Both the position numbers and the translations under genes were made by a program. From NCBI GenBank assembly GCA_013361095.1, contig JAATWA010000001.1, positions 3,441,001 through 3,505,000 of the forward strand: DNA of 64,000 nt. Direction: 5' to 3'. The number at the start of each line of letters is the position of its first letter. Positions within the stretch are counted from its first letter, which is position 1. Positions 1-64,000 of this stretch are shown here, in pieces. The DNA comes from Pseudanabaena biceps. GTDB taxonomy: Bacteria; Cyanobacteriota; Cyanobacteriia; Pseudanabaenales; Pseudanabaenaceae. The notes beneath the pieces are model-generated. The model was not told the origin of the DNA. It worked only from the letters and a program-made list of their open reading frames with translations, and made no database searches.

Positions 1-1
1 C

Positions 2-511
2 AGTGCCGCCTATGCTTTAGGACGCAACAAAAGTGAACAGGCGATCGCGCCGCTAATCAGCCAACTAAGACAGGACTGGAATGGGTATGTGCGTAAAGGC
101 ATAGTCTGGGCGTTGGGAACTTGTCGTGCCAAAGTAGGTTTGCCACCCTTGATTTCGGCTCTAAAGTACGACATTATGGCGGTGCGACTATGGGCAGCTA
201 GCGCCCTCGGACAGTTGGGCGACACTCAGGCGATCGCGGCGCTAACTGAGGCTCTGACTGAAGATATTACTGCCACAGTGCGTGGCAACTGCGCTTGGTC
301 ACTGGGCAAATTAATCACCCAAATGCGTTGCGAAGATACTTTTCACACTGAGATTTATCATGAAGCTGTGGATGCTTTGATCAATGCTTTGATTGATGAT
401 GATCTTAGTGTGCAGACCGATGCTAGAAATGCTTTACGCAAAGTAGGTGATCCTAGGGGCTTAAAAGTATTAGATCGCATTGAAATGGATCAAGGTTATT
501 GCGAGTTTTAA
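2..511 (+). CDS. HEAT-repeat protein (PBS-lyase type), 5' end outside window
   Basis: The frame is open from base 2, so the gene begins upstream of the window and only its C-terminal 169 residues are seen. The sequence is a run of helical HEAT repeats of about 30 residues with the recurring pattern 'VR..A..ALG.LGD..AI..L..AL', typical of the PBS-lyase HEAT family (CpcE/NblB-like proteins and generic scaffold proteins). An internal ATG at 89 lies within a repeat and is unlikely to be the start. The exact partner cannot be told from the fragment. The stop codon (509-511) lies in the first bases of a long palindrome. Confidence 0.8.
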   Translation, partial: SAAYALGRNKSEQAIAPLISQLRQDWNGYVRKGIVWALGTCRAKVGLPPLISALKYDIMAVRLWAASALGQLGDTQAIAALTEALTEDITATVRGNCAWSLGKLITQMRCEDTFHTEIYHEAVDALINALIDDDLSVQTDARNALRKVGDPRGLKVLDRIEMDQGYCEF

Positions 512-566
512 AACCAATTTTGGGGTTTGCAGCGCCTAAGGCGCTGCAAACCCCAAAATTGGTTTT
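510..566. repeat. Palindrome, terminator-like, at the HEAT gene stop
   Basis: Perfect 27-bp arms around the loop TAA, with core GCAGCGCC / GGCGCTGC. The left arm includes the HEAT gene stop codon. The same core recurs at 60440-60484. Confidence 0.9.
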
Positions 567-598
567 TTGAAAGCCAGCCTGCGGTTGGCTTTCAAAAA
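563..598. repeat. Palindrome with GAAAGCCAGCC arm
   Basis: The arms TTTTGAAAGCCAGCC and GGTTGGCTTTCAAAA have one mismatch and abut the previous palindrome. The same arm sequence occurs at 60394-60444 next to the same partner palindrome, so the two modules travel as a pair. Confidence 0.85.
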
Positions 599-641
599 TC
601 AATTTTTATAATGAGAATTGATGGAAAGTTGATCTTAGTAT

Positions 642-669
642 TTGACAAATGCGCGATCGCTGCTATGAT
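642..669 (+). promoter_or_regulatory. Sigma70-type promoter of tRNA-Gly
   Basis: TTGACA (642-647) and TATGAT (664-669) are separated by 16 bp. The predicted transcription start is near 676, about 18 bases before the tRNA. The spacer contains a HIP1 octamer GCGATCGC (653-660). This is the best promoter match I saw in the window. Confidence 0.7.
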
Positions 670-693
670 TAGTAACTGCACATAGCAAAAATT

Positions 694-764
694 GCGAATG
701 TAGTTTAGTGGTAAAACCCCTGCCTTCCAAGCAGATGTTGCGGGTTCGATTCCCGCCATTCGCT
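694..764 (+). tRNA. tRNA-Gly (anticodon UCC)
   Basis: The acceptor stem GCGAATG (694-700) pairs perfectly with CATTCGC (757-763), followed by discriminator T764. The anticodon loop CTTCCAA gives anticodon TCC. The T arm is CGGG-TTCGATT-CCCG. CCA is not encoded. The gene has its own consensus promoter upstream and the palindrome at 771-823 as its probable terminator. Confidence 0.95.
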
Positions 765-770
765 TAATCT

Positions 771-823
771 CAAAACCCAAAATAAAGGACGGCGCTTAGC
801 GCCGTCCTTTATTTTGGGTTTTG
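771..823. terminator. Bidirectional palindromic terminator between tRNA-Gly and tcdA
   Basis: Perfect 25-bp arms (CAAAACCCAAAATAAAGG... with core GGACGGCGC) around the loop TTA. It lies 6 bp after the tRNA and about 26 bp beyond the end of the convergent tcdA gene, so it can end transcription from both sides. Confidence 0.85.
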
Positions 824-849
824 ATTGGAGCGCTGTAAGTGCGACTCTT

Positions 850-1566
850 TTATTTGAGCAAATCCCTAATGACTACACTGGCAAGATTTAATCCAAACAA
901 GGCAGGTAAATAGGAAATTGTGCCGTAATACGATCGCTTGAAATTACTGCCATCGGTTAATTGTAAAGACTCGCGATTAACTAACTCTTCCGAATACACC
1001 GCAATAATATTTGCCTCAGAAAAACCCTTACGCCTCAGCCCTTTACGAACCTTATAGGCAAACCGACAACAATCAGTTTCAAAAATTGGCGCAATTTTTA
1101 CTTTCTGGGGATCAATGCGACCGCCAGCTCCCATACTGCTCACCACTTTCACGCCATTGGTTGCCGCCGCTCCCAAAAAATAAAGCTTCGGTTGCAAACT
1201 GTCGATACAATCTAAAACCCAATCAAACTTAGCTGTGACTAGCTCCATCATTAGATCAGGAGTCAGAAACTCTTTAATTACGGTCAGATGGATTTCAGAA
1301 TTTATATCACGCATCCTTGCCGCCATCACGTCAGCTTTATGTAAGTCCACAGTGCTGTCAAGCGCAACAATCTGACGGTTTTTATTAGAAGGATCAACGC
1401 GATCGCCATCCACAATCGTCATTTTCCCAATCCCTGCGCGACATAAAAACTCTGCAGCAAAGCTCCCGACTCCTCCCATGCCAACCACTAGAATATTTGC
1501 CTGCTGAAGATTGCTAATGCTGTTAGCACCAATCAATAACTCTGTGCGTTGTAACCAGTCTGTCAT
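850..1566 (-). CDS. tcdA: tRNA threonylcarbamoyladenosine dehydratase
   Basis: E1-like (ThiF/MoeB/HesA fold) ATP-dependent enzyme that cyclises t6A37 of tRNAs to ct6A. From the chosen start (238 residues) the nucleotide-binding motif GMGGVG is at residues 29-34, followed by DGDRVDPSNKNRQ (53-65), which is diagnostic of the TcdA/CsdL group. The C-terminal half has the FSEANIIAVYSEE stretch typical of this family. An in-frame upstream ATG at 1626 would add 20 residues (MWRMPQVL...) not expected in the family; the ATG at 1566, opening MTDWLQRTELLIG, is preferred. Monocistronic. In E. coli tcdA works with the CsdA-CsdE sulfur-transfer pair; neither is adjacent here. Confidence 0.9.
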   Translation of the reverse strand: MTDWLQRTELLIGANSISNLQQANILVVGMGGVGSFAAEFLCRAGIGKMTIVDGDRVDPSNKNRQIVALDSTVDLHKADVMAARMRDINSEIHLTVIKEFLTPDLMMELVTAKFDWVLDCIDSLQPKLYFLGAAATNGVKVVSSMGAGGRIDPQKVKIAPIFETDCCRFAYKVRKGLRRKGFSEANIIAVYSEELVNRESLQLTDGSNFKRSYYGTISYLPALFGLNLASVVIRDLLK

Positions 1567-1712
1567 CGTAAAGATTGAAGTTATATAGAAGTATCTAAGA
1601 GTTAAAACTTGTGGCATACGCCACAAGTTTTAACGATAAAAGCTTGTGAAAGGCATACTTAGCGAGGCTTCCAAAATCTTTTCTAGGGTTTGAAGTCATC
1701 CCAAAGCACTGT

Positions 1713-2129
1713 ATGATAAAAAAGCCGATTTTAGCGGTTTTACCTATGACAGTACCTTATCATGCGGCTCTAACCAAATCAGAACTGCTTGATCGCTATG
1801 CTAAAGGTGATCGCAGTTTTGGGAAAACTAATTTTCATGACTGCGATATGCAAGGTATATGTCTTCATGGCATTGACTTAAGCGAATCAATATTGACTCA
1901 TGTTAACTTTAGTGGCGCTGATCTACGGGGAGCCGATCTCGCTTGGGCAGATCTAAGTCGTGCCAATCTCGAAAAAGCTGATTTAAGGGGTGCAATTTTA
2001 ACTAGAGCCGATCTCAGCTATGCCAATTTAAAAGGCGCAAATCTTCTTAAAGCTGATATTAGTTTGACCAATTTAGAGCATACAAAATTAAGTGGGGCGG
2101 TCATGTCCGATGGCTCAATTCATGATTGA
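1713..2129 (+). CDS. Pentapeptide-repeat protein
   Basis: Up to 138 residues. From about residue 45 onward there are tandem A(D/N)LXX repeats (for example ADLRGADLAWADLSRANL), which fold as a right-handed quadrilateral beta-helix. No transmembrane segment or catalytic domain is visible, and the function of such solo cyanobacterial pentapeptide proteins is generally unknown. The start is uncertain: ATG 1713 or ATG 1746 (MTVPYHAALT...), and neither has a clear Shine-Dalgarno sequence. The stop codon TGA (2127-2129) is inside the left arm of the palindrome that ends the transcript. Confidence 0.8.
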   Translation: MIKKPILAVLPMTVPYHAALTKSELLDRYAKGDRSFGKTNFHDCDMQGICLHGIDLSESILTHVNFSGADLRGADLAWADLSRANLEKADLRGAILTRADLSYANLKGANLLKADISLTNLEHTKLSGAVMSDGSIHD

Positions 2130-2176
2130 GCAAAAAAAAGAGTCGGTGCTTTGCACCGACTCTTTTTTTTGCTCAA
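2126..2176. terminator. Bidirectional terminator between pentapeptide and response-regulator genes
   Basis: Perfect 24-bp arms around the loop TTT, with core AGTCGGTGC / GCACCGACT flanked by A and T runs. It contains the stop codon of the upstream gene and ends 1 bp before the stop of the convergent gene. Confidence 0.9.
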
Positions 2177-2177
2177 C

Positions 2178-2750
2178 TTATTTTAATTTCTTTTTAATAA
2201 AGTCAACAAGTTGCTGAAATTGTTTTTGTTGGGTAGCTAATTGTTGTTCTAGAGCCTTGCATTTAGCTTCAAGGACTTCAACTCGCTTGGCGATCGCATC
2301 TTTAGTCTCTGACACCGAGGCAGACTCTGTAGGCTTTGGCAAATTGATCACAGAGATTGGTGGACGTTTCTGCACCAATACCATTGCTCTTTTGATCGCC
2401 GTGATTAACTCCTTTTGTTCAAAGGGCTTTTCAATAAATACAAGATATTTATCTTCAAATGGCTCGGAAATCTTGCTTGTTACTTCTTCTTTCCGACCAG
2501 ACATTAAAACTAGGGGAATGCGGCTTAGTTCAGGACTTTGCTGCAAGGTTTCATAGACCTCAAATCCACTCATGCGGGGTAATAAGAAATCTAGCATGAT
2601 CATCCAAGGCTTTACTTGGTGGATCATTTCTAGCCCTTTGATGCCGTCTGCTGCTTCGATCACCTCAAAGTTAGCGGGCGGAAGCATATCCCGCACCATA
2701 TTGCGGATTACACGACTATCATCAATTACTAGTATTTTGTGAGCTGCCAC
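2178..2750 (-). CDS. Response regulator with C-terminal coiled coil
   Basis: 190 residues. The N-terminal receiver domain (about 1-125) has acidic pocket D10-D11, phospho-acceptor D54 (MLDFLLPRMSG), S84 and K108, so it should be phosphorylatable. The C-terminal part (about 145-190) is a Lys/Gln/Glu-rich heptad region (LEAKCKALEQQLATQQKQF) predicted to be a coiled coil, with no DNA-binding domain. This resembles cyanobacterial PatA/CheY-like regulators used in phototaxis or adhesion signalling; the partner kinase is not in the window. Confidence 0.85.
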   Translation of the reverse strand: MAAHKILVIDDSRVIRNMVRDMLPPANFEVIEAADGIKGLEMIHQVKPWMIMLDFLLPRMSGFEVYETLQQSPELSRIPLVLMSGRKEEVTSKISEPFEDKYLVFIEKPFEQKELITAIKRAMVLVQKRPPISVINLPKPTESASVSETKDAIAKRVEVLEAKCKALEQQLATQQKQFQQLVDFIKKKLK

Positions 2751-2801
2751 TGCTGATAACCCCTCAATTGGTTCGGTGAATGGACAAGTGATTGTATAGA
2801 G

Positions 2802-2912
2802 CTATAGCCAAGTACATTAAGACATAAAACCCAAAATAAAGTTGCAGCAGTTTGCACCGCAATTGTATTTTAGGTTTTGGGTTTGTTCTAACATAACTGC
2901 CTACTGTTATAG
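2802..2912. mobile_element. MITE-like element with decayed palindromic centre
   Basis: About 111 bp, beginning CTATAGCCAAGTAC and ending CTGTTATAG, so the tips are inverted repeats. Inner ends match other copies: left GACATAAAACCC, right GGGTTTGTTCTAACA. The centre (about 2826-2884) is a degraded palindrome. Homologous ends occur at 30927-31022, 38023-38138 (inverted) and 60213-60320. No coding capacity. Confidence 0.65.
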
Positions 2913-3163
2913 ATTAACTAGATGATTGGTTTAGTTATCTCCTTAAATGTCATTAACAGAATAACTATTTTTAGTTGATTTTAAGCTATCTCAATCAAAT
3001 TAATCAGAAGTAGTTGGGCATAATTAAAAACCAGAGTCAAAACCTGTCACACATAGCGCGATCGCCATAGGTTCTAAGACCTAGCTACCTAGATGGCTAG
3101 TTTGTGTTTAAGTTTTGCTCATAATACCTTATGAGTATGAATTTCAACCTAATGAGTATAAAT

Positions 3164-3235
3164 TGTTATACAGCGCTTTGCACTCTGTTAGAACCCAAGT
3201 GTTATACAGCGCTTTGCACTCTGTTAGAACCCAAG
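3164..3235. repeat. Perfect tandem duplication, 2 x 36 bp
   Basis: Two identical 36-bp units (3164-3199 and 3200-3235), each containing CAGCGCTTTGCACTCTG. A similar small palindrome (GCGCAAAGCGCTGTA) lies near several other hairpins (11808, 16275, 17423). Confidence 0.95.
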
Positions 3236-3279
3236 AATTAATTGGCGGCGCGTAGCGCCGCCAATTAATTCTTGGTTCT
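3226..3279. repeat. Interspersed palindrome, GGCGGCGC core
   Basis: Arms AAGAATTAATTGGCGGCGC and its complement around the loop GTA. The outer end of its left arm is the end of the second 36-bp tandem unit. Confidence 0.9.
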
Positions 3280-3435
3280 AAGTTTTGGGACAAGTGACTT
3301 TGATTTTGAAACTATTTATATCTGGCACGATCGCTGATGTTTAGCCCTTGACTTAATCTGTATAATCTCAAGTAAAAATACTGGATATGGTGCAACTATG
3401 TCATGTTTTTTAGGAATTTATAGAAGCGATCGCCC

Positions 3436-4197
3436 ATGCTAAAACTGCCAGCTAAGATTGGTTCCAAAATTAACCCTTCAGCCCCAAGTACAACGACACC
3501 TGAGACTTCTGAGGAAAATAACACTAAAAAGTCAGCAAGGTCAGTGATCGTCAAACTCGAAAATGTCCGTAAAACCTATGCTAATGGAGCTGTTGGGTTG
3601 CGGGACGTAAGTATTGAACTATATAAAGGGGACTTTAAATTTATTACGGGTCACTCGGGATCGGGGAAATCTACCTTACTAAAGCTACTGTATGGCGCTG
3701 AACAAGCAACCGATGGCGATGTGATTGTTAATGGCTTTAATCTTAGTAGCTTGAAAGGTAATGACCTTGCGATGTTAAGGCGCAAAATAGGCATCGTGTT
3801 TCAAGACTATAAGCTTGTGCCAAAACGCACTGTCTCGGAGAATGTCGCTTTTGTGTTGATGGCTCAAGGCTACACTTATAAGGAGATTCAGCGCCGCGTT
3901 CAGCCTGCTCTTAAAATGGTCGGTCTGTTACATAAAGCTGATTGCTTTCCTGAGGAGTTATCTGGCGGCGAACAACAACGTACTAGCATCGCTAGGGCGA
4001 TCGTCAATACGCCACCTCTAGTGCTTGCCGATGAGCCAACAGGCAACCTTGATCCCGATAATGCTTGGCAAGTAATTAAAATTTTAAAAAAGTTAAATTC
4101 TTTTGGTGTTACTGTTCTTCTGACTACTCACGATGAGCAGTTAGTTAGAGCCGCTAATCATCCTGTCTTGCATTTGCAAAATGGTTATATTGTTTAA
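3436..4197 (+). CDS. ftsE: Cell-division ABC transporter ATPase FtsE
   Basis: 253-residue ABC ATPase that pairs with FtsX to control septal or peripheral peptidoglycan hydrolases at the membrane. Walker A GHSGSGKST is at 72-80, the Q-loop QDYKLVP at about 123, signature LSGGEQQR at 175-182 and Walker B LVLADE at 195-200, followed by the FtsE-typical PTGNLD. A 36-residue Ser/Thr/Lys-rich N-terminal extension precedes the ABC domain, longer than in E. coli FtsE. A HIP1 octamer ends 4 bp before the ATG. ftsX follows in the same direction after a palindrome-containing 107-bp gap. Confidence 0.9.
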   Translation: MLKLPAKIGSKINPSAPSTTTPETSEENNTKKSARSVIVKLENVRKTYANGAVGLRDVSIELYKGDFKFITGHSGSGKSTLLKLLYGAEQATDGDVIVNGFNLSSLKGNDLAMLRRKIGIVFQDYKLVPKRTVSENVAFVLMAQGYTYKEIQRRVQPALKMVGLLHKADCFPEELSGGEQQRTSIARAIVNTPPLVLADEPTGNLDPDNAWQVIKILKKLNSFGVTVLLTTHDEQLVRAANHPVLHLQNGYIV

Positions 4198-4212
4198 GGT
4201 CATCAATTTAAT

Positions 4213-4265
4213 AAAACCCAGAATTATTTCGGCGGGCAAAGCCCGCCGAAATAATTCTGGGTTTT
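4213..4265. repeat. Palindrome between ftsE and ftsX
   Basis: Perfect 25-bp arms (AAAACCCAGAATTATTTC + GGCGGGC) around the loop AAA. It sits inside a probable operon, so it may attenuate ftsX or stabilise ftsE mRNA rather than end transcription completely (inference). Confidence 0.9.
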
Positions 4266-4304
4266 ATTTGCACAGGTAATTTAAGTATTGATTGGGTTCG
4301 GTTT

Positions 4305-5222
4305 ATGCTGCAAAATGTCGTTCGCTTCTTCACCAAAATTGACTATCTGCTGCGCGAGACTTTTTTAGGGTTGCGGCGTGGCGGCTGGATGAATTGGGCT
4401 GCTATTAGTACAGTGGCAGTTCTATTGTTTTTGTTTGGGGCAAGTTTACAGGCTTCTTGGCAGCTAGAAAATGTATTAAGCCAGCTAGGAAACCAATTAG
4501 AAATTTCTGTTTATTTAGACGAAAATGCTGTCGGCGAGTCGATGCAATCGCGATTGTTATTGGTGGAAGGAGTAGCGGCGGCTAAGCTGATCCCTAAGGA
4601 AGATGCTTGGAAAAACTTGATGCAAGACTTGGGGAAAAGTGATCTCAGCAAAGCCACTCAACAATTGGGAGGTAATCCTCTTGTCGATGAGTTTAAAGTC
4701 AGAGCTGTGTCTAGCGATCGCGTGCCTGATGTGGCAAAGCGGATTTCTGGTTTACAAGGAATCAATGAGGTTTGGTATACCAATGAAGTTGTAGAGCGTA
4801 TTGGTCAACTAAGACAGGCTTTGAGTAGTAGTAGCGTGGCAATCGTAGCAATTTTTACGGTCATTGCGATCGCGGTAATTACCACGACAATTAGACTGAT
4901 CGTATTGGCGAGGCGACGGGAAATTGAAGTAATGCAACTAGTCGGGGCAACGGCGGTCTGGATTTATTTTCCCTTTGTGTTGCAAGGAATATTTTTTGGG
5001 ATTACAGGCGCGGCGGCGGCTTACGGAATGCTGATGTTAAGCCTAAATCTTTTGGGTGGGGCGATCGTTAATCAACCTGAATTGATTAAGTCCCTCACGT
5101 TGGGCTTAACAACTGATTTGCGATCGCAGCTTCTTTTACCGACAGTATTAGTTGTTTTTGGTTCAGTAATTGGCGTATTAGGTAGTTTGCTGGCTGTAAG
5201 GAGATTTTCTTTTAACTCTTGA
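4305..5222 (+). CDS. ftsX: Cell-division permease FtsX
   Basis: 305 residues with the FtsX layout: a short cytoplasmic N-terminus, TM1 at about 28-48 (WAAISTVAVLLFLFGASL), a periplasmic domain of about 120 residues that starts LEISVYLDENAVGESMQ, then three C-terminal TM segments (about 180-200, 220-245, 270-295) with the conserved ARRREIEVMQLVGA loop. It receives ATP-driven conformational signals from FtsE and passes them to peptidoglycan hydrolases outside. It lies directly downstream of ftsE, as in most bacteria. Confidence 0.92.
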   Translation: MLQNVVRFFTKIDYLLRETFLGLRRGGWMNWAAISTVAVLLFLFGASLQASWQLENVLSQLGNQLEISVYLDENAVGESMQSRLLLVEGVAAAKLIPKEDAWKNLMQDLGKSDLSKATQQLGGNPLVDEFKVRAVSSDRVPDVAKRISGLQGINEVWYTNEVVERIGQLRQALSSSSVAIVAIFTVIAIAVITTTIRLIVLARRREIEVMQLVGATAVWIYFPFVLQGIFFGITGAAAAYGMLMLSLNLLGGAIVNQPELIKSLTLGLTTDLRSQLLLPTVLVVFGSVIGVLGSLLAVRRFSFNS

Positions 5223-5226
5223 CCAT

Positions 5227-5271
5227 CAAGAATTAGCGTTGCGGCGCGAAGCGCCGCAACGCTAATTCTTG
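5227..5271. terminator. Bidirectional palindromic terminator, ftsX / pucC
   Basis: Arms CAAGAATTAGCGTTGCGGCGC around the loop GAA, followed by a T run, between the convergent ftsX and PucC-family genes. Confidence 0.9.
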
Positions 5272-5276
5272 GTTTT

Positions 5277-6761
5277 TTAGTCCAATTCATTAGCAAACAC
5301 AGAAGCGATCGCTTGTTTCGCATCGGCTCGAAACTCCTGCACATTGACACGACCAAGTAAAGACACAGCGCCGATCATGACGGCGGCTTCGCAGATAAAG
5401 ACAAAACTATAGGCGGATGTACTAGAACCGCTAAATATTTTTTTGCCGATATCCAACACAACGCCACCTGTGACTGTTGCTAAACCTCGCGCGATCGCCT
5501 GTGACAGTCCCCAAGCACCGATAAAAGTACCTGCGGTTTCGGCTGCCGTCAGATCGAGCATTAGGCTCAAGGCTCCAGAAGTGGTGATACCTGACGTAAA
5601 GCCAAATAAGGCAAGCGCAGTTTGTAAAGCCCAAGTTTTTTGAATTAAACCTGAAATTATGAGTAGCCCACAACTAGCTGCCACAGCATAACATCCGAGC
5701 TTAGTAGAGTTTTGCTTGCCAAGGCGCGGCACAATCAAAAAGCCTGAAGAACTCAGTCCGATTAAGGTTCCCATCCCAAAAGCCGCATTAAGTTGTGTCG
5801 TAGCACAGATACTCATGCCAAATACTGAACCGCCAAAGGGTTCCATAATCGCATCCTGCATAAAAATACCAATGGTCATCATCAGCAAAAAAGAGAAAAA
5901 TAATCCTGTCTGTTTGCTTGCAGTCAAGACCCGTAAAGCCTTGCTTAAACTTATTTTTTCTTCACTAGCATTAGTTCCATTGAGAATATGGTTTTCGGCT
6001 ACTCGCAGCTTATAGCGGGAATATTTCTGCTCAATGCCATAGGTCGCGAAGATAGAGAGTCCAACTACTACCGCAGGAATGATCACGAATACGGAAGTAA
6101 TGGCTTTTCGTAATTGCAGGAGGCGATCGCTATTCGCAAAAATGGAAACTCCCGTCACAGGATTTTCAGTACAGGGTAAGAGTCTCGAAACCGCGATCGC
6201 GCCAATTACAATCCCGACCATCAACATCGACCACACGATTCCGACCAATTTCGAGCGCTCTTCTTCATCGGAAATATCCACTAACATCGCGGCAAAAGGT
6301 GTGGAACTGAGGCTGACTGAAATTCCATAGAGGGCAAACATGACTCCTAGTGCGATCGACCATCCGTAAGTAGCACCCGTCCATCCCACTGTGTAAACAC
6401 TCTGTCCCAATTGCCACATGACTTGGGTTAACAAAAACGCCATGATTGCCGTAATCACCACACCGATCCAGACATAACCCGAACGATGCATCCCAAATAT
6501 GGTCTTAGCGTCAGAAGTCTGTCCAAACCAAATCCGCATAGGCGATACAAATAGGGGCATGGAAATAAATATCGCCGTAAGGGTGGCAGGAATCGCCAAT
6601 TCATTAATCATCAGACGATTGAGTAATCCCGCAATTAGCAAAGACATGATTCCCAATCCCATTTGAAACATGCCCACCCGAAACATTTGAATCAAAGGCA
6701 ATTTGGGCGGCAGTTGTGGTGATATTCCCTCTAGATTCTCGATATCCAATTGGTTATTCAT
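5277..6761 (-). CDS. PucC/BCH-family major facilitator (pigment-associated transporter)
   Basis: 494 residues and about 12 hydrophobic segments. The N-terminus (LPPKLPLIQMFRVGMFQMGLG) and the region MRIWFGQTSDAKTIFGMHRSGYVWIG match the BCH/PUCC branch of the MFS, whose characterised members assist light-harvesting complex assembly or (bacterio)chlorophyll handling. Cyanobacteria often carry several paralogues, some near isiA/pcb genes; no such gene is adjacent here, so the substrate is unknown. ATG at 6761 is chosen because the hydrophobic region begins about 30 residues later, as in the family. Confidence 0.85.
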   Translation of the reverse strand: MNNQLDIENLEGISPQLPPKLPLIQMFRVGMFQMGLGIMSLLIAGLLNRLMINELAIPATLTAIFISMPLFVSPMRIWFGQTSDAKTIFGMHRSGYVWIGVVITAIMAFLLTQVMWQLGQSVYTVGWTGATYGWSIALGVMFALYGISVSLSSTPFAAMLVDISDEEERSKLVGIVWSMLMVGIVIGAIAVSRLLPCTENPVTGVSIFANSDRLLQLRKAITSVFVIIPAVVVGLSIFATYGIEQKYSRYKLRVAENHILNGTNASEEKISLSKALRVLTASKQTGLFFSFLLMMTIGIFMQDAIMEPFGGSVFGMSICATTQLNAAFGMGTLIGLSSSGFLIVPRLGKQNSTKLGCYAVAASCGLLIISGLIQKTWALQTALALFGFTSGITTSGALSLMLDLTAAETAGTFIGAWGLSQAIARGLATVTGGVVLDIGKKIFSGSSTSAYSFVFICEAAVMIGAVSLLGRVNVQEFRADAKQAIASVFANELD

Positions 6762-6904
6762 CGTTTACGATCAAATTTTTAAAACTTTCTAATAGCAAGG
6801 TGGAATTAAATGTGAAATCCAAAAGACTTTACATACTCTGCGAGTGTGCCACAGTTTTTGTTGTTATTTTGTTAATGACAACTAGTTATTCTAAAGATAA
6901 TATT

Positions 6905-7981
6905 CTAAACAAAACGGATTTGTAAATTTAATTTTATCTGGAGATTTTGATTGTTGTCACGATATAAATTGCCAAATTTATGTCTACTTGGACTAGGAGT
7001 ATCTAACTTAGTATTTAGATACAGATAATCTTCAAATCCTTGCTGATTATAAATATAAAAATAAGCAACTATTTCACCAAGTTTTCTCACAACAATGTGA
7101 CCGCCATTAACACTGTGATATCCACTCCAATCCGTATCTGGAATCATACCAAGAGCTATGTCAGACAAAAATCTTTTTATTTTGCGTTCATAGAAATAAG
7201 TGTTTCCAAAATTCAGTGGGTTTTTAATCTTTAAATTTTCTATGAGGTCTTTAATTTTAGATATTCTTTGAGAAGAGTAATATTCTATTAGTAGATGAGC
7301 AAGAATTTGAGGGATATTACCATCACTTAATATTAAGTTATTGTTAAAAGAATTACTAGAGACATGATCAAAAACAGGTAAACAATTCGCTTGAAGAAGT
7401 AATTGAAATTTTGTATAAAATCTTTTTTCAGAATTAACTGATGAAATCAAATCCCTAGTTACTGACTGAGATGTAAAATTAAATACGAAATTAGTTGCTT
7501 GAGAAGAATTTAAAAGTGTTGGTGGACTGCCTAACCAAGATTTGATACTAAAACTTAAAACCCTATAATTATTGACTCCTGTTTGGATTTGTTCATCTAG
7601 GCTAATTTCTATATCTTTTTTAGTTCGAGATGGAGATTTTAGTTGTTGGCATCCTATCGAAGATAAAAACAAGTTTGTATTTGATGGTGAGAAGGTTTTG
7701 CTACCATTTACAATTGCATCTAATAGATAGTTAGCTTGATCAGTAAATTCATTAATTTTAATTTCATGCGAGATCCCAAGTTTAGAAATAAGGATGATAT
7801 TATTTAATCTATCAATATAAAAATCAACAGGTTGAAGACTATCATCTTTAATAATTTCTAAGATCGGGTAAAATTCTCGATCTATTCTTTGAAAGTTTTG
7901 GTCTCCAGCATATAGCTTTTGTTCGGCTAACAGTCTGAAAAGCACATATACTTCACTCCACTCGCCTTTATTTGCTTTCAT
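6905..7981 (-). CDS. Type II restriction endonuclease, HpaII family (predicted to cut CCGG)
   Basis: 358 residues. The N-terminus KGEWSEVYVLFRLLAEQKLYAGD and the extreme C-terminus LNLQIRF match my memory of the RE_HpaII family, and the central stretch FSIKSWLGSPPTLLNSSQATNF is also characteristic. It starts 2 bp after the stop of the cytosine-5 methyltransferase gene, so the two are translationally linked. Base composition is clearly more AT-rich than the neighbours, with no HIP1 octamer and no GGCGGCGC palindromes, which suggests horizontal acquisition. The CCGG specificity is inferred from family membership. Confidence 0.82.
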   Translation of the reverse strand: MKANKGEWSEVYVLFRLLAEQKLYAGDQNFQRIDREFYPILEIIKDDSLQPVDFYIDRLNNIILISKLGISHEIKINEFTDQANYLLDAIVNGSKTFSPSNTNLFLSSIGCQQLKSPSRTKKDIEISLDEQIQTGVNNYRVLSFSIKSWLGSPPTLLNSSQATNFVFNFTSQSVTRDLISSVNSEKRFYTKFQLLLQANCLPVFDHVSSNSFNNNLILSDGNIPQILAHLLIEYYSSQRISKIKDLIENLKIKNPLNFGNTYFYERKIKRFLSDIALGMIPDTDWSGYHSVNGGHIVVRKLGEIVAYFYIYNQQGFEDYLYLNTKLDTPSPSRHKFGNLYRDNNQNLQIKLNLQIRFV

Positions 7982-7983
7982 AG

Positions 7984-9102
7984 TTACAAAGCTCTAACAG
8001 CTACTAAACATTCTATAATTTTTTTACCCATTGCCTGAATTGCAGGGGTTGCTACTGAGTTAGCAAATTGTTTGTAAGCTTGAGCATCAGCAACTATAAT
8101 TTTAAAGTTATCTGGATATCCCTGTAGTCTTGCCCATTCTCTAGGAGTCATTCGACGTATACCTTCACGATTAACTACACCTTTAATCTTAGTAACAGGA
8201 GTGTAATCCGTTAGTCGTTTATCAATTATGAGATTTCTTTCTTTTCCCATGCCTCCAACAACAATCGCATTAGCTATTTCATTGTCAGAAATAATTTCAT
8301 AGCCAAACCCATTACCTTTTTGTTCATGTCTCTTGCGATGATCAATTAGAGTTTGTAAATATTTAGTTGATAGATAATATTTCGCTGATACAACATCTTT
8401 TTCACGAATGTCTATAAACTTCTTCTTTTCTAAAATTGGTTTTGGATATTCAAAAGAATTAATTTGTAAGTCTTGACGAAACCCAACAATAAAAATGCGC
8501 TCCCTATTTTGGGGGACTCCAAAATTTTTAGCGTTAATGACCTGTGGTTCAGGGACAAAATAGTTTAGATCATTACGAAGAATATTTAAAATTGTAGATA
8601 AAGTTTTACCTCGATCATGATTTATTAATCCCTTAACATTTTCTAAAAAAAAAGCTTTAGGTTTTTTTGATTCTAAAATTCTAGCAATTTCAAAAAATAA
8701 AGTACCTCTAGAATCTTGAAATCCTGCCTTTCTACCAGCAATTGAAAATGCTTGACAGGGAAATCCTCCTGTAAGAATGTCATGATTAAGGATTTTATTT
8801 GTTGATATTTTAGTGATATCACCACTGGGAATCTCTCCAAAATTAGCTTCGTAGGTTATTCGGGCATATCGATCTATCTCAGAGGAAAATACACACTTTC
8901 CTCCTAAATTTTGAAAAGCCAAGCGAAAACCACCAATTCCAGCGAATAAGTCGATAAAAGTAAATTTAGGATCAGCGGGAGAAGGAAATGGAATATTGGA
9001 TAAAGAGTGAAAACTAGATATTGGGTAATTAGACGCTAGATCAAAAATTTGAGGAGGTAATGAGATTGCAGGAAATTCTATGGTTAGTTGCTGAGAACTC
9101 AT
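7984..9102 (-). CDS. DNA (cytosine-5) methyltransferase of the HpaII-like R-M pair
   Basis: 372 residues with the ordered m5C-MTase motifs: motif I DLFAGIGG (51-58), motif IV PCQ with catalytic C116, motif VI ENV (154-156), motif VIII QNRER (198-202), a target-recognition region, then RRMTPREWARLQGYP and motif X FANSVATPAI near the C-terminus. It protects host DNA, presumably at CCGG, against the endonuclease encoded immediately downstream. No controller (C) protein gene is present. The gene is AT-rich like its partner. A 45-residue N-terminal extension precedes motif I. Confidence 0.92.
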   Translation of the reverse strand: MSSQQLTIEFPAISLPPQIFDLASNYPISSFHSLSNIPFPSPADPKFTFIDLFAGIGGFRLAFQNLGGKCVFSSEIDRYARITYEANFGEIPSGDITKISTNKILNHDILTGGFPCQAFSIAGRKAGFQDSRGTLFFEIARILESKKPKAFFLENVKGLINHDRGKTLSTILNILRNDLNYFVPEPQVINAKNFGVPQNRERIFIVGFRQDLQINSFEYPKPILEKKKFIDIREKDVVSAKYYLSTKYLQTLIDHRKRHEQKGNGFGYEIISDNEIANAIVVGGMGKERNLIIDKRLTDYTPVTKIKGVVNREGIRRMTPREWARLQGYPDNFKIIVADAQAYKQFANSVATPAIQAMGKKIIECLVAVRAL

Positions 9103-9115
9103 CGCTCTAGATTGT

Positions 9116-9197
9116 AATTTTTACTAAATTCTTGCAGTCTTTGAGTATAGCGCGATCGCAAAACTCATCATGCTCTTTAAACAATCTAGTAAAAATT
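9116..9197. repeat. Inverted repeat upstream of the methyltransferase gene
   Basis: AATTTTTACTA (9116-9126) and TAGTAAAAATT (9187-9197) form perfect 11-bp arms 60 bp apart, just upstream of the methyltransferase start. It may be an operator or a boundary of the acquired R-M segment. Confidence 0.4.
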
Positions 9198-9271
9198 CCG
9201 CAGAATTGCGCTAGCCGATCGCTTTGGTGAGTCCCTAAACTTTAAGTCAATCTTGAGACGAGAATTGATCT

Positions 9272-9445
9272 ATGAGTATTTGGTTGAGAAGTTCACAAGT
9301 TTTATTGCTTGCCAGCATAGTTTTGATCAGTAGCGCTAAAGCCTATGCGGAGGAATCATCACAAAATACTCAACTGAGAAAACCTGTAAACAATCAAAAT
9401 ATTTACCACCACAAACCAATCAGGGCTAGATTAGCTTCAGTGTAG
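9272..9445 (+). pseudogene. Truncated secreted-protein remnant (signal peptide only)
   Basis: A 57-codon frame starts with a good signal peptide (MSIWLRSSQVLLLASIVLIS, then SAKAYA-EE), followed by about 20 polar residues (ESSQNTQLRKPVNNQN) of the kind seen at the start of mature exported proteins. The last 13 codons are antisense to the end of the convergent NB-ARC gene. I read this as the 5' end of an exported-protein gene whose body was deleted, with the frame running by chance into the neighbouring gene. It could also be a genuine small exported peptide. Confidence 0.45.
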
Positions 9446-11064
9446 TTTGTGCCTTCGGGAAGGGATAGGGGCTGACCACTGGCGAGCTTTTCCCTGAGAG
9501 ATTCTAGTTCGAGATTATTTTGATCGATCGCTTTAGCTAGCTTATCTTTAATGGGTTTGAGAACTAGACGGATTTGCATCGCTCTGATCGAGTCAGGTGC
9601 AAGATCTTCGACAATAATATGACTTTGCAATAAATCAATTGACTTGAGATTTTGCTGAGTGGCGATCGCGACAATTTCTTTGCTTACCTCTTCTACAAAC
9701 TTACGATTTACATACTTTAAAACCACTGGTTCTAGCAAAAACATTACTTCGCCTTGTTCTGTAACCTTCTCAATTAGCGATCGCCAGCGCAATGACTCAA
9801 GGGCATCGATTAGCTCTGAGCCTGAGGATTGTAAACTTATTTGCGATCGCAAAGTAGCGAGGGACACAGGACGATGCTTGATGGCTAGCCAATAGAGAAT
9901 ATCCTTTTCTAGTTTTGAGAGACGCTCAAACTGTTGATAGAGAAGGGTACGCAGCACATCACCGAGGGCAAGAGCAGTCTGTTTGAGAAACTCAGAAACA
10001 TTGCCATTAAATAGTTCTTGAATCGTACCTGCCACAATTCTCAAAGCCGAAGGATTGCCTCGATATTGCTGTACTAAGGCTTCTAAGCCATTTTCGGAGC
10101 CAGTAAACCCTCTCGCTCTCAGCAATTCCACAGCACCTTGACGCTGTAAACCATTGACTTTGTAATAGCGAATGAGTTGATCTTCCCCTTGATTCATCGA
10201 AATTTCTTTAGGTTGCTCCCGACTGATCAAGATCAAGGAGCTTTGATGACGTTCTGCACCCACCCTTTGCAAAAATTCTGCATAGCCTTCACAACCCTGA
10301 CGATAAGCCCCCACTAGTTCACCATCTTGTAAAGTTGCTTCAAAGTCATCAAGTACCACCAAACAACGCTTTTGTCGTAAAAGCTCGATTACATCAGAGA
10401 TGCTGCACCCAGTCTGAGCCGAACCATCAAGAAATTGCAGCAAGTCTGAAAGTAACTGGGCGGTAGGCTGAGCACTCCGTAGCGATCTCCAAATAAAGTA
10501 GTCAAACTGCGTGTAAATATTTTCGACTAATTTCACCATCAAAGCGGTTTTGCCAATGCCGCCCATGCCGCAAACCGCCAGTAGGTGACAGCGATCGCCT
10601 ACAATCCACTGTTCTAATTTGTTAAGTTCTTCTGTTCTTCCATAAAAAGCTTGAATGTTGGGAGCTTCGCCCCAATCTGCGGAATTTGCGGAAATATTGG
10701 CTTGTGTTAAAAAATTAGACTTAAGATCATGCAAAGTTTGGCGCTGCACTTTGTAGCTTTTTGCCTCTAGCCATTCGGGGACTTTTTCCCAGCGCAAAGT
10801 GTTGGTCGGTTGACCCGCGATCGCCTCTAGCGATCGATATAGTCCCTTGTTTAACTCTACTCGCAGCGCCCCTGAAGTCCAAGACAACTTAAAGGCAAGC
10901 TGCCCAGGACGATAACGACAAAGTAGACCACGCAAGCAAGCTTTTTCAAAGGGCTTAATCTCTTTGCCGCTAACAGCTTGTAAATCGGCATAAAGCCGAT
11001 CTAAGTCCCAGTTTTGTGACGCTTCTGGAAACAGCCCTTCAATATGAGCATTGTCAGATAACAT
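9403..11064 (-). CDS. NB-ARC (STAND) ATPase, C-terminally truncated
   Basis: 553 residues. The N-terminal 105 residues resemble the HTH-like domain common in cyanobacterial STAND proteins (LDRLYADLQAVSGKEIKPFEKACLRGLLC...). An NB-ARC domain follows: Walker A GMGGIGKT at 166-173, Walker B CLVVLDDFE at about 230, and a winged-helix region (LSKLEKDILYWLAIKHRPVSLATLRSQI). Relatives usually continue into WD40 or pentapeptide sensor repeats; here the frame stops abruptly after YTEANLALIGLWW, just where that C-terminal region would begin. Such proteins often act in signalling or abortive-infection-type defence; without its sensor this one may be inactive. It lies beside an R-M system. Confidence 0.8.
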   Translation of the reverse strand: MLSDNAHIEGLFPEASQNWDLDRLYADLQAVSGKEIKPFEKACLRGLLCRYRPGQLAFKLSWTSGALRVELNKGLYRSLEAIAGQPTNTLRWEKVPEWLEAKSYKVQRQTLHDLKSNFLTQANISANSADWGEAPNIQAFYGRTEELNKLEQWIVGDRCHLLAVCGMGGIGKTALMVKLVENIYTQFDYFIWRSLRSAQPTAQLLSDLLQFLDGSAQTGCSISDVIELLRQKRCLVVLDDFEATLQDGELVGAYRQGCEGYAEFLQRVGAERHQSSLILISREQPKEISMNQGEDQLIRYYKVNGLQRQGAVELLRARGFTGSENGLEALVQQYRGNPSALRIVAGTIQELFNGNVSEFLKQTALALGDVLRTLLYQQFERLSKLEKDILYWLAIKHRPVSLATLRSQISLQSSGSELIDALESLRWRSLIEKVTEQGEVMFLLEPVVLKYVNRKFVEEVSKEIVAIATQQNLKSIDLLQSHIIVEDLAPDSIRAMQIRLVLKPIKDKLAKAIDQNNLELESLREKLASGQPLSLPEGTNYTEANLALIGLWW

Positions 11065-11218
11065 GACAGGATAAGGCGGCGAGCGATCGCATAGGTAATA
11101 CTGCTCTGAATCGTAACAAAAAACGGGGATTGCTAGAGATAATGCTTGAAGTGGCGGATGGTTTCAGGCTCAGAGACATATAAAATTACATAAAGTACAA
11201 AATGAGTAACGTTTAGCT

Positions 11219-11707
11219 ATGTTAAGCAAGCTGCAACAACTTGGAAGCAATGCTGATGGTCGCTATGCTAGCGATGATGAATTACAGTTTATGGATACCT
11301 ACATCAATTCTTTTGATGGGCGGGTCAGAGCTTATCAGACCATTAAGGCAGTTGAGAAAGAGATTGTTGACGCTGTTTTGATCAAGCTAAAAGCCTCCTA
11401 TCCCAATTTGCTATTGCCAAAGGGAGAAGATATGCAAAACAAGTGGAAGCAAGACACATTTAGAGTTTTGCGTCATTCGGCAATGACTGTCCTACTCGAT
11501 GATCAGGAGCAATTGCGTCAACAATTTTTGTATTGGTTTCAAACGATTATGCAAGCTTTTGGCGCACAGGAAGCTTGCAATGTTACTTACCAAATTATGC
11601 AAGATGTAGTTAGGGATATGTTACCGAAAGAGTGTTCTGATTTGCTATGCCCCATTCTTGAAATGAATCGCAATTTTTTGGGATCACAAATTAAAAATCC
11701 TATCTAA
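11219..11707 (+). CDS. Phycobiliprotein-fold protein (phycobilisome family), probably without bilin
   Basis: 162 residues. The opening GRYASDDELQFMDTYINSF, followed by R.RAYQTIKAVEKEIVDAVLIKL...YPNL, matches the helix pattern of the phycobilisome protein family, and VTYQIMQDVVRDML fits the C-terminal helices. It is divergent: I see no cysteine at the usual bilin-attachment position; its only cysteines are in EACN, KECS and LLC near the C-terminus. It may be an ancillary or sensor protein rather than an antenna subunit. Monocistronic, followed by a palindrome. Confidence 0.65.
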   Translation: MLSKLQQLGSNADGRYASDDELQFMDTYINSFDGRVRAYQTIKAVEKEIVDAVLIKLKASYPNLLLPKGEDMQNKWKQDTFRVLRHSAMTVLLDDQEQLRQQFLYWFQTIMQAFGAQEACNVTYQIMQDVVRDMLPKECSDLLCPILEMNRNFLGSQIKNPI

Positions 11708-11738
11708 AGTAATTAAAGTCTTTTGCGGCTTTGTGTAA

Positions 11739-11793
11739 CCCAAGAAAAATTTTAAAAGGCTGGCGAAGCCAGCCTTTTAAAATTTTTCTTGGG
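11739..11793. terminator. Palindrome after the phycobiliprotein-like gene
   Basis: Perfect 26-bp arms (CCCAAGAAAAATTTTAAAAG + GCTGGC) around the loop GAA. The GGCTGGC core is the second core type, also seen at 563-598, 17364-17412 and 60394-60444. Confidence 0.9.
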
Positions 11794-11820
11794 CTTTAAG
11801 AAAGAGCAAAGCGCTGTCCC

Positions 11821-11865
11821 TAAGCCCATAAAGTTGCGCCGCAGGGGCGCAACTTTATGGGCTTA
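11821..11865. repeat. Palindrome, GTTGCGCC core
   Basis: Arms TAAGCCCATAAAGTTGCGCC and complement around a short loop. The remaining sequence to 12083 has no recognised feature. Confidence 0.85.
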
Positions 11866-12083
11866 GGGTTGTAATTAATTATGCTCTTGTACTAATAAAA
11901 ACTGTGGAGCAGCATACGCCACAGTTTTTGTGCGCCTAGCTACTTGCTAAATTTTTAATTGATGGCTTTTTTGATTGCTATACAATAATGCTTGCGATTG
12001 ATTTATGAACACCTACAAATCAATCGCTAATAAATGTTTTAGGCCTACGTGTGAGGAATTAGAGCTTACCTAGCTCGTTGGTT

Positions 12084-13370
12084 ATGGGGCAAATTAATTC
12101 TATTTCTTGGCAAAAGCGTTTGCGTGTCCTAGTCTTCTTATTCTTAGGGCTAGCGATCGCTTTGATGATCAATTTTCCTTTTTTGGCAGTCGCTCAAACC
12201 CCTAGCCCTGATATGGCGAGCAACACGCTCAATCAATCTAGCGATCGCGCCATCCCAGCACCAACAAATCTACCTAATATTAGACCGACCAATAATAATG
12301 AATTGCGAGGAGTCTGGCTGACTAACGTCGATAGTGAAGTCCTCTTCTCTACACCCAACCTTGAAAAAGCGATCGCGAGACTAAAGCGCTTAAAATTTAA
12401 CACTCTTTACCCTACGGTTTGGAATGGGGGCTATACCCTTTATCCCAGCAAAGTTGCCGACAAATACTATGGCGTAAAGGTCGATCCGATTCCCGAATTT
12501 AAGAATCGCGATATGCTTGCCGAAGCGATCCAGATTGGTCATGCTCAAAATTTTGCAGTTATCCCTTGGTTTGAGTATGGCTTGATGACTGAAGATGGTT
12601 CACCGCTGATGCGTCAGCATCCAGACTGGGTCACTAAGCGCAGCGATGGATCTCAGGTATTCCTGCATGGTGAAAATGATGAGCATCGTCTTGTATGGCT
12701 CAATCCTGCTAAACCAGAAGTACAGAAGTTTTTAATTGACCTAATTGTGGAAGTGGTCAAAAAATATGATGTCGATGGCATTCAGCTAGATGATCACTTT
12801 GGAATGCCTACGGAACTTGGCTATGACGACTACACGATCGCGCTGTACCAAAGACAGAACGGTGGTCAAAGCCCGCCTGTTGATTTTAAAGATCCTGATT
12901 GGATGCGTTGGAGAGCGAAAAATGTTACTAATTTAATGGTTAAGATCAATAGAGCTGTTAAGGCGGTTAAGCCTGACTGCCTAGTTTCGTTATCGCCTAA
13001 TCCAAAAGAGTTTTCCTATAATAAATTTCTACAAGAGTGGTATACATGGGTTTACTTGGGCTTTGTAGATGAGCTGATTATTCAGGTCTATCGCGATGAT
13101 ATTGATAATTTTAGAAGAGAGTTAGCGCGTCCCGAACTACAAGAAATGCGCCAAAAAATTTCCGTAGCTGTGGGTATATTGACAGGATTGAGAGTGCAAA
13201 ATGTCGATATGCGGCAAATCCAAGGACAGGTTAAAACTTCTAGAGAGCTTTCGATGGATGGGTTTTCGTTCTTCTTTTATGAAACCTTAGGCAATCGTGA
13301 TGCTTCCTTTGAGTCGCTATTGTTTAATCCTGCACCTCGCCCTGATTTAAAAAATATTGCCTCTCGATAA
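12084..13370 (+). CDS. Secreted family-10-like glycoside hydrolase (GHL10/DUF187)
   Basis: 428 residues from ATG 12084 (a TTG 6 bp upstream is less likely). A signal peptide (residues about 12-38, hydrophobic, ending ...FLAVAQT) leads into a proline- and asparagine-rich linker and then the catalytic-type TIM barrel: ELRGVWLTNVDSEVLF, FNTLYPTVWNGGYTLYPS, VIPWFEYGLM, DGIQLDDHFGMP, VSLSPNP. This pattern marks the GHL10 glycosyl-hydrolase-like family, common and multi-copy in cyanobacteria; the substrate is unknown (probably an envelope or exopolysaccharide). Monocistronic and closed by a palindrome. Confidence 0.85.
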   Translation: MGQINSISWQKRLRVLVFLFLGLAIALMINFPFLAVAQTPSPDMASNTLNQSSDRAIPAPTNLPNIRPTNNNELRGVWLTNVDSEVLFSTPNLEKAIARLKRLKFNTLYPTVWNGGYTLYPSKVADKYYGVKVDPIPEFKNRDMLAEAIQIGHAQNFAVIPWFEYGLMTEDGSPLMRQHPDWVTKRSDGSQVFLHGENDEHRLVWLNPAKPEVQKFLIDLIVEVVKKYDVDGIQLDDHFGMPTELGYDDYTIALYQRQNGGQSPPVDFKDPDWMRWRAKNVTNLMVKINRAVKAVKPDCLVSLSPNPKEFSYNKFLQEWYTWVYLGFVDELIIQVYRDDIDNFRRELARPELQEMRQKISVAVGILTGLRVQNVDMRQIQGQVKTSRELSMDGFSFFFYETLGNRDASFESLLFNPAPRPDLKNIASR

Positions 13371-13379
13371 GAAAAAGCT

Positions 13380-13494
13380 AAAACCCAAACAGTGTGAGGC
13401 GGCGCTTCGCGCCGCCTCACACTGTTTGGGTTTTGATCTGTCCTGATACAGCCATCCTCTCTTAGGTTTTATGTCCTAGCATGAATGGCTATAG
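13380..13494. mobile_element. Palindrome plus MITE-like end
   Basis: 13380-13434 is a perfect palindrome (26-bp arms, loop TTC, core GGCGGCGC) with AAAACCC outer ends. It is followed by GATCTGTCCTGATACAG and then, inverted, the conserved element end GGTTTTATGTCCTAGC...GGCTATAG (13465-13494). It also lies between convergent genes and can serve as a terminator. Confidence 0.65.
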
Positions 13495-13513
13495 CTATAA
13501 AAAGGCTTCATGT

Positions 13514-14338
13514 TTAGATTTTAAAGAACCTAGTCACAGCTTTAGCAAACATCTCAGGCTGCTCAAAATGGACATTGTGACCAGATTTAGGGATAATTTC
13601 TAGCTCGATAAATTTGTTTAACTGCTGCATTTGTTGATTGATTTGCACAAACTTAGCATCTAGCTCGCCGACAATTAATAACAAAGGAGTCGCATTCGTA
13701 GAAAGCTGGTTCCACAGAGATGGTTGCATTCCGAGACTGAGATTACGCAGAGACTTAGCTAATTTGAGGGGCGAATTTTTTAATCTTTGGATAATCATTT
13801 CAGGAAAATTAGGATGCGATCGCAGATTGGCAAAAACAGGTTGCTGATACCAATTTTCTAGAAACAACTCTAGATCTACTGTTTCTAATTCAGTGGCTAA
13901 TTGTTGATCTTTCAACAGGCGATCGCTTCTATCTTTGGCATTATCTAAGCCTGCGGAGGCGGATTCTAAAACAACTTTATGAAAATATTGCGGGAAAAAC
14001 AGGATCAAATATAAAGCCAAGCGTCCACCCATAGAATAGCCCACTAAAAAACAGCGCTTGATCTGGAGTATCTCCAGAAAATTAATTATTAAGTTTGCCG
14101 TGCCTTGAATTGTGTAATTTGCATCGAGATCCTCAGACTGGGCGATCGCAATGGTTTGTCCATGCCCCAATAAATCAAGGGATATGCAATAGAAATGTGT
14201 TGATAGTTGGGCGATCGCATTTTTAAATTCGTTGCGATCGCCCATAAATCCATGTAAAAACAAAATTGGGGGATTTTCATGATTACCTTCTAGAACATAA
14301 TTCAAGCGGTAGTTATTAAGTTCTAGTTGCAGATCCAT
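13514..14338 (-). CDS. menH: Alpha/beta hydrolase, MenH-like (SHCHC synthase)
   Basis: 274 residues from ATG 14338. The sequence is an alpha/beta hydrolase with oxyanion motif LHGFMGDRNEF, nucleophile elbow GYSMGGR, and catalytic Asp (GELDAKF) and His (SGHNVHFE). LHGFMG, GYSMGGRLAL and ESASAGL together are the MenH signature: 2-succinyl-6-hydroxy-2,4-cyclohexadiene-1-carboxylate synthase of phylloquinone (vitamin K1) synthesis, the photosystem I quinone. A longer frame back to 14407 is rejected because it would run into the palindrome at 14370-14434. Other men genes are not adjacent. Confidence 0.82.
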   Translation of the reverse strand: MDLQLELNNYRLNYVLEGNHENPPILFLHGFMGDRNEFKNAIAQLSTHFYCISLDLLGHGQTIAIAQSEDLDANYTIQGTANLIINFLEILQIKRCFLVGYSMGGRLALYLILFFPQYFHKVVLESASAGLDNAKDRSDRLLKDQQLATELETVDLELFLENWYQQPVFANLRSHPNFPEMIIQRLKNSPLKLAKSLRNLSLGMQPSLWNQLSTNATPLLLIVGELDAKFVQINQQMQQLNKFIELEIIPKSGHNVHFEQPEMFAKAVTRFFKI

Positions 14339-14369
14339 TACTTCAACAAAAATATTGCCAACTCTTTGA

Positions 14370-14434
14370 CAATAATTTAAAAGCAATAAAAAAGGCTTGC
14401 TTCGCAAGCCTTTTTTATTGCTTTTAAATTATTG
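14370..14434. terminator. Long palindrome terminating the 66-aa gene
   Basis: 31-bp arms around the loop TTC, including AAAAAAGGCTTGC / GCAAGCCTTTTTT. It contains the stop codon (14429-14431) of the upstream minus-strand gene and separates it from menH. Confidence 0.9.
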
Positions 14435-14629
14435 AGCCGCTACAGGCTCTCGCACAGGAATTACTGTTACTGACTTAACATCTTTGCTTTGGTTGCGAGT
14501 ATCGTTGATGCTAACTACCGTATAGGCTTTGGTATTGTCCGCCCGAAACACATCGCCAACCACTAACTTCTTGTTGTAATTCAACGAACCAATAAAACGT
14601 TGGTGAAGATCGGTCATTAAGTACTGCAT
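14429..14629 (-). CDS. Small conserved-looking protein of unknown function
   Basis: 66 residues, soluble, basic in the middle and beta-rich by composition (KLVVGDVFRADNTKAYTVVSIND). I do not recognise the family. A strong purine-rich Shine-Dalgarno sequence (GAGGAG) lies only 3 bp before the first ATG, while the second in-frame ATG (codon 5, MTDLHQRF) would sit 15 bp away, so the exact start is uncertain. The last codon abuts the terminator palindrome, and a long untranslated region follows on the promoter side. Confidence 0.6.
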   Translation of the reverse strand: MQYLMTDLHQRFIGSLNYNKKLVVGDVFRADNTKAYTVVSINDTRNQSKDVKSVTVIPVREPVAAQ

Positions 14630-15101
14630 AAACTCCTCATTAAGTATTTAAGATTAACTGATATGGCGCTTTTCAAGCAAGGTACAGAGAATTATTCTCC
14701 CGCCGAAGTCGGGGAAACAATCTCGCACTTTCACTAGACTGGGAAATATTAAATCTTTCCGTCTAGAAATTTGCTAATAACTTGACGCGCAAGCGCATCA
14801 AACTAACATTTCTTTAAGATATGGCTGCACTGAAAACTAGATGAGAATTGCTGAAACGTATAACGCTACATATTGCTTTTCAAGCAGGCGAAGCATAAAA
14901 AATTGTTTAGGCAATTTCTTTACTTCACTAGACTGGATCACGCTATGGGCAAAAGTCAAAAGATTGAAGGTATAAGTACTGCTGCCATCTGTATACCACT
15001 GTTTTCGCAATTGGTATATGAAATTTCTTATATTTTTTTGTCACTAAGTCACTTTTTAGCAAACACTAAGTATTGCCAATGTCTCTAAATGTGACCTCTC
15101 T
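14630..15101. other. Divergent intergenic region, no clear gene
   Basis: 472 bp between divergent genes. A 71-codon plus-strand frame at 14873-15088 has no recognisable features and no good ribosome site. A hairpin with arms CTAGAC / GTCTAG and an inner GGAAA / TTTCC pairing lies at about 14733-14766. It could be a leader or a small RNA, but nothing supports a specific class. Confidence 0.4.
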
Positions 15102-16160
15102 ATGACTTCATCGCCTGTTCCTGAACTTGCGCCAGATTATGCGTTAAGCGCCTATGACTATGAATTACCCAGCGATCGCATAGCTCAAGATCCAGTCACA
15201 CCTAGGGACACATCTAGATTATTGGTAATTGACAGCGATCGCAATTTGCAGCACCGTAACTTTTATGAACTGCCTGAATTTTTGCAAGCAGGGGACTTGC
15301 TCGTTTTTAATAACACCAAAGTCATTCCTGCGCGAATGTATGGTCATAAACTATCGGGAGTACCAGTTGAAATTTTGTTAATGGAGCCAATTGGCGCTGA
15401 TCGATGGTTAGCACTAGTTAAACCAGGCAAGCGTTTACCCATTGGTAGCACGATTGTATTTGCTGAGGATGTAAAGGCGACGGTAGAAGGAATAGACCCA
15501 ACCACCAGAGCCAGAGAGTTACAGTTTCATATCGCGGCGGGGGCGGATCTTGACAAAATTATTGAGCAGATCGGCACACTGCCTCTCCCACCCTATGTGA
15601 CCGATTCCCACGCTGAGGCTGAGCGCTATCAAACTATCTATGCCAAGATTTCGGGGGCGATCGCTGCACCAACGGCGGGGTTACATTTTACAGAGTCACT
15701 GTTTGCTAATTTAGCGGCTAAAGGTATAGACAAAGCCTTTGTGACTCTCCATGTGGGGATTGGCACATTTCGTCCTGTGGAGACTGAAGATATTACGAAG
15801 CACGTCATGCATAACGAGTGGTGCGAAGTGTCTGAGGAGGTGATTGCTAAAATTAAGGCGACTAAAGCCAATGGCGGTCGAGTCATTGGTGTGGGCAGTA
15901 CGGTGGCGCGATCGCTAGAAAGTGCGAACTATGTAGCCTATCGTGGCAAGACTAATCTGATGATTTATCCCAGTTATGAGTGGAAAGTGATCGATGCGAT
16001 GGTCACAAATTTTCATTTACCTAAGTCCACTTTGTTAATGATGGTGGCTTCTTTTTTGGGTAAAGAGGGACGCGAGTTTTTAATGAAAGTTTATCAAGAA
16101 GCGATCGCCAAGGAATATCGTTTTTATTCCTTTGGCGATGCCATGTTGATTTTTCGATAA
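15102..16160 (+). CDS. queA: tRNA preQ1(34) S-adenosylmethionine ribosyltransferase-isomerase
   Basis: 352 residues, the usual QueA length. It transfers and isomerises the ribosyl group of SAM onto preQ1 at tRNA wobble position 34 to give epoxyqueuosine. Diagnostic stretches: YDYELPSDRIAQDPVTPRDTSRLLV near the N-terminus, DLLVFNNTKVIPARMYG, GAIAAPTAGLHFTESL, HVGIGTFRPV and the C-terminal YPSYEWKVIDAMVTNFHLPKSTLLM. Monocistronic; the stop codon is the first three bases of the following palindrome. Confidence 0.97.
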   Translation: MTSSPVPELAPDYALSAYDYELPSDRIAQDPVTPRDTSRLLVIDSDRNLQHRNFYELPEFLQAGDLLVFNNTKVIPARMYGHKLSGVPVEILLMEPIGADRWLALVKPGKRLPIGSTIVFAEDVKATVEGIDPTTRARELQFHIAAGADLDKIIEQIGTLPLPPYVTDSHAEAERYQTIYAKISGAIAAPTAGLHFTESLFANLAAKGIDKAFVTLHVGIGTFRPVETEDITKHVMHNEWCEVSEEVIAKIKATKANGGRVIGVGSTVARSLESANYVAYRGKTNLMIYPSYEWKVIDAMVTNFHLPKSTLLMMVASFLGKEGREFLMKVYQEAIAKEYRFYSFGDAMLIFR

Positions 16161-16196
16161 CAGAAATGGCGGCACTTTGTGCCGCCATTTTTGTTA
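16158..16196. terminator. queA terminator palindrome
   Basis: Arms GAAATGGCGGCAC / GTGCCGCCATTT with loop TTT and outer TAACA / TGTTA. The queA stop codon is inside the left arm. Confidence 0.85.
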
Positions 16197-16213
16197 CGAG
16201 GCTTTAAGTAGTA

Positions 16214-16264
16214 CAAAGAAGTTTTTAAAAGCGTGGCTCCGCCACGCTTTTAAAAACTTCTTTG
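16214..16264. repeat. Palindrome with GCGTGGC core
   Basis: Perfect 24-bp arms (CAAAGAAGTTTTTAAAAGCG + TGGC) around the loop TCC. It lies between convergent queA and the CSP41-like gene, followed by GCGCAAAGCGCTGTA. Confidence 0.9.
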
Positions 16265-16299
16265 GGTTTTATTTAGCGCAAAGCGCTGTATTGAAGGGA

Positions 16300-17241
16300 C
16301 TATTTTAAAATTTGGTCATCGGTGGAAAAGTCGATGTCAGCTTGTCCGCGCTGTGACGGAACATAATCTTGCTCAAAGGAACTAGTCAGACCAGAGACAA
16401 GATCGTACTTAGGTTGCCAATTGAGATCTTGGCGAGCTTTGTCCACAGAGGCAAAGAAATGTTGTAAACGGAAAGGGAAAGCTTTCTTTTTGCCAAAATC
16501 AAAATCTTTGGGATTGTAAAATACAAAATTTAGCTGGCTGGAATCTTTACCTGCGGCGATCGCACATTGCTTGGCTAGCCCGATAAAAGTCACATAGCGA
16601 GTATCGGAAATATTGTAAATTTCACCGATCGCCTTTTGATTACCCAAGATCGCCACCATCGCGCTAGCCAGATCTTCCACATGACCAAGTTGGGTAATAA
16701 ATTTGCCGTTGGCAGGGATTGGAATTGGTCGATTGCGTACAATTCTGTCAAAAAACCAAGCTTCCACATCATTGTAATTTTGAGGGCCATAGATATAAGT
16801 AGGTCGAATGGAAGTGTAGGGAAATCCATTTTCTGCCCGAACTTTTTGCAAATAAGCTTCGGTGTCTAGCTTGCCCTTATGACGACTCTTGGGATCAGTG
16901 GCATCGGCTTCGTGGTAAGGCAACACATCGCTATCGAGATATACGCCTGCCGAACTCATATAGACAAAATGTTGTAAGCGATCGCTAAAAATCTCGACTA
17001 GCGGCTGAGTATCGCTCAATTCGCGACCGTTATTATCAAACACCACATCAAAGGATTCGCCGCTTAGTTTATCTTTAAGGACTTGAGGATCAGTGCGATC
17101 GCCGATAATTGTTCTTAGTCCTGCGACTGGGGCGGGCTTTTTACCGCGATTGAATAGGGTTACGTCATGCCCTTGAGCTACTAATTGCTTAACGAGGGAC
17201 ACACCAATAAACCTTGTGCCGCCCATAACTAAAATTTTCAT
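16300..17241 (-). CDS. NAD-dependent epimerase/dehydratase, CSP41-like
   Basis: 313-residue atypical short-chain dehydrogenase. It starts MKILVMGGTRFIGVSLVKQL with the Rossmann GGTRFIG nucleotide-binding motif at 7-13. FVYMSSAGVY, EAYLQKVRAENGFPYTSIRPTYIYGP and the late NPKDFDFGKKKAFPFRLQHFFAS follow the pattern of the cyanobacterial relatives of plant CSP41b, the chloroplast stem-loop RNA-binding protein. It may be an RNA-stability factor rather than a sugar epimerase; both are possible from sequence alone. ATG 17241 is the only sensible start. Confidence 0.8.
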   Translation of the reverse strand: MKILVMGGTRFIGVSLVKQLVAQGHDVTLFNRGKKPAPVAGLRTIIGDRTDPQVLKDKLSGESFDVVFDNNGRELSDTQPLVEIFSDRLQHFVYMSSAGVYLDSDVLPYHEADATDPKSRHKGKLDTEAYLQKVRAENGFPYTSIRPTYIYGPQNYNDVEAWFFDRIVRNRPIPIPANGKFITQLGHVEDLASAMVAILGNQKAIGEIYNISDTRYVTFIGLAKQCAIAAGKDSSQLNFVFYNPKDFDFGKKKAFPFRLQHFFASVDKARQDLNWQPKYDLVSGLTSSFEQDYVPSQRGQADIDFSTDDQILK

Positions 17242-17309
17242 TGTTAATCTTTTGGGAAGAATTTACTAAGTCTCAGAATACAGCGCGGTGCGCTGTCATA
17301 TCGCAAAAC

Positions 17310-17352
17310 CATAAGAAGAGTGGCGGCGCGAAGCGCCGCCACTCTTCTTATG
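17310..17352. repeat. Interspersed palindrome, GGCGGCGC core
   Basis: Arms CATAAGAAGAGTGGCGGCGC around the loop GAA, in the divergent region upstream of the CSP41-like gene, so here it is not at a 3' end. Confidence 0.9.
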
Positions 17353-17363
17353 ATGCCAAGTGG

Positions 17364-17412
17364 CAGAAGATTTTTGAAAGGCTGGCTTTGCCAGCCTTTC
17401 AAAAATCTTCTG
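17364..17412. repeat. Palindrome with GGCTGGC core
   Basis: 23-bp arms (CAGAAGATTTTTGAAAG + GCTGGC) around the loop TTT. It is the second palindrome in the divergent promoter region between 17242 and 17479. Confidence 0.9.
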
Positions 17413-17479
17413 GGGTTTTAAGAAAGCGCAAAGCGCTGTATGACGATAGTATTAGTTTGTGATGCTTAATTGAGAAACT

Positions 17480-19321
17480 ATGCGGCGATTGAGACTGATT
17501 AGAATCTGTTTGATTGGGTTACTGAGCTTTATGGCGATTTGGGTCACTAGTACCGCAATAAATGCTCAAAACAATGCGCCCAGCTTTGTGCCACCCACCC
17601 AACTACATCTCACCTATCCGCCTCTACAACACACCACCACCAGCGATCGCCTGTTTTTTATTGGCACTGCGCCCAAAGATGGCAAGGTCAGCATCAATGG
17701 CAAATTAATTTCTACCAGTCCTGCGGGGCATTTTGCGCCCAGTTTGCCGCTTAGCTTCGGTGAAAACAACTTTAAAATTGAGCATTTCAATCCCGCAGGC
17801 GATCGCCAAGCTCAGATTAATGTCAAAGTCTTACGCGAGTCTCGTATTCCCCTACCGCCGCAAACAGTAGGCTTTATTGCCGATTCATTATTTCCTAATG
17901 TCGATATCGCTCGCCAACCCAATGAAAGGATTTGTTTTGAGGCGATCGCAACTCCCAAATCACAGTTGACCGTCAAAGTCGGCAATCAAGAAATAGCGAT
18001 GTTGCCACGCCGCCGCAATGTGCAACTTCCTGCCAACTCTGCCGTGCTCACAGGCAAAAATGACGCTAATGAGGAGTCACCTTCAGGTTATTTTCGAGGC
18101 TGTACTACTTTTGAATCACCTGCACAACTGGGTAAGCCTCAATATGAGATGCGTTTAGGCGATCGCGTGATCAAGCAACAGGCAAAGGGCAAAGTAGAAA
18201 TTCTATCGCCAAAAAATATTCAAGTTGCGGAAGTTGTGGCGATCGCGGCGGATGCCAGAACTGGCGCAAGTACTGACTTCTCGCGCATTACACCTTTACC
18301 CCAAGGTACAAAAGCTCAAGTCACAGGGAAACAGGGTAATTGGCTGAGATTAGACTATGGTGGTTGGGTTAGAGATAGCCTGACTAAATTTGTAGATATG
18401 GAATTGTCACCTAAGTCAATTGTTCGCAGTATCGATACGAAACGGGTGATCAATTCTCAAACGAATAGTATTTGGACGGAAATCAAAATTCCCCTTGAAG
18501 TCGCTGTGCCAATTTCGATCAACCAAAGCGATCGGCTATTTACCCTCACTCTCCATAATGTCACTGCTCAAACCGATACTATTTCCATTGATCCTAATTC
18601 AATTATTAATAAAATAGATTGGGAACAAACAGAACCAAATAAAGTAGTTTGTCAAATCAGCCTTAAACCTAAACAGCAATGGGGTTATAAGGTTCGCTAT
18701 CAAGACACAAACTTGATTGTTTCCCTTAAGCATCCACCCCAACTTCCAGTCAATCCATCTCTACAGGGTACTAAAATCTTAATTGATGCAGGGCATGGCA
18801 GTAAGGAAGACTTAGGCTCACGCGGGCCCACGGGCTATCCTGAAAAAGATGTCACCTTAATCACTTCTAAGTTATTAGAACAAGAACTCCAAGCTAGGGG
18901 CGCTAAGGTCGTGATGACACGCAGCGATGACTCAGATGTATTGCTAGAGCCAAGGGTAAATATGATTAATCAAGAGGAACCCACGCTCTCGATCAGTATC
19001 CATTACAATGCTCTGCCCGATGATGGCGATGCGATCAACACATCGGGGATGGGTGCATTTTGGTACAATCCTCAAGCGCAAGACTTTGCGGAATTTATCA
19101 ATACTTACCTAACCCAAAACCTAAATCGCCGCAACTATGGAGTTTATTGGAACAATCTTGCCCTTGTTCGACCCACCACAGCCCCATCGGTACTTTTGGA
19201 ATTAGGCTTTATGATTAACCCTGTCGAGTTTGAGTGGATCATTGATCCTCAACAACAAAAGTTGCTTGCCAAAACTCTTGCCGATGGTATTACTGCATGG
19301 ATTCTCAATGCTGCTAAATGA
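17480..19321 (+). CDS. N-acetylmuramoyl-L-alanine amidase (Amidase_3) with SH3-like domain
   Basis: 613 residues. A signal peptide (LIGLLSFMAIWVTSTAINAQ) is followed by an adhesin-like N-terminal region, an SH3-type segment (about 255-310, ADARTGASTDFSRITPLPQG), a beta-rich AMIN-like stretch and a C-terminal zinc amidase domain (about 434-613). Zinc ligands H439 (DAGHG), E455 (PEKD) and H508 (SIHYN) and catalytic E574 (LLELGFM) are all present. It should cleave septal peptidoglycan cross-bridge stems in the periplasm. The downstream AEC permease overlaps its end by 14 bp. Confidence 0.92.
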   Translation: MRRLRLIRICLIGLLSFMAIWVTSTAINAQNNAPSFVPPTQLHLTYPPLQHTTTSDRLFFIGTAPKDGKVSINGKLISTSPAGHFAPSLPLSFGENNFKIEHFNPAGDRQAQINVKVLRESRIPLPPQTVGFIADSLFPNVDIARQPNERICFEAIATPKSQLTVKVGNQEIAMLPRRRNVQLPANSAVLTGKNDANEESPSGYFRGCTTFESPAQLGKPQYEMRLGDRVIKQQAKGKVEILSPKNIQVAEVVAIAADARTGASTDFSRITPLPQGTKAQVTGKQGNWLRLDYGGWVRDSLTKFVDMELSPKSIVRSIDTKRVINSQTNSIWTEIKIPLEVAVPISINQSDRLFTLTLHNVTAQTDTISIDPNSIINKIDWEQTEPNKVVCQISLKPKQQWGYKVRYQDTNLIVSLKHPPQLPVNPSLQGTKILIDAGHGSKEDLGSRGPTGYPEKDVTLITSKLLEQELQARGAKVVMTRSDDSDVLLEPRVNMINQEEPTLSISIHYNALPDDGDAINTSGMGAFWYNPQAQDFAEFINTYLTQNLNRRNYGVYWNNLALVRPTTAPSVLLELGFMINPVEFEWIIDPQQQKLLAKTLADGITAWILNAAK

Positions 19322-20264
19322 TTCTCTCAATTTTTGGTCTGTCTTCCATTTTGAGGATCTGCTCAATGCTTACCTTCCATTACTATTCTGGACTGGCGTT
19401 GGTCTAGGCTGTTCCAAATTTGCGCCTGTCAATGCTTCCAAAATATTGGGACTGTCGCTATATTGGGTGGGCGTGCCATTACAGTTGTTTGTGCTAGCTC
19501 GTCATACGGAGTTCTCTGATACCCCATATATTCCCTATGTGGCGATCGCAGCTTTAGTTCTCAGTTGGTTATTAGCTCTAATCGGTTGGCAATTTGTAAA
19601 GAAACCCGATAGCGATCGCTCTAGTCTGGGCAGCTTTATTTTGGCGGCAATGCTAGGCAATACAGGATTTGTGGGCTTGACGTTGACTAGTTCTTTAACC
19701 AGTCCTGCCTATACCGACTGGGCAGTTTTGTTTAGCATCGCTAGCAATGTGGCGGGTAATTATGGAATCGCCGTATTTATTGCTAGCTATTTTGGGAAAA
19801 GCGAAGTAAAGCCGCCTTGGTGGAAACTGGTGCTAGATGTGATCACTGTGCCTAGCTTATGGGCTTTTGCGATCGGTTGGTATACTCGCCCGATTGGATT
19901 ACCACCAGCGATCGAGACTGGTCTAGATACGGCGATCTGGATTACGATCGCTTTTGCTCTATCTTTAGTGGGGCTACGGCTCGGCAAAATCGAGAAATGG
20001 CAAAGTATCAAACCTGCGGCGATCGCCGCGTTTTTGCGGGTGGGCGTAGTGCCATTAGCGATCGGATTAGGTGCAACTGCGTTTGGATTGAGAGATGATC
20101 CACGCTTGATTTTAACGTTGATGTCAGGAACGCCGACGGGTTTATCAGTACTAATTTTGGCGGAAGTCTATAACCTTGATCGCGATTTACTTATCAGCAC
20201 GATCGCTTTCTCTTTTGTGGGATTAATTTTTGCTCTCCCCCTCTGGATTGTTTGCTTTAGTTAA
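19308..20264 (+). CDS. AEC (auxin efflux carrier) family permease
   Basis: 318 residues from ATG 19308, which overlaps the amidase stop and suggests translational coupling. A longer frame from 19230 would add a charged non-membrane leader lying inside the amidase gene. About ten hydrophobic segments, with LLFWTGVGLGCSKF, LAAMLGNTGFVGLTLTSS and the C-terminal LILTLMSGTPTGLSVLILAE, which is typical of AEC transporters (organic-acid or malonate-type efflux). The substrate is unknown. A palindrome ends the transcript. Confidence 0.82.
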   Translation: MLLNDSLNFWSVFHFEDLLNAYLPLLFWTGVGLGCSKFAPVNASKILGLSLYWVGVPLQLFVLARHTEFSDTPYIPYVAIAALVLSWLLALIGWQFVKKPDSDRSSLGSFILAAMLGNTGFVGLTLTSSLTSPAYTDWAVLFSIASNVAGNYGIAVFIASYFGKSEVKPPWWKLVLDVITVPSLWAFAIGWYTRPIGLPPAIETGLDTAIWITIAFALSLVGLRLGKIEKWQSIKPAAIAAFLRVGVVPLAIGLGATAFGLRDDPRLILTLMSGTPTGLSVLILAEVYNLDRDLLISTIAFSFVGLIFALPLWIVCFS

Positions 20265-20281
20265 GGAGAGCGCCACATTTT

Positions 20282-20324
20282 AGCAAATAAGGGTGTGCGG
20301 CAAAGCCGCACACCCTTATTTGCT
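20282..20324. terminator. Palindromic terminator after the AEC permease
   Basis: Perfect 20-bp arms AGCAAATAAGGGTGTGCGGC around the loop AAA. Confidence 0.9.
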
Positions 20325-20361
20325 GGGAAGGCAGTAATAATTACTGCAAAATTATTTAGGC

Positions 20362-20393
20362 TATAATAATGTAAGTATGCACTTGCATTATTA
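20362..20393 (+). promoter_or_regulatory. Putative TetR operator overlapping a -10 box
   Basis: Dyad at 20364-20393: TAATAATGTAAGTAT paired with GCACTTGCATTATTA, matching at 12 of 15 positions per half. Its left end overlaps a TATAAT -10 element (20362-20367), and it ends 4 bp before the regulator ATG. Binding of the TetR dimer here would repress its own promoter and the efflux genes downstream. Confidence 0.65.
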
Positions 20394-20397
20394 AACT

Positions 20398-21036
20398 ATG
20401 GAAAAAGTAAAACGTAGTCCTGCCAAAACACGCGATCGCTTGCTTAAAACCGCCGTCGAGGTGTTTGCCACAGAAGGCATAGCTGGAGCCACGACTCGCG
20501 AGATTGCACGGATAGCGGGAGTTAACGAAATAACTTTGTTTCGTCATTTCCAGAGCAAAGAGCAATTACTCAAAGCCGTAGTGCATTACATTACGGCTTT
20601 GCAAGCTGAAGCTTTAGACAATCAAGACGAATGGACTCAAGACTTGCGGCTTGATCTTTTACATTATGGACAAATCTATAGCAACCACCTTGAGGAACAT
20701 GAAGCTTTAGTCCGAATGTTCATTGGCGAAGCTAAACGTCATCCCGAAGAAGCACTGCGAGTGACACAGGAAGCCCTGATCCCACTCCGCGACAAGCTAA
20801 TTGCTTACTTAAGAAATGGTGTGACAAAAGGCATTGTGAGCTCTGATGTCGATCTGGCTCTCGCGATCGATTCGTTCACAGGAATGTTGCTTTCGGGGAT
20901 GCTGCGTCATCACATTTCTCCAATTCCGCGTGGTTACAGTCAAGAGCAATATCTGGAAGGCTGTGTTGATCTATTTGTAAGGGGGATTAGCCCATTAGCG
21001 GTTAATTCAGATTCTTTAAAAAATCATCTCATTTAG
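20398..21036 (+). CDS. TetR-family repressor of the efflux operon
   Basis: 212 residues. The N-terminal helix-turn-helix (about 9-58) reads TRDRLLKTAVEVFATEGIAG, then TTREIARIAGVNEITLFRHFQSKEQLL, the canonical TetR pattern. The C-terminal domain is the variable ligand-binding helical part. It is the first gene of a three-gene operon with EmrA-like and EmrB-like genes (10 bp to the next gene), so it very likely controls drug or metabolite export by autoregulation through the dyad at 20364-20393. Confidence 0.9.
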   Translation: MEKVKRSPAKTRDRLLKTAVEVFATEGIAGATTREIARIAGVNEITLFRHFQSKEQLLKAVVHYITALQAEALDNQDEWTQDLRLDLLHYGQIYSNHLEEHEALVRMFIGEAKRHPEEALRVTQEALIPLRDKLIAYLRNGVTKGIVSSDVDLALAIDSFTGMLLSGMLRHHISPIPRGYSQEQYLEGCVDLFVRGISPLAVNSDSLKNHLI

Positions 21037-21046
21037 GAGAAATCAA

Positions 21047-22465
21047 ATGAAACGAACTAAATATCCTCAATTAAGAATTGAATCTCATGCAGATACCGCT
21101 ATAGGTCAGAGACACAACCAGAAGTTTTCAGAGCTAACGAAATTAGAGAAAGATTCTTTTAACGATGAAACAGTATTAGATGTTACCTCTGATCTAGCAA
21201 AAGATGAGGTTGTCACTTCTCAATCGCATTCTTCAACTAAGCGAAACTTGTTTTTCCTCGCGGGAGCGATCGCCTTGGGAATTGGTGCTGTCGGAGGATG
21301 GAATTGGTGGCAATTTCAGAAAACCCATATTAGTACTGAGAACGCTCAAATTCAGGGGCATCTTTCACCGATTTCCTGCAAAATCTCAGCGACCGTTCAG
21401 CAAGTTCTAGTAAAAGATGGTGACTATGTGAAAGCTGGACAACCCTTGATTATTCTAGAAAATCAGGACTTGGCATTAAATCTGCAACAGGCTCAAGCCA
21501 AGCTACAAGCGGCTAAGGCTCAGGTACTAAGCGCGTCGGATACCGTGCAGCTAACGAGTCAGACCCATACAACGCAGGTGCAGCAGTCTCAGGCTCAATT
21601 GGCGGTGAGTCAGTCCACCATCAGGGCTGCACAGGCAAATATTAATCAAGCAGAATCAGCGATCGCGGTAAATCGTGCCAAGGTCGCTCAAGCCCAAACA
21701 GAAGTTGACAAAAGCCAAGCAGACTATCGCCGCTATACATCTCTATATCAGAGTGGTGCGGTCTCCGCCCAACAGGCTGAAACTGCCAAGGCTGCCTATG
21801 AAAATGATCTAGCCAATCTGGCGGCAACCAATCAAATTGTGGCGCAGTCTCAAGCGGAAATGAGCAATGCTGAAGCTCAACTTCAAAAAGCTGTAGCAGA
21901 AGCCGAAGTATCTAAAGGACAAGCAGCGCAGACCGATGTGGCCGAACAAAATGTGTTGGTGCAACAAGATCAAAAGCAAGTAGCCCAAGCACAATTAGCT
22001 CAAGCCAATGTGGAAGTTTCTCTAGCCGAAAAGCAACTTGAATACACCGTGATTAAATCGCCTGTGAGTGGCTATGTCGGCAAACTAACGGCGCAGGTGG
22101 GTCAAAAAGTTCAGGATGGGCAAGCGCTAATGGCTGTAGTTCCACTACAAACTGAAGAAGTGTATGTAGAAGCGAACTTCAAAGAGACTTCACTGCAAAA
22201 CTTGCGCCTTGGTCAAACCGCCGAAATCGAAGTAGATGCCTATCCTGGGGAAGTATTTCGGGCAACGGTCGAGGGGATAAGCCCTGCAACGGGGGCGAGT
22301 TTTGCGTTGCTTCCTCCCGACAATGCGACAGGCAACTATAACAAAGTCGTGCAATGGCTACCCGTACGTTTAGCCTTCCGTCCTGATGCCGATCCTCAGC
22401 ACAAATTACGGGCAGGTTTGAGTGTCAAGGTCTCAGTCGATACCGAAGTTAATGCACCTAAGTAA
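21047..22465 (+). CDS. EmrA/HlyD-type periplasmic adaptor
   Basis: 472 residues. A cytoplasmic N-terminus of about 65 residues, one TM segment (FFLAGAIALGIGAVGGW), then the membrane-fusion domain: lipoyl half (VLVKDGDYVKAGQPLIILE), a long alpha-helical hairpin extremely rich in Gln/Ala (about 140-330), the second lipoyl half (YTVIKSPVSGYVGKL) and a beta-barrel. It bridges the inner-membrane MFS pump encoded next to an outer-membrane TolC. Its ATG has a good AGGAG site. Tripartite efflux of toxic compounds or lipids is the expected role. Confidence 0.92.
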   Translation: MKRTKYPQLRIESHADTAIGQRHNQKFSELTKLEKDSFNDETVLDVTSDLAKDEVVTSQSHSSTKRNLFFLAGAIALGIGAVGGWNWWQFQKTHISTENAQIQGHLSPISCKISATVQQVLVKDGDYVKAGQPLIILENQDLALNLQQAQAKLQAAKAQVLSASDTVQLTSQTHTTQVQQSQAQLAVSQSTIRAAQANINQAESAIAVNRAKVAQAQTEVDKSQADYRRYTSLYQSGAVSAQQAETAKAAYENDLANLAATNQIVAQSQAEMSNAEAQLQKAVAEAEVSKGQAAQTDVAEQNVLVQQDQKQVAQAQLAQANVEVSLAEKQLEYTVIKSPVSGYVGKLTAQVGQKVQDGQALMAVVPLQTEEVYVEANFKETSLQNLRLGQTAEIEVDAYPGEVFRATVEGISPATGASFALLPPDNATGNYNKVVQWLPVRLAFRPDADPQHKLRAGLSVKVSVDTEVNAPK

Positions 22466-22482
22466 ACGTCTATTCGACGAAT

Positions 22483-22527
22483 GCTAAAAATGGTAAAAAT
22501 CGCTGCGCGATTTTTACCATTTTTAGC
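22483..22527. repeat. Palindrome between emrA-like and emrB-like genes
   Basis: 21-bp perfect arms GCTAAAAATGGTAAAAATCG + C around the loop TGC, inside an operon. Confidence 0.9.
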
Positions 22528-22561
22528 CATTTGCGCCGCGCTTCGCGCGGCGCAAATGGCT
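22525..22561. repeat. Second, overlapping palindrome between emrA-like and emrB-like genes
   Basis: Arms AGCCATTTGCGCCGCGC around the loop TTC; its first three bases are also the last three of the previous hairpin. The two structures are alternative or stacked stems and could regulate expression of the pump relative to the adaptor. Confidence 0.85.
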
Positions 22562-22610
22562 ATATCGAACTCACGTTAAGTAAGAACCGCTAATCACTGC
22601 ACAGGTCAAT

Positions 22611-24209
22611 ATGACTAATAAATCTCATAATCTATCTGCTACAGCCGCTAGCCAGAGTGGATATATTCAAGGATCTTTGAAATGGGCGATCGCCTGCACA
22701 GTTTCCCTCGGCGCAATTCTGGAAGTTATTGACACCAGCATTGTCAATGTTGCGCTTAAGGATATGCAGGCGAGTCTAGGCGCAACTATCAGTGAGATTG
22801 GTTGGGTAATTACGGGCTATGCGATCGCTAACGTTATTCTCATTCCTCTATCGGCTTGGTTAGGCGATTACTTTGGCAAAAAAACTTACTTTGTCTTCTC
22901 AATGGTGGGATTTACGATCGCCTCAGTTTTATGCGGCTTTGCGGTCAATTTACCGATGTTGGTGGTTAGCCGCATCATCCAAGGACTATGCGGTGGTGGA
23001 CTATTGGCAAAAGCTCAAGCAATCTTATTTGAGACCTTCCCACCCTCCGAGCAAGGTGTCGCTCAAGCAGTTTTCGGCGTAGGTGTGATTGCGGGACCTG
23101 CCATTGGACCTACTTTAGGAGGATTCTTAACTGATAGTTTGGGTTGGCGTTGGATTTTCTTTATCAATTTACCGATTGGCATCCTTGCTGTAGCAATGGC
23201 ATTGTTGTTTTTACCGAAAGATCACAGTAGTAAGCAACAGGTAAAGCAAAAAGTTGATTGGTGGGGAATTGGATTATTAGTGGTTGCTGTTGGAAGTTTG
23301 CAAACCTTTTTAGAAGAAGGTGAGCAGGATGCTTGGTTCTCTTCAGGCTTTATTACGACCTTAGCAATAATGGCAGTAGTAGGACTAGCTCTGTTTATTT
23401 ATCGTGAAATGACGACCAAATCCCCAGCCGTCGATTTGCGAATTCTCCGTTATCGCTCCTTAGCAGCAGGTAGTCTTTATTCAGGAATTCTTGGTATGGG
23501 TCTTTATGGCGCTTTATTTGCAGTGCCGTTGTTTACCCAAAGTGTGTTAGGATTTACGGCGACCCAAACAGGTTTGCTATTAGCTCCAGGGGCTTTAGCT
23601 TCGGCAATTGTGATGGTTATATTAGGGAAGCTATCTGGTAAAGTCGATGCGCGACTATTAATTGCTTGTGGTGCGATCGGTACGACCTTAGTAATGAATC
23701 AACTTGCCACGATTACGCCACAGACGGGAACAGATGAGTTATTTATGCCTTTAATCTGGCGCGGTGCAGCGACAGTACTTATGTTTCTCCCTTTGAGTTT
23801 AGCGACTTTAGGTTCTATTCCTAAGGAAGCGGTTTCATCGGGTTCAGGATTTTATAACTTGACTCGTCAGCTTGGAGGTAGCATCGGAATTGCAGTTCTC
23901 TCAACTTTGCTAGCTCAGCGCGAAGCTTTCCATAAATCAGTTTTACTCGCCAAGCTTAGCCCTTACAATTTAGAAACTAATGAACGGGTTGATCAACTGA
24001 CAGGACTATTCCAAAGTGGTGGCTCGGATGTTACAACTGCCCATCAACAAGCCCTTAGCAGTCTGGAGAAATTAGTAAATCAGCAAGCGGCAGTTTTATC
24101 CTATGCCGATGTCTTTCATTTTGTAGGAATTGTCTTTCTCTGTTCGCTGCCTTTGTTATTGTTTTTAGGAAAAGGCAAAGCTGGTGCAAAAGCACCTATG
24201 GCGCATTAG
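22611..24209 (+). CDS. EmrB/QacA-type DHA2 drug exporter (MFS, 14 TM)
   Basis: 532 residues and about 14 hydrophobic segments. DHA2 features are visible: VIDTSIVNVALKDMQ in TM1, the TM2-3 loop GDYFGKKTYF, motif C GPAIGPTLGGFLTD in TM5 and WRWIFFINLPIGI. It is a proton-driven inner-membrane pump working with the HlyD-type adaptor encoded upstream. It ends near a palindrome at 24219. Confidence 0.93.
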   Translation: MTNKSHNLSATAASQSGYIQGSLKWAIACTVSLGAILEVIDTSIVNVALKDMQASLGATISEIGWVITGYAIANVILIPLSAWLGDYFGKKTYFVFSMVGFTIASVLCGFAVNLPMLVVSRIIQGLCGGGLLAKAQAILFETFPPSEQGVAQAVFGVGVIAGPAIGPTLGGFLTDSLGWRWIFFINLPIGILAVAMALLFLPKDHSSKQQVKQKVDWWGIGLLVVAVGSLQTFLEEGEQDAWFSSGFITTLAIMAVVGLALFIYREMTTKSPAVDLRILRYRSLAAGSLYSGILGMGLYGALFAVPLFTQSVLGFTATQTGLLLAPGALASAIVMVILGKLSGKVDARLLIACGAIGTTLVMNQLATITPQTGTDELFMPLIWRGAATVLMFLPLSLATLGSIPKEAVSSGSGFYNLTRQLGGSIGIAVLSTLLAQREAFHKSVLLAKLSPYNLETNERVDQLTGLFQSGGSDVTTAHQQALSSLEKLVNQQAAVLSYADVFHFVGIVFLCSLPLLLFLGKGKAGAKAPMAH

Positions 24210-24218
24210 GGCAAATCC

Positions 24219-24271
24219 AAACCCAGAAGATGAGTTGCGGCGCTTTGCGCCGCAACTCATCTTCTGGGTTT
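24219..24271. terminator. Palindromic terminator of the efflux operon
   Basis: 25-bp perfect arms (AAACCCAGAAGATGAG + TTGCGGCGC) around the loop TTT. The following TTCTAGTACGTTTT resembles the conserved MITE-like end seen at 13465 and 38109. Confidence 0.9.
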
Positions 24272-24312
24272 AGGTTCTAGTACGTTTTAATTTTTAACGC
24301 AAACCTTCAATT

Positions 24313-25014
24313 ATGAACTTACCTCAAAAATCTACTCAAAATTTGGTCAAGGGCAAACTTTCGCACCGATGGAGAGTGCGATCGCGCCTAATTCTATCGA
24401 TACTATTTGCCTCGATCGTATCGTTTTTGCTTCCCGCTTGGTTTAGTTTGTCTACAAAGATTCTCTGTATATGGGATACAGGAATGATCAGCTTTTTAGC
24501 GGCAACTTGGATGCTAATGGTGCAAGCAAAAACAACAACAATGCGCCGTAATGCTCAAAGTCAGGATGCGGGACGACTAGTAATCTTAAGTATCGTTACT
24601 GCTGCGGCCTGTGCCAGTATTTTAGCGATCGCCTTTATCTTAAGAGAAGCAAAAGGAAAAGAGATAAATATTGTAATTCCCCATGTAATGCTTGCAATAG
24701 TCACAATTATTGGTTCATGGTTATTGGTGCATACGATTTTTGCAATGCACTATGCTCACGAATATTATCAAAATCATAAAACTCAAATTGATTGCAAAGC
24801 GGGTGGACTAGATTTCCCTGAAGATATTGAGCCAGACTATTGGGATTTTTTGTATTTCTCGTTTGTGATTGGTATGACGAGCCAAGTTTCCGATGTAGAG
24901 ATTACTTCGCGATCGCTAAGGCGCTTATCTTTATTCCATAGTATTCTCTCCTTTTTCTTCAATACTGCCATTGTGGCGATGAGTATAAATATCATCGCAG
25001 GATTAATTCAGTAA
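24313..25014 (+). CDS. DUF1345 membrane protein
   Basis: 233 residues with about four to five hydrophobic segments. The C-terminal third (YWDFLYFSFVIGMTSQVSDVEITSRSLRRL, then HSILSFFFNTAIVAMSINI) is the hallmark of DUF1345. Function is unknown; members are inner-membrane proteins. It is followed by other membrane-protein genes in the same direction (YggT, fatty-acid hydroxylase), but a gap of over 100 bp separates it from them. Confidence 0.85.
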   Translation: MNLPQKSTQNLVKGKLSHRWRVRSRLILSILFASIVSFLLPAWFSLSTKILCIWDTGMISFLAATWMLMVQAKTTTMRRNAQSQDAGRLVILSIVTAAACASILAIAFILREAKGKEINIVIPHVMLAIVTIIGSWLLVHTIFAMHYAHEYYQNHKTQIDCKAGGLDFPEDIEPDYWDFLYFSFVIGMTSQVSDVEITSRSLRRLSLFHSILSFFFNTAIVAMSINIIAGLIQ

Positions 25015-25122
25015 AATTAAATTGAGTAACAATTTATGTTTTATTCACTCAATTCAAGCTAGAAATCACACATATTTATGCAACTTTAGTACCAAGAGAT
25101 ATTACATATTTGGTCATAAATA

Positions 25123-25539
25123 ATGAATGATAATCAGCGCAATGATGACAACCTCGAAAGACGGCAGGAACTCCGACAGGATGAAGAAACTTTTCGTCTG
25201 CGGCAAGAAGAAGGTCGTCTAGGAAAAGCACAGCGAAGCAATACTTACTATTGGATCATTAATAGTATTTATTGGATTGGAGGAATTATAGAAATAGTGC
25301 TACTGTTAAGATTCATTTTGAGGTTGTTTGGTGCTAATCCCCAAAATGAATTTGCACAACTTATTAATAGCCTGTCTGCACCTTTTATCGCGCCGTTTTC
25401 TACTTTATTTATTAGCCCTACCTCATCGGGTGGCGCAAATATATTTGATGTAAATATCGTCATTGCAATTATTGCCTATGCGCTTTTAAGTTATCTATTA
25501 GTTTCGTTGGTTAGATTTATTTTTTATAATAGAGTTTAA
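25123..25539 (+). CDS. YggT-family membrane protein
   Basis: 138 residues. A highly charged, Arg/Glu/Gln-rich cytoplasmic N-terminus (about 1-40) precedes two hydrophobic segments with the YggT pattern LLLRFILRLFGANPQNEFAQLINSLSAPFIAPF. YggT/YlmG proteins in cyanobacteria and chloroplasts are linked to membrane organisation, nucleoid distribution and osmotic tolerance. The next gene begins 1 bp after its stop. Confidence 0.85.
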   Translation: MNDNQRNDDNLERRQELRQDEETFRLRQEEGRLGKAQRSNTYYWIINSIYWIGGIIEIVLLLRFILRLFGANPQNEFAQLINSLSAPFIAPFSTLFISPTSSGGANIFDVNIVIAIIAYALLSYLLVSLVRFIFYNRV

Positions 25540-25540
25540 T

Positions 25541-26317
25541 TTGTTAGATCACTCATTTAAATTTTATGGTATTGCCTTCTTTGGGATTATTCTCATTAGA
25601 TATTTTCTTGTAGCAGGAGGAATGTATTTAATCTTTTATTCTCCCTTTAGGAAGTCTCTAGGAAAACAGCACCGACCACAAGTTCCATCTTGGAAATCGA
25701 TTCAGTTTGACATAAAACTTTCTGTGATATCAGCAGCAATATTTGCGATCGCATCGTCATTGATCATCTCTCTCTACAACAAAAAACTTACTCTCATTTA
25801 CACTGATCCACAGGATTTTGGACTTTGGTATTTGGGAGTGAGTTATGCAGCAGTATTGATTTTGCAAGATGCATATTTTTACTTTACCCACAGATTGTTT
25901 CATCATCCTTTTCTATTTCATTGGGTACATCAAGGACATCACCGATCGCGGCATCCTACGCCTTGGACTTCCTTCGCTTTCGACCCCATAGAAGCGATTG
26001 TCAATGCTCTATTTTTAATCGGCATCGTTTTTATAATCCCCTTACATTTCATTACTTTAATAGCAGTATTAACGACAATGACTGTTTGGGCAGTTTTAAA
26101 CCATTTGGGAATTGACTGCCTACCTTTAACTTTTCCACACCATTGGCTAGGAAAGTGGTTTATTGGACCTGCTCACCATTCTATTCATCACCTTAAGTAC
26201 AGGCTCCATTACGGGCTGTATTTCACATTTTGGGATAAGTTGTTTAATACTCAAGATCCTAATTACATCGCTACTCCGTCTTCGTCATCGATACAAAATT
26301 TGTCAACACTCGACTAA
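25541..26317 (+). CDS. Sterol desaturase / fatty-acid hydroxylase superfamily protein
   Basis: 258 residues, integral membrane di-iron enzyme. The histidine clusters HRLFHH, HQGHH and PAHHSIHH supply the metal ligands, and several TM segments surround them. The start is TTG at 25541, directly after the yggT stop; no ATG exists before residue 28 (GGMYLIF), which lies inside a TM segment. Substrate unknown (lipid, carotenoid or hopanoid hydroxylation are options). Likely co-translated with the YggT gene. Confidence 0.8.
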   Translation: MLDHSFKFYGIAFFGIILIRYFLVAGGMYLIFYSPFRKSLGKQHRPQVPSWKSIQFDIKLSVISAAIFAIASSLIISLYNKKLTLIYTDPQDFGLWYLGVSYAAVLILQDAYFYFTHRLFHHPFLFHWVHQGHHRSRHPTPWTSFAFDPIEAIVNALFLIGIVFIIPLHFITLIAVLTTMTVWAVLNHLGIDCLPLTFPHHWLGKWFIGPAHHSIHHLKYRLHYGLYFTFWDKLFNTQDPNYIATPSSSSIQNLSTLD

Positions 26318-26349
26318 AAAAGATGAGTTGCGGCGCAACTCATCTTTTT
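26317..26349. terminator. Palindromic terminator between hydroxylase and CocE genes
   Basis: 15-bp arms AAAAAGATGAGTTGC around the loop GGC, a short member of the family, between convergent genes. Confidence 0.85.
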
Positions 26350-28031
26350 GGCTTTAACGGTAACTGCAAACGCGAAGGATAATCTGCGCTATAAAAAATT
26401 TGTTGAGTTGCTTCTACAAAGTCACTGACGGTCGCCGTCGAGGGTGGTTTCTCTGTGTTGGAATGTCGCTCGATCACAGGAAAAGCAGAACTGGCGATCG
26501 CTACGCCAATACGATGACCTTGGGCAAAATTTTGACAAGTAGGACGTAGCTTGATTCGGTACTCATTGACAACATCGGACTCCACCCATTCAGGCTCAGT
26601 CCAAGAATTACGAAACTTCGCTCGCAAAACTCCCATAGACACTAACATTTGCTTACCATCTGGATAAATATCTAAAAGCTTAATTACCCAATCCGTATCA
26701 GGGGCAGTAGTGGCAGCATAGAGAATAAATTCGGGAATACCTGCGATCGCTAGATCTTCCTCAAGTTCAGCACTTTGATAAACCAATACATCCCAACGCT
26801 GATGGAGAAATTGTTGATCGTAAAATCCGTAGGCTGTGGCAGGGTTAGGATTGCGGGGATCGTAGACGTAGATATCGGGTAAGTGATGATTGCTACTTAT
26901 CGGTTGAGAATCGAGATTTTTTTGGGGATGAAGATAAAGATTATGAGTGAGGGGATTTTGAGGAAATTCGGATAAATCTAGCCATTCATTTTTACCCATG
27001 AGAAACATCTGTACGGGAGCGCGATCGCTGATGCCGTTGTCTATCCCCTTTAACCAAAAATCAAACCAATCTACTTGTAGTTGGTCAATCCGTGAAACCG
27101 CCGCTTCACCAAAATCAATTTCACCCACCTTTGGCAGCCAAGGCATATGTTGCCAAGGTGTAACTACTAAATGTTGCGGTTGGGAAGTGACGGACTTAGC
27201 TTGATGGTAAGTATTAATAGTTGCTTCAATGAAAATATCTGCCCAGCCCCCAATGTGCAGAGCAGGTATATCAAAGTGATGGAAATAACTAAGGGGATTT
27301 AATTCTTGCCAATATGGATCATCCGCCTGTTGATTACCAATCCAGTCAAAAAAGAATTGTCCAAACTTTGCGCCCAATTCAGGATTTTTAAATAGTTCTA
27401 TTTCACATAGTGGAATTGCTTCTAGCCATTGTGAAAGTTGCTTTTGGGCGGCAAAAAGTTTAGTCGCTTGCGGCTCTTGTTTGAGATACCATGCGCGATT
27501 TTGAGTCAACTGTAACGCCCAACCCAGCACAAAATCTAAACATAAAGCTCCACCAAAATACAGCCAACCATGATATAGATCAGCTGTTGCCATGCAAGGA
27601 CAGATCGTGACTAATCCCTGTGGCTGCTGCACGGCAGCCTGAAACTGCGTCACCCCCTGATAGGAAAACCCATACATTCCCACCTTGCCACTGCTGCCTT
27701 CTAGCTCCTTGGCACACCATTCCACCGAGTCAAATCCATCGGTATATTCATTGCGAAATGGATAGAATTCTCCTTCAGAAGTTCCGCAGCCCCGCACATC
27801 TTGAATCACCACAATATAGCCTTGACTAGCGTACCAACTAGGATGAGCATAGGTGCAAGAAGAGGCGATCGCTCGACCATAGGGCAAGCGCATTAGCAGC
27901 ACTGGCAATGGTGTATCCACATTTTTGGGACGATAAATGTCGGCGGTCAATATCGTGCGATCGCGCATTGGTATCTTGACTTGACGCTGGACATTTACCT
28001 GCGAATGGAAAGAAGTCAATTTAGGCGGCAT
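26340..28031 (-). CDS. CocE/NonD-family serine hydrolase (S15 peptidase-like)
   Basis: 563 residues from ATG 28031; a longer frame to 28079 would overlap the upstream 60-aa gene and is rejected. The alpha/beta hydrolase core has VIQDVRGCGTSEGEF and the nucleophile motif GFSYQG, then HIGGWADIF and a catalytic-type His in VTPWQHM. A C-terminal jelly-roll domain (X-Pro dipeptidyl-peptidase C-terminal type) ends the protein. Members hydrolyse acyl esters, amides or N-terminal dipeptides; no specific substrate can be assigned. Its last 10 bp lie in the terminator palindrome. Confidence 0.85.
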   Translation of the reverse strand: MPPKLTSFHSQVNVQRQVKIPMRDRTILTADIYRPKNVDTPLPVLLMRLPYGRAIASSCTYAHPSWYASQGYIVVIQDVRGCGTSEGEFYPFRNEYTDGFDSVEWCAKELEGSSGKVGMYGFSYQGVTQFQAAVQQPQGLVTICPCMATADLYHGWLYFGGALCLDFVLGWALQLTQNRAWYLKQEPQATKLFAAQKQLSQWLEAIPLCEIELFKNPELGAKFGQFFFDWIGNQQADDPYWQELNPLSYFHHFDIPALHIGGWADIFIEATINTYHQAKSVTSQPQHLVVTPWQHMPWLPKVGEIDFGEAAVSRIDQLQVDWFDFWLKGIDNGISDRAPVQMFLMGKNEWLDLSEFPQNPLTHNLYLHPQKNLDSQPISSNHHLPDIYVYDPRNPNPATAYGFYDQQFLHQRWDVLVYQSAELEEDLAIAGIPEFILYAATTAPDTDWVIKLLDIYPDGKQMLVSMGVLRAKFRNSWTEPEWVESDVVNEYRIKLRPTCQNFAQGHRIGVAIASSAFPVIERHSNTEKPPSTATVSDFVEATQQIFYSADYPSRLQLPLKPKR

Positions 28032-28041
28032 AGCTTCGCGA

Positions 28042-28224
28042 TTATTCTTGCCAATCAGGGAAGACTTTTCTAATTTCAATTAGGAGATCATCAAGTTCTT
28101 CTAAAGCTTGCATGATATCGATACTGAGGCTACCTAAGTTGTCCTTGAGGGATAACTGCACTAGTAGTTCACGTTTGCTAGCGATCGTGACAAATCTTGC
28201 TTTCAGCGATTCTGGAGTAGACAT
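28042..28224 (-). CDS. Small protein upstream of the CocE hydrolase, unknown function
   Basis: 60 residues, acidic and helical (MSTPESLKARFVTIASKRELL... LDDLLIEIRKVFPDWQE). The gene ends 10 bp before the hydrolase start and is probably co-transcribed with it. No family recognised. Two Leu/Ile-rich helices suggest a small helical hairpin. Confidence 0.6.
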   Translation of the reverse strand: MSTPESLKARFVTIASKRELLVQLSLKDNLGSLSIDIMQALEELDDLLIEIRKVFPDWQE

Positions 28225-28293
28225 ATTAAAAAATTTATAAATTTAATGAAATTACGAGAATTAACCGCTTCCCAATGCTTATCATACTTTATA

Positions 28294-28407
28294 TATAGCA
28301 ATCCTAAATGAGTTGTGAGAGGCTTCGACTTCGCTCAGCCAACGATATACGCTGGCTGAGCGAAGTCGAAGCCCTATTTTTCTCATAAATGATTTAGGAC
28401 TGCTATA
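28294..28407. mobile_element. MITE-like element with TATAGCA ends
   Basis: 114 bp. Outer imperfect inverted repeats TATAGCAATCCTAAATGA and TCATAAATGATTTAGGACTGCTATA enclose perfect inner arms GGCTTCGACTTCGCTCAGCC and complement. No coding capacity. The outer ends resemble the ends of the larger palindrome-bearing elements, but the inner arm is of a different type. Confidence 0.7.
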
Positions 28408-28437
28408 CAGCAAAGCAAGTTTTGCTTAGGATATAAA

Positions 28438-28484
28438 ATCCCAAAGAGAGTGGCGGCGCTTTGCGCCACCACTCTCTTTGGGAT
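28438..28484. terminator. Palindromic terminator after the Uma2 gene
   Basis: Arms ATCCCAAAGAGAGTGGCG + GCGC with one mismatch, loop TTT. Confidence 0.9.
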
Positions 28485-28490
28485 AGCCAG

Positions 28491-29120
28491 TCAAGCCAAG
28501 CCTATTTGCAATGTTCTGAGAACTGTTGACATATCATTGCTCAAAATCGCGTTTGCATTTAGCCACAAGCCCGCAAACTCTCGACTACAGATAATTCCAG
28601 AGTCATCAGGCTCTAGCTGTTTGTATTTACCATTTTCGAGAACAAACCAATCAATTTGATTATCTAATGTCCGCCAGACGATATATTCCTTTACGCCGTT
28701 ACGTTCGTATGTACGTTTCTTGCTGTGCAGATCGTAAGAAACTGTACTGGCAGCAATCTCGGTGATCAGTTCAGGCGCACCTGAAATATAACCATCAGCA
28801 TCAATTTTTGCATTGCCATTGACACGAAATAGTACGGCATCAGGTTGAGGTTCGTTTTCATCATCAAGGCGGACTGTTGGCTCGATCCCAACTTTTAATC
28901 CTGCAACCATTGATTGATAGGTAACGAGCCAACCAACGATTTGGCTATGGGGTTTACCATGAGATGTAAAGCGTAGGGGAGATGCCACGTGTACGATGCC
29001 TTCAATGAGTTCTGCTTTTTTGATGTTTGATGCCGTATAACGCCGCTCAAATTCTTCTCGATTAAGGCGATCGCCATTTTCGAGGATGGTTAGCGGTGAT
29101 GAAGAGTTGGCAATAACCAT
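28491..29120 (-). CDS. Uma2-family (DUF820) putative endonuclease
   Basis: 209 residues from ATG 29120 (a longer frame to 29156 adds an unlikely leader). It has the Uma2 fold pattern of PD-(D/E)XK type: AELIEGIVHVASP near the start, EPQPDAVLF, then ELITEIAASTVSYDLHSKKRTYERNGVKEYIVW. These proteins are multi-copy in cyanobacteria and their role is not established. A palindrome flanks each side of the gene. Confidence 0.85.
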   Translation of the reverse strand: MVIANSSSPLTILENGDRLNREEFERRYTASNIKKAELIEGIVHVASPLRFTSHGKPHSQIVGWLVTYQSMVAGLKVGIEPTVRLDDENEPQPDAVLFRVNGNAKIDADGYISGAPELITEIAASTVSYDLHSKKRTYERNGVKEYIVWRTLDNQIDWFVLENGKYKQLEPDDSGIICSREFAGLWLNANAILSNDMSTVLRTLQIGLA

Positions 29121-29164
29121 AGCTATCAGGGATGAGGCTCTCCAATATTTTAGCAATCCCCAAA

Positions 29165-29197
29165 AGAAAGTTGCGGCGCGAAGCGCCGCAACTTTCT
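29165..29197. repeat. Interspersed palindrome, GCGGCGC core
   Basis: 15-bp arms AGAAAGTTGCGGCGC around the loop GAA, between the DUF72 and Uma2 genes, which point the same way. Confidence 0.9.
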
Positions 29198-29213
29198 AGC
29201 GATAAAGTGCATA

Positions 29214-30098
29214 TTAAAAAAGAGTTAACTGTTGTGGAGGTGGTACGAGATCATCCCAAGGTAAGGTTGGGATTGGAAGATTCGCCTTTTCGAGCATATT
29301 CTGAAAATATTTAAGATTGTGGGGCGATCGCTCCTCAATTGGGCAATGCATAAAGAAATATACTTCTGTGCCAGTCGCCAACCAATTATTTAAAAGTAGC
29401 CGCCATTCTTGCCAAAAGCGCACATTCAAATCGCGATCGGGATGACTGACAAAGCGGACAATACTGAAGGGCGCAGTTACGACAGGCTGTAAAGGCAAAT
29501 TTGGCTTGCGGCGTTCTTGCTGTACTGATAGTGTGTCAGCAGCATCAGTATTGCCATCAAAGGGCAAATCATAAATTGGGCGCGAATCTAGCAATACCCG
29601 TCCAACTCCTAAGCTTTTTAATAATTCATTTAAGCGATCGCAGTGGGGATCTTTAAACCAATCCGCATGACGTACTTCTAGGGCTATCTGAAAATCTCTA
29701 ACTGGCAATGTTATTAAGAATCTTTCTAAATCTGCAAAATTTGCAGGGCTATAGCTGGGTGGCAGTTGCACAAAAGGCACACCCAAGCGATCACCAAAAC
29801 TAGACATCAGATCTAAAAAATGTAAAGCCTGATCGCTATAGGGGTGTAACAAACCATTGTGGGTTAATTGTTTGGGAAATTTAGGGCAGAAGCGAAAATT
29901 AGCGGGTGTTTCCTTTGCCCAACGCTCTACCGTCAAGCGATCGGGAATCACATAAAAAGTAGAATTCACTTCTACAGTCCTTAGGCGATCGCTATAGAGC
30001 TGCAAAAATTCCGTTGAGCGACTTCCTTTAGGATAAAAATCACCCACCCACCCTTTATAAGCCCAAACTGCACAACCTAAATGAAATCTAAAGTCCAT
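29214..30098 (-). CDS. DUF72 domain protein
   Basis: 294 residues from ATG 30098 (an alternative ATG is at 30116). The pattern FHLGCAVWAYKGWVGDFYP, YSDRLRTVEVNSTFYVIP, FRFCPKFPKQLTH, VPFVQLPPSYSP and the C-terminal EVYFFMHCPIEERSPHN is DUF72, a TIM-barrel family of unknown reaction related to xylose-isomerase-like folds. No functional partner is evident nearby. Confidence 0.88.
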   Translation of the reverse strand: MDFRFHLGCAVWAYKGWVGDFYPKGSRSTEFLQLYSDRLRTVEVNSTFYVIPDRLTVERWAKETPANFRFCPKFPKQLTHNGLLHPYSDQALHFLDLMSSFGDRLGVPFVQLPPSYSPANFADLERFLITLPVRDFQIALEVRHADWFKDPHCDRLNELLKSLGVGRVLLDSRPIYDLPFDGNTDAADTLSVQQERRKPNLPLQPVVTAPFSIVRFVSHPDRDLNVRFWQEWRLLLNNWLATGTEVYFFMHCPIEERSPHNLKYFQNMLEKANLPIPTLPWDDLVPPPQQLTLF

Positions 30099-30113
30099 AT
30101 TTTTTAACTGATA

Positions 30114-30160
30114 CAAACCTGTAAATTTGCGCCCCTTCGAGGCGTAAATTTATAGGTTTG
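30114..30160. repeat. Imperfect palindrome
   Basis: CAAACCTGTAAATTTGCGCC pairs imperfectly with GGCGTAAATTTATAGGTTTG, just upstream of the DUF72 gene. Confidence 0.75.
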
Positions 30161-30328
30161 AGTAATTTTTTAAGCATTTATTTTAATCATTTATCCTGTG
30201 AGACACTTCTGATCTTCGACGATGAAACTATGGCAGCGATCGCTATAGTTTATATATGAATATCTAATAGTAAAGCGATTGTTGTATAAATACAAACTAT
30301 GTTAACTTGTACCAAACTTTCTTAATCG

Positions 30329-30838
30329 ATGAAATTAAATATGCAAAATTTACTTGACCCAGCTAAAGATCAATCAACTACTCCATGGTATGGCAATGTT
30401 TTGCGTAGCCGAATTGTTAAAACTTTAGAGTTGGTTCAAGACGCGATCGCGATCTCTCTTTGTATCGGGTTGTTTTGCGTCATGGTGTTGCAACTTAAAG
30501 AGATTTTTCAATCTTTATTAACGACGCTGCACTTTCATGACATAACCGCAGATATTTTATTTATTCTCATTTTAGTGGAATTATTTCGGCTATTAATTAT
30601 TTATCTCCAAGAACAGCGAGTTTCCATAGGGGTTTCCGTAGAAGTAACGATCGTTTCCGTATTGCGGGAAGTAATTGTTAAAGGGTTGCTAGAAGTTGAA
30701 TGGAAGCAAGTCATGGCTACCTGTGCTTTTTTAATTGCTTTGGCTCTACTATTGGTAGTCCGAGTTTGGTTGCCACCCACCTTTGAAGGAGTTGATCCTC
30801 AACAAATAGCCTCCGCCCGACACAAGGAAAAAAAATAA
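30329..30838 (+). CDS. PsiE-family membrane protein
   Basis: 169 residues with four hydrophobic helices and the PsiE (phosphate-starvation-inducible E) pattern around LFRLLIIYLQEQRVSIGVSVEVTIVSVLREVIVKGL. Function is unknown even in E. coli. The stop codon is at 30836-30838, and the following 100-bp palindrome begins on its last base. Confidence 0.85.
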   Translation: MKLNMQNLLDPAKDQSTTPWYGNVLRSRIVKTLELVQDAIAISLCIGLFCVMVLQLKEIFQSLLTTLHFHDITADILFILILVELFRLLIIYLQEQRVSIGVSVEVTIVSVLREVIVKGLLEVEWKQVMATCAFLIALALLLVVRVWLPPTFEGVDPQQIASARHKEKK

Positions 30839-30937
30839 CATTTGGCAACATTTACGCCCTTCCCACCCAAGGATTAGCGGTGCGGCGCTTCGCGCCGCTA
30901 ATCCTTGGGTGGGAAGGGCGTAAATGTTGCCAAATGT
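30838..30937. repeat. Very long palindrome (100 bp) after psiE
   Basis: Arms of about 46 bp (ACATTTGGCAACATTTACGC, then CCTTCCCACCC..., core GGCGC) with a loop region TTC and a small asymmetry (GTGC) in the left arm. It is the longest hairpin in the window and is immediately followed by three more. Confidence 0.95.
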
Positions 30938-31022
30938 ACTAGGACATAAAACCCAATAAGTTGGTTGGCGGCGCGGAGCGCCGCCAACCAACTTATTGGG
31001 TTTTGATTTGTCTAAAACAAAT
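30927..31022. mobile_element. MITE-like element with palindromic centre
   Basis: Conserved left part TGTACTAGGACATAAAACCC, a perfect palindrome at 30948-31004 (27-bp arms, loop GGA, core GGCGGCGC) and conserved right part GATTTGTCTAAAACAAATGA. The outermost tips are missing because it abuts palindromes on both sides. Confidence 0.65.
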
Positions 31023-31067
31023 GACTGCAACATAAAGGGGAGCAATGCTCCCCTTTATGTTGCAGTC
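31023..31067. repeat. Palindrome, AGGGGAGC core
   Basis: Perfect 21-bp arms GACTGCAACATAAAGGGGAG + C around the loop AAT. Confidence 0.9.
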
Positions 31068-31070
31068 TCC

Positions 31071-31109
31071 AAAAGCAAAGAGGAGCGCATTGCGCTCCTC
31101 TTTGTTTTT
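31071..31109. terminator. Terminator of the CheY-like gene
   Basis: Arms CAAAGAGGAGCGC / GCGCTCCTCTTTG around the loop ATT with flanking A and T runs. It ends at the last base of the response-regulator stop codon. Confidence 0.9.
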
Positions 31110-31480
31110 TACTTAATTTGGCTAAGTAATTGCTTAATAGTTTTGATTAATTCAGGCGGATGATAGGGCTTAGTCAAATAAGCATCAGCCCCTTGTTTCA
31201 TACCCCAATATTTATCAAACTCCTCACTTTTGGTTGTACACATAATTACGGGTACATCCTTCGTAGAGGCATTATTTTTGATCCAACGGCATAACTCATA
31301 GCCATTCATTTGTGGCATGACCACATCAGTAACAACTAGATCAGGGGTAACAACCTTAAGCTGTTCAACCGCCTCAGCGCCATTGTTAGCTTCCGTAACT
31401 TGCATACCATTTTCTTTTAAATGTGCCGAGACCATCTCCAACACCATCGGACTGTCATCCACTACGAGGACTCTTACCAT
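31109..31480 (-). CDS. CheY-like single-domain response regulator
   Basis: 123 residues from ATG 31480 (MVRVLVVDDSPMVLE); the upstream in-frame start at 31519 adds an unlikely leader. It is a receiver domain only: acidic pair in VDDSP, phospho-acceptor Asp in VVTDVVMPQMNGYELC, Thr in IMCTTKSEE and Lys in YLTKPYHPPEL. The cyanobacterial CheY/PilG/PixG type, with no output domain, works with a kinase that is not in the window. Confidence 0.92.
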   Translation of the reverse strand: MVRVLVVDDSPMVLEMVSAHLKENGMQVTEANNGAEAVEQLKVVTPDLVVTDVVMPQMNGYELCRWIKNNASTKDVPVIMCTTKSEEFDKYWGMKQGADAYLTKPYHPPELIKTIKQLLSQIK

Positions 31481-31731
31481 AACTGCCTTCCTGATTTTCC
31501 AGTTGTGCCTCAGCGCCAATCGCTACTAAAGCGGTTAAACCCTAAGGTAATCATAAAACTTTCAAAACCTTAAACATGAGATAAGGTATTGAATATCGCC
31601 TAGTTAACTTTATCTGTTTTGAAATTAAGTCTTTACAGAATTGTTAAGCTAAACCTAGTTAATCAGTGAATTAAGCACTGAAAAATTGATATTGCTGACA
31701 GTATATCAGAATGCATCTTGGTTAGAGCGCT

Positions 31732-32715
31732 ATGGCAATAGTTACGGTAGAAAGGTTAAGTAAAATTTATCAAATTGCGGTTAAAGACGCAGGGCTAATT
31801 GGCACATTCAATCATTTTTGGAATCGCCAGTACCGCACAATTGATGCTGTCAAAGAGATATCCTTTGCGATCGCCTCTGGTGAGATGGTTGGTTTTTTGG
31901 GGGCAAATGGCGCAGGCAAGACCACAACTCTAAAAATGCTGACAGGCTTAATTCATCCCTCATCAGGAAATGTGCAGGTGGCTGGACATATTCCCTTTCG
32001 GCGAGATACGAGTTTTTTGCAAAAAATTACACTCGTAATGGGGCAAAAACAGCAACTAATCTGGGATTTACCAGCCATCGACTCCCTAAGGATGAATGCA
32101 GCGGTATATGACATTCCCGACAAAATTTTTAAACACCGTCTTGGCGAACTTACGGAAATGCTGTCACTTCAGGGCAAGCTCAATCAACCCATGCGAAAGC
32201 TGTCTCTGGGAGAGCGCATGAAGGCTGAACTATTGGCAGCGCTATTGCATCAACCGCAAGTTTTGTTTTTGGATGAACCAACCTTGGGCTTAGATGTAAA
32301 TGCTCAGGCAAATGTGCGGGAATTTTTGCGGGAATATAACCAACGTTACCAAGCCACAATTTTGTTAACCAGTCACTATATGGCGGATATTACGGCGCTG
32401 TGTAAACGGGTACTGCTCATTCATCAAGGTGGCTTAATTTATGATGGCAGTCTCGAAGGTTTGCGTGACAACTTTGCCCCTGCTCGCGAAGTTCGGGTGG
32501 AGTTCGCACAGCCAATTAGCGATCGCGAAGGCTTACAGAAGTATGGACAGATCCTGAATGTTGATGGTCAAGCAGTTTGTTTTTCAGTGCCTCGCGAAGA
32601 TTTAACTAGGGTCATTTCACAAATTTTGGCTGAGCTAGAAATTGTCGATTTATCAATCAACGAACCTGCGATCGAAGATGTCATCGGTCAAGTATTCCGC
32701 GATGGCAGTGTGTAA
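31732..32715 (+). CDS. ABC-2-type transporter ATPase (orphan)
   Basis: 327 residues. Walker A GANGAGKTT, signature LSLGERMKAELLAAL, Walker B VLFLDEPTLGLD, then the H-loop TSHYMADI. The long C-terminal domain (EVRVEFAQPISDREG...) is typical of ATPases serving ABC-2 permeases of the COG4586 type. The expected permease genes are not adjacent; the gene is followed by a palindrome and a convergent gene. Substrate unknown. Confidence 0.88.
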   Translation: MAIVTVERLSKIYQIAVKDAGLIGTFNHFWNRQYRTIDAVKEISFAIASGEMVGFLGANGAGKTTTLKMLTGLIHPSSGNVQVAGHIPFRRDTSFLQKITLVMGQKQQLIWDLPAIDSLRMNAAVYDIPDKIFKHRLGELTEMLSLQGKLNQPMRKLSLGERMKAELLAALLHQPQVLFLDEPTLGLDVNAQANVREFLREYNQRYQATILLTSHYMADITALCKRVLLIHQGGLIYDGSLEGLRDNFAPAREVRVEFAQPISDREGLQKYGQILNVDGQAVCFSVPREDLTRVISQILAELEIVDLSINEPAIEDVIGQVFRDGSV

Positions 32716-32754
32716 ATAGACATTGGCGGCGCTTCGCGCCGCCAATGTCTATTT
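32714..32754. terminator. Bidirectional palindromic terminator
   Basis: 19-bp perfect arms AAATAGACATTGGCGGCGC around the loop TTC; it overlaps the last bases of both convergent genes. Confidence 0.92.
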
Positions 32755-34146
32755 GATGTATTTCTCAATTTCGGCAATAGTTACAGGCTGATCGCTAGTA
32801 CTTGGTAGATCCACCACTACTAAATAGCCCTCCACTTTGCCTTTGCCAACTCGATTTAAGACATCGAGAATTTTGGGCATATCTGATTTCAGCAAACTAC
32901 CGCGATCGTCGTAAATCTCTAGCGCCGAGAGGCAGCCCAGAGACGCATTCCAATCAAAATTTTGAGTGCTAACGACAGCAGGTTTATTACGGAAAAAGTC
33001 GATCGCTGCGCCACTGCCATGAATCCGAAATAGCGATCGCCCCATACTCCCCGCCCAATAAGCCTGTTGAATCGGCTCGTAATTTCGCCATGATGCTGGT
33101 AAAAGATTTTGATAAGCTGGCAAACTACCCGTAAATTTCCCTTTTTGTTTGGGCAGAAATTCAGTTACACCATCCTCAAAGGGTAGAAATAAATTTACTA
33201 ACGAAAATTGTCCATAGGCATGGAAAAACTCATCGTCAGGCTGGCGAGAAATCCCTTCAATCCGATAAATACCCTGCGGAGTGCGTCCATTGGTAAAGTT
33301 CCAGTCGAGGTTATGAATGGATTGCAACAGCAGGGACGCTGACCAAATATTTTTACCTTGCCGTACAAATTGACCATCACGATCCTTAAGAACCGTGACA
33401 CACAAAACATCCCGATTAGGACGACAGAGGACATACATTTGGGCTTGTTGCGGTGCAATTTGCCATTTTAATAAATCACCAAGATTGGGATTTGAGGATA
33501 GTTTAGGATTTTGTTGATAATCTGCGGTAAGACTTTGGAGCGTAGTCTTTAAATGAAGATCCTGTGACCATTTGGGAAAACGCTGTTTGACTTTGGTGAC
33601 CAGATTTTTAAGGATAAGAGGATCATTTGCGGATTGATCGGTCGATGGATAAATGGGCGACTTGGCGATCGCTGATAGAGAAATCGCCACCCACATAGAG
33701 TCATTACTGGAGTCAATGGTGCGTAAGAAATTTTGACGCAGTTTGCTATAGACCGCAGGTTTGAGGGTATAAAGTTGATGGCTAACTTGGATCGCCGTAT
33801 CAATGACTGCTTTTTGGGGATCGCTCAAGTTATTGGCAGTAGTCAAACTCAAGACATTTTCTAAAACTTGAACTACATATTCTTTTTCGGGAGCTAAAAC
33901 GCCGATCGCCCACAGTGACTCTTGCCAGTGGGTGAGGTAGCGATCGCTAAGGGGATAAGTTTTGAGATCGAAGCGGCTGGGATCAGCTTTTTTTTGTTGG
34001 TCTAATATTTGCTCATTTCTTGATAATGCAGTGGCTTTGGGTTGATAGGTTTGCAATGGCGGCGCTTGGGCTATGCCTGTTTGTGGCGTGTTCATAGCCA
34101 GTAGTAAAGCGATCGCCGATAAGGACTTAGACATGAATTGATTCAT
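32749..34146 (-). CDS. Secreted protein with L,D-transpeptidase-like motif
   Basis: 465 residues. Signal peptide (SKSLSAIALLLAMNTPQTGIAQA), a long helical middle with no recognised domain, then from about residue 270 a beta-rich domain containing GIYRIEG, SLFRIHGSGA (near 373) and SLGCLSALEIYDDRG (near 404). His in HGSG and Cys in SLGC match the HxxG...SxGC arrangement of YkuD-type L,D-transpeptidases, so a role in peptidoglycan or protein cross-linking is possible. Assignment rests on that motif only. Confidence 0.6.
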   Translation of the reverse strand: MNQFMSKSLSAIALLLAMNTPQTGIAQAPPLQTYQPKATALSRNEQILDQQKKADPSRFDLKTYPLSDRYLTHWQESLWAIGVLAPEKEYVVQVLENVLSLTTANNLSDPQKAVIDTAIQVSHQLYTLKPAVYSKLRQNFLRTIDSSNDSMWVAISLSAIAKSPIYPSTDQSANDPLILKNLVTKVKQRFPKWSQDLHLKTTLQSLTADYQQNPKLSSNPNLGDLLKWQIAPQQAQMYVLCRPNRDVLCVTVLKDRDGQFVRQGKNIWSASLLLQSIHNLDWNFTNGRTPQGIYRIEGISRQPDDEFFHAYGQFSLVNLFLPFEDGVTEFLPKQKGKFTGSLPAYQNLLPASWRNYEPIQQAYWAGSMGRSLFRIHGSGAAIDFFRNKPAVVSTQNFDWNASLGCLSALEIYDDRGSLLKSDMPKILDVLNRVGKGKVEGYLVVVDLPSTSDQPVTIAEIEKYIK

Positions 34147-34218
34147 ATTTCCCTTCCATTAAACCCAAAGATATATGTGTGAAGCTTTTCGCCGCATCTA
34201 CATCTTATAGCGGTAGCT

Positions 34219-34267
34219 AACCCAAAAGAAAGTTGGGGCGAGAAGAGCCGCAACTTTCTTTTGGGTT
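34219..34267. repeat. Decaying palindrome
   Basis: Outer arms AACCCAAAAGAAAGTTG and complement are intact, but the centre (GGGCGAGAAGAGCC) has lost the perfect GGCGGCGC pairing. Confidence 0.85.
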
Positions 34268-34415
34268 TTTGATTATAAATCAAGCACATTATGCAGTATC
34301 CTAGATAGGCTGTAAAAAATACACACGCTTGAGGCTTCGGGTGTTTAGAGTTACTTGTAACTACTAAATTCCATCTCAGGCGCAAGGACAAACCCGAACA
34401 CAGGAGAAAACTTAA

Positions 34416-35198
34416 ATGGGAGTCGTAACCCTAGCCCAATTGCTAGAGTCGGGTGTTCACTTCGGGCATCAGACCCGTCGCTGGAACCCCAAAATGGAGC
34501 CTTACATCTTCACCGAGCGTAATGGCGTTCATATTATTGACCTTGTGCAAACCGCACAGTACCTCGAAGAAGCTTATGCTTATTTGCGTCAAGCTTCTGA
34601 GCAAGGCAAAAAAGTATTGTTTGTGGGTACAAAGCGTCAAGCTGCTGGCCTGATTGCTCAAGAAGCCGCCCGTTGTGGTAGCTACTACATCAACCAACGT
34701 TGGTTGGGTGGAATGCTCACCAACTGGACAACGATCAAAACCCGTGTCGATCGCCTTAAGGATCTCGAACGTCGCGATGAAAGTGGCGCACTTGATCGCT
34801 TACCTAAGAAGGAAGCATCTACCCTTCGCCGCGAAATGGAAAAGCTCCGCAAGTACCTTGGCGGTATCAAGCTAATGCGTAAGCCACCCGACATCGTAGT
34901 TGTGGTTGACCACAAGCGCGAATACAACGCGGTACAAGAATGCCAAAAGTTGCGTATTCCTATCGTGTCTTTACTTGATACCAACTGCGATCCTGATAGC
35001 GTTGATATCGGTATTCCTGCTAACGATGACGCAATTCGCTCGATCAAGTTGATCGTTGGCAAACTTGCTGATGCTATCTATGAAGGTCGTCATGGTGATA
35101 TCGAAGATATCGAGTATGAAATCTCTCCTGAAGATGCGGAAGCGATCGTTGAAGGCGAAGAGATCATTACTGGTGATGAAGAAGGCGCAGAAGTTTAA
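34416..35198 (+). CDS. rpsB: 30S ribosomal protein S2
   Basis: 260 residues. It starts [26 protein letters not shown], with [20 protein letters not shown] and [13 protein letters not shown], and ends in an acidic tail. It is universal in the small subunit. The ATG has a strong AGGAG site 9 bp upstream (34402-34406). Unlike most bacteria, tsf (elongation factor Ts) does not follow; a strong terminator and the convergent aroK do. Confidence 0.98.
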
Positions 35199-35216
35199 TT
35201 CTTCTCGATCTTCTTT

Positions 35217-35257
35217 AGCATAAAAAAAGCGGCGCATTGCGCCGCTTTTTTTATGCT
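35217..35257. terminator. rpsB / aroK bidirectional terminator
   Basis: 19-bp arms AGCATAAAAAAAGCGGCGC around the loop ATT with A and T runs. The aroK stop codon (35251-35253) is inside the right arm. Confidence 0.95.
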
Positions 35258-35799
35258 TCTTTTTTGAGTCGATCAGGATTAACTTTTAAGCTGATCATCT
35301 CAACTAAGCGATCGCTAACAGCTATGGGTTTTTCATGGGCTGCCACCATGATCGAGATATCGGCTTGGGCATAGCGATCGCGCCTTTGTGTGTATAAATC
35401 ATGCAACTTTTGTAAAGGATCTTCAGTTTGCAATAAAGGGCGATTGGTTGACTCAGATTTCAGTCGATCGTAGAGCGTCTCCACAGGCACATCAATCCAA
35501 ATCACAATGCCATCATGGAGATGTGACCAATTTAGCGATCGCATCACAATTCCGCCTCCCGTGGCTACGACTAGGCGAGTATAGGATGAAACCTGTGAAA
35601 GTACTTGTTGTTCCAAATCGCGAAAAGTATCTTCCCCATCGTTGGCAAATATCTCAGGAATTGATTTGCCTGCATATTGCTCAATCAGAACATCTGTATC
35701 GAGAAAGTTGTAACTTAATTTTTGAGCCAAAAGCTTCCCTACGGTGCTTTTGCCCGCACCCATCATTCCAATCAAAAAAATATTTGTTCCGTTGAGCAT
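35251..35799 (-). CDS. aroK: Shikimate kinase
   Basis: 182 residues. It phosphorylates shikimate at O3 in aromatic amino-acid synthesis. P-loop GMMGAGKST at 11-19; shikimate-binding D34/D36 (LDTDVLIEQ), R60 (TFRDLE) and GGG at 81-83 (VVATGGGIV); the lid region R...RPLL is present. A long leader-free ATG at 35799 is the natural start. It converges on rpsB. Confidence 0.96.
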   Translation of the reverse strand: MLNGTNIFLIGMMGAGKSTVGKLLAQKLSYNFLDTDVLIEQYAGKSIPEIFANDGEDTFRDLEQQVLSQVSSYTRLVVATGGGIVMRSLNWSHLHDGIVIWIDVPVETLYDRLKSESTNRPLLQTEDPLQKLHDLYTQRRDRYAQADISIMVAAHEKPIAVSDRLVEMISLKVNPDRLKKEA

Positions 35800-35897
35800 G
35801 AGTCTGTGTTTAGATTGTGTCGTAAAAATCGCCTAGAATCATTACAAGCGATCGCTTGTTTAGCATATGGCGATCTTGGTGCTTATTGTGAATATCA

Positions 35898-37466
35898 ATG
35901 CTGAACTCTCCCATGATCTTGTCTCGCAAAAATTGGCTTTTAGGTTTAGGAATTGTCAGTGTGGCGGCGATCGCCAATAATTTGTTTGCGTTGGAACATG
36001 ATTGGCATCTGTTGAGCCTGACCACCTTAGCGATCGGTGGAACGATGCTATTTACAAATATGCGGCGCAGTTTAGCCAACACCATTGAGCAGCCAACGGA
36101 AATCAATCGTCAGCATTTATATAAAGAATTAGCTAAAGCAGAAACAGCGATCGCCAAGATTGCCGATGTCCATAAGCGGACAATTCTCCAAAACCAAGTG
36201 CATCAGATTACCGATAATTTGCAAAAAAATTATTTTCGGATTGTCGTATTTGGCACAGGTTCATCAGGGAAGACTTCCGTAATTAATGCATTGCTAGGGC
36301 ATAAAGCAGGTAGAACCGCCGCCACTATCGGCACAACTACCGTTCGCCAAGAGTATGACTACCAAGGTCTAGTGGTTTCGCCTGTGGGCATTAATCCTGT
36401 GCTTAGTTCTAATCCCAGCACAACGAAACAGAAGCGCCAAATTTCCCTAGTCGATACATCAGGGATTCAAGAAATGGGATTGTCGGGGCAGCAACGAGAA
36501 CAGGAATCATTGCAAGTGGCTCAAAATGCTGATCTGATGATTTTTGTGACAGCTGGAGATTTGCTTAATAGTGAATATCAAGAACTCGAACACCTTGTCA
36601 GTTTGGGTAAGCGCGTGGTGTTAGCTTTTAATAAGACAGATTTATATCTGCCAATTGATCGCGAAAATGTCCTAAATAAGCTCAAAGAGCGCACCGAAAG
36701 TTTTTTAGCAGCTAATAATATTGTGGCGATCGCGGCTAAGCCTAGTCCGATCAAAGTTCGTCAATATGTTAATCAGTCCTCCGATGAGACGCTCCAAGAA
36801 TGGTGGGAAGAGATACCACCTGATGTGAATACTTTAAAGGAAAGGATTGAGTCGATTCTGTCTAACGAGTGGGAAGATTTACTGCTCAGCAATACGCAGC
36901 TTCAGCTTGAAAATTTGCAACAAGAAATCAATGGCACTATCAACCAAGAGCGCCGTCAAGACGCTGCTGTGATTATCAATCGCTACCAAGTCATCGCTGC
37001 GACCACGGTATTTGCTAATCCCATTCCTGCGATCGATCTGTTGGCGGGAGCCGCCATCAATACGCAAATGCTGCTCGATCTTGCCAAGGTTTATGATCGC
37101 CCTCTCAAGTTTCGCCAAGCTCAACAATTAGCGCTGAATATTGCTCAGCAGTTGTTACAACTGGGTTGTGTAGAAATTGCCACCTCCGCGATCGCCTCTT
37201 TCTTTAAGATAAACGCCCTAACCTACGCGATCGGTGGCTCTATGCAAGCAGTGACGGCTGCTTACTTAACACATATTGGCGGCAATAGCTTTGTGGCATA
37301 TCTGGAGCAGCAGCCTCAATCCGCCATTTCTGACGACGTTAATAAGTTGCAGCAATTGTGTCAAAGCACATTCCAATCATTGCAAGGCGATCGCTTTGTG
37401 ATGGATTTTGTCAGCAATACCTCCAGTCGGATTTCTAAACACATTGTCAACCAGATAAGTAGCTAG
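35898..37466 (+). CDS. Membrane-anchored dynamin/Era-like GTPase with DUF697
   Basis: 522 residues. Two hydrophobic segments lie near the N-terminus (LLGLGIVSVAAIANNLFAL and LLSLTTLAIGGTMLF). The G domain follows: G1 GTGSSGKT at 119-126, G3 DTSGIQE and G4 NKTD. A C-terminal DUF697 region (VFANPIPAIDLLAGAAINTQM...) is shared with YcjF-like GTPases. Such proteins are common in cyanobacteria and their role is unclear, perhaps membrane stress or remodelling. The stop codon lies in the first bases of a 79-bp palindrome. Confidence 0.85.
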   Translation: MLNSPMILSRKNWLLGLGIVSVAAIANNLFALEHDWHLLSLTTLAIGGTMLFTNMRRSLANTIEQPTEINRQHLYKELAKAETAIAKIADVHKRTILQNQVHQITDNLQKNYFRIVVFGTGSSGKTSVINALLGHKAGRTAATIGTTTVRQEYDYQGLVVSPVGINPVLSSNPSTTKQKRQISLVDTSGIQEMGLSGQQREQESLQVAQNADLMIFVTAGDLLNSEYQELEHLVSLGKRVVLAFNKTDLYLPIDRENVLNKLKERTESFLAANNIVAIAAKPSPIKVRQYVNQSSDETLQEWWEEIPPDVNTLKERIESILSNEWEDLLLSNTQLQLENLQQEINGTINQERRQDAAVIINRYQVIAATTVFANPIPAIDLLAGAAINTQMLLDLAKVYDRPLKFRQAQQLALNIAQQLLQLGCVEIATSAIASFFKINALTYAIGGSMQAVTAAYLTHIGGNSFVAYLEQQPQSAISDDVNKLQQLCQSTFQSLQGDRFVMDFVSNTSSRISKHIVNQISS

Positions 37467-37539
37467 CCGCACAAAACCCCAGAAACGAGTGGCGGCGCGA
37501 AGCACCGCCACTCGTTTCTGAGGTTTTGTGCGGCTAGCT
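37461..37539. terminator. Long palindrome at the GTPase gene end
   Basis: 38-bp arms (AGCTAGCCGCACAAAACC..., core GGCGGCGC) around the loop GAA with a few mismatches. It includes the GTPase stop codon TAG (37464-37466). Confidence 0.92.
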
Positions 37540-37552
37540 AATAGCGTTGACT

Positions 37553-37602
37553 TACAAAAAAGAGAAGGGAGTCGCTAAGCGGCTCCCTTCTCTTTTTTTG
37601 TA
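37553..37602. terminator. Terminator of psb30
   Basis: Arms ACAAAAAAGAGAAGGGAG + TCGC with one mismatch, loop TAA, flanking A and T runs. It lies 9 bp beyond the psb30 stop. Confidence 0.9.
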
Positions 37603-37610
37603 GTAGGAGA

Positions 37611-37742
37611 TTACATATCTCCGCCACCCGCCGATAGTAAAAAGATGATAACTGGGCCAGAAATAACGATTAAAGCCAAGCAGGTTAATTGAAAAATTAG
37701 CTGAAAATTAACGCTAGATAATAGAGAAGTTACAAAGTCCAT
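37611..37742 (-). CDS. psb30: Photosystem II protein Psb30 (Ycf12)
   Basis: 43 residues: a short polar N-terminus (MDFVTSLLSSVNF), one TM helix (QLIFQLTCLALIVISGPVII, then FLL) and a Gly/Asp tail. The core FQLxxQLxxxALIVISGPVIIFLL matches Psb30/Ycf12, a small subunit at the periphery of photosystem II near PsbJ/PsbK and cytochrome b559 that stabilises the complex. ATG at 37742; only a weak AAGAAA ribosome site. It is bracketed by palindromes on both sides. Confidence 0.9.
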   Translation of the reverse strand: MDFVTSLLSSVNFQLIFQLTCLALIVISGPVIIFLLSAGGGDM

Positions 37743-37824
37743 AGCAGTTTTCTTAAATATGATTAATAATTCAAATAAAATTCTAGCGTTATTTTAGCAA
37801 GCATCGCTGCTCAAAATTAGAACC

Positions 37825-37875
37825 ATAGAGATTTTTTAAAAGTCTAGCTTTGCAAGACTTTTAAAAAATCTCTAT
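37825..37875. repeat. Palindrome, AAAAGTCT arm
   Basis: 24-bp arms ATAGAGATTTTTTAAAAGTC + TAGC around the loop TTT with one mismatch. Confidence 0.88.
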
Positions 37876-37883
37876 TTATAGCT

Positions 37884-37926
37884 GCAAGAGAGAGTGGCGG
37901 CGCTTTGCGCCGCCACTCTCTCTTGC
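37884..37926. repeat. Interspersed palindrome, GGCGGCGC core
   Basis: 20-bp perfect arms GCAAGAGAGAGTGGCGGCGC around the loop TTT. Confidence 0.92.
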
Positions 37927-38022
37927 GTTTTATGAACTGACTGGCTGGCTACAGCTATGTAAAGGCTTAATTATTTGTAATCAAAAATCATGGGTGACGC
38001 GATCTCTAACCCATTCCTCATT

Positions 38023-38138
38023 TATAGCCCCAATCATTTGTTTTAAGATAAATCAAAACCCAAGAATTGGCTGGCGGCGCGGAGCGCCGCCAGCCGATTC
38101 TTGGGTTTTATGTCCTCGTACACTTGGCAATCGCTATA
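38023..38138. mobile_element. MITE-like element, complete, inverted orientation
   Basis: 116 bp. It begins TATAGCCCCAATCATTTG + TTTTAAGATAAATC, which is the complement of the right end at 60285-60320. Then comes a palindrome at 38055-38109 (26-bp arms, loop GGA, core GGCGGCGC), then TTTTATGTCCTCGTACACTT and GCTATA, the complement of the conserved left end. Both tips read TATAGC inward. This is the clearest full copy. Confidence 0.75.
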
Positions 38139-38310
38139 ATTTCCCCAACTTAAAGTAATTTCTGTTTAAAGTGCTACACCTCTCTTGAATAAAGCATTAG
38201 AAGCAATTTTGGAGTATAAGTAATTCCCTCGTCAAACTTGATTTGGAGAAAGAAAGGCTATCATTTGAAATACAATCACCATACATTCACAATTGGTAAG
38301 AGTTATACCT

Positions 38311-39204
38311 GTGCGTTATCGAATTTGGTTGCTAACAATTCTTGCTTCTGTTAGCGTGGGAGTCTCTCCCCTACGCGCTCAAGCCCTACTGCCCCACACC
38401 ACACAAATTAACTTTGGCAACCTAGAAGAGCAAGCTCTTAATTTAGCCAGAGAAGCCGCTCAACTGGCTCAGTTTGAGCAGTATGATCTAGCCTTGCCCC
38501 GCGCCCGTCTAGCGGCGCAGATAGCCCCAAAAGCCTTTCAAACTCAAGGAATTCTCGGCAGTATCTATTTACGCCAAGAGAAATATACTGAGGCGATCGC
38601 ATCCTTAATGATGGCGAACAAACTCAAAAAAAATGAACCGACGATCTTGTTTAGCTTAGGAGCCGCCTATCTGCGTAACAAAAATTACCCTGAGGCGATC
38701 GCCAATATCAAACAAGGGTTAGCCATAGAGCCAAAATCGTCAACCGCCATGTTCGATCTAGGTAATGCCTATTTCTTGACAAAACGTTATGATGAAGCCG
38801 TTGATGTTTATAAGAATGTGCTGGCTCTAGACAACAAGTTTTGGGCAGCTACTAATAATATCGGGCTGGTCGAGTATGAGCGGGGAAATGTCGATCAAGC
38901 GATTGGTAGATGGCAAAGCTCACTCAAGCAAGCCCAAAAAATCGAATTTTTAGCGGCTGAACCAACATTGGCACTAGCAACAGCTTTTTATCGTCAAGGC
39001 GATCGCAGTAAAGCAATTCAACTAGCTGTTGAGGCGATGAAGATTGATCCTCGCTACGGCAAGGTTTCCTATTTGGTCGAAAATCTTTGGGGCGATCGCT
39101 TGATTGATGATGTCAAAGTAGTCTTGGCTCAGCCACAGGTCAAGAAAATCCTTGATGAGAGTGATCTCTCGACTCGACAAATTCCTAAGCCTCGCTTCAA
39201 TTAA
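38311..39204 (+). CDS. Exported TPR-repeat protein
   Basis: 297 residues from GTG 38311 (MRYRIWLLTILASVSVG-type signal peptide ending LRAQA); a TTG at 38293 would add six residues. About six tetratricopeptide repeats follow (for example AFQTQGILGSIYLRQEKYTEAIASL and AMFDLGNAYFLTKRYDEAVDVYKNVLALD). It is probably a periplasmic or thylakoid-lumen protein-protein scaffold; the partner is unknown. TAAGAG 8 bp before the GTG may serve as ribosome site. Confidence 0.8.
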   Translation: MRYRIWLLTILASVSVGVSPLRAQALLPHTTQINFGNLEEQALNLAREAAQLAQFEQYDLALPRARLAAQIAPKAFQTQGILGSIYLRQEKYTEAIASLMMANKLKKNEPTILFSLGAAYLRNKNYPEAIANIKQGLAIEPKSSTAMFDLGNAYFLTKRYDEAVDVYKNVLALDNKFWAATNNIGLVEYERGNVDQAIGRWQSSLKQAQKIEFLAAEPTLALATAFYRQGDRSKAIQLAVEAMKIDPRYGKVSYLVENLWGDRLIDDVKVVLAQPQVKKILDESDLSTRQIPKPRFN

Positions 39205-39238
39205 TAAAAAACGCACCCTCTGGGTGCGCTTTTTATTA
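39202..39238. terminator. Bidirectional terminator TPR / gvpL
   Basis: Arms TAATAAAAAACGCACCC with one mismatch, loop TCT. It contains the stop codon of the TPR gene and ends 1 bp before the stop of the convergent gene. Confidence 0.9.
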
Positions 39239-39239
39239 T

Positions 39240-40010
39240 CTATTCGCCTTCGCGGTCTAAATCAGCATCCACATTTACAAAGTTGTAAGGAGCGGTGAAA
39301 TCGTTATATCGAATTCTCAAACGATTTTCAAATTGGAGATCCAAAGCCTCAACCGTCGCCGCAAATTCTGGTTCTTTGTCCCAGTCGATCAGAAAAGAAC
39401 CGTTATAAATCATATTCTCTGTCATCAATTCCCCTTCCGCATATTCACTAGATATCGGTTTGAGCTTATCCAAAAAGGCTTCAATAATAACTTGCTGACG
39501 TAGCTCACAGGCAGCTTCTAATTCTTGCCCGATCGCGATCGCCTCATCCATCGTCAATACTTTGCCTACCAGTGCCTCACGTCGTTTTCGCAAGCCATCA
39601 TTTTCGGCGACCGCTAGATTTAGCTCCTCATTCTGATCCCAAAACAGCTTGATACTGACTTCGCGCTTACCGATTAAATTACTAATCAGAGCCTTGAGCT
39701 TAGTTTCGTAAGGAATTAAGAGATCGCGTTTAACTTCTTCCCAGCCCTCCACTACTAGCCCAAATTGCAGAGGCAAAGGAACAGCTTGATGCGGATCGAT
39801 CTCCTTCATCATCGACTCTAAAACCGTTTCGTGGGTAATTAAGTTGGCTCGACTTGCGAGATAGCGCTCCTGCTGCGCTTCACTGTAGGCGATCGCAAAG
39901 GGAGGCAAGACATGAAACTGCACGGTCTGAGCATTCATACCTTTAAGCTCAAGCTTATTGACTAGGTCGATATGGTCAGCTTGCAAAATTGCGTACAGGT
40001 ATAAGCTCAT
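39240..40010 (-). CDS. GvpL/GvpF-family gas-vesicle-type protein (solo)
   Basis: 256 residues. The N-terminus SLYLYAILQADHIDL, then FHVLPPFAIAYS, HETVLESMM and VPLPLQFGLVV is the GvpL/GvpF pattern (two-domain proteins needed as accessory or minor shell-associated parts of gas vesicles). The tail is acidic (VNVDADLDREGE). No gvpA, gvpC, gvpN or other gas-vesicle gene is in the window, so this copy is either a dispersed part of a gvp system elsewhere or does another job. Confidence 0.8.
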   Translation of the reverse strand: MSLYLYAILQADHIDLVNKLELKGMNAQTVQFHVLPPFAIAYSEAQQERYLASRANLITHETVLESMMKEIDPHQAVPLPLQFGLVVEGWEEVKRDLLIPYETKLKALISNLIGKREVSIKLFWDQNEELNLAVAENDGLRKRREALVGKVLTMDEAIAIGQELEAACELRQQVIIEAFLDKLKPISSEYAEGELMTENMIYNGSFLIDWDKEPEFAATVEALDLQFENRLRIRYNDFTAPYNFVNVDADLDREGE

Positions 40011-40085
40011 AGAGATTAATAATTGAGGATAAATTTACTATATAGCGTTTCCCAGTTTAGCAATGTAGAGGATTGTTTCGGAATT

Positions 40086-40136
40086 CCCAAGCCTTTAAAG
40101 TTGCGCCCCTGCGGGGCGCAACTTTAAAGGCTTGGG
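40086..40136. terminator. Palindrome supplying the phosphoesterase stop
   Basis: 24-bp arms CCCAAGCCTTTAAAGTTGCG + CCCC with a 2-3 base loop. The right arm encodes the last residues (NPSL) and the stop of the minus-strand phosphoesterase gene. Confidence 0.9.
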
Positions 40137-41098
40137 TTAATTATGGCGCGGTCAAATACTTTGCCATCATTAGCGATCGCTTTAGTGATGATTTTATCTT
40201 GATAGACATCAAAAGTCATAAAGCTAAACTGGGAACTCACAAAAGCAGTTTGCGGCGATCGTCCAAATTGATATAAAGGTGCGCCACCGCCGCCATTCAC
40301 AATATAAGTAGTGCCGTTAATCGGATTAAATCGCTCGTAACCATGATCATGTCCGCAAAGGTACAGATTAACTTTATGCCTAGCAAAAATTGGCGCAAGT
40401 ATGCTGACTAATTGGGAATTACCGCCATGACGACCCGATGAATATAGCGGGTGATGTCCAAACACAATTTTCCAAGGAGCTGTACTTTGGGCTAATTTTT
40501 GATCAAGCCATTGAAGTTGAGATTCCCAAGGTGCATTCCCGTTAGTATCAATTGCAAAAAAATCTACAGTTCCTTTAGTGAAGGTATAGTAGCGATCGCT
40601 CATATTGAAGGGTTTGTAGTTAATCTGATCGAGTCCACCATCGCTTTTGATAATGTCATGATTTCCTAGCGCTGCATAGAATTTCACATTCTCTTGAAGT
40701 AAAGGCGCATAGGGCTTTTCAAAATATGCTTCGGCTAGGCTAATCTCACCGTAGGGATAAATATTGTCGCCTGCCATTAATACGAAGGGATATGGCTTTT
40801 GTTGATAGGTTTTCCACATAGACTCCGCGATCGCAAACTGATCAGCACTACCAAATCCATTGTCTGCGATCGCAGCAAACCGCAGTAATGGCTCTTCAGT
40901 GGGTTCAGGAATAATCCCTGAATTGGTGTTAGTCAGATTATTGGAAGATTTAGGTTCCGAAGGTTGCGCTGCGGCTGGCTCGTAAGGAGATTTGGTGAGA
41001 TCTGGAGCTTTAGCGATCGCCTTATAAATTAGGGAACTAATTGTCGGCAATCCCACAAGTGCAATGCCCCCAACGACTAAAATTTGACGACGTTTCAT
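40124..41098 (-). CDS. Exported metallophosphoesterase (purple acid phosphatase-like)
   Basis: 324 residues. The N-terminus MKRRQILVVGGIALVGLPTI is a signal sequence or anchor with a twin-basic start. The calcineurin-like metal motifs are present: D in FAAIADNGFG (usually DxG), GDNIYPYGE, GNHD, HHPLYSSG and GHDHGYERF. It resembles tartrate-resistant acid phosphatases, so extracytoplasmic phosphate scavenging is likely. Its C-terminal four residues and stop lie within the palindrome at 40086-40136. Confidence 0.85.
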   Translation of the reverse strand: MKRRQILVVGGIALVGLPTISSLIYKAIAKAPDLTKSPYEPAAAQPSEPKSSNNLTNTNSGIIPEPTEEPLLRFAAIADNGFGSADQFAIAESMWKTYQQKPYPFVLMAGDNIYPYGEISLAEAYFEKPYAPLLQENVKFYAALGNHDIIKSDGGLDQINYKPFNMSDRYYTFTKGTVDFFAIDTNGNAPWESQLQWLDQKLAQSTAPWKIVFGHHPLYSSGRHGGNSQLVSILAPIFARHKVNLYLCGHDHGYERFNPINGTTYIVNGGGGAPLYQFGRSPQTAFVSSQFSFMTFDVYQDKIITKAIANDGKVFDRAIINPSL

Positions 41099-41409
41099 CG
41101 GTTTTAAATTGTCATAATTCAGCTTTCATAAATCTATTTTAACAAGTATTGAATCGCCTATTCTCTGCGTTGCAATGCGATCGCCCCATAAATCGAAATA
41201 TCTCAACCAATCCATATCAACCTGTTTAAAGGCTGACTAAATCTCGGATTAGGCTATAAAATAGATATGTCGGGAAAAAAAGTAGCGTATAGAGGCAACT
41301 TCACATTTATTTCTGCACTTCAATCCATTGGTAAACACCAAAGCTATAAGTTCAATTAAGTTGTACCATAACCAAGGCTTGACATCGGTTATCATCATCC
41401 CAATTCCTC
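41099..41409. other. Intergenic region before the transposon cluster
   Basis: AT-rich. It contains one HIP1-like site (near 41178) and no recognised gene or repeat; the left end of the IS5-type relic is presumably near 41380 but I could not define its inverted repeat. Confidence 0.4.
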
Positions 41410-41738
41410 ATGAATAAAGATGATAAATATAGATAAAGATTGTAAAACAAGATAGGCAGATACGAGCAACGACAGGATTAAATCAGCAAGCATTCGAGGG
41501 ATTGTTGCCAAGTTTTGCAGAAGCCTATCAGCAAACTCTAGACAAGAAGAGACGATGGCGATCAGCAGGAGGGGGTAGGAAAGCAACACTGAAAACCAGT
41601 GCAGACAAATTGTTTTTTATCTTGTTGTACTGCAAATGCTATCCCACATTTGACTTAATGGGAGTTTTATTTGGCTTTGACCGCTCCTGCGCCCACGATT
41701 GGGTACATCGACTAATGCCCATACTGGAAACTGCACTG
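41410..41738 (+). pseudogene. IS5-type transposase relic, 5' part
   Basis: An ATG at 41410 (MNKDDKY) is followed within nine codons by a frameshift; the second frame then gives IVKQDRQIRATTGLNQQAF... RRWRSAGGGRKATLKTSADKLFF, LLYCKCYPTFDLMGVLFGFD and DWVHRLMPILETAL, the N-terminal HTH_Tnp_4 half of an IS5-family DDE_Tnp_4 transposase. It is cut at 41738 by insertion of the ISAs1-family element and resumes at 43054. Confidence 0.8.
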
Positions 41739-43034
41739 CAGGGTGGTTTCATTTTCGGAAAGGCAAACAGGAAGGAAGTTACAGAAAAATTAGAGGGAGA
41801 AAAATCAGTAAGAATAAGAACAAGAGAGAATATCAAAAACTTGGTGAACTTGATTAGCGAGAACACGTTGCCCCTGAGGAATCGTGCGATAACCAAGACG
41901 GCGGACAGTAGTCATGATAAAGCAGTGAATAATAGCCCAAATAGTAGGAGCATTGCCGCCACGTCGTAAGCCAGTATCCTCTTGAAAAAGGACATCACGC
42001 ACCCAATGCAAGCGATTTTCAATACCCCAGTGTAGGCGAATCGGGTCCAGAAACTGAGCCGCATTAAGAGCCAAATCAGAAATATAACCAAGGGACTCGA
42101 AAAAGGGCTTATCATCACGCCAGCCCTCGCGTTCGACATAAATCAAAGACTGTAGAGACGACCAATGTTTGCGTAAGTGAAGTGGAGCAGGATAGACCCA
42201 AACACGACGACGCACTTGCCGACCATGAGATTTGTCAAACTCTTCGGCATAACTAAGAGCGACCGTGTTTTGATGTAAGTGATCCAAAGCCTTGACCAGA
42301 TTGGGTTGATTATTTTTGAGGGCAATCAAATAATGCTGTTCCTGCTCAGCAATTAATTTCACCGTATCTTTTTGGCAATGTAAGGCATCCATTGTGAAAG
42401 AGGCTGGTTGTCCTTGTAAGGAAGTAATCACTTGTTTAACTACTTCGATTTCGCTGATTTGCTTATTTTCAGATACAGCAAGGGCAATTACTTCTCCTGT
42501 TTCGTGGGTAAAGGCTGACACGGTACTGGTAAAGTTTTGCTTAGAATCGGTCTGATTGGTGACCGTACATTTGATGCTTTTACCGTCCATCGCTAGCCAT
42601 TGCCCTGATTCTCCTGTATGACTATTTCGACACCACTCGTTAAATAGTTTGACTACTGACTCGATTTCTACCCCTTGAATGACACGGCGAAAGGTGGAGT
42701 ATGAGGGGATTTGGCTCTCTGGTGCTAGCTCTAGCATTGTTTGTAGCGTTTGCCAATGTTTCTCACAGAAATCTGCTAATGGGCGATATCCGTGATAATT
42801 ACACAATACTCCCAGCAAGGTTAAGCACATTACTAGCCACAAGGGATGGCGCTTACCTTTACTTTTTCGAGGGTCTGGGATCTGCTTTAATTGTTCTATA
42901 AAGTTCATGGTCTGGTTTTGCTTTTTGCTTAGCTTCTACCAGACCATTTTTTACTGTTTTGGCTTCTTCTCCTAACTCTTGCTCTTTTCTGTACTCTTTA
43001 CACGATAGCCCTTTCCGAAAATGAAACCACCCTG
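41739..43034. mobile_element. ISAs1-family insertion sequence inside the IS5-type relic
   Basis: 1296 bp. Terminal inverted repeats are perfect over 25 bp: CAGGGTGGTTTCATTTTCGG + AAAGG at 41739-41763 and the complement at 43010-43034. It is flanked by a 19-bp direct repeat CATACTGGAAACTGCACTG (41720-41738 and 43035-43053), longer than the 8-10 bp usual for the family. The transposase frame is intact, so the element looks recent and possibly active. Confidence 0.93.
41805..42908 (-). CDS. ISAs1-family transposase
   Basis: 367 residues, intact. It starts MNFIEQLKQIPDPRKSKGKRH and contains LWLVMCLTLLGVLCNYHGYRPLADF, the first catalytic Asp region WLAMDGKSIKC, FTMDALHCQKDT and the C-terminal HWGIENRLHWVRDVLFQED with the catalytic Glu, the DDE arrangement of the ISAs1 (H-repeat-like) family. 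It is the only gene of the element and lies opposite to the host relic. Confidence 0.95.
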   Translation of the reverse strand: MNFIEQLKQIPDPRKSKGKRHPLWLVMCLTLLGVLCNYHGYRPLADFCEKHWQTLQTMLELAPESQIPSYSTFRRVIQGVEIESVVKLFNEWCRNSHTGESGQWLAMDGKSIKCTVTNQTDSKQNFTSTVSAFTHETGEVIALAVSENKQISEIEVVKQVITSLQGQPASFTMDALHCQKDTVKLIAEQEQHYLIALKNNQPNLVKALDHLHQNTVALSYAEEFDKSHGRQVRRRVWVYPAPLHLRKHWSSLQSLIYVEREGWRDDKPFFESLGYISDLALNAAQFLDPIRLHWGIENRLHWVRDVLFQEDTGLRRGGNAPTIWAIIHCFIMTTVRRLGYRTIPQGQRVLANQVHQVFDILSCSYSY

Positions 43035-43053
43035 CATACTGGAAACTGCACTG

Positions 43054-43680
43054 GGAAAGAAACAAGCATTACCCGAAAGAAAGCTCGATAGCATCGAAGA
43101 ATTTCTGGCAAAGTTTGGCGAAGTCCAAGAAGTCATCATTGACGGTACAGAAAGACCAGTGCAACGCCCAAAAGATGCAGAACGACAAAAAGAGCATTAC
43201 TCAGGGAAAAAAACGGCATACAAGGAAACACACCACAGGCAGTAACCGTAAAAAGCGGATCATTTTACTGAGCAAAGCCAAAGCAGGAAAAGTCCATGAT
43301 TAAGAAGCAACTGGACGAAGAGAACTGGGTAAGCAACATTCCCGATACCGTAGTGATTGAGGGAGATTTGGGATATTAGGGCTTACAAAATGAGTTTGTA
43401 AATGTACACTTACCCCACAAAAAGCCAAAAGGTCAAGAGTTGACTGAAGTGCAGAAGCAGGAGAATCGAGAATTTAGCAGTCAACGAGTGAAATGTGAAC
43501 ATGCCCACGCAGGGATGAAACGATATAATTCTGTAACAGCAGTTTATCGCAATCGTGTACCTGATTTTGATGACCGTCTTATGTTGATTGCGGCTGGCTT
43601 ATGGAACTTCTATTTAGGGCTTGCTGAAAAAGCAAGAAAAGCATACAAGCAATGGTTTTCAATGAGATTAAAAACTGATA
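43054..43680 (+). pseudogene. IS5-type transposase relic, 3' part
   Basis: It continues from the interrupted 5' half: GKKQALPERKLDSIEEFLAKF, VIIDGTERPVQRPKDAERQ, then a frameshift into KKRHTRKHTTGSNRKKRI, another into KQLDEENWVSNIPDTVVIEGDLGY, an in-frame TAG, then GLQNEFVNVHLPHKKPKGQ and CEHAHAGMKRYNSVTAVYRN. At least three lesions besides the insertion, so it was dead long ago. The end is approximate. Confidence 0.8.
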
Positions 43681-43774
43681 AAATGCAAGGAAAAGCAGCA
43701 AAAGTAAGTAAAACCCTTGCACAAATAAAATTTCATGTACCGACAATCCCCCACAGGACAGCTATCATTCGAGA

Positions 43775-44830
43775 ATTTCTACTTACCATTTGGCGGGAAA
43801 CTGTCAGGAAAAAATCGATGGGTAAGATTAGCGGAACTAGTGCCGTGGGAACAATTTGAGAGTGAATATGCAGAATAATTCAGTGCAGGACAAGGAGCGC
43901 CAGCAAAGCCATTTCGGATGGCACTTGGGGCGCTGATAATCAAAGAGAAATTAGGGACAAGCGACGAAGAGACAGTGGAACAGATCCGCGAGAATCCCTA
44001 TTTACAATATTTCCTAGGCTTGTCAGAGTACAGCGACAAAGCCCCATTTGAAGCAAGCATGATGGTACATTTCCGCAAACGATTGAACCTAGAGATCGTG
44101 GGCAGAATCAACGAACGGATTGTGAAGCCTCCCAAAGAATCGGGACAAAAAGAGATAGAAGAAAAGCAGGACAAAAAAGAAGAGAAGAAAGAGAAAGAAG
44201 AGAACTTAGGAGAAAAGAATGTAGAAAAGGAACAGAGAGAAACAGAACCAGCAAACCAAGGAAAATTGCTGCTAGATGCAACAGTTGCGCCATCTGACAT
44301 CCGTTATCCCACTGACATCAAACTGTTGAACGAAGCAAGGGAACAAACGGAAATTGTGATTGATGCTCTTTACCAACAAGTGCAAGAACAATTACCGAAG
44401 AAACCACGCACCTATCGTCGTGAAGCAAGGACAGCTTATCTCCAAATTGCCAAACAACGCAAACCCAATTCTAAAAAGATTCGCAAAGCAATGCGCCAAC
44501 AGTTGGGTTATGTCCGTCGCAATCTTGCCCATATTGATATCCTAATTGCCGCAGGGGCAAAGCTATCAGAATTGAAGAAGAATCTCTATCGGAACTTGCT
44601 GGTCGTCAGTGAAGTATATCGGCAACAACAATTGATGTACGAGCAAGGTTGTCATCGTATAGACGACCGCATCGTCAGTATTACGCAACCTCATGTACGT
44701 CCGATTGTTAGAGGTAAGTCAGGAACACCCGTGGAGTTTGGCGCTAAACTATCAGTTAGTTGTGTGGATGGTCATGCATTTCTCGACCATCTCAGTTGGG
44801 ATAATTTCAATAAATCGGGGGATTTGCAGC
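43775..44830 (+). pseudogene. IS1182/IS5-like transposase relic, 3' end missing
   Basis: The frame starts FYLPFGGKLSGKNRWVRLAEL after a one-base shift near 43775, has an in-frame TAA at 43876-43878, then an open stretch from ATG 43918: MALGALIIKEKLGTSDEETV, an acidic/lysine-rich linker, and LLLDATVAPSDIRYPTD with the first catalytic Asp. The frame is interrupted at 44830 by the left end of an IS256 element and nothing of its C-terminal half is found beyond the other end. A DUF772-type IS1182-like family is my best placement. Confidence 0.75.
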
Positions 44831-46157
44831 GAGAGTGTACAGTAAATTGTGTAAAGTCTAGGAAGTATACAGAGAGATAATCTAGACACACAATTACTAA
44901 CACCAAAAAGATGAATATACGCAAAGAATTGCTAGATGAATTGCTACAAGAATGTAAAACTCCACCCGACCTATTCGGAGAAGGAGGAATTCTCAAACAA
45001 CTAACTACCGCCTTAGTGGAGCGAGCATTGGAAGCAGAACTATCCACGCATCTGGGGTACGGCAAGCACGAACGCAGACCAGAAGGGCAAAGCAACAGTC
45101 GCAACGGCTATAGTCAGAAAACAGTGCAAGGGGACTTCGGCGTAGCGGAAATCGCCATACCCCGCGATCGCCAAGGAGAGTTTGAACCGCAGATGGTGAA
45201 GAAAGGACAAAGCCGATTGTCAGGACTAGACGAAAAGATCATCTCCTTGTATGCCAGAGGCCTGAGTGTCAGGGATACCCAAGCCCAGTTGCAAGAAATG
45301 TATGGTGTCGAAGTATCACCGACACTAATCTCCAATGTGACTGATGCGGTAATTGATGAGGTGAAGCAATGGCAAAATCGCCCTCTAGATGCAGTTTACC
45401 CGATCGTATTTATGGACTGTCTAGTCATCAAAGTCCGAGACAATGGTCGGGTGATTAATAAGTCCCTGTACTTTGCCTTGGGGGTGAATATGGACGGGTA
45501 CAAAGAATTATTGGGGATGTGGATTTCACGATTGGGAAGGTGCGAAATTCTGGTTGTCAGTACTCACCGAAATTCACAACCGTGGGGTCAAGGATATTTT
45601 GATTGCTTGTGTCGATGGTTTAACTGGTTTTCCCAAGGCACTTGAAACGGTATTTCCCAAAACTCAAGTACAGTTGTGCATTGTTCACATGGTGCGTAAC
45701 TCGGTCGCTTTTGTCCCCTGGCAACAACGCAAGCAAGTCTGTGCTGACCTCAAGGCTATTTACAGTGCGGCAACTGAATCGGAGTCAGAGTTTAATCTCG
45801 AACTCTTTGCCGAAAAATGGGACAAGCAATATCCGTCGATCTCCAAGTCTTGGCGCAGTCATTGGGCGAATATTATCCCCTTCTTTGCTTTCCCCCCTGA
45901 GATTCGCAGGGCAATTTATACCACCAATGCGATTGAGTCAATGAATAGCAATTTGCGGAAGGTGATTAAATCTCAACAGATTTTTCCCTCTGATGCTGCT
46001 GCTTTCAAGCTAGTCTATTTGGCGATGCGGAATATCTCGAAGAAGTGGACGATGCCAATTCGCGATTGGAAGCCTGCCCTGAATCGCTTTGCTATCCTCT
46101 TCGAGGATCGTCTCCATGTCTAGCTTCTACACTTTACACATTTTACTTGACAGTCTC
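44831..46157 (+). mobile_element. IS256-family insertion sequence, frameshifted
   Basis: 1327 bp. Imperfect inverted ends: GAGAGTGTACAGTAAATTGT (44831 on) and the complement of ...TTTTACTTGACAGTCTC (ending 46157). The transposase is split by one extra base. The flanking 8-9 bp (ATTTGCAGC left, TTTTAGTTA right) do not match, so no target duplication is preserved. Confidence 0.88.
44911..46123 (+). pseudogene. IS256-family transposase, one-base frameshift
   Basis: First part from 44911: [20 protein letters not shown] ... [21 protein letters not shown] ... with catalytic Asp in [13 protein letters not shown]. Reading the other frame from about 45530 gives [32 protein letters not shown] (second Asp), HMVRNSVAFVPW and TTNAIESMNSNLRKV (Glu), ending at 46123. 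An extra C at or near 45529 (ATT TCA C GAT TGG) accounts for the break. All three DDE residues would be present if it were repaired. Confidence 0.9.
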
Positions 46158-46194
46158 TTTTAGTTACCTCTATGCTGCATTCATAAAGAATGTG

Positions 46195-46315
46195 GCGCTA
46201 AGCGCTGCCTTTTTTATTTACATTTTGGCAAGTTCTAGCATTGTTTTTAGGACAGAATCAGGATTAATCGATACCTTGCTCAAACTTCGGGAATTGGACA
46301 CTCAATGGAGTCTTC
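46195..46315 (-). pseudogene. Relic of the 3' end of a second ppsA gene
   Basis: On the minus strand, up to the stop at 46218, this encodes SINPDSVLKTMLELAKM followed by a stop. The last 15 residues are identical to the C-terminus of the intact PpsA at 48182, but with several silent differences. A decayed GCGCTTAGCGCC hairpin follows the stop, as after the real gene. Similarity fades upstream of about 46315. The rest of the gene is gone. Confidence 0.75.
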
Positions 46316-46470
46316 TTCAGTAAGCTCAAATGCGATTGCCTAAACCTCCACATCAAACAGCGATTGCCCCTCATAACCAACAAACCTAATCGTCTATTCT
46401 CTCAATATCAAACAGGGATCGCCAAGATATTCAAGCCAACCAATGTACCAATTGCTCTTGAATTGAGTAT

Positions 46471-47154
46471 TTAAAGAAATCCCCGCTTTTTTAGTTTAGC
46501 CAGTGCGTCAGCCGCAGCTTCTTTCTCTGCCTCTTTCTTATTACGTCCTTTCCCTTCACCACAAATTTTGCCATTGACATAAACTTTAGCTAGAAATTCG
46601 GGAGAATGAGACACTCCTCCAATCTGCTCAGTTTCGTACTTTGGAGGAGTTGTAGCTCCATTTGCTTGTACAAATTCTTGAAGCTTATTTTTAGAATCTA
46701 TACTTGAGCGAACAACCATGACATCTTTTGGCACAGAGTCAAACAGTTGCTCTACTATAGGGCGAAGTACTTCGATATTACGATTATTATCTAAGTAGTA
46801 AGCGCCAACAACGGATTCAAATGTACTGCTCAGAATATTAGGATTAGTAAAACCACCTTCTCTTTTTGCTCCTTCTCCCAAACGGATTCTAAAATCTAGT
46901 CCAACCTCAGTTGCAAAACGAGCGAGTTGCTTTTCATCCACAAGTGCCGAACGTCTTCGAGTCATTTCATCTTCTGCCATCTCAGGATTTTGTCCATATA
47001 GGTATTCTCCACTAATGAAATTGAGGATGGCATCGCCAAGAAATTCTAGTCTTTCATTATGTCCAGATTCATCAAAGTTTTCATTAACAAAAGAGCGATG
47101 AGTAAGCGCACGACGAAGTAATTTTTCGTCATTAAAAATCAAAAGTTTATGCAT
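46471..47154 (-). CDS. rnc: Ribonuclease III
   Basis: 227 residues. The endonuclease domain has the RNase III signature NERLEFLGDA at 33-42 and the downstream FESVVGAYYLD acidic site. The C-terminal double-stranded RNA-binding domain (about 155-225) has NKLQEFVQANGATTPPKYE and GRNKKEAEKEAAADALAKL. It processes rRNA precursors and structured RNAs. Cyanobacteria often have more than one rnc copy. The hairpin-rich transcripts of this genome would be natural substrates (inference). Confidence 0.95.
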   Translation of the reverse strand: MHKLLIFNDEKLLRRALTHRSFVNENFDESGHNERLEFLGDAILNFISGEYLYGQNPEMAEDEMTRRRSALVDEKQLARFATEVGLDFRIRLGEGAKREGGFTNPNILSSTFESVVGAYYLDNNRNIEVLRPIVEQLFDSVPKDVMVVRSSIDSKNKLQEFVQANGATTPPKYETEQIGGVSHSPEFLAKVYVNGKICGEGKGRNKKEAEKEAAADALAKLKKRGFL

Positions 47155-47239
47155 TGTTATTAAGTTTATTTGTTAGAAATATAATTTTCTAAAATAACTA
47201 AAACCTAAATATAAAATCTAGATTTTAGTTGATCAAGAG

Positions 47240-47527
47240 TTATTTGCCAGAGTTGTTCAAAGATGAACTTTTATACCGCTGCTCAGGTGGAAATAGGCTG
47301 TTACCGCGTGAGCCATTACATTTACGACAAGTAAGACGTAAATTTTCTGGATTGTTTGATCCACCTTTACTTGAAGGGCGCAAGTGATCAAGGGTAAGTT
47401 GCTCAAACAGGAAATCTTGCCGACACCAATAACAACACAAACCAAAGCCCCAATCATATGCAAGAAGATGTTTGACAGCATCTTTTTGCTTCTTAGTCAT
47501 TTGTTTAGGCATTTCAAAAAATTCCAT
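47240..47527 (-). CDS. HNH endonuclease-domain protein
   Basis: 95 residues. Zinc-finger-like cysteine pairs (CCYWC and CRKC) and the HNH core LTLDHLRPSSKGGSNNPENLRLTCRKCNGSRG. The small stand-alone HNH type is found in many cyanobacteria; its target is unknown. It lies 85 bp upstream of rnc in the same direction and might be co-transcribed. Confidence 0.85.
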   Translation of the reverse strand: MEFFEMPKQMTKKQKDAVKHLLAYDWGFGLCCYWCRQDFLFEQLTLDHLRPSSKGGSNNPENLRLTCRKCNGSRGNSLFPPEQRYKSSSLNNSGK

Positions 47528-48147
47528 TAAATAAATGTTTAACAGACTTGAAATATCAAATTGCCAAATACCTAAAAAGTCTATGCATACGCAGCATAAC
47601 TTTTTAGAATATTTGATCGTAAACGTCTTAAGCAGAATACAAGCGCCACTCAGTTCTGGGCATACTCAGTATGTTGAACTAGTACTCTTTGTATAATTGC
47701 AAGATGCATTCTTCAATTAGTGCTAAGTCAAAATAATGAATATACACTGAACTGAGAAGCGCTCGTATTCTGCTTAAGACGTATACCCAAATATTGGATA
47801 TTTTTTTGTCCTATCCTAATTAACTATAACAAAATCTATTTTGTCAATAGTTTGCTAACAAATAATTGCTGAATTATTGTTTTATTTGTCATGAATAAAT
47901 TTACAGGGTTTTTAGTGTGTTAGGTGATCGCATTACCTTGATACTGGGCTAATCTCAAAAGCTAATTCATGGCGATAGAAACAAACATTGAATTCAGTAA
48001 AAAAGTTTATATGTCCAAGAATTACAGGTAAGACGTTTGATCGAGTCTAAGTAAAAGCGAATAAGGGGCTTGAGAAATTTCCAACAGTGCCAGACAAAAC
48101 TAAACCTTTCGCTTCACTGTTTAATTGATGCTAGTATGGTTAAGTAA
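47528..48147. other. Intergenic region with a large inverted repeat
   Basis: About 620 bp without a clear gene. It holds a small hairpin at about 47573-47605 (AAAAAGT...ACTTTTT), the large inverted repeat 47619-47786, and near 48055-48147 a plus-strand frame GLRNFQQCQTKLNLSLHCLI that looks like a degraded transposase C-terminus (low confidence). Confidence 0.5.
47619..47786. repeat. Large imperfect inverted repeat, 168 bp
   Basis: About 38-bp arms: GTAAACGTCTTAAGCAGAAT + AC... on the left and its complement (GTATTCTGCTTAAGACGTAT + AC) on the right, with an AT-rich centre of about 90 bp. It is unlike the GGCGGCGC palindromes. It may be a MITE, or the ends of a lost element. Confidence 0.75.
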
Positions 48148-48180
48148 TAAGAAAGGCGGCGCATTGCGCCGCCTTTCTTA
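48148..48180. terminator. ppsA terminator
   Basis: 15-bp arms TAAGAAAGGCGGCGC around the loop ATT, directly after the ppsA stop. Confidence 0.93.
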
Positions 48181-48181
48181 T

Positions 48182-50620
48182 TTACATCTTCGCAAGTTCG
48201 AGCATTGTCTTCAATACAGAATCAGGATTGAGACTAATCGAGTCAATGCCTTGCTCAACAAGGAACTTGGCAAACTCAGGATAATCGCTAGGAGCCTGAC
48301 CACAGATACCAATCTTGCGATGGTTTGCCTTAGCCTTTTGAATCACCGTGCGAACCATTGACTTAACCGCTTCATTGCGTTCATCAAAGATATGGGCAAC
48401 GAGAGAAGAGTCACGATCTAAGCCGAGGGTCAACTGGGTGAGGTCATTGGAGCCGATCGAGAAGCCATCAAAGACTTGTGAGAACTCATCCGCTAAGATA
48501 ACGTTACTGGGAATCTCGCACATCACATAGACTTCTAATCCATTTTCACCACGCTTCAAGCCATGTTTTTCCATTTCCGCAAGCACCTTGCGACCTTCTT
48601 CGGGAGTGCGACAGAAAGGAATCATCGGAATCACATTGGTTAAGCCCATGTCATCGCGGACACGTTTGAGGGCTTGGCATTCCAAACCGTAGGCTTCGCG
48701 ATATTTCGGATCGTAGTAGCGGGATGCGCCACGCCAGCCGATCATCGGGTTTTCTTCGGTAGGTTCAAAGGCGCGACCACCGAGCAGATTGGCGTACTCG
48801 TTGCTCTTGAAGTCGGACATCCGCACAACAACGGGTTTGGGATAGAAAGCGGCAGCGATCGTGCCGATACCGTGAGCCAGCTTGTCTACAAAGAAATCAG
48901 CCTTGTTTTCATAGCGTGCTGTCAGTTTCGAGATTTCCCATTTCGCGGCTTTGTCTTCGAGGGTATCGAAGTTCATCAGGGCGAGGGGGTGCGCTTTGAT
49001 ATGGTTAGCGATGATGAATTCCATACGGGCTAGACCAACGCCATCGCAAGGGATGGAAGATAAACCAAAGGCTTCTTCGGGGTTGCCCACATTCATCATG
49101 ATTTTAGTGGAGAGTTTGGGCAAATTATCGAGGGAAGTTTCGATGACTTCAAAGGGAACTAGCCCTTCATAAACCTTGCCTTCTTCTCCTTCAGCGCAAG
49201 AGATAGTAACTTCTTGACCAGTTTTGATTACGCCTGTGGCATTGCTGCAACCCACGATCGCAGGAATACCCATTTCTCGCGCAATGATGGCGGCGTGGCA
49301 GGTGCGTCCCCCTTGGTTCGTGACGATCGCACTAGCCTTTTTCATAATTGGTTCCCAGTCGGGGTCAGTCTTATTAGTGACTAGCACTTGACCTGCTTGG
49401 AAGTCCTCAATGTTATTTACTTCCAAAATCACATTCGCTTTGCCTTGACCGATCATCTCGCCCACAGCCCGACCTGTAATCAGCACATCACTGGAACCAT
49501 TCAATTTGTAATTTTTAAGAATGTTTCCCGACTTTTGCGATTGCACAGTTTCAGGACGGGCTTGAACGATGAACAATTCCCCTGTGCGTCCATCTTTTGC
49601 CCATTCAATATCCATCGGTGATAACTTGCCGCGTACTTCTGAATAGTGGTCTTCAATGATGCAAGCCCATTCTGCGAGTTTGAGGATTTCGTCATCGGTA
49701 ATTGCGAATTTGACTCGTTCGGAAACTGGAACAAGAATATTTTTGGTCAGCTTGCCGCCGCCAATGTCATAGACCATCTTGATTTCCTTTGATCCGAGGC
49801 GCTTTTCAAGAATGGGACGAAAGCCTTGTTTGAGTGTTGGTTTGAAGACAAAATACTCATCGGGATTGACTGCACCCTGCACTACGTTTTCACCTAAGCC
49901 ATAGGCGGCAGTGATTAGTGCTGCATTTTTAAAGCCTGTTTCAGTATCAATCGTAAACATCACACCAGAGGCGGCGAGGTCGGAACGCACCATCTTTTGT
50001 ACGCCAACGGAGAGGGCAATGTCAAAATGGTCAAAACCATTGATCGTGCGGTAGGAAATGGCGCGATCGGTGAATAGTGAAGCAAAGCAGCGATGGCAAG
50101 CATCAACTACTTCATTCGCACCATAGACATTGAGATAGGTTTCCTGTTGCCCTGCAAAACTGGCATCAGGTAAGTCTTCGGCGGTAGCACTAGAACGTAC
50201 AGCCACATCAGCGTCTTTACCACAGGACAACTCGCAGTCACAGAGCTTCTGGTAGGACATAGCGATCGCCATTTGCAGATCGTCTGGAAATGGCGTGCTG
50301 AGAACTAAAGCACGCGCTTGACGACCGCGATCGCTTAGGTTATTCATATCCTCAATGTCGAGATCGGCAAACAGTTCCCGCAATTTTGCTTCTAAGCCAG
50401 CCTTCTCGATAAAGTAGCGGAAAGCATAAGCAGTAGTTGCGAAGCCATTGGGAACGTTTACTCCCTTGGGTTGCAATTGGCGAATCATTTCCCCTAGAGA
50501 AGCATTTTTTCCACCCACAAGAGGAATATCAGAGATTCCCACTTCTTCAAACCAAAGTATTAATGCTTTGTCTTTAGAGACATTTCTCGACAGTCCCGCA
50601 GTTAAAAATGAACTAGTCAT
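48182..50620 (-). CDS. ppsA: Phosphoenolpyruvate synthase
   Basis: 812 residues, the standard PpsA length. It converts pyruvate + ATP + water to PEP + AMP + phosphate for gluconeogenesis. The N-terminal ATP-grasp domain begins LWFEEVGISDIPLVGGKNASLGEM; the phosphohistidine domain carries the catalytic H442 in GGRTCHAAIIAREMGIPAIVG; the C-terminal PEP-binding barrel has VYVMCEIPSNVILADEF and GSNDLTQLTLGLDRDS. Monocistronic, with its terminator at 48148-48180. A relic of a second copy's 3' end lies at 46218. Confidence 0.97.
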   Translation of the reverse strand: MTSSFLTAGLSRNVSKDKALILWFEEVGISDIPLVGGKNASLGEMIRQLQPKGVNVPNGFATTAYAFRYFIEKAGLEAKLRELFADLDIEDMNNLSDRGRQARALVLSTPFPDDLQMAIAMSYQKLCDCELSCGKDADVAVRSSATAEDLPDASFAGQQETYLNVYGANEVVDACHRCFASLFTDRAISYRTINGFDHFDIALSVGVQKMVRSDLAASGVMFTIDTETGFKNAALITAAYGLGENVVQGAVNPDEYFVFKPTLKQGFRPILEKRLGSKEIKMVYDIGGGKLTKNILVPVSERVKFAITDDEILKLAEWACIIEDHYSEVRGKLSPMDIEWAKDGRTGELFIVQARPETVQSQKSGNILKNYKLNGSSDVLITGRAVGEMIGQGKANVILEVNNIEDFQAGQVLVTNKTDPDWEPIMKKASAIVTNQGGRTCHAAIIAREMGIPAIVGCSNATGVIKTGQEVTISCAEGEEGKVYEGLVPFEVIETSLDNLPKLSTKIMMNVGNPEEAFGLSSIPCDGVGLARMEFIIANHIKAHPLALMNFDTLEDKAAKWEISKLTARYENKADFFVDKLAHGIGTIAAAFYPKPVVVRMSDFKSNEYANLLGGRAFEPTEENPMIGWRGASRYYDPKYREAYGLECQALKRVRDDMGLTNVIPMIPFCRTPEEGRKVLAEMEKHGLKRGENGLEVYVMCEIPSNVILADEFSQVFDGFSIGSNDLTQLTLGLDRDSSLVAHIFDERNEAVKSMVRTVIQKAKANHRKIGICGQAPSDYPEFAKFLVEQGIDSISLNPDSVLKTMLELAKM

Positions 50621-50793
50621 GATGTAACTTCCTAACCAAAATTAGAACGACTGCATCTAGGTTTTATAGAGTGAAGATAACCCTTTGACGCTTTCTTATT
50701 ATACTGATAGGAGAAGTAGCCCAATTAGCGAGCATTACATTTATTCACCAAGCTTTATAAAGGTTGACACATTCAAAGTAGGTGTTGCTAAGG

Positions 50794-50846
50794 AAATACA
50801 AGCAGTGATTAGCAGGGCTTTGCACCGCTAATCACTGCTTGTATTT
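50794..50846. repeat. Palindrome with decayed core, ppsA / ABC divergent region
   Basis: 20-bp arms AAATACAAGCAGTGATTAGC and complement are intact, but the centre AGGGCTTTGCACC is no longer symmetrical. Confidence 0.85.
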
Positions 50847-50895
50847 TCATCTCTCGCAAAGCGATGTAATATATCTTTAAAATCTGTTAGCCACT

Positions 50896-51852
50896 ATGAC
50901 CACAGAACCAATAGTTCGTACCCATCGACTAACGAAACAGTTTGATAATCACATCGCTGTTAATCACCTTGATTTACAGATAGATCGTGGTGAAATCTAT
51001 GGGTTGATTGGCCCTAATGGAGCTGGTAAGACGACCCTGATTCGGATGCTAGCGGCAGCTGAAGAACCCACTGCTGGCGAGATTTACATTGATGGAGTAA
51101 GGTTTTCGAGAGGTCAAAATCATCCTGAAATTAAGCGCCAATTAGGATACTTACCCGATGACTTTCCTCTCTATGATGATCTTACAGTTTGGGACTATCT
51201 AGACTATTTTGCGCGGCTATACTTTTTACGCGATCCGCAGCGATCGCAAAGATTGAGGGAAGTCATCGAATTAGTAGAACTAGAACAGAAACAAAATGAA
51301 GCGATCGCGACTCTCTCACGAGGGATGAGACAGCGTCTTAGTCTGGCACGAAGTATTATTCATAATCCTACTTTATTGCTGCTGGATGAGCCAGTGTCGG
51401 GCTTAGATCCTATTGCAAGAGTTAATGTTCGCAATATTATTAAAACTCTGCAACAGCAGGGAATGACAATTCTCATTTCATCGCATATTCTCAGTGATCT
51501 AGCGGAAATATGTACTTCGATTGGGATTATGGAATTAGGAAGTCTAGTAGAGAGTTCACGTTTACAGGCTCTTTATGCCAAGAGCAGCCAAGAGCAACAA
51601 CAGCTACTAATCTCAACGATTGGGAATTTACAAGACTTACAATCTACTTTACGACAGTCAGAACTGGTGAAGGAAATAGAAGTTATTGCGGAAACAACTA
51701 CAGTGCGCGTACAGTTTGTGGGTGATCTTGCTGATTGCGCCACCTTGCTAAAAGATTTGGTTAATGCAGGGCTTCCTATTTCCGACTTTCATCGCACTCA
51801 AGAATCTCTAGAAAATATCTTCTTAAAATTAGGGTATAAACAAACTAGTTAA
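50896..51852 (+). CDS. ABC transporter ATPase, ABC-2 exporter type (orphan)
   Basis: 318 residues. Walker A GPNGAGKTT, signature LSRGMRQRLSLARS, Walker B LLLLDEPVSGLDP and H-loop SSHILSD. The C-terminal 90 residues (LLISTIGNLQDLQS...) resemble those of NatA/CcmA-like exporters. No permease lies next to it. The transcript ends in a long palindrome. Confidence 0.88.
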   Translation: MTTEPIVRTHRLTKQFDNHIAVNHLDLQIDRGEIYGLIGPNGAGKTTLIRMLAAAEEPTAGEIYIDGVRFSRGQNHPEIKRQLGYLPDDFPLYDDLTVWDYLDYFARLYFLRDPQRSQRLREVIELVELEQKQNEAIATLSRGMRQRLSLARSIIHNPTLLLLDEPVSGLDPIARVNVRNIIKTLQQQGMTILISSHILSDLAEICTSIGIMELGSLVESSRLQALYAKSSQEQQQLLISTIGNLQDLQSTLRQSELVKEIEVIAETTTVRVQFVGDLADCATLLKDLVNAGLPISDFHRTQESLENIFLKLGYKQTS

Positions 51853-51861
51853 TACAGAGCT

Positions 51862-51932
51862 TTATGTAAAAAACCAATAAGATAGTGGCGGCGCGAAGCG
51901 CCGCCACTATCTTATTGGTTTTTTTTACATAA
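51862..51932. terminator. Long palindromic terminator
   Basis: 33-bp arms (TTATGTAAAAAACCAATAAG..., core GGCGGCGC) around the loop GAA. Confidence 0.93.
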
Positions 51933-52064
51933 GCTGCAACAGATTGCATAGCTGTCGCTAAGCCCTGTGTCAATCCCATAGGGTGAAGTAAATATAAGAT
52001 GATCGCCTTATATTTAGCTCAGTAGTTATGAATAGCCAGACGTCTAATTAAGAGAGCGATCGCG

Positions 52065-52589
52065 ATGACCATAATCCATGACCTCACAGCCCATCCCCAT
52101 GAAACTAACGCATTGTCTAAAGGAATGGCTTTAAAAAAAATGTATGAAATGGGGCGAAAAGATTTTGATTCAGAGAATTTAGCGGGACTGAAGTTATCCT
52201 GTTGCAAGCTGCAATCAATTAGCTTAAGTAGCTCTAATTTACGAGATGCTGATCTCGATCTCAACGATTTAAGTGGTGCAGATTTACGGGGGGCAAACTT
52301 AGAACGCTCAACATTGAGCTTTAGCAACTTAACAAATGCTGATTTGAGCAAGGCTAATTTGCGCGGGGCAAATCTGGGGGGAGCCAATCTTAGTGGAGCA
52401 AATTTACGAGGGGCGAACTTAAAAAATGCAAGTTTGCGTGGGGCGAATTTAAGTAATGCTCATTTAGAATTTGCGAATCTTCAAGATGCCGATCTAACGG
52501 GAGCGAATTGCTTTTCTTGCAATATGCGATATGCCAATCTCCAAAATATAGATTTATCTGAAGCCAATATCGATAACGTCACATTCTAA
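52065..52589 (+). CDS. Pentapeptide-repeat protein
   Basis: 174 residues. After about 45 residues of non-repeat N-terminus (MTIIHDLTAHPHETNALSKG...) there are at least 20 consecutive A(N/D)LXX repeats, unusually regular (LRGANLGGANLSGANLRGAN). The predicted structure is a single right-handed beta-helix; function unknown. A HIP1 octamer lies just before the ATG. Confidence 0.88.
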   Translation: MTIIHDLTAHPHETNALSKGMALKKMYEMGRKDFDSENLAGLKLSCCKLQSISLSSSNLRDADLDLNDLSGADLRGANLERSTLSFSNLTNADLSKANLRGANLGGANLSGANLRGANLKNASLRGANLSNAHLEFANLQDADLTGANCFSCNMRYANLQNIDLSEANIDNVTF

Positions 52590-52636
52590 AAATCCAAACA
52601 GAAGGACGGCGTGTTCGCGATGCTCTTCGTTTATTA

Positions 52637-52658
52637 AGGCGGCGCGTCCGCGCCGCCT
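52637..52658. repeat. Short palindrome, core only
   Basis: AGGCGGCGCG-TC-CGCGCCGCCT. Only the family core is left and the outer arms are degraded. Confidence 0.85.
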
Positions 52659-52688
52659 CGATCTTTAATGCCTTGATGTGACACAAGT

Positions 52689-53198
52689 TTATTTGCGACT
52701 AAACCATTTAGCGGCGATCGCACCTAAAGCTGCACCCACTAGAGGGTTACTCAAGAATTTCACTAGTGCAGGCTGAGCAGCTAAAACATCTTGGAAAATA
52801 TCGGGATGTGAGTGATAAGCAAAACTAGCCAATTTCGCCACATCTTCGGATGTCATGCGGCTGGGATTATGGCTAGACAAGCCCAATTGCTGTTCGAGAT
52901 CCCGATCATTTAGACCGCGTTTCTTTAATTGTTTAAAGAATTCTTTAGCTACGTCATCTCGCTGATTAGGCTGGATACCTGCGATCGCCTTTTGTAGTTC
53001 TGGTTCCATTTCGGCTGGCGAAATCCGATCTTTATGAAATAGATCGCCAAATAGATTACGGCGTTCTTCGTGGGAAGACCTTTGGGCAAAATCATCAAAG
53101 TTTTGATAATTTTCTGATTCCTCGGTGAGAGTTTCTTGGCTACCCTCTGCCAAATCTTTCATGACTTGACGTTTGTATTCATCGCTAGAATTTGGCAT
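52689..53198 (-). CDS. Unknown protein of the minus-strand stress-type cluster
   Basis: 169 residues from ATG 53198 (an upstream frame start at 53252 overlaps the previous gene). Polar, acidic and helical (DEYKRQVMKDLAEGSQETLTEESENY); the middle has a FFKQLKKRGLNDRDLEQQLGLS helix pair, and the C-terminus is a small hydrophobic Ala/Gly-rich segment (VGAALGAIAAKWFSRK). I do not recognise the family. It is the last gene of a cluster of same-strand genes running from 57371. Confidence 0.65.
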   Translation of the reverse strand: MPNSSDEYKRQVMKDLAEGSQETLTEESENYQNFDDFAQRSSHEERRNLFGDLFHKDRISPAEMEPELQKAIAGIQPNQRDDVAKEFFKQLKKRGLNDRDLEQQLGLSSHNPSRMTSEDVAKLASFAYHSHPDIFQDVLAAQPALVKFLSNPLVGAALGAIAAKWFSRK

Positions 53199-53248
53199 AG
53201 TTTTTTTACTAATAGAAGATTCAAAAAGTCTGAGACTGTTTGTTGATT

Positions 53249-53566
53249 TCAAGTAGTTCCTGCTTTATCCCAAGCATCGCGAACAGCATCTATGACCTTA
53301 ATCCAAGCTAATCCTGCCCCAGATTTTTGGGCTAAAATTGCTTCATAATCGAGTTTGAGTTCGGCTTCTGCTTCGTCAAAGCTCATGCCAAGATAGCGAT
53401 CGTATCCCTCATGTCCTGTTTGATAAGCAGGTTGATAGTCTGCATAGGGTATCTCCTTCTCAATGTAAGGACGCGAACCATAATTCTCTTGCCAATAAGC
53501 ATTATATTCGTCATTAGGGCTAGCAGAAGGATTAGTAGATGTTGTGGTTTGACTATTCATTGTCAT
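53249..53566 (-). CDS. Unknown protein with Tyr-rich N-terminus
   Basis: 105 residues. A Ser/Thr/Asn-rich start is followed by YNAYWQENYGSRPYIEKEIP and YADYQPAYQTGHEGYDRYLG, a pattern I associate with small bacterial stress-linked proteins of undetermined function, and then an acidic helix (DEAEAELKLDYEAILAQKSG). Start ATG 53566 or 53560. It sits 50 bp from the downstream unknown gene and probably shares its transcript. Confidence 0.7.
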   Translation of the reverse strand: MTMNSQTTTSTNPSASPNDEYNAYWQENYGSRPYIEKEIPYADYQPAYQTGHEGYDRYLGMSFDEAEAELKLDYEAILAQKSGAGLAWIKVIDAVRDAWDKAGTT

Positions 53567-53588
53567 CTCAAGATTTGTTTACTACTAG

Positions 53589-53622
53589 CTTTTAAAAGCG
53601 ATGCTTCACACCGCTTTTAAAA
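53589..53622. repeat. Imperfect palindrome
   Basis: CTTTTAAAAGCG and CGCTTTTAAAAG flank ATGCTTCACAC, just upstream of the 105-residue gene. Confidence 0.75.
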
Positions 53623-53661
53623 GGCTCTTGATTCAGATTTAAAAAGAGTTAGGAAGCCTGA

Positions 53662-54099
53662 TTAGCTTGGTTGCTGATAGTCAATTTTCTGGGTCTGACT
53701 ATCATATTGGGCGTTTACAATCAGTTTCTTGTCAGGAGCATAAACCAAAACTGTAAGGTCTTGATTAGGTAAATTGTGTCGAAAACCTTGGACTAAGGAT
53801 TTAGTTAAAGCTTTCACATCAGTTGGTAAAACTTTCGGCGAAATCACGACTCCTAGCTTATTGCGATCGCGAACATAAGCATCTTTAATCAAGCCTTTAC
53901 TGGTTTGGATCACCCAGTTGCCAAAATCTTGACCTGCGGCAGAGTTTCCGCGTTCTAATTGAGTGTATTCATTACCCTGTTTGGGACTTGCTAGGTTTGA
54001 AGTTTGAGTTGGAGAAGCTCCACAAGCAGTTGTGAAGGTCAAAATCATCATCAAAGCAAAGACCACTATTGTCTTTCGAGCATAATCAAAAACATTCAT
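53662..54099 (-). CDS. Small exported (lipoprotein-like) protein
   Basis: 145 residues from ATG 54099. Signal region ARKTIVVFALMMILTFTTAC, with Cys after TTA (a weak lipobox), then a Ser/Thr/Gln-rich stretch and a soluble domain of about 90 residues (DFGNWVIQTSKGLIKDAYVR ... LTVLVYAPDKKLIVNAQYDS) that I do not recognise. An extended start at 54147 would overlap the holin-like gene. Member of the same-strand cluster. Confidence 0.7.
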   Translation of the reverse strand: MNVFDYARKTIVVFALMMILTFTTACGASPTQTSNLASPKQGNEYTQLERGNSAAGQDFGNWVIQTSKGLIKDAYVRDRNKLGVVISPKVLPTDVKALTKSLVQGFRHNLPNQDLTVLVYAPDKKLIVNAQYDSQTQKIDYQQPS

Positions 54100-54124
54100 A
54101 ATACTTTCTTTACTCGATGTCCGT

Positions 54125-54478
54125 TTATGTGGTTCCCTTCTCAGCAAAGTATTTATTTAAAAAGGTGCTGACAAAAGATAGAACGATGGGAGCGAAAATA
54201 AAGGCGAGGATTCCATTCATCGTAAAACCGGGAACAATGACGGAGGCTAGCCAGAGCAATATGCCATTTACCACGAACGAGAACAATCCAAGCGTAATAA
54301 AGGTAAGTGGCAAGGATAGAACTTTAATAATTGGACCAATGAAAGCATTCACAAGTCCAATTACGATCGCGGCGATTATCGCAGATGGGAAATTAGAAAT
54401 TTCCACACCGGGGACAACCATATCAACAACGAGGAGTCCTAGAGCTGTTGCCAGTATTGTTGCAAAGTATCCAATCAT
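54125..54478 (-). CDS. Phage-holin superfamily IV-like membrane protein
   Basis: 117 residues, four TM helices. MIGYFATILATALGLLVVDM, VPGVEISNFPSAIIAAIVIGLVNAFIGPIIKVLSLP and LGLFSFVVNGILLWLASVIVPGF match the superfamily IV holin-like family, widespread in bacteria outside phages and of unknown role. Neighbours are stress-type genes, not phage genes, so a prophage is unlikely. Confidence 0.85.
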   Translation of the reverse strand: MIGYFATILATALGLLVVDMVVPGVEISNFPSAIIAAIVIGLVNAFIGPIIKVLSLPLTFITLGLFSFVVNGILLWLASVIVPGFTMNGILAFIFAPIVLSFVSTFLNKYFAEKGTT

Positions 54479-54528
54479 ATTTTTTATCCTGAGTATTGAA
54501 GGCGTTTTGTATCGCCATTGTTAAATTG

Positions 54529-54705
54529 TTAATTTGTTTGTTGGTCTTGATGTTTGGAGATTGCCCAAACAGCGTGAATAATGCCAGGAATCCAACCTAA
54601 TATGGTTAGTCCAATATTGATTAGCAAAGTAGTGCTAAAGCCGTAGGTTAGAAAAACTCCCAAAGGCGGGAGAATAATCCCTAAAATGATTTGAATTAGT
54701 TTCAC
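54529..54705 (-). CDS. PMP3/YqaE-family membrane peptide
   Basis: 58 residues from GTG 54705, with an AAGGA ribosome site 9-13 bp upstream. It has two TM helices: LIQIILGIILPPLGVFLTYG and INIGLTILGWIPGIIHAVWA, the PMP3/UPF0057 signature with conserved PPLGV and LGWIPGIIHA. Family members protect membrane potential or ion balance under salt, cold or dehydration stress in plants and yeast; the bacterial role is less clear. Confidence 0.92.
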   Translation of the reverse strand: MKLIQIILGIILPPLGVFLTYGFSTTLLINIGLTILGWIPGIIHAVWAISKHQDQQTN

Positions 54706-54795
54706 AATTGAGTGTTCCTTGAAATTAAATTGAGAGTGAGATGATCTGCTAGATTGATAAATTTGGGATTTGTCACAATCATGAATTGCGCCTAG

Positions 54796-55548
54796 CTACT
54801 TCCGACTTTCCCAAATCTCTTGTAAATGCTGTTTAACTTCTTGCTCTTTACGAGCAACTACTGAGCCAAATCCACCGACCTTATCCTCAAATTCAGTAAC
54901 TCGCTCTTGTAAAGGAATTACACCACTTTCGGCGGCTTCAGTTTTTTTCTGTCCATACCAAGTTTTAGCTTTTTCCCATTGCTGCTTAACTTCGTTATAG
55001 CGATCGCCATAACGAGTTACTAACCTTTGGTCTAAGCTGGCAAGCTGAGATTTAAGCCCAAGGTATTGATCTTGCAAGATTCCAGATTCTTGGCGTTCTT
55101 GGACATTGTTGACAGCCAAATTAAGCACTTCGGAAGTGGTGTCTGGAGAATCAGTTAGTTTTACCGATTTAACATCAATTAAAATTTCACTAATTTCGCG
55201 ATCCAACTCTTCCTGCTGAGCATCCAATTGGGCTTGAATCTCTTGCAGTTTAGCTCGCCGTTGAGCGATCGCCTGCTGCCGTTGGTCAGTACCACCTGCG
55301 ATCGCTCCTTCAATAGAAGCAGCAATTTTTTCAGTGTGTTCCGTTCCAGTTCCTTTTAAATCTGCAATCACTGTGGAAATTGCATCTTTGATGATTAAAC
55401 GGATCTCATCTGTCCCTTCTTTGAGTTCAGCAATTGTTTGCTCAACCGCATCTTTGACAATCTCGCGAATATGCTCAGTCCGAATTTTGCCTTCAGCCTT
55501 AGCTTTGGCAAGATTTGGACTGATTTTCTCTTTGATTGAGTTAGACAT
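54796..55548 (-). CDS. Coiled-coil protein of the stress-type cluster
   Basis: 250 residues from ATG 55548. The N-terminus (SIKEKISPNLAKAKAEGKIR) leads into amphipathic helices with paired repeats (VEQTIAELKEGTDEIRLII and ISTVIADLKGTGTEHTEKI), then long coiled coils (QRRAKLQEIQAQLDAQQEEL) and a final helix. Hydrophilic throughout, LEA/apolipoprotein-like in character, with no family that I can name with certainty. A structural or membrane-stabilising role is plausible from context only. Confidence 0.75.
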   Translation of the reverse strand: MSNSIKEKISPNLAKAKAEGKIRTEHIREIVKDAVEQTIAELKEGTDEIRLIIKDAISTVIADLKGTGTEHTEKIAASIEGAIAGGTDQRQQAIAQRRAKLQEIQAQLDAQQEELDREISEILIDVKSVKLTDSPDTTSEVLNLAVNNVQERQESGILQDQYLGLKSQLASLDQRLVTRYGDRYNEVKQQWEKAKTWYGQKKTEAAESGVIPLQERVTEFEDKVGGFGSVVARKEQEVKQHLQEIWESRK

Positions 55549-55699
55549 CCTTATTTCCCATGATTGACAATTGGTAAGTAGCTGGGCATAGTTAAAAACT
55601 AGACTCCTAAGCTGTAACGCACGCCGTACTTGCGCCACAGCTATTTAGACTTTATAATTGTGCCTAGCTACGAGACGACAAGGAACTGGCATTTATGCC

Positions 55700-56587
55700 T
55701 TACCATAAGCCTCGAACAGGTGCTGGAGTTGGCGTATTAGTAGGTGTAGTATTAGTGGAAGGGGAAGTTGGTACTTCCACAGGTTCACCAGTAGTTAATA
55801 AAATAGGATTAACTAAAGCAAGCACTTCATCTTTAGTGGCATATCCATCAAAAGCATCAAGATTAAAAGGGATCGGAGAACCAAGACGATTCTCGTTATA
55901 AATTACCTCTTTACTGCTGGCATCAGTAGAAATCCAAGGTCGCACATCAGCTCCTAACAAACTTTGACGTAATGCTCTAATGCCCGCAGCGTGCCTAGCT
56001 TCTACACTGTGAATTGCTAAAGCTGCGGCTAAGATTGGCTTACCTGCATCACCTGCGGCGAGTAAATTCTGAACCTGCCCTTTATAGGCCGCCGCACCAA
56101 GATCTTCAACATATTGCCCTGCTAGAAGAAAATCTGTGGGATTAGCGAAGGGATCGCGTCCAAGAATGGCACTATAGTTAGGACTGCTAGGGATAGTAAT
56201 CGCATCAGGATTGCCACCAATGGAGCTTAATGCTGCGGAAATATCAGTAACATGCTGAGCTTCATCTTCACCATAGGAAGCGATCACATCCTTCGCAATT
56301 TGTGGTGCAGATGCTAAGCCTCCATTTTGAGCTGCATTACCAGCACGGCGATAAAAGTCAGCTTCTAGTTTTTCTAGAGTGAGAGCATATTCTGCGACTT
56401 CTCTAGGACTTAAGACTGTGCCTTGAGCATACACTGGTGTTGTGACACTGAAGAAAAGCATCAAAGATAGCAAAGGAATAAAAGCTAAGCTAAGTTTGAT
56501 GGGAAGCAATACCCTCCTAGCGATATTTATAAAACTATTAAAAATAGCTTTATAACTGATTTTGAAAGTTGCCAAGTAAGATGTCAT
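55700..56587 (-). CDS. Ferritin-like domain protein, exported
   Basis: 295 residues from ATG 56587; the longer frame to 56656 overlaps the upstream gene. A signal or TM segment (LPIKLSLAFIPLLSLMLFFS) precedes a four-helix ferritin-like domain with LTLEKLEADFYRRAG, GEDEAQHVTDI and SVEARHAAGIR, supplying the E..H metal-type ligands. The C-terminus is Pro/Thr-rich (VEVPTSPSTNTTPTNTPTPA). It is close to the desiccation-related ferritin-like family and is a paralogue of the gene just upstream. Confidence 0.85.
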   Translation of the reverse strand: MTSYLATFKISYKAIFNSFINIARRVLLPIKLSLAFIPLLSLMLFFSVTTPVYAQGTVLSPREVAEYALTLEKLEADFYRRAGNAAQNGGLASAPQIAKDVIASYGEDEAQHVTDISAALSSIGGNPDAITIPSSPNYSAILGRDPFANPTDFLLAGQYVEDLGAAAYKGQVQNLLAAGDAGKPILAAALAIHSVEARHAAGIRALRQSLLGADVRPWISTDASSKEVIYNENRLGSPIPFNLDAFDGYATKDEVLALVNPILLTTGEPVEVPTSPSTNTTPTNTPTPAPVRGLW

Positions 56588-56645
56588 GTTGATCACTTCC
56601 TTCTGTATGACTGTATTTGAAAGTATGAATCCGTGCATTTTGTAG

Positions 56646-57371
56646 TTAAGTGACAAGACTGCCAGTGATGGGATTGTCGAGGATGTTTAGCGAACCAAGA
56701 ATGGCAACAATCTGTTTAGGGGTATATAGCTCGTCATACGCCTTGCCTTTAAATGGATTGATACTTGCATTCAAGTTCTCATCGCTAATGAAGCGATCGC
56801 CATCAGGTTCTGTGGCGGATCTACCAAGTAGCGATCGCACACCTGCCGCGTGGCGAGCTTCTACTGAGACAATTGAGCCAGCCGCTAGCAAAAATGTAGG
56901 ATTGGTTAAACCTGTTCCCGCGCCATTGTAGGCATGTACACCCAAATCTTCTAAAATAATTGCGGCATTTAAAATGCGATCGCGACTACCGAGAATCCCC
57001 TCAAGACCAGCCTGATTGAAAATTAAATCTTGGGTAGTAAATAGAACTTGATTAGCTAAAACTTTGCGTAAAAATGTGACATGGGCAGCTTCTTGTGAAC
57101 CAAAATATCGCATATATTCTAGTTCTTTACTGTTTGTAACTTTGCCTGCAATAACTACGGCTGCATAAAATGCCGATTCTAGTTCTTCTAATAACAAAGC
57201 AAAATTAAGAATTCCAATATCATCAGCATTAAAAGTAAGAGTCTTGCCACGGCTCATAGATTGAGCATTAAGCATTCCTGGTATACCTGCAATTACCATA
57301 CCGCTAACTCCAAAGATTCCCAATTTCATTAGGGAACGCCGTGAGGTAGAAGATTTATTCCAACTCTTCAT
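56646..57371 (-). CDS. Ferritin-like domain protein with Tat signal
   Basis: 241 residues. The N-terminus contains the twin-arginine motif SRRSLMKLG followed by a hydrophobic segment, so export by Tat, perhaps with a metal loaded in the cytoplasm, is likely. The ferritin-like domain follows: LLLEELESAFYAAVV, GSQEAAHVTFLRKVL, AAIILEDLGVHAYN and SVEARHAAGVRSL. It is adjacent to a paralogue in the same direction and heads the same-strand cluster; it is a likely oxidative or desiccation-stress protein. Confidence 0.87.
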   Translation of the reverse strand: MKSWNKSSTSRRSLMKLGIFGVSGMVIAGIPGMLNAQSMSRGKTLTFNADDIGILNFALLLEELESAFYAAVVIAGKVTNSKELEYMRYFGSQEAAHVTFLRKVLANQVLFTTQDLIFNQAGLEGILGSRDRILNAAIILEDLGVHAYNGAGTGLTNPTFLLAAGSIVSVEARHAAGVRSLLGRSATEPDGDRFISDENLNASINPFKGKAYDELYTPKQIVAILGSLNILDNPITGSLVT

Positions 57372-57770
57372 AATTAAGATCTCCTAAATAATGCTTACGT
57401 GCTGAGAAGTTCTATACATAGTCTTTCTCAGCCTAATCAGGCACAGAATTGTTGCGCTTAACTACTTGTTTGTTGACATCATGATAGATAGATGATTGAA
57501 ATAATGTATATCGGAATATTTAAAATGATTGAAATAATTGACTTGTATGGGAATGTCGTAAATCTTAATCAATGAAGATGTTGAAAGTAGTAGGATTGCG
57601 ATCAAATCAATCAAAAAGCGCTGTAATTATGAGAACATCAAGCCGCTAATCATGATTGAAAATACAAAAGCTATGGCATATGTTGTTTGTCCGCCAAGGC
57701 TTTTGTAACTTTGTGGGTTTTAGGAAGGCGCAAAGCGCCATGAACCAAATATTATTGTGGATTTATTTTG
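57372..57770. other. Divergent intergenic region
   Basis: 399 bp. ATGATTGAAATAAT occurs twice (around 57492 and 57525). A TTGACA lies at about 57473. GGCGCAAAGCGCC (57723 on) is a small hairpin core. It must contain promoters of the ferritin-like cluster and of the MFS gene; I see no full consensus. Confidence 0.4.
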
Positions 57771-59057
57771 ATGATTGAAACCTATGTTGAAGAAGAGATA
57801 GACAACAAATTTGAGATATCTGTTCGGACTAGCCTCAAAGCATCAACCATTGATGGAAGTTTGTCAACAATTTTTAGTAACATCACTGGAGGAGTATTAC
57901 TAAGTAGCTTCTTGCTAGATTTGGGTGCAAATCCCTTTGAAATTGGGATGTTGTCTTCTTTGCCAATGTTAGCAAATCTTCTGCAACCGCTTGGAGCCAT
58001 ATTATCAAATCGATATCATAGCCGTCACGACTATGGGATTTGGACATTTTTACCTTCTCGATTGATATGGTTGATCCTACTTGTTTGCTTAATATTGAGA
58101 GGAGTAAGTGATAGATTTTCAGAACAATTAATATCCTTAACCTTGGCTTTAGTGGTGATTTCTAGTGTATTTGGCGCGCTAGGTAGTGCGTCATGGATGA
58201 GCTGGCTGGCGGCGCTAGTGCCGCCCAAACTGCGTGGTCGATATTACAGCATTCGGAATGTTGTGAGTAATATTGCGACTTTAATCTGTTTACCGATCGC
58301 TAGTTTTATAATTTCCCATTGGCAGGGTGGCGCGATCGCAGGTTATGGAATTGTGCTAAGTATTGGAATTCTCGCAGGGATAGCGAGTCTAGTTTGTCAG
58401 CAATTTATGATTGACATTGATCCCAAAAAATATCAAATAGTCAGTATTGAGGGAGGTTTATTTAAAGATTTAAGCGCTCCCTTTCAAGATCGAAATCTTA
58501 TTGTTTTTTTAATCTATTTTTCCTTTTGGGGATTTGCCGTGAATCTCAGTAATCCATTTTTCAATCTTTATATGTTAGAAAATTTGGGTGTAGATATTAC
58601 TTGGGTAACTCTATTTAGTAGCCTCGGTAGTGGTGCAAATATGTTGATGTTATTGGTTTGGGGCAGGCTCAGCGATCGCGTCGGCAATCGTCGTTTAATC
58701 ATATTTGCTGGCTTAGCAATATCGATTACGCCTCTATTTTGGCTATTTACAGGGGGCGCTCAAGTGCAAGCTCAGCTATGGATTTATCTACTTATCTTTC
58801 ATATATTTGTAGGTGGAACTTGGGCGGCTGTTGATTTGGGTAACAACAATATTCAAATTGCGATCGCGCCGATCCAACATCATGCCACATTCTTTGCGAT
58901 CGTCTCCGCCGCAGTGGGTATCAGTAGTGCATTAGGAACAACTGTAGGCGGAATTTTAGCGCAATATTCCCATTATGAAGGAATTTTGGGAATATTTTTT
59001 CTTTCGACAATCCTGCGTTTATTAGCAATCGTTCCTTTGTTGTACGTTCACGAATAA
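57771..59057 (+). CDS. MFS transporter, unknown substrate
   Basis: 428 residues from ATG 57771, 12 hydrophobic segments. It has the MFS hallmark LVPPKLRGRYYSIRNVVSN and, after TM8, WGRLSDRVGNRRLI. No close match to a specific transporter family can be given. A palindrome closes the gene against convergent fmt. Confidence 0.85.
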   Translation: MIETYVEEEIDNKFEISVRTSLKASTIDGSLSTIFSNITGGVLLSSFLLDLGANPFEIGMLSSLPMLANLLQPLGAILSNRYHSRHDYGIWTFLPSRLIWLILLVCLILRGVSDRFSEQLISLTLALVVISSVFGALGSASWMSWLAALVPPKLRGRYYSIRNVVSNIATLICLPIASFIISHWQGGAIAGYGIVLSIGILAGIASLVCQQFMIDIDPKKYQIVSIEGGLFKDLSAPFQDRNLIVFLIYFSFWGFAVNLSNPFFNLYMLENLGVDITWVTLFSSLGSGANMLMLLVWGRLSDRVGNRRLIIFAGLAISITPLFWLFTGGAQVQAQLWIYLLIFHIFVGGTWAAVDLGNNNIQIAIAPIQHHATFFAIVSAAVGISSALGTTVGGILAQYSHYEGILGIFFLSTILRLLAIVPLLYVHE

Positions 59058-59100
59058 ATTTTAAGGAAGGATGGCTTCGCTATCCTTCCTTAAAATTTAT
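59054..59100. terminator. Bidirectional terminator MFS / fmt
   Basis: Arms ATAAATTTTAAGGAAGGAT + GGC around TTC. It covers the stop codons of both convergent genes. Confidence 0.9.
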
Positions 59101-60032
59101 TGAAAACTCTCACCGATCGCTATTCGCATTCCATTCACAAAATCCCAACCTGATTGCAGTTTTTTACCCGCGGGTTGCAATTCTTTAATTAGCAATGATC
59201 CATTGCCAGTCTGCAATGTAAATCCTTTTCCTTTCCGAATTTCGACAACCTTCCCTACGTCTTCCAAATTACCAGATTCAGTAACAACTTCTGTTTGCGT
59301 AATTTTTAAATGCTGACCACGAAAATCGGTGTAGCAATTGGGATAGAAAGCACGAATCCGATTATATAAAGCGATCGCCCCTTGTGTCCAATCTAAAGCA
59401 AAATCATCGCGCCCAATCATTGGCGCATAGCAGGATAGCGCATCATCTTGAGGTGCTGGTGTAATAGTGTTGAGGTTGCGTAAAGTCTCAATTAATAAAT
59501 CAGCTCCCAAATTTGCTAATTTGGAACTTAGACTATTTATATTATCTTCAGGGAGGATTTCTATTTCTTGCTTGAGTAACATCGCTCCTGTATCAATACC
59601 TGCATCCATCTGCATTGTTGTAATGCCCGTTATGCTCTCACCATCAGCGATCGCCCATTGGATCGGCGCAGCTCCACGATATTTTGGCAATAGTGAACCA
59701 TGCACATTGATACAACCATATTGGGGCATATTCAGAATTTTGCGAGACAGAATCTGTCCATAGGCAACCACTACAAAAACATCGGCGGCTAGTGCTGCTA
59801 GTTCTGTAAGTACCTGTTGATCTTTTTTGAGACGCTCAGGTTGCCAAATTTTAAGGTCAGGATTGGCAGCGATCGCCGCAGATTTCACGGGTGGCGGACT
59901 TACTTGACTGCCCCGACCACGCCTTGTGTCGGGTTGTGAAACAACACCCACCACCTCAAAATCTGGCTCAGCTAATAATTTATTTAAAGTAGGAACTGCA
60001 AAATCTGGAGTTCCAAAAAAGACAACGCGCAT
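59097..60032 (-). CDS. fmt: Methionyl-tRNA formyltransferase
   Basis: 311 residues. It formylates initiator Met-tRNA. It starts [20 protein letters not shown]; the catalytic motif is [20 protein letters not shown] with Asn/His and the later D in [11 protein letters not shown]; the C-terminal OB-like domain ends ...WDFVNGMRI. Commonly next to def in bacteria, but not here. Confidence 0.97.
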
Positions 60033-60046
60033 ATTTTTTTACCGAG

Positions 60047-60089
60047 ATCAAGAAAGAAAGAATTACAAAGCAATTCTTTCTTTCTTGAT
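60047..60089. repeat. Palindrome, AAGAAAGAAAG arms
   Basis: 18-bp arms ATCAAGAAAGAAAGAATT and complement around ACAAAGC, just upstream of fmt. Confidence 0.88.
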
Positions 60090-60118
60090 TTAGTCTGATT
60101 GAAAATTACTGTATAGCT

Positions 60119-60213
60119 ACTCCCTTCGCAGTCTAAAAATAGACATTAAAACCCAAGGATTAGCGTTGCGGCGCGAAGCGCCGCAACGTCTAATTTTTCA
60201 CTGGGAAGGGAGT
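60119..60213. repeat. Nested palindrome with a 20-nt insertion in one arm
   Basis: The right arm complement reads ACTCCCTTCCCAGTG... GTTGCGGCGC. The left arm has the same ends but carries an extra ATTAAAACCCAAGGATTAGC between AGAC and GTTGCGGCGC. The inner part is a partial palindrome with loop GAA. Confidence 0.8.
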
Positions 60214-60320
60214 ATCACCAGATGTACTAGGATGTAAGACCTAAGAATTGGCTGGCGGCGCGTCGCGCCGCCAGCCAATTCTTAGGTGATTTGTCCTAAA
60301 ACAAATGACTGTGGCTATAG
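60213..60320. mobile_element. MITE-like element with palindromic centre
   Basis: Left end TATCACCAGATGTACTAGGA, palindrome at 60239-60287 (24-bp perfect arms ACCTAAGAATTGGCTGGCGG + CGCG around one T), right end GATTTGTCCTAAAACAAATG + ACTGTGGCTATAG. Matches the copy at 38023-38138 in the opposite orientation. Confidence 0.72.
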
Positions 60321-60393
60321 TATGACATTAGCGCTGAGAGGGCATAATCGCAAATCATCTCTCTTGCTTCAACTCCAGCATTTCTCATTATAA

Positions 60394-60444
60394 AAATTAG
60401 TTTTTTGAAAGCCAGCCGTAGGCTGGCTTTCAAAAAACTAATTT
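60394..60444. repeat. Palindrome with GAAAGCCAGCC arm
   Basis: 24-bp perfect arms AAATTAGTTTTTTGAAAG + CCAGCC around the loop GTA; same module as 563-598. Confidence 0.9.
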
Positions 60445-60484
60445 AGGGATTTGCAGCGCCTTAGGCGCTGCAAATCCCTAAATT
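60440..60484. repeat. Palindrome with GCAGCGCC core
   Basis: 21-bp arms AATTTAGGGATTTGCAGCGC + C around the loop TTA, overlapping the preceding hairpin by 5 bp; same module as 510-566. Confidence 0.9.
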
Positions 60485-60565
60485 GCTGCTGCAACTCATA
60501 CTTTATTATGGCAACGCCTGCTTTTGGCAGTATGCTTTTGGGGATGTTTCATTGAGGCTGCTTGC

Positions 60566-62110
60566 TTGACTGAGCTATTGACAACGATCGCTGCTTTGCG
60601 GAGTTACTTAAATAAATCTGCAAAAACAAACATTGGACTAGTGCCAACGATGGGCGCTTTGCATATCGGTCATTTGAGCTTAATTGAACGCGCAAAAGCC
60701 GAAAATAGCTGCGTTGTAGTGAGCATCTTTGTAAATCCTTTGCAATTCGCGGCAGGAGAAGATTTTGAGAAATATCCGCGCACGTTAGCTAGCGATCGCC
60801 AAATTTGTGAGAAAGCAGAAGTCGATGTCATCTTTGCCCCCAATGCTTCAGAAATGGGTATAGGTAATTCCAGCATGACGCAGGTGGTTCCGCCGTCAAC
60901 AATGACTGATGTGTTGTGTGGGCGATCTCGAGTCGGTCATTTTCAAGGTGTGGCGACCATCGTTACCAAGCTTCTAAATATTGTTCAGCCAACCCGTGCT
61001 TACTTTGGCAATAAAGATGGACAACAACTTGCAATCATTCGGCGATTGGTACAGGATTTAAATTTGCCTGTCAAGATTGTGGGTTGTCCCACAGTGCGCG
61101 AAGAGAGTGGATTAGCTTATAGCTCACGCAATCAATATCTGTCAGCGAGCGATCGCCAGTTAGCCTCACATATTTATCAAGGGCTTCAGCAAGCCCAACA
61201 GCTATTTCATAACTTGTATTCTCCTCAAGAAATTCTTGTCGTCGCCACTGACTATCTAGCCAAAATACCCGCAATCAACCTAGAGTATATTGAGCTAGTC
61301 ACAGCAGATACTTTGCAACCATGCACCGAGATTAGGGGCGAAGCAGAGTTAATGCTGGCGATCGCCGTTCGCATTGAAAATACACGCTTAATCGATAATA
61401 TTTTGCTGAGTCATACCGTTTCTAGAAAACCGATCATTGCCATTGATGGGCCCGCAGGAGCTGGCAAGTCCACCGTGACTAAGTTAGTGGCTAATTATTT
61501 AGGTTTATTGTTTTTAGATACTGGCGCAATGTATCGTAGCGTTACTCTGGCTGTGTTAAGGGCAGGAGTCCCTATGGGCGATCAAGAGCAAGTTCAGACG
61601 ATCGCAGCTAACTCAAAAATTCAACTATTTGCCAATGATATTGCTGGTAAACCGATGCAAGTGCTACTCAATGGCGAAGATATTACTAAGGAAATTCGTA
61701 CTCCCGATGTAACTGCTAATGTCTCAACCATTGCCTCTCAACCTGCGGTGCGCGAGATTTTAGTAAAACAACAGCAACTAATCGGTCAATCTGGCGGCGT
61801 AGTTATGGAAGGGCGCGACATCGGAACCCATGTGTTTCCTGATGCTGAAGTAAAAATATTTCTAACTGCCTCAGCGAGAGAACGAGCCAAGCGTCGCCAA
61901 GCTGATTTAATTGCTCAAGGACAGGTTGCGCCCGATCTCGCCATTCTTGAGCATGACATCCAAGAACGCGATCGCAAAGACTCTACCCGTGACCACGCGC
62001 CATTGATCCAAGCTAAGGATGCAACTTTAGTCAATACCGATGGTCTAACTATAGAAGAAGTGGTCGCAGCCATTGTAAATTTGTATGAAGCTAAGGTACA
62101 AACTCCATGA
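60566..62110 (+). CDS. panC/cmk: Fused pantothenate synthetase / cytidylate kinase
   Basis: 514 residues from TTG 60566, chosen because TGAGG lies about 9 bp upstream and no ATG exists in frame before the catalytic core; the frame could extend to TTG 60524. PanC half (about 1-270): LVPTMGALHIGHLSLI, VVSIFVNPLQF and FGNKDGQQLAIIRR condense pantoate and beta-alanine for coenzyme A. CMK half (from about 275): IAIDGPAGAGKSTVTK P-loop, FLDTGAMYRS, MEGRDIGTHVFPDAEVKIFL. The fusion is characteristic of cyanobacteria. The next gene overlaps by 4 bp (ATGA). Confidence 0.95.
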   Translation: MTELLTTIAALRSYLNKSAKTNIGLVPTMGALHIGHLSLIERAKAENSCVVVSIFVNPLQFAAGEDFEKYPRTLASDRQICEKAEVDVIFAPNASEMGIGNSSMTQVVPPSTMTDVLCGRSRVGHFQGVATIVTKLLNIVQPTRAYFGNKDGQQLAIIRRLVQDLNLPVKIVGCPTVREESGLAYSSRNQYLSASDRQLASHIYQGLQQAQQLFHNLYSPQEILVVATDYLAKIPAINLEYIELVTADTLQPCTEIRGEAELMLAIAVRIENTRLIDNILLSHTVSRKPIIAIDGPAGAGKSTVTKLVANYLGLLFLDTGAMYRSVTLAVLRAGVPMGDQEQVQTIAANSKIQLFANDIAGKPMQVLLNGEDITKEIRTPDVTANVSTIASQPAVREILVKQQQLIGQSGGVVMEGRDIGTHVFPDAEVKIFLTASARERAKRRQADLIAQGQVAPDLAILEHDIQERDRKDSTRDHAPLIQAKDATLVNTDGLTIEEVVAAIVNLYEAKVQTP

Positions 62111-62631
62111 CTTTTCCATTTTCTAGATCTATCCCAAGATTTATTTCTAAATTAACGATCGCCAAATTGTTTTTGGTCACTCTACCTGTAATTGCGATCG
62201 CGGCTAGCACCTTACCTCCCATCCAAGCTCAAACCTCCAATACAGCGCTGACTATTCGGGCAGATGTCCAAGAAGCCAATTCGATTACAGGCGTAGTCAC
62301 GGCAAAGGGCAATGTAAAAATGAGCTATCCTGCCCGACAGATCGATGCGATCGCGGAGCAAGCTCAGTATTTTTCTAAGGAGCAGCGTGTAGTTTTGACA
62401 GGCAATGTGACTGTTACTCAAGAGGGAGTCAATAGTATCAAAGCCCAAACCATTACTTATTTGGTCAGTGAAGGTAAATTTGTTGCTGATCCTGCCAACA
62501 ATCAGCAGGTGGAAACAATCTATATCGTCCCCGATCGCGAACTAGCTAAAACTCCCGCCACATCAGCCACACCCGTTGAGCAGATTAAGCCTGCCTTTAA
62601 AAAACAACGAGTCAGCCCCGTAACTCCCTAA
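62107..62631 (+). CDS. lptA: LptA-like LPS-transport periplasmic protein
   Basis: 174 residues. Signal or TM segment (AKLFLVTLPVIAIAASTLPP), then an OstA-like beta-jellyroll: ALTIRADVQEANSITGVVTA, VKMSYPARQIDAIAEQAQYF and RVVLTGNVTVTQEGVNSIKA. LptA bridges lipopolysaccharide between inner and outer membranes. Its ATG overlaps the TGA of panC/cmk, and lptB follows after 15 bp, then lptF/G. Confidence 0.85.
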   Translation: MTFPFSRSIPRFISKLTIAKLFLVTLPVIAIAASTLPPIQAQTSNTALTIRADVQEANSITGVVTAKGNVKMSYPARQIDAIAEQAQYFSKEQRVVLTGNVTVTQEGVNSIKAQTITYLVSEGKFVADPANNQQVETIYIVPDRELAKTPATSATPVEQIKPAFKKQRVSPVTP

Positions 62632-62646
62632 ATTTATATACTTTCA

Positions 62647-63375
62647 ATGCAAATTACCCTTGACAACGTTAGTAAAAATTACAGCGGTCGGCAAGTTGTT
62701 CAGCAAGTTAGCCTTACCGTCAAGCAAGGAGAAGTTGTGGGACTGCTGGGCCCAAATGGAGCTGGCAAAACCACCTCTTTTTATATAGCGACAGGGTTGA
62801 TTCAGCCCGATAGTGGCAGTGTGTGGCTAGACAAACAAGACATTACCCGTTTGCCAATTCATCAAAGGGCGCGGATGGGGATGGCATATCTGGCGCAAGA
62901 GGCGACGATTTTTCGGCAATTATCGGTGCGCGATAATCTGATGCTAGTCATGCAGCAATCCAATGTCCCCAAATCCAAACGCATTCATCGTCTCAGGACA
63001 TTGCTAGAAGAATTTCGGTTGACTAAGATTGCCGATACGATGGGTATACAGGTTTCAGGAGGAGAACGTCGCCGCACTGAGATCGCTAGAGCTTTGGCAG
63101 TCGGTGAGCATGGCCCCAAATTTATTTTGCTAGATGAACCTTTTGCGGGTATTGATCCGATCGCCGTTAGTGAAATTCAAGTCATTATCAGAAATCTTCG
63201 CGATCGCGATATGGGCGTATTAATCACTGATCACAATGTACGCGAAACCTTATCAATTACCGATCGCGCCTATATTATGCGTGATGGCGAAGTCTTTGCG
63301 GATGGTTCTAGTCGAGAATTAGCCGATGATCCTGATGTTCGCAAATATTACTTAGGCGAAAAATTTCACTTTTGA
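62647..63375 (+). CDS. lptB: LPS export ABC transporter ATPase
   Basis: 242 residues. Walker A GPNGAGKTT, LptB-specific GYFLATG-like SFYIATGLIQPDSGSVWL, signature VSGGERRRTEIARAL, Walker B FILLDEPFAGIDP and H-loop ITDHNVRETL. It powers extraction of LPS by the LptF/G permease encoded downstream. Confidence 0.97.
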   Translation: MQITLDNVSKNYSGRQVVQQVSLTVKQGEVVGLLGPNGAGKTTSFYIATGLIQPDSGSVWLDKQDITRLPIHQRARMGMAYLAQEATIFRQLSVRDNLMLVMQQSNVPKSKRIHRLRTLLEEFRLTKIADTMGIQVSGGERRRTEIARALAVGEHGPKFILLDEPFAGIDPIAVSEIQVIIRNLRDRDMGVLITDHNVRETLSITDRAYIMRDGEVFADGSSRELADDPDVRKYYLGEKFHF

Positions 63376-63472
63376 TGATACTTTTTGTGTTGCGTGAGCT
63401 TTTCCTTGGCAACCCAAAAAATATAATTGCTCTAAAATCCTATAATTTGCATAACAGTTAAATATTTCAGAA

Positions 63473-64000
63473 ATGTCAAGCTTACCAACGACTCAAGAGA
63501 AAAAAACAGGAAACCTGTCGATAGGTTGGTTGCCAAAAATTGCGATTATGGATCGTTATTTATTCATACAGATGTTGACCCCATTTTTATTTGGTGTGGG
63601 TGCATTTTCATCGGTGATTTTGGCGATCGGCTCTCTATTTGAGCTAATTCGACTAATTACCGATGCAGGCTTGAGTGTATGGACAGCATTTCAGATTTTT
63701 GGCTACCAAATCCCCGGATTCATGGTTTATTCTTTCCCGATGTCGATGCTATTGGCGACATTGCTTGCCTATAGCCGCATGTCTGGCGATGGAGAGACAA
63801 CGGCTTTGCGAAGTTGTGGTGTCAGTGCCTATCGGTTAGTGTTACCTGCGCTGGTGCTGAGTCTATTTGTAACGGGGCTAACCTATGTATTTAATGAAGC
63901 GATCGTGCCTGCGGCTAATTGGCAATCGCGTAGTACTTTACGGGCTGCGTTAAATCAAGAAAATGTGCAGTTTAAAAGTCAAGATATTTTTTATCAGCAA
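63473..64000 (+). CDS. LptF/LptG-family LPS export permease, 3' end outside window
   Basis: 176 codons visible. The frame is open to the window edge. ATG 63473 (MSSLPTTQEKKTGNLSIGWLP); an internal ATG at MDRYLF begins the usual family start. It has the YjgP/YjgQ pattern: MDRYLFIQMLTPFLFGVGAF, FQIFGYQIPGFMVYSFPMSMLLATLLAYSRMSGDGETTALRSCGVSAYR, with the start of the periplasmic jellyroll after FNEAIVP. Cyanobacteria often have a single such permease acting as a homodimer, so F or G cannot be distinguished. Confidence 0.92.
   Translation, partial: MSSLPTTQEKKTGNLSIGWLPKIAIMDRYLFIQMLTPFLFGVGAFSSVILAIGSLFELIRLITDAGLSVWTAFQIFGYQIPGFMVYSFPMSMLLATLLAYSRMSGDGETTALRSCGVSAYRLVLPALVLSLFVTGLTYVFNEAIVPAANWQSRSTLRAALNQENVQFKSQDIFYQQ

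Follow-up and report, generated by a model that had tools for sequence, protein, structure and literature searches.

Downstream of its intact phosphoenolpyruvate synthase gene (ppsA), the genome of Pseudanabaena biceps carries a second, short run of codons for the end of the same protein. The question raised by this locus is what kind of gene the run was left by: a second working ppsA of this genome, or something else. The window, that is the whole 64,000-nucleotide stretch of DNA analysed, belongs to the genome called G000 here, which forms a genus set of 26 genomes together with 25 others. The features at and next to the short run, and those of the intact gene, are as follows.

46160..46186, plus strand: regulator relic (LuxR/NarL-type response regulator, convergent to ppsA), comprising the stop and the 8 codons before it, with a C-terminus as in genomes G018 and G009
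46187..46217, minus strand: decayed intrinsic terminator that once separated ppsA from its convergent neighbour, assigned by folding energy
46218..46312, minus strand: relic of a ppsA 3′ end, with an approximate upstream limit
48146..48182, minus strand: intact terminator of the resident ppsA, an 18-bp perfect inverted repeat
48182..50620, minus strand: intact resident ppsA (812 aa), without a second close ppsA in G000

The open part of the relic, at 46218-46265 on the minus strand, encodes NPDSVLKTMLELAKM-stop, that is the last 15 residues and the stop of intact PpsA, as the preliminary description had stated. Ahead of the N, the relic has I where PpsA has L, so that identity ends at 15 residues, and in-frame identity is restricted to these last 15 codons and the stop. 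Over the 16 codons compared, the relic and the end of the resident ppsA show 7 nucleotide differences in 6 codons. All of them are silent, which bears out the silent divergence also noticed at the outset. Ungapped similarity extends over 83 nt (46183-46265 as compared to 48147-48229, 81% identity) and, with an E-value of 1.7e-15 in a search of G000, is not due to chance. Upstream of 46266 the alignment continues as a gapped extension with frame-breaking deletions (46266-46312), and similarity fades by about 46312. The fragment thus combines significant similarity to a functional ppsA with a truncated and broken frame, and is a gene remnant. Since its differences from the resident gene lie at silent sites, it derives from a ppsA that was once under selection; on this point the preliminary description is supported. 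A literature search on ppsA relics in Pseudanabaena found none, which is not proof of their absence.

The sequence on the other side of the stop codon is a remnant as well. A decayed copy of the terminator had been described there, and the region 46175-46216 indeed folds to only −10.8 kcal/mol, as two short hairpins, as compared to −29.7 kcal/mol for the intact terminator of the resident ppsA and −22.5 kcal/mol for that of G018. Beyond it, 46160-46186 on the plus strand encodes LVTSMLHS-stop, with one silent difference from the end of the G018 regulator, a protein made of a receiver and a LuxR-type domain. The span initially given for the feature, 46195-46315, therefore covers the ppsA relic and omits its other half, the regulator tail. 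Nineteen regulator loci were examined, one per genome, the remaining 7 of the 26 genomes having given only weak or short matches. The LVTSMLHS-stop end was found only in G018 (Phormidium tenue FACHB-1050) and G009; for G008, one of the other 17 loci, the aligned part reaches only residue 167 of 212, short of the end to be compared. In G018, ppsA lies directly against the convergent regulator with this end, and in G009 a DDE transposase gene splits ppsA from the same regulator. Since the LVTSMLHS-stop end comes with ppsA against it in G018/G009, the two tails belong to one fossil of a locus where ppsA and the regulator converged. The feature is thus a two-gene fossil, consisting of the ppsA tail, the terminator and the regulator tail of a locus of the G018/G009 kind. 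When the G018 regulator region was searched in G000, the best match was this 61-nt relic. The loss of the regulator from G000 is not telling alone, since six other genomes (G010, G012, G017, G020, G021 and G024) also showed no strong regulator match.

Ordinary remnants of bacterial genes (truncated pseudogenes) show a short homologous stretch, a broken frame, a decayed terminator and adjoining insertion sequences (IS). The ppsA relic is like them in all of these traits; it differs from them in keeping a two-gene junction, which ties it to a particular type of locus. A scrap of 150 bases can therefore be traced back to one particular former locus if such a junction survives.

The ppsA side of the junction was compared with the ppsA tails of the 26 genus genomes, and G018 and G009 gave the best matches. 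The region 46158-46265 is 92% identical over 108 nt to the ppsA tail, terminator and flank of G018 (E = 2.6e-36). The same region is 91% identical to G009 over 95 nt and 91% identical to G023 over a shorter 64 nt, whereas identity to the resident tail is lower (the 81% over 83 nt given above). Within ppsA itself, relic and G018 are 96% identical over 51 nt, with 2 silent differences in 16 codons as compared to 7 from the resident gene; over 23 codons, 3 differ, all at third positions. Once the broken part is added to the alignment, four genomes (G009, G016, G018 and G022) stand at the same distance from the relic, each with 18 differences out of 104. The third-position difference between G000 and G018 amounts to 36% in gyrB, in which G000 is only 86% identical to G018/G009 and no more than about 86% identical to the nearest of the genomes compared. 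The difference between relic and G018 is low against this value of 36% (binomial P = 0.014). Against the 25% third-position difference between the resident ppsA 3′ end and G018, it is not significantly low (P = 0.14). This tiny sample gives, by the gyrB yardstick only, a hint that the relic type may have entered the G000 line by transfer. A phylogeny of the fragment, as proposed in the preliminary description, was built from the columns where the G000 relic has letters, leaving aside the relics of G008 and G011. With this very short fragment, AU p values were 0.27 for a clade of the relic and the resident ppsA, which was not rejected, and 0.39 for the relic with G018 and G009, which was not the best tree; no branch was starred. 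The fragment being too short, tail-fragment trees were dropped as evidence.

How many ppsA genes a Pseudanabaena genome holds bears directly on the idea, put forward initially, that a second working ppsA had been kept in this genome. Relatives were searched for two close ppsA genes, and none of the 26 genus genomes has them. One full-length ppsA is present in 24 of the 26; none was found in G008 and in G021, the latter being only 82% complete. The two further PpsA matches in G000 are only 34% and 31% identical, over parts, and the nearest named records of the resident gene are those of Pseudanabaena sp. lw0831 and Phormidium tenue FACHB-1050, both with 95% protein identity. An old paralogue within the genome, long kept by selection and then lost, would explain why the divergence is silent and the protein end unchanged, and two ppsA-like genes do occur in Nostoc parmelioides, outside the genus. 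However, the 26 genus genomes hold no such paralogue and the relic has the junction found at the single-copy ppsA of G018/G009, which makes this origin highly improbable and speaks against the idea of a second gene kept in the genome. Since the relic carries that junction, its silent differences are differences between alleles of one gene. We therefore consider it probable that the relic is the end of a displaced ppsA allele of the G018/G009 kind.

Isolated ppsA tails were found in three of the 26 genomes, G000, G008 and G011. In G008 the stranded tail lies with a terminator at L214:1490-1580, and no ppsA gene was found in that genome. In G011 it lies with a terminator at L216:1497-1572, and the intact ppsA of G011 has a different C-terminus.

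The DNA separating the relic from the resident gene contains the following features.

46334..48119, minus strand: inserted block with an HNH gene and an rnc-paralogue gene, homologous to rnc-paralogue loci of other Pseudanabaena genomes
46471..47154, minus strand: rnc paralogue (RNase III, 227 aa), assigned by family match
47240..47527, minus strand: HNH_5 endonuclease-like gene (95 aa), assigned by family match
48120..48145, no strand assigned: junction from the resident ppsA terminator to the rnc block, with no match in the comparisons, rnc loci included

The rnc paralogue is present in 11 of the 25 other genomes, at 13 loci (two with an incomplete rnc), with 77-95% identity and partly shared surroundings. 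An HNH-like gene precedes rnc in 10 of these 13 loci (L143-L155), with 59-94% identity in eight cases and 32-39% in two. Most rnc loci match the region from about 47930 to 46411, and the match reaches 46334 in G016 (L149). The end of the block on the ppsA side varies: the match to G010 starts at 48000, and in G004 and G025 the rnc flank corresponds to 48119-47808.

This block had suggested another origin for the repeated tail, namely the duplication of an attachment site, in which the ppsA 3′ end would have been the target of site-specific integration by a small element carrying rnc and the HNH gene, a further copy of the tail arriving with this element. The block is indeed flanked by two direct copies of the tail, with 14 nt as their longest exact shared stretch. 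However, its two genes encode an RNase III and an HNH_5 protein, with no integrase between the copies; its left end, as just described, is not fixed; and a ppsA tail accompanies rnc at none of the 13 other loci, within the 5-12.7 kb compared per locus. These observations speak against the attachment-site claim of the preliminary description, and we regard such an integration as very unlikely.

Some further observations concern the block. A donor having ppsA followed by the HNH-rnc block was found in none of the 26 genomes. Reading the HNH-rnc pair as a defence system was set aside: rnc had no PADLOC match and the HNH gene gave weak matches only, the best being PtuB at 8e-6. As a possible empty site, G000:C17:439293-439818 matches the sequence that follows rnc in G019, but no flank from upstream of rnc matches there, and this candidate was also set aside. 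The C17:439293-439818 interval is a two-gene module, HicBA-like by sequence reading only, among other small genes and repeats. Between the HNH gene and ppsA, 47619-47786 forms an imperfect inverted repeat of MITE-like shape, with arms of 79 nt that are 78% complementary and lie 10 nt apart. At the other end of the block, 46334-46423 belongs to a family of interspersed, locally tandem repeats of about 55-90 nt, found beside several rnc and ppsA loci.

Comparison of ppsA between genomes indicates that ppsA alleles have been swapped in Pseudanabaena. G009, G018 and G004 are 94.5-96% identical in gyrB and only 88-90% identical in ppsA. Between G009 and G018, 225 of 2037 ppsA sites differ before column 2040 of the alignment (11%), as compared to 10 of 396 after it (2.5%; Fisher P = 4e-9). 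The ratio of the difference at the 3′ end to that in columns 440-2040 is 0.27 for this pair, the lowest of 91 pairs (next 0.54, median 0.87); the pairs are those of 14 of the 24 genomes with ppsA, having ELAKM or ELAKK as C-terminus, G005 being left out as near-identical to G006. The genes upstream of ppsA also differ between G009 and G018. From this difference and from the contrast in 3′ divergence, it follows that the body of ppsA was replaced while the tail and the regulator flank were kept. A mosaic scan of the resident ppsA showed a break between G000 and G003 at column 1835 (0/300 permutations), but G003 also breaks against G023 at 1841 and the G000-G003 signal may come from G003. As different parts of the gene are under different constraint, the G009-G018 3′ contrast is the only one of the breaks relied on here.

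Neighbourhoods of ppsA were compared in 21 of the 24 genomes having the gene, three being left out. A flavodiiron-like gene (ODP, flavodoxin and flavin-reductase domains) lies upstream of ppsA in 9 of these 21. A relic of the ppsA 5′ end at such a gene was considered for G000 and rejected: the nearest match, at C17:923894 (79%), has no ppsA promoter match. As for gyrB, its open frame is enlarged to 806-1089 aa in six genomes (G017, G025, G004, G022, G008 and G021), by an insertion at one site; in G017, an intein splicing domain is recognised by Pfam.

Could the displaced tail instead come from an additional gene? An extra ppsA locus of the G018/G009 kind may have been gained, with both copies working for a while before IS elements and deletions wore down the additional one. 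That the relic allele differs from the resident one by silent changes only would agree with such a history, as would the richness of the region in IS. Nevertheless, two close ppsA genes coexist in 0 of the 26 genomes, just the last 95 nt or so of ppsA are left, and it is the HNH-rnc block that adjoins the tail, not a deletion scar. We thus judge a gained and eroded extra locus to be unlikely.

Displacement of an old ppsA end fits the anatomy of the locus, in which cargo, presumably of outside origin, is joined to a full ppsA and followed by the old end. The incoming DNA would have carried a 3′ part of ppsA and, after it, the HNH-rnc block. On one side, homologous recombination with the old ppsA would have taken place; on the other side, the incoming DNA would have been joined without homology inside the old ppsA tail, the illegitimate joint being placed between about 46312 and 46334. 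As an outcome, a whole ppsA would have been kept and the old tail would have been left stranded downstream, where it decays. The regulator gene and its neighbour would later have been lost for the most part through IS activity. Homology-facilitated illegitimate recombination yields products with homology at one end, an unrelated joint at the other and a gain of foreign DNA (PMC3240628). The ppsA locus shares that anatomy, and, judging from the anatomy alone, this process has somewhat less than an even chance of being the exact mechanism.

A mechanism akin to homology-facilitated illegitimate recombination was proposed for the T6SS clusters of Vibrio cholerae, which contain displaced 3′ ends and orphan immunity genes, and a similar one is reported for Rhs loci with their orphan 3′ regions (PMC5361080). 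As in these systems, a full gene lies upstream at the ppsA locus and is followed by new cargo, behind which the 3′ part of the former version is stranded. In contrast to them, ppsA is a housekeeping enzyme gene with a constant 3′ end, and its stranded tail is decaying and has no known benefit.

Overall, the scrap is most likely no lost second enzyme but a minor, ordinary fossil left when related strains swapped genes. As such, the relic is one clear trace of the replacement of a housekeeping gene in a freshwater cyanobacterial genus. A broader scenario, which we find doubtful, is that ppsA serves as a recurrent landing anchor in Pseudanabaena. Its body and neighbours would be repeatedly swapped by one-sided recombination, cargo such as HNH-rnc being trapped behind, and stranded tails with terminators (3/26 genomes) would record the former loci, perhaps kept for a while as the convergent neighbour also makes use of the terminator. 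Should such tails turn out to be frequent, replacement events could be counted from them; failing that, they would represent ordinary genome decay.

Beyond the regulator tail, the fossil is bounded by two mobile elements.

43700..44830, plus strand: segment of a DUF772-type transposase element, which the IS256-family element interrupts at 44830
44831..46157, plus strand: IS256-family (Mutator-type transposase) insertion sequence, with its transposase split in two ORFs

Position 43700 is only the start of the query and not a boundary of the element. Other copies of the DUF772-type element match up to 44830, and in one of them (L314) the transposase frame continues beyond. The IS256-family element has 12 other near full-length copies in the genome (90-98% identity), the ends of which fall within 1-3 nt of the same boundaries. 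In the window, no 8-bp target duplication was found around it; this says little, since of six further full-length copies inspected only L311 carries one (8 bp). The right end of the IS256-family element falls within the regulator relic and its left end within the DUF772-type gene, whereas after a simple insertion one and the same gene would flank both sides. A deletion or a recombination between IS elements would therefore have removed most of the regulator.
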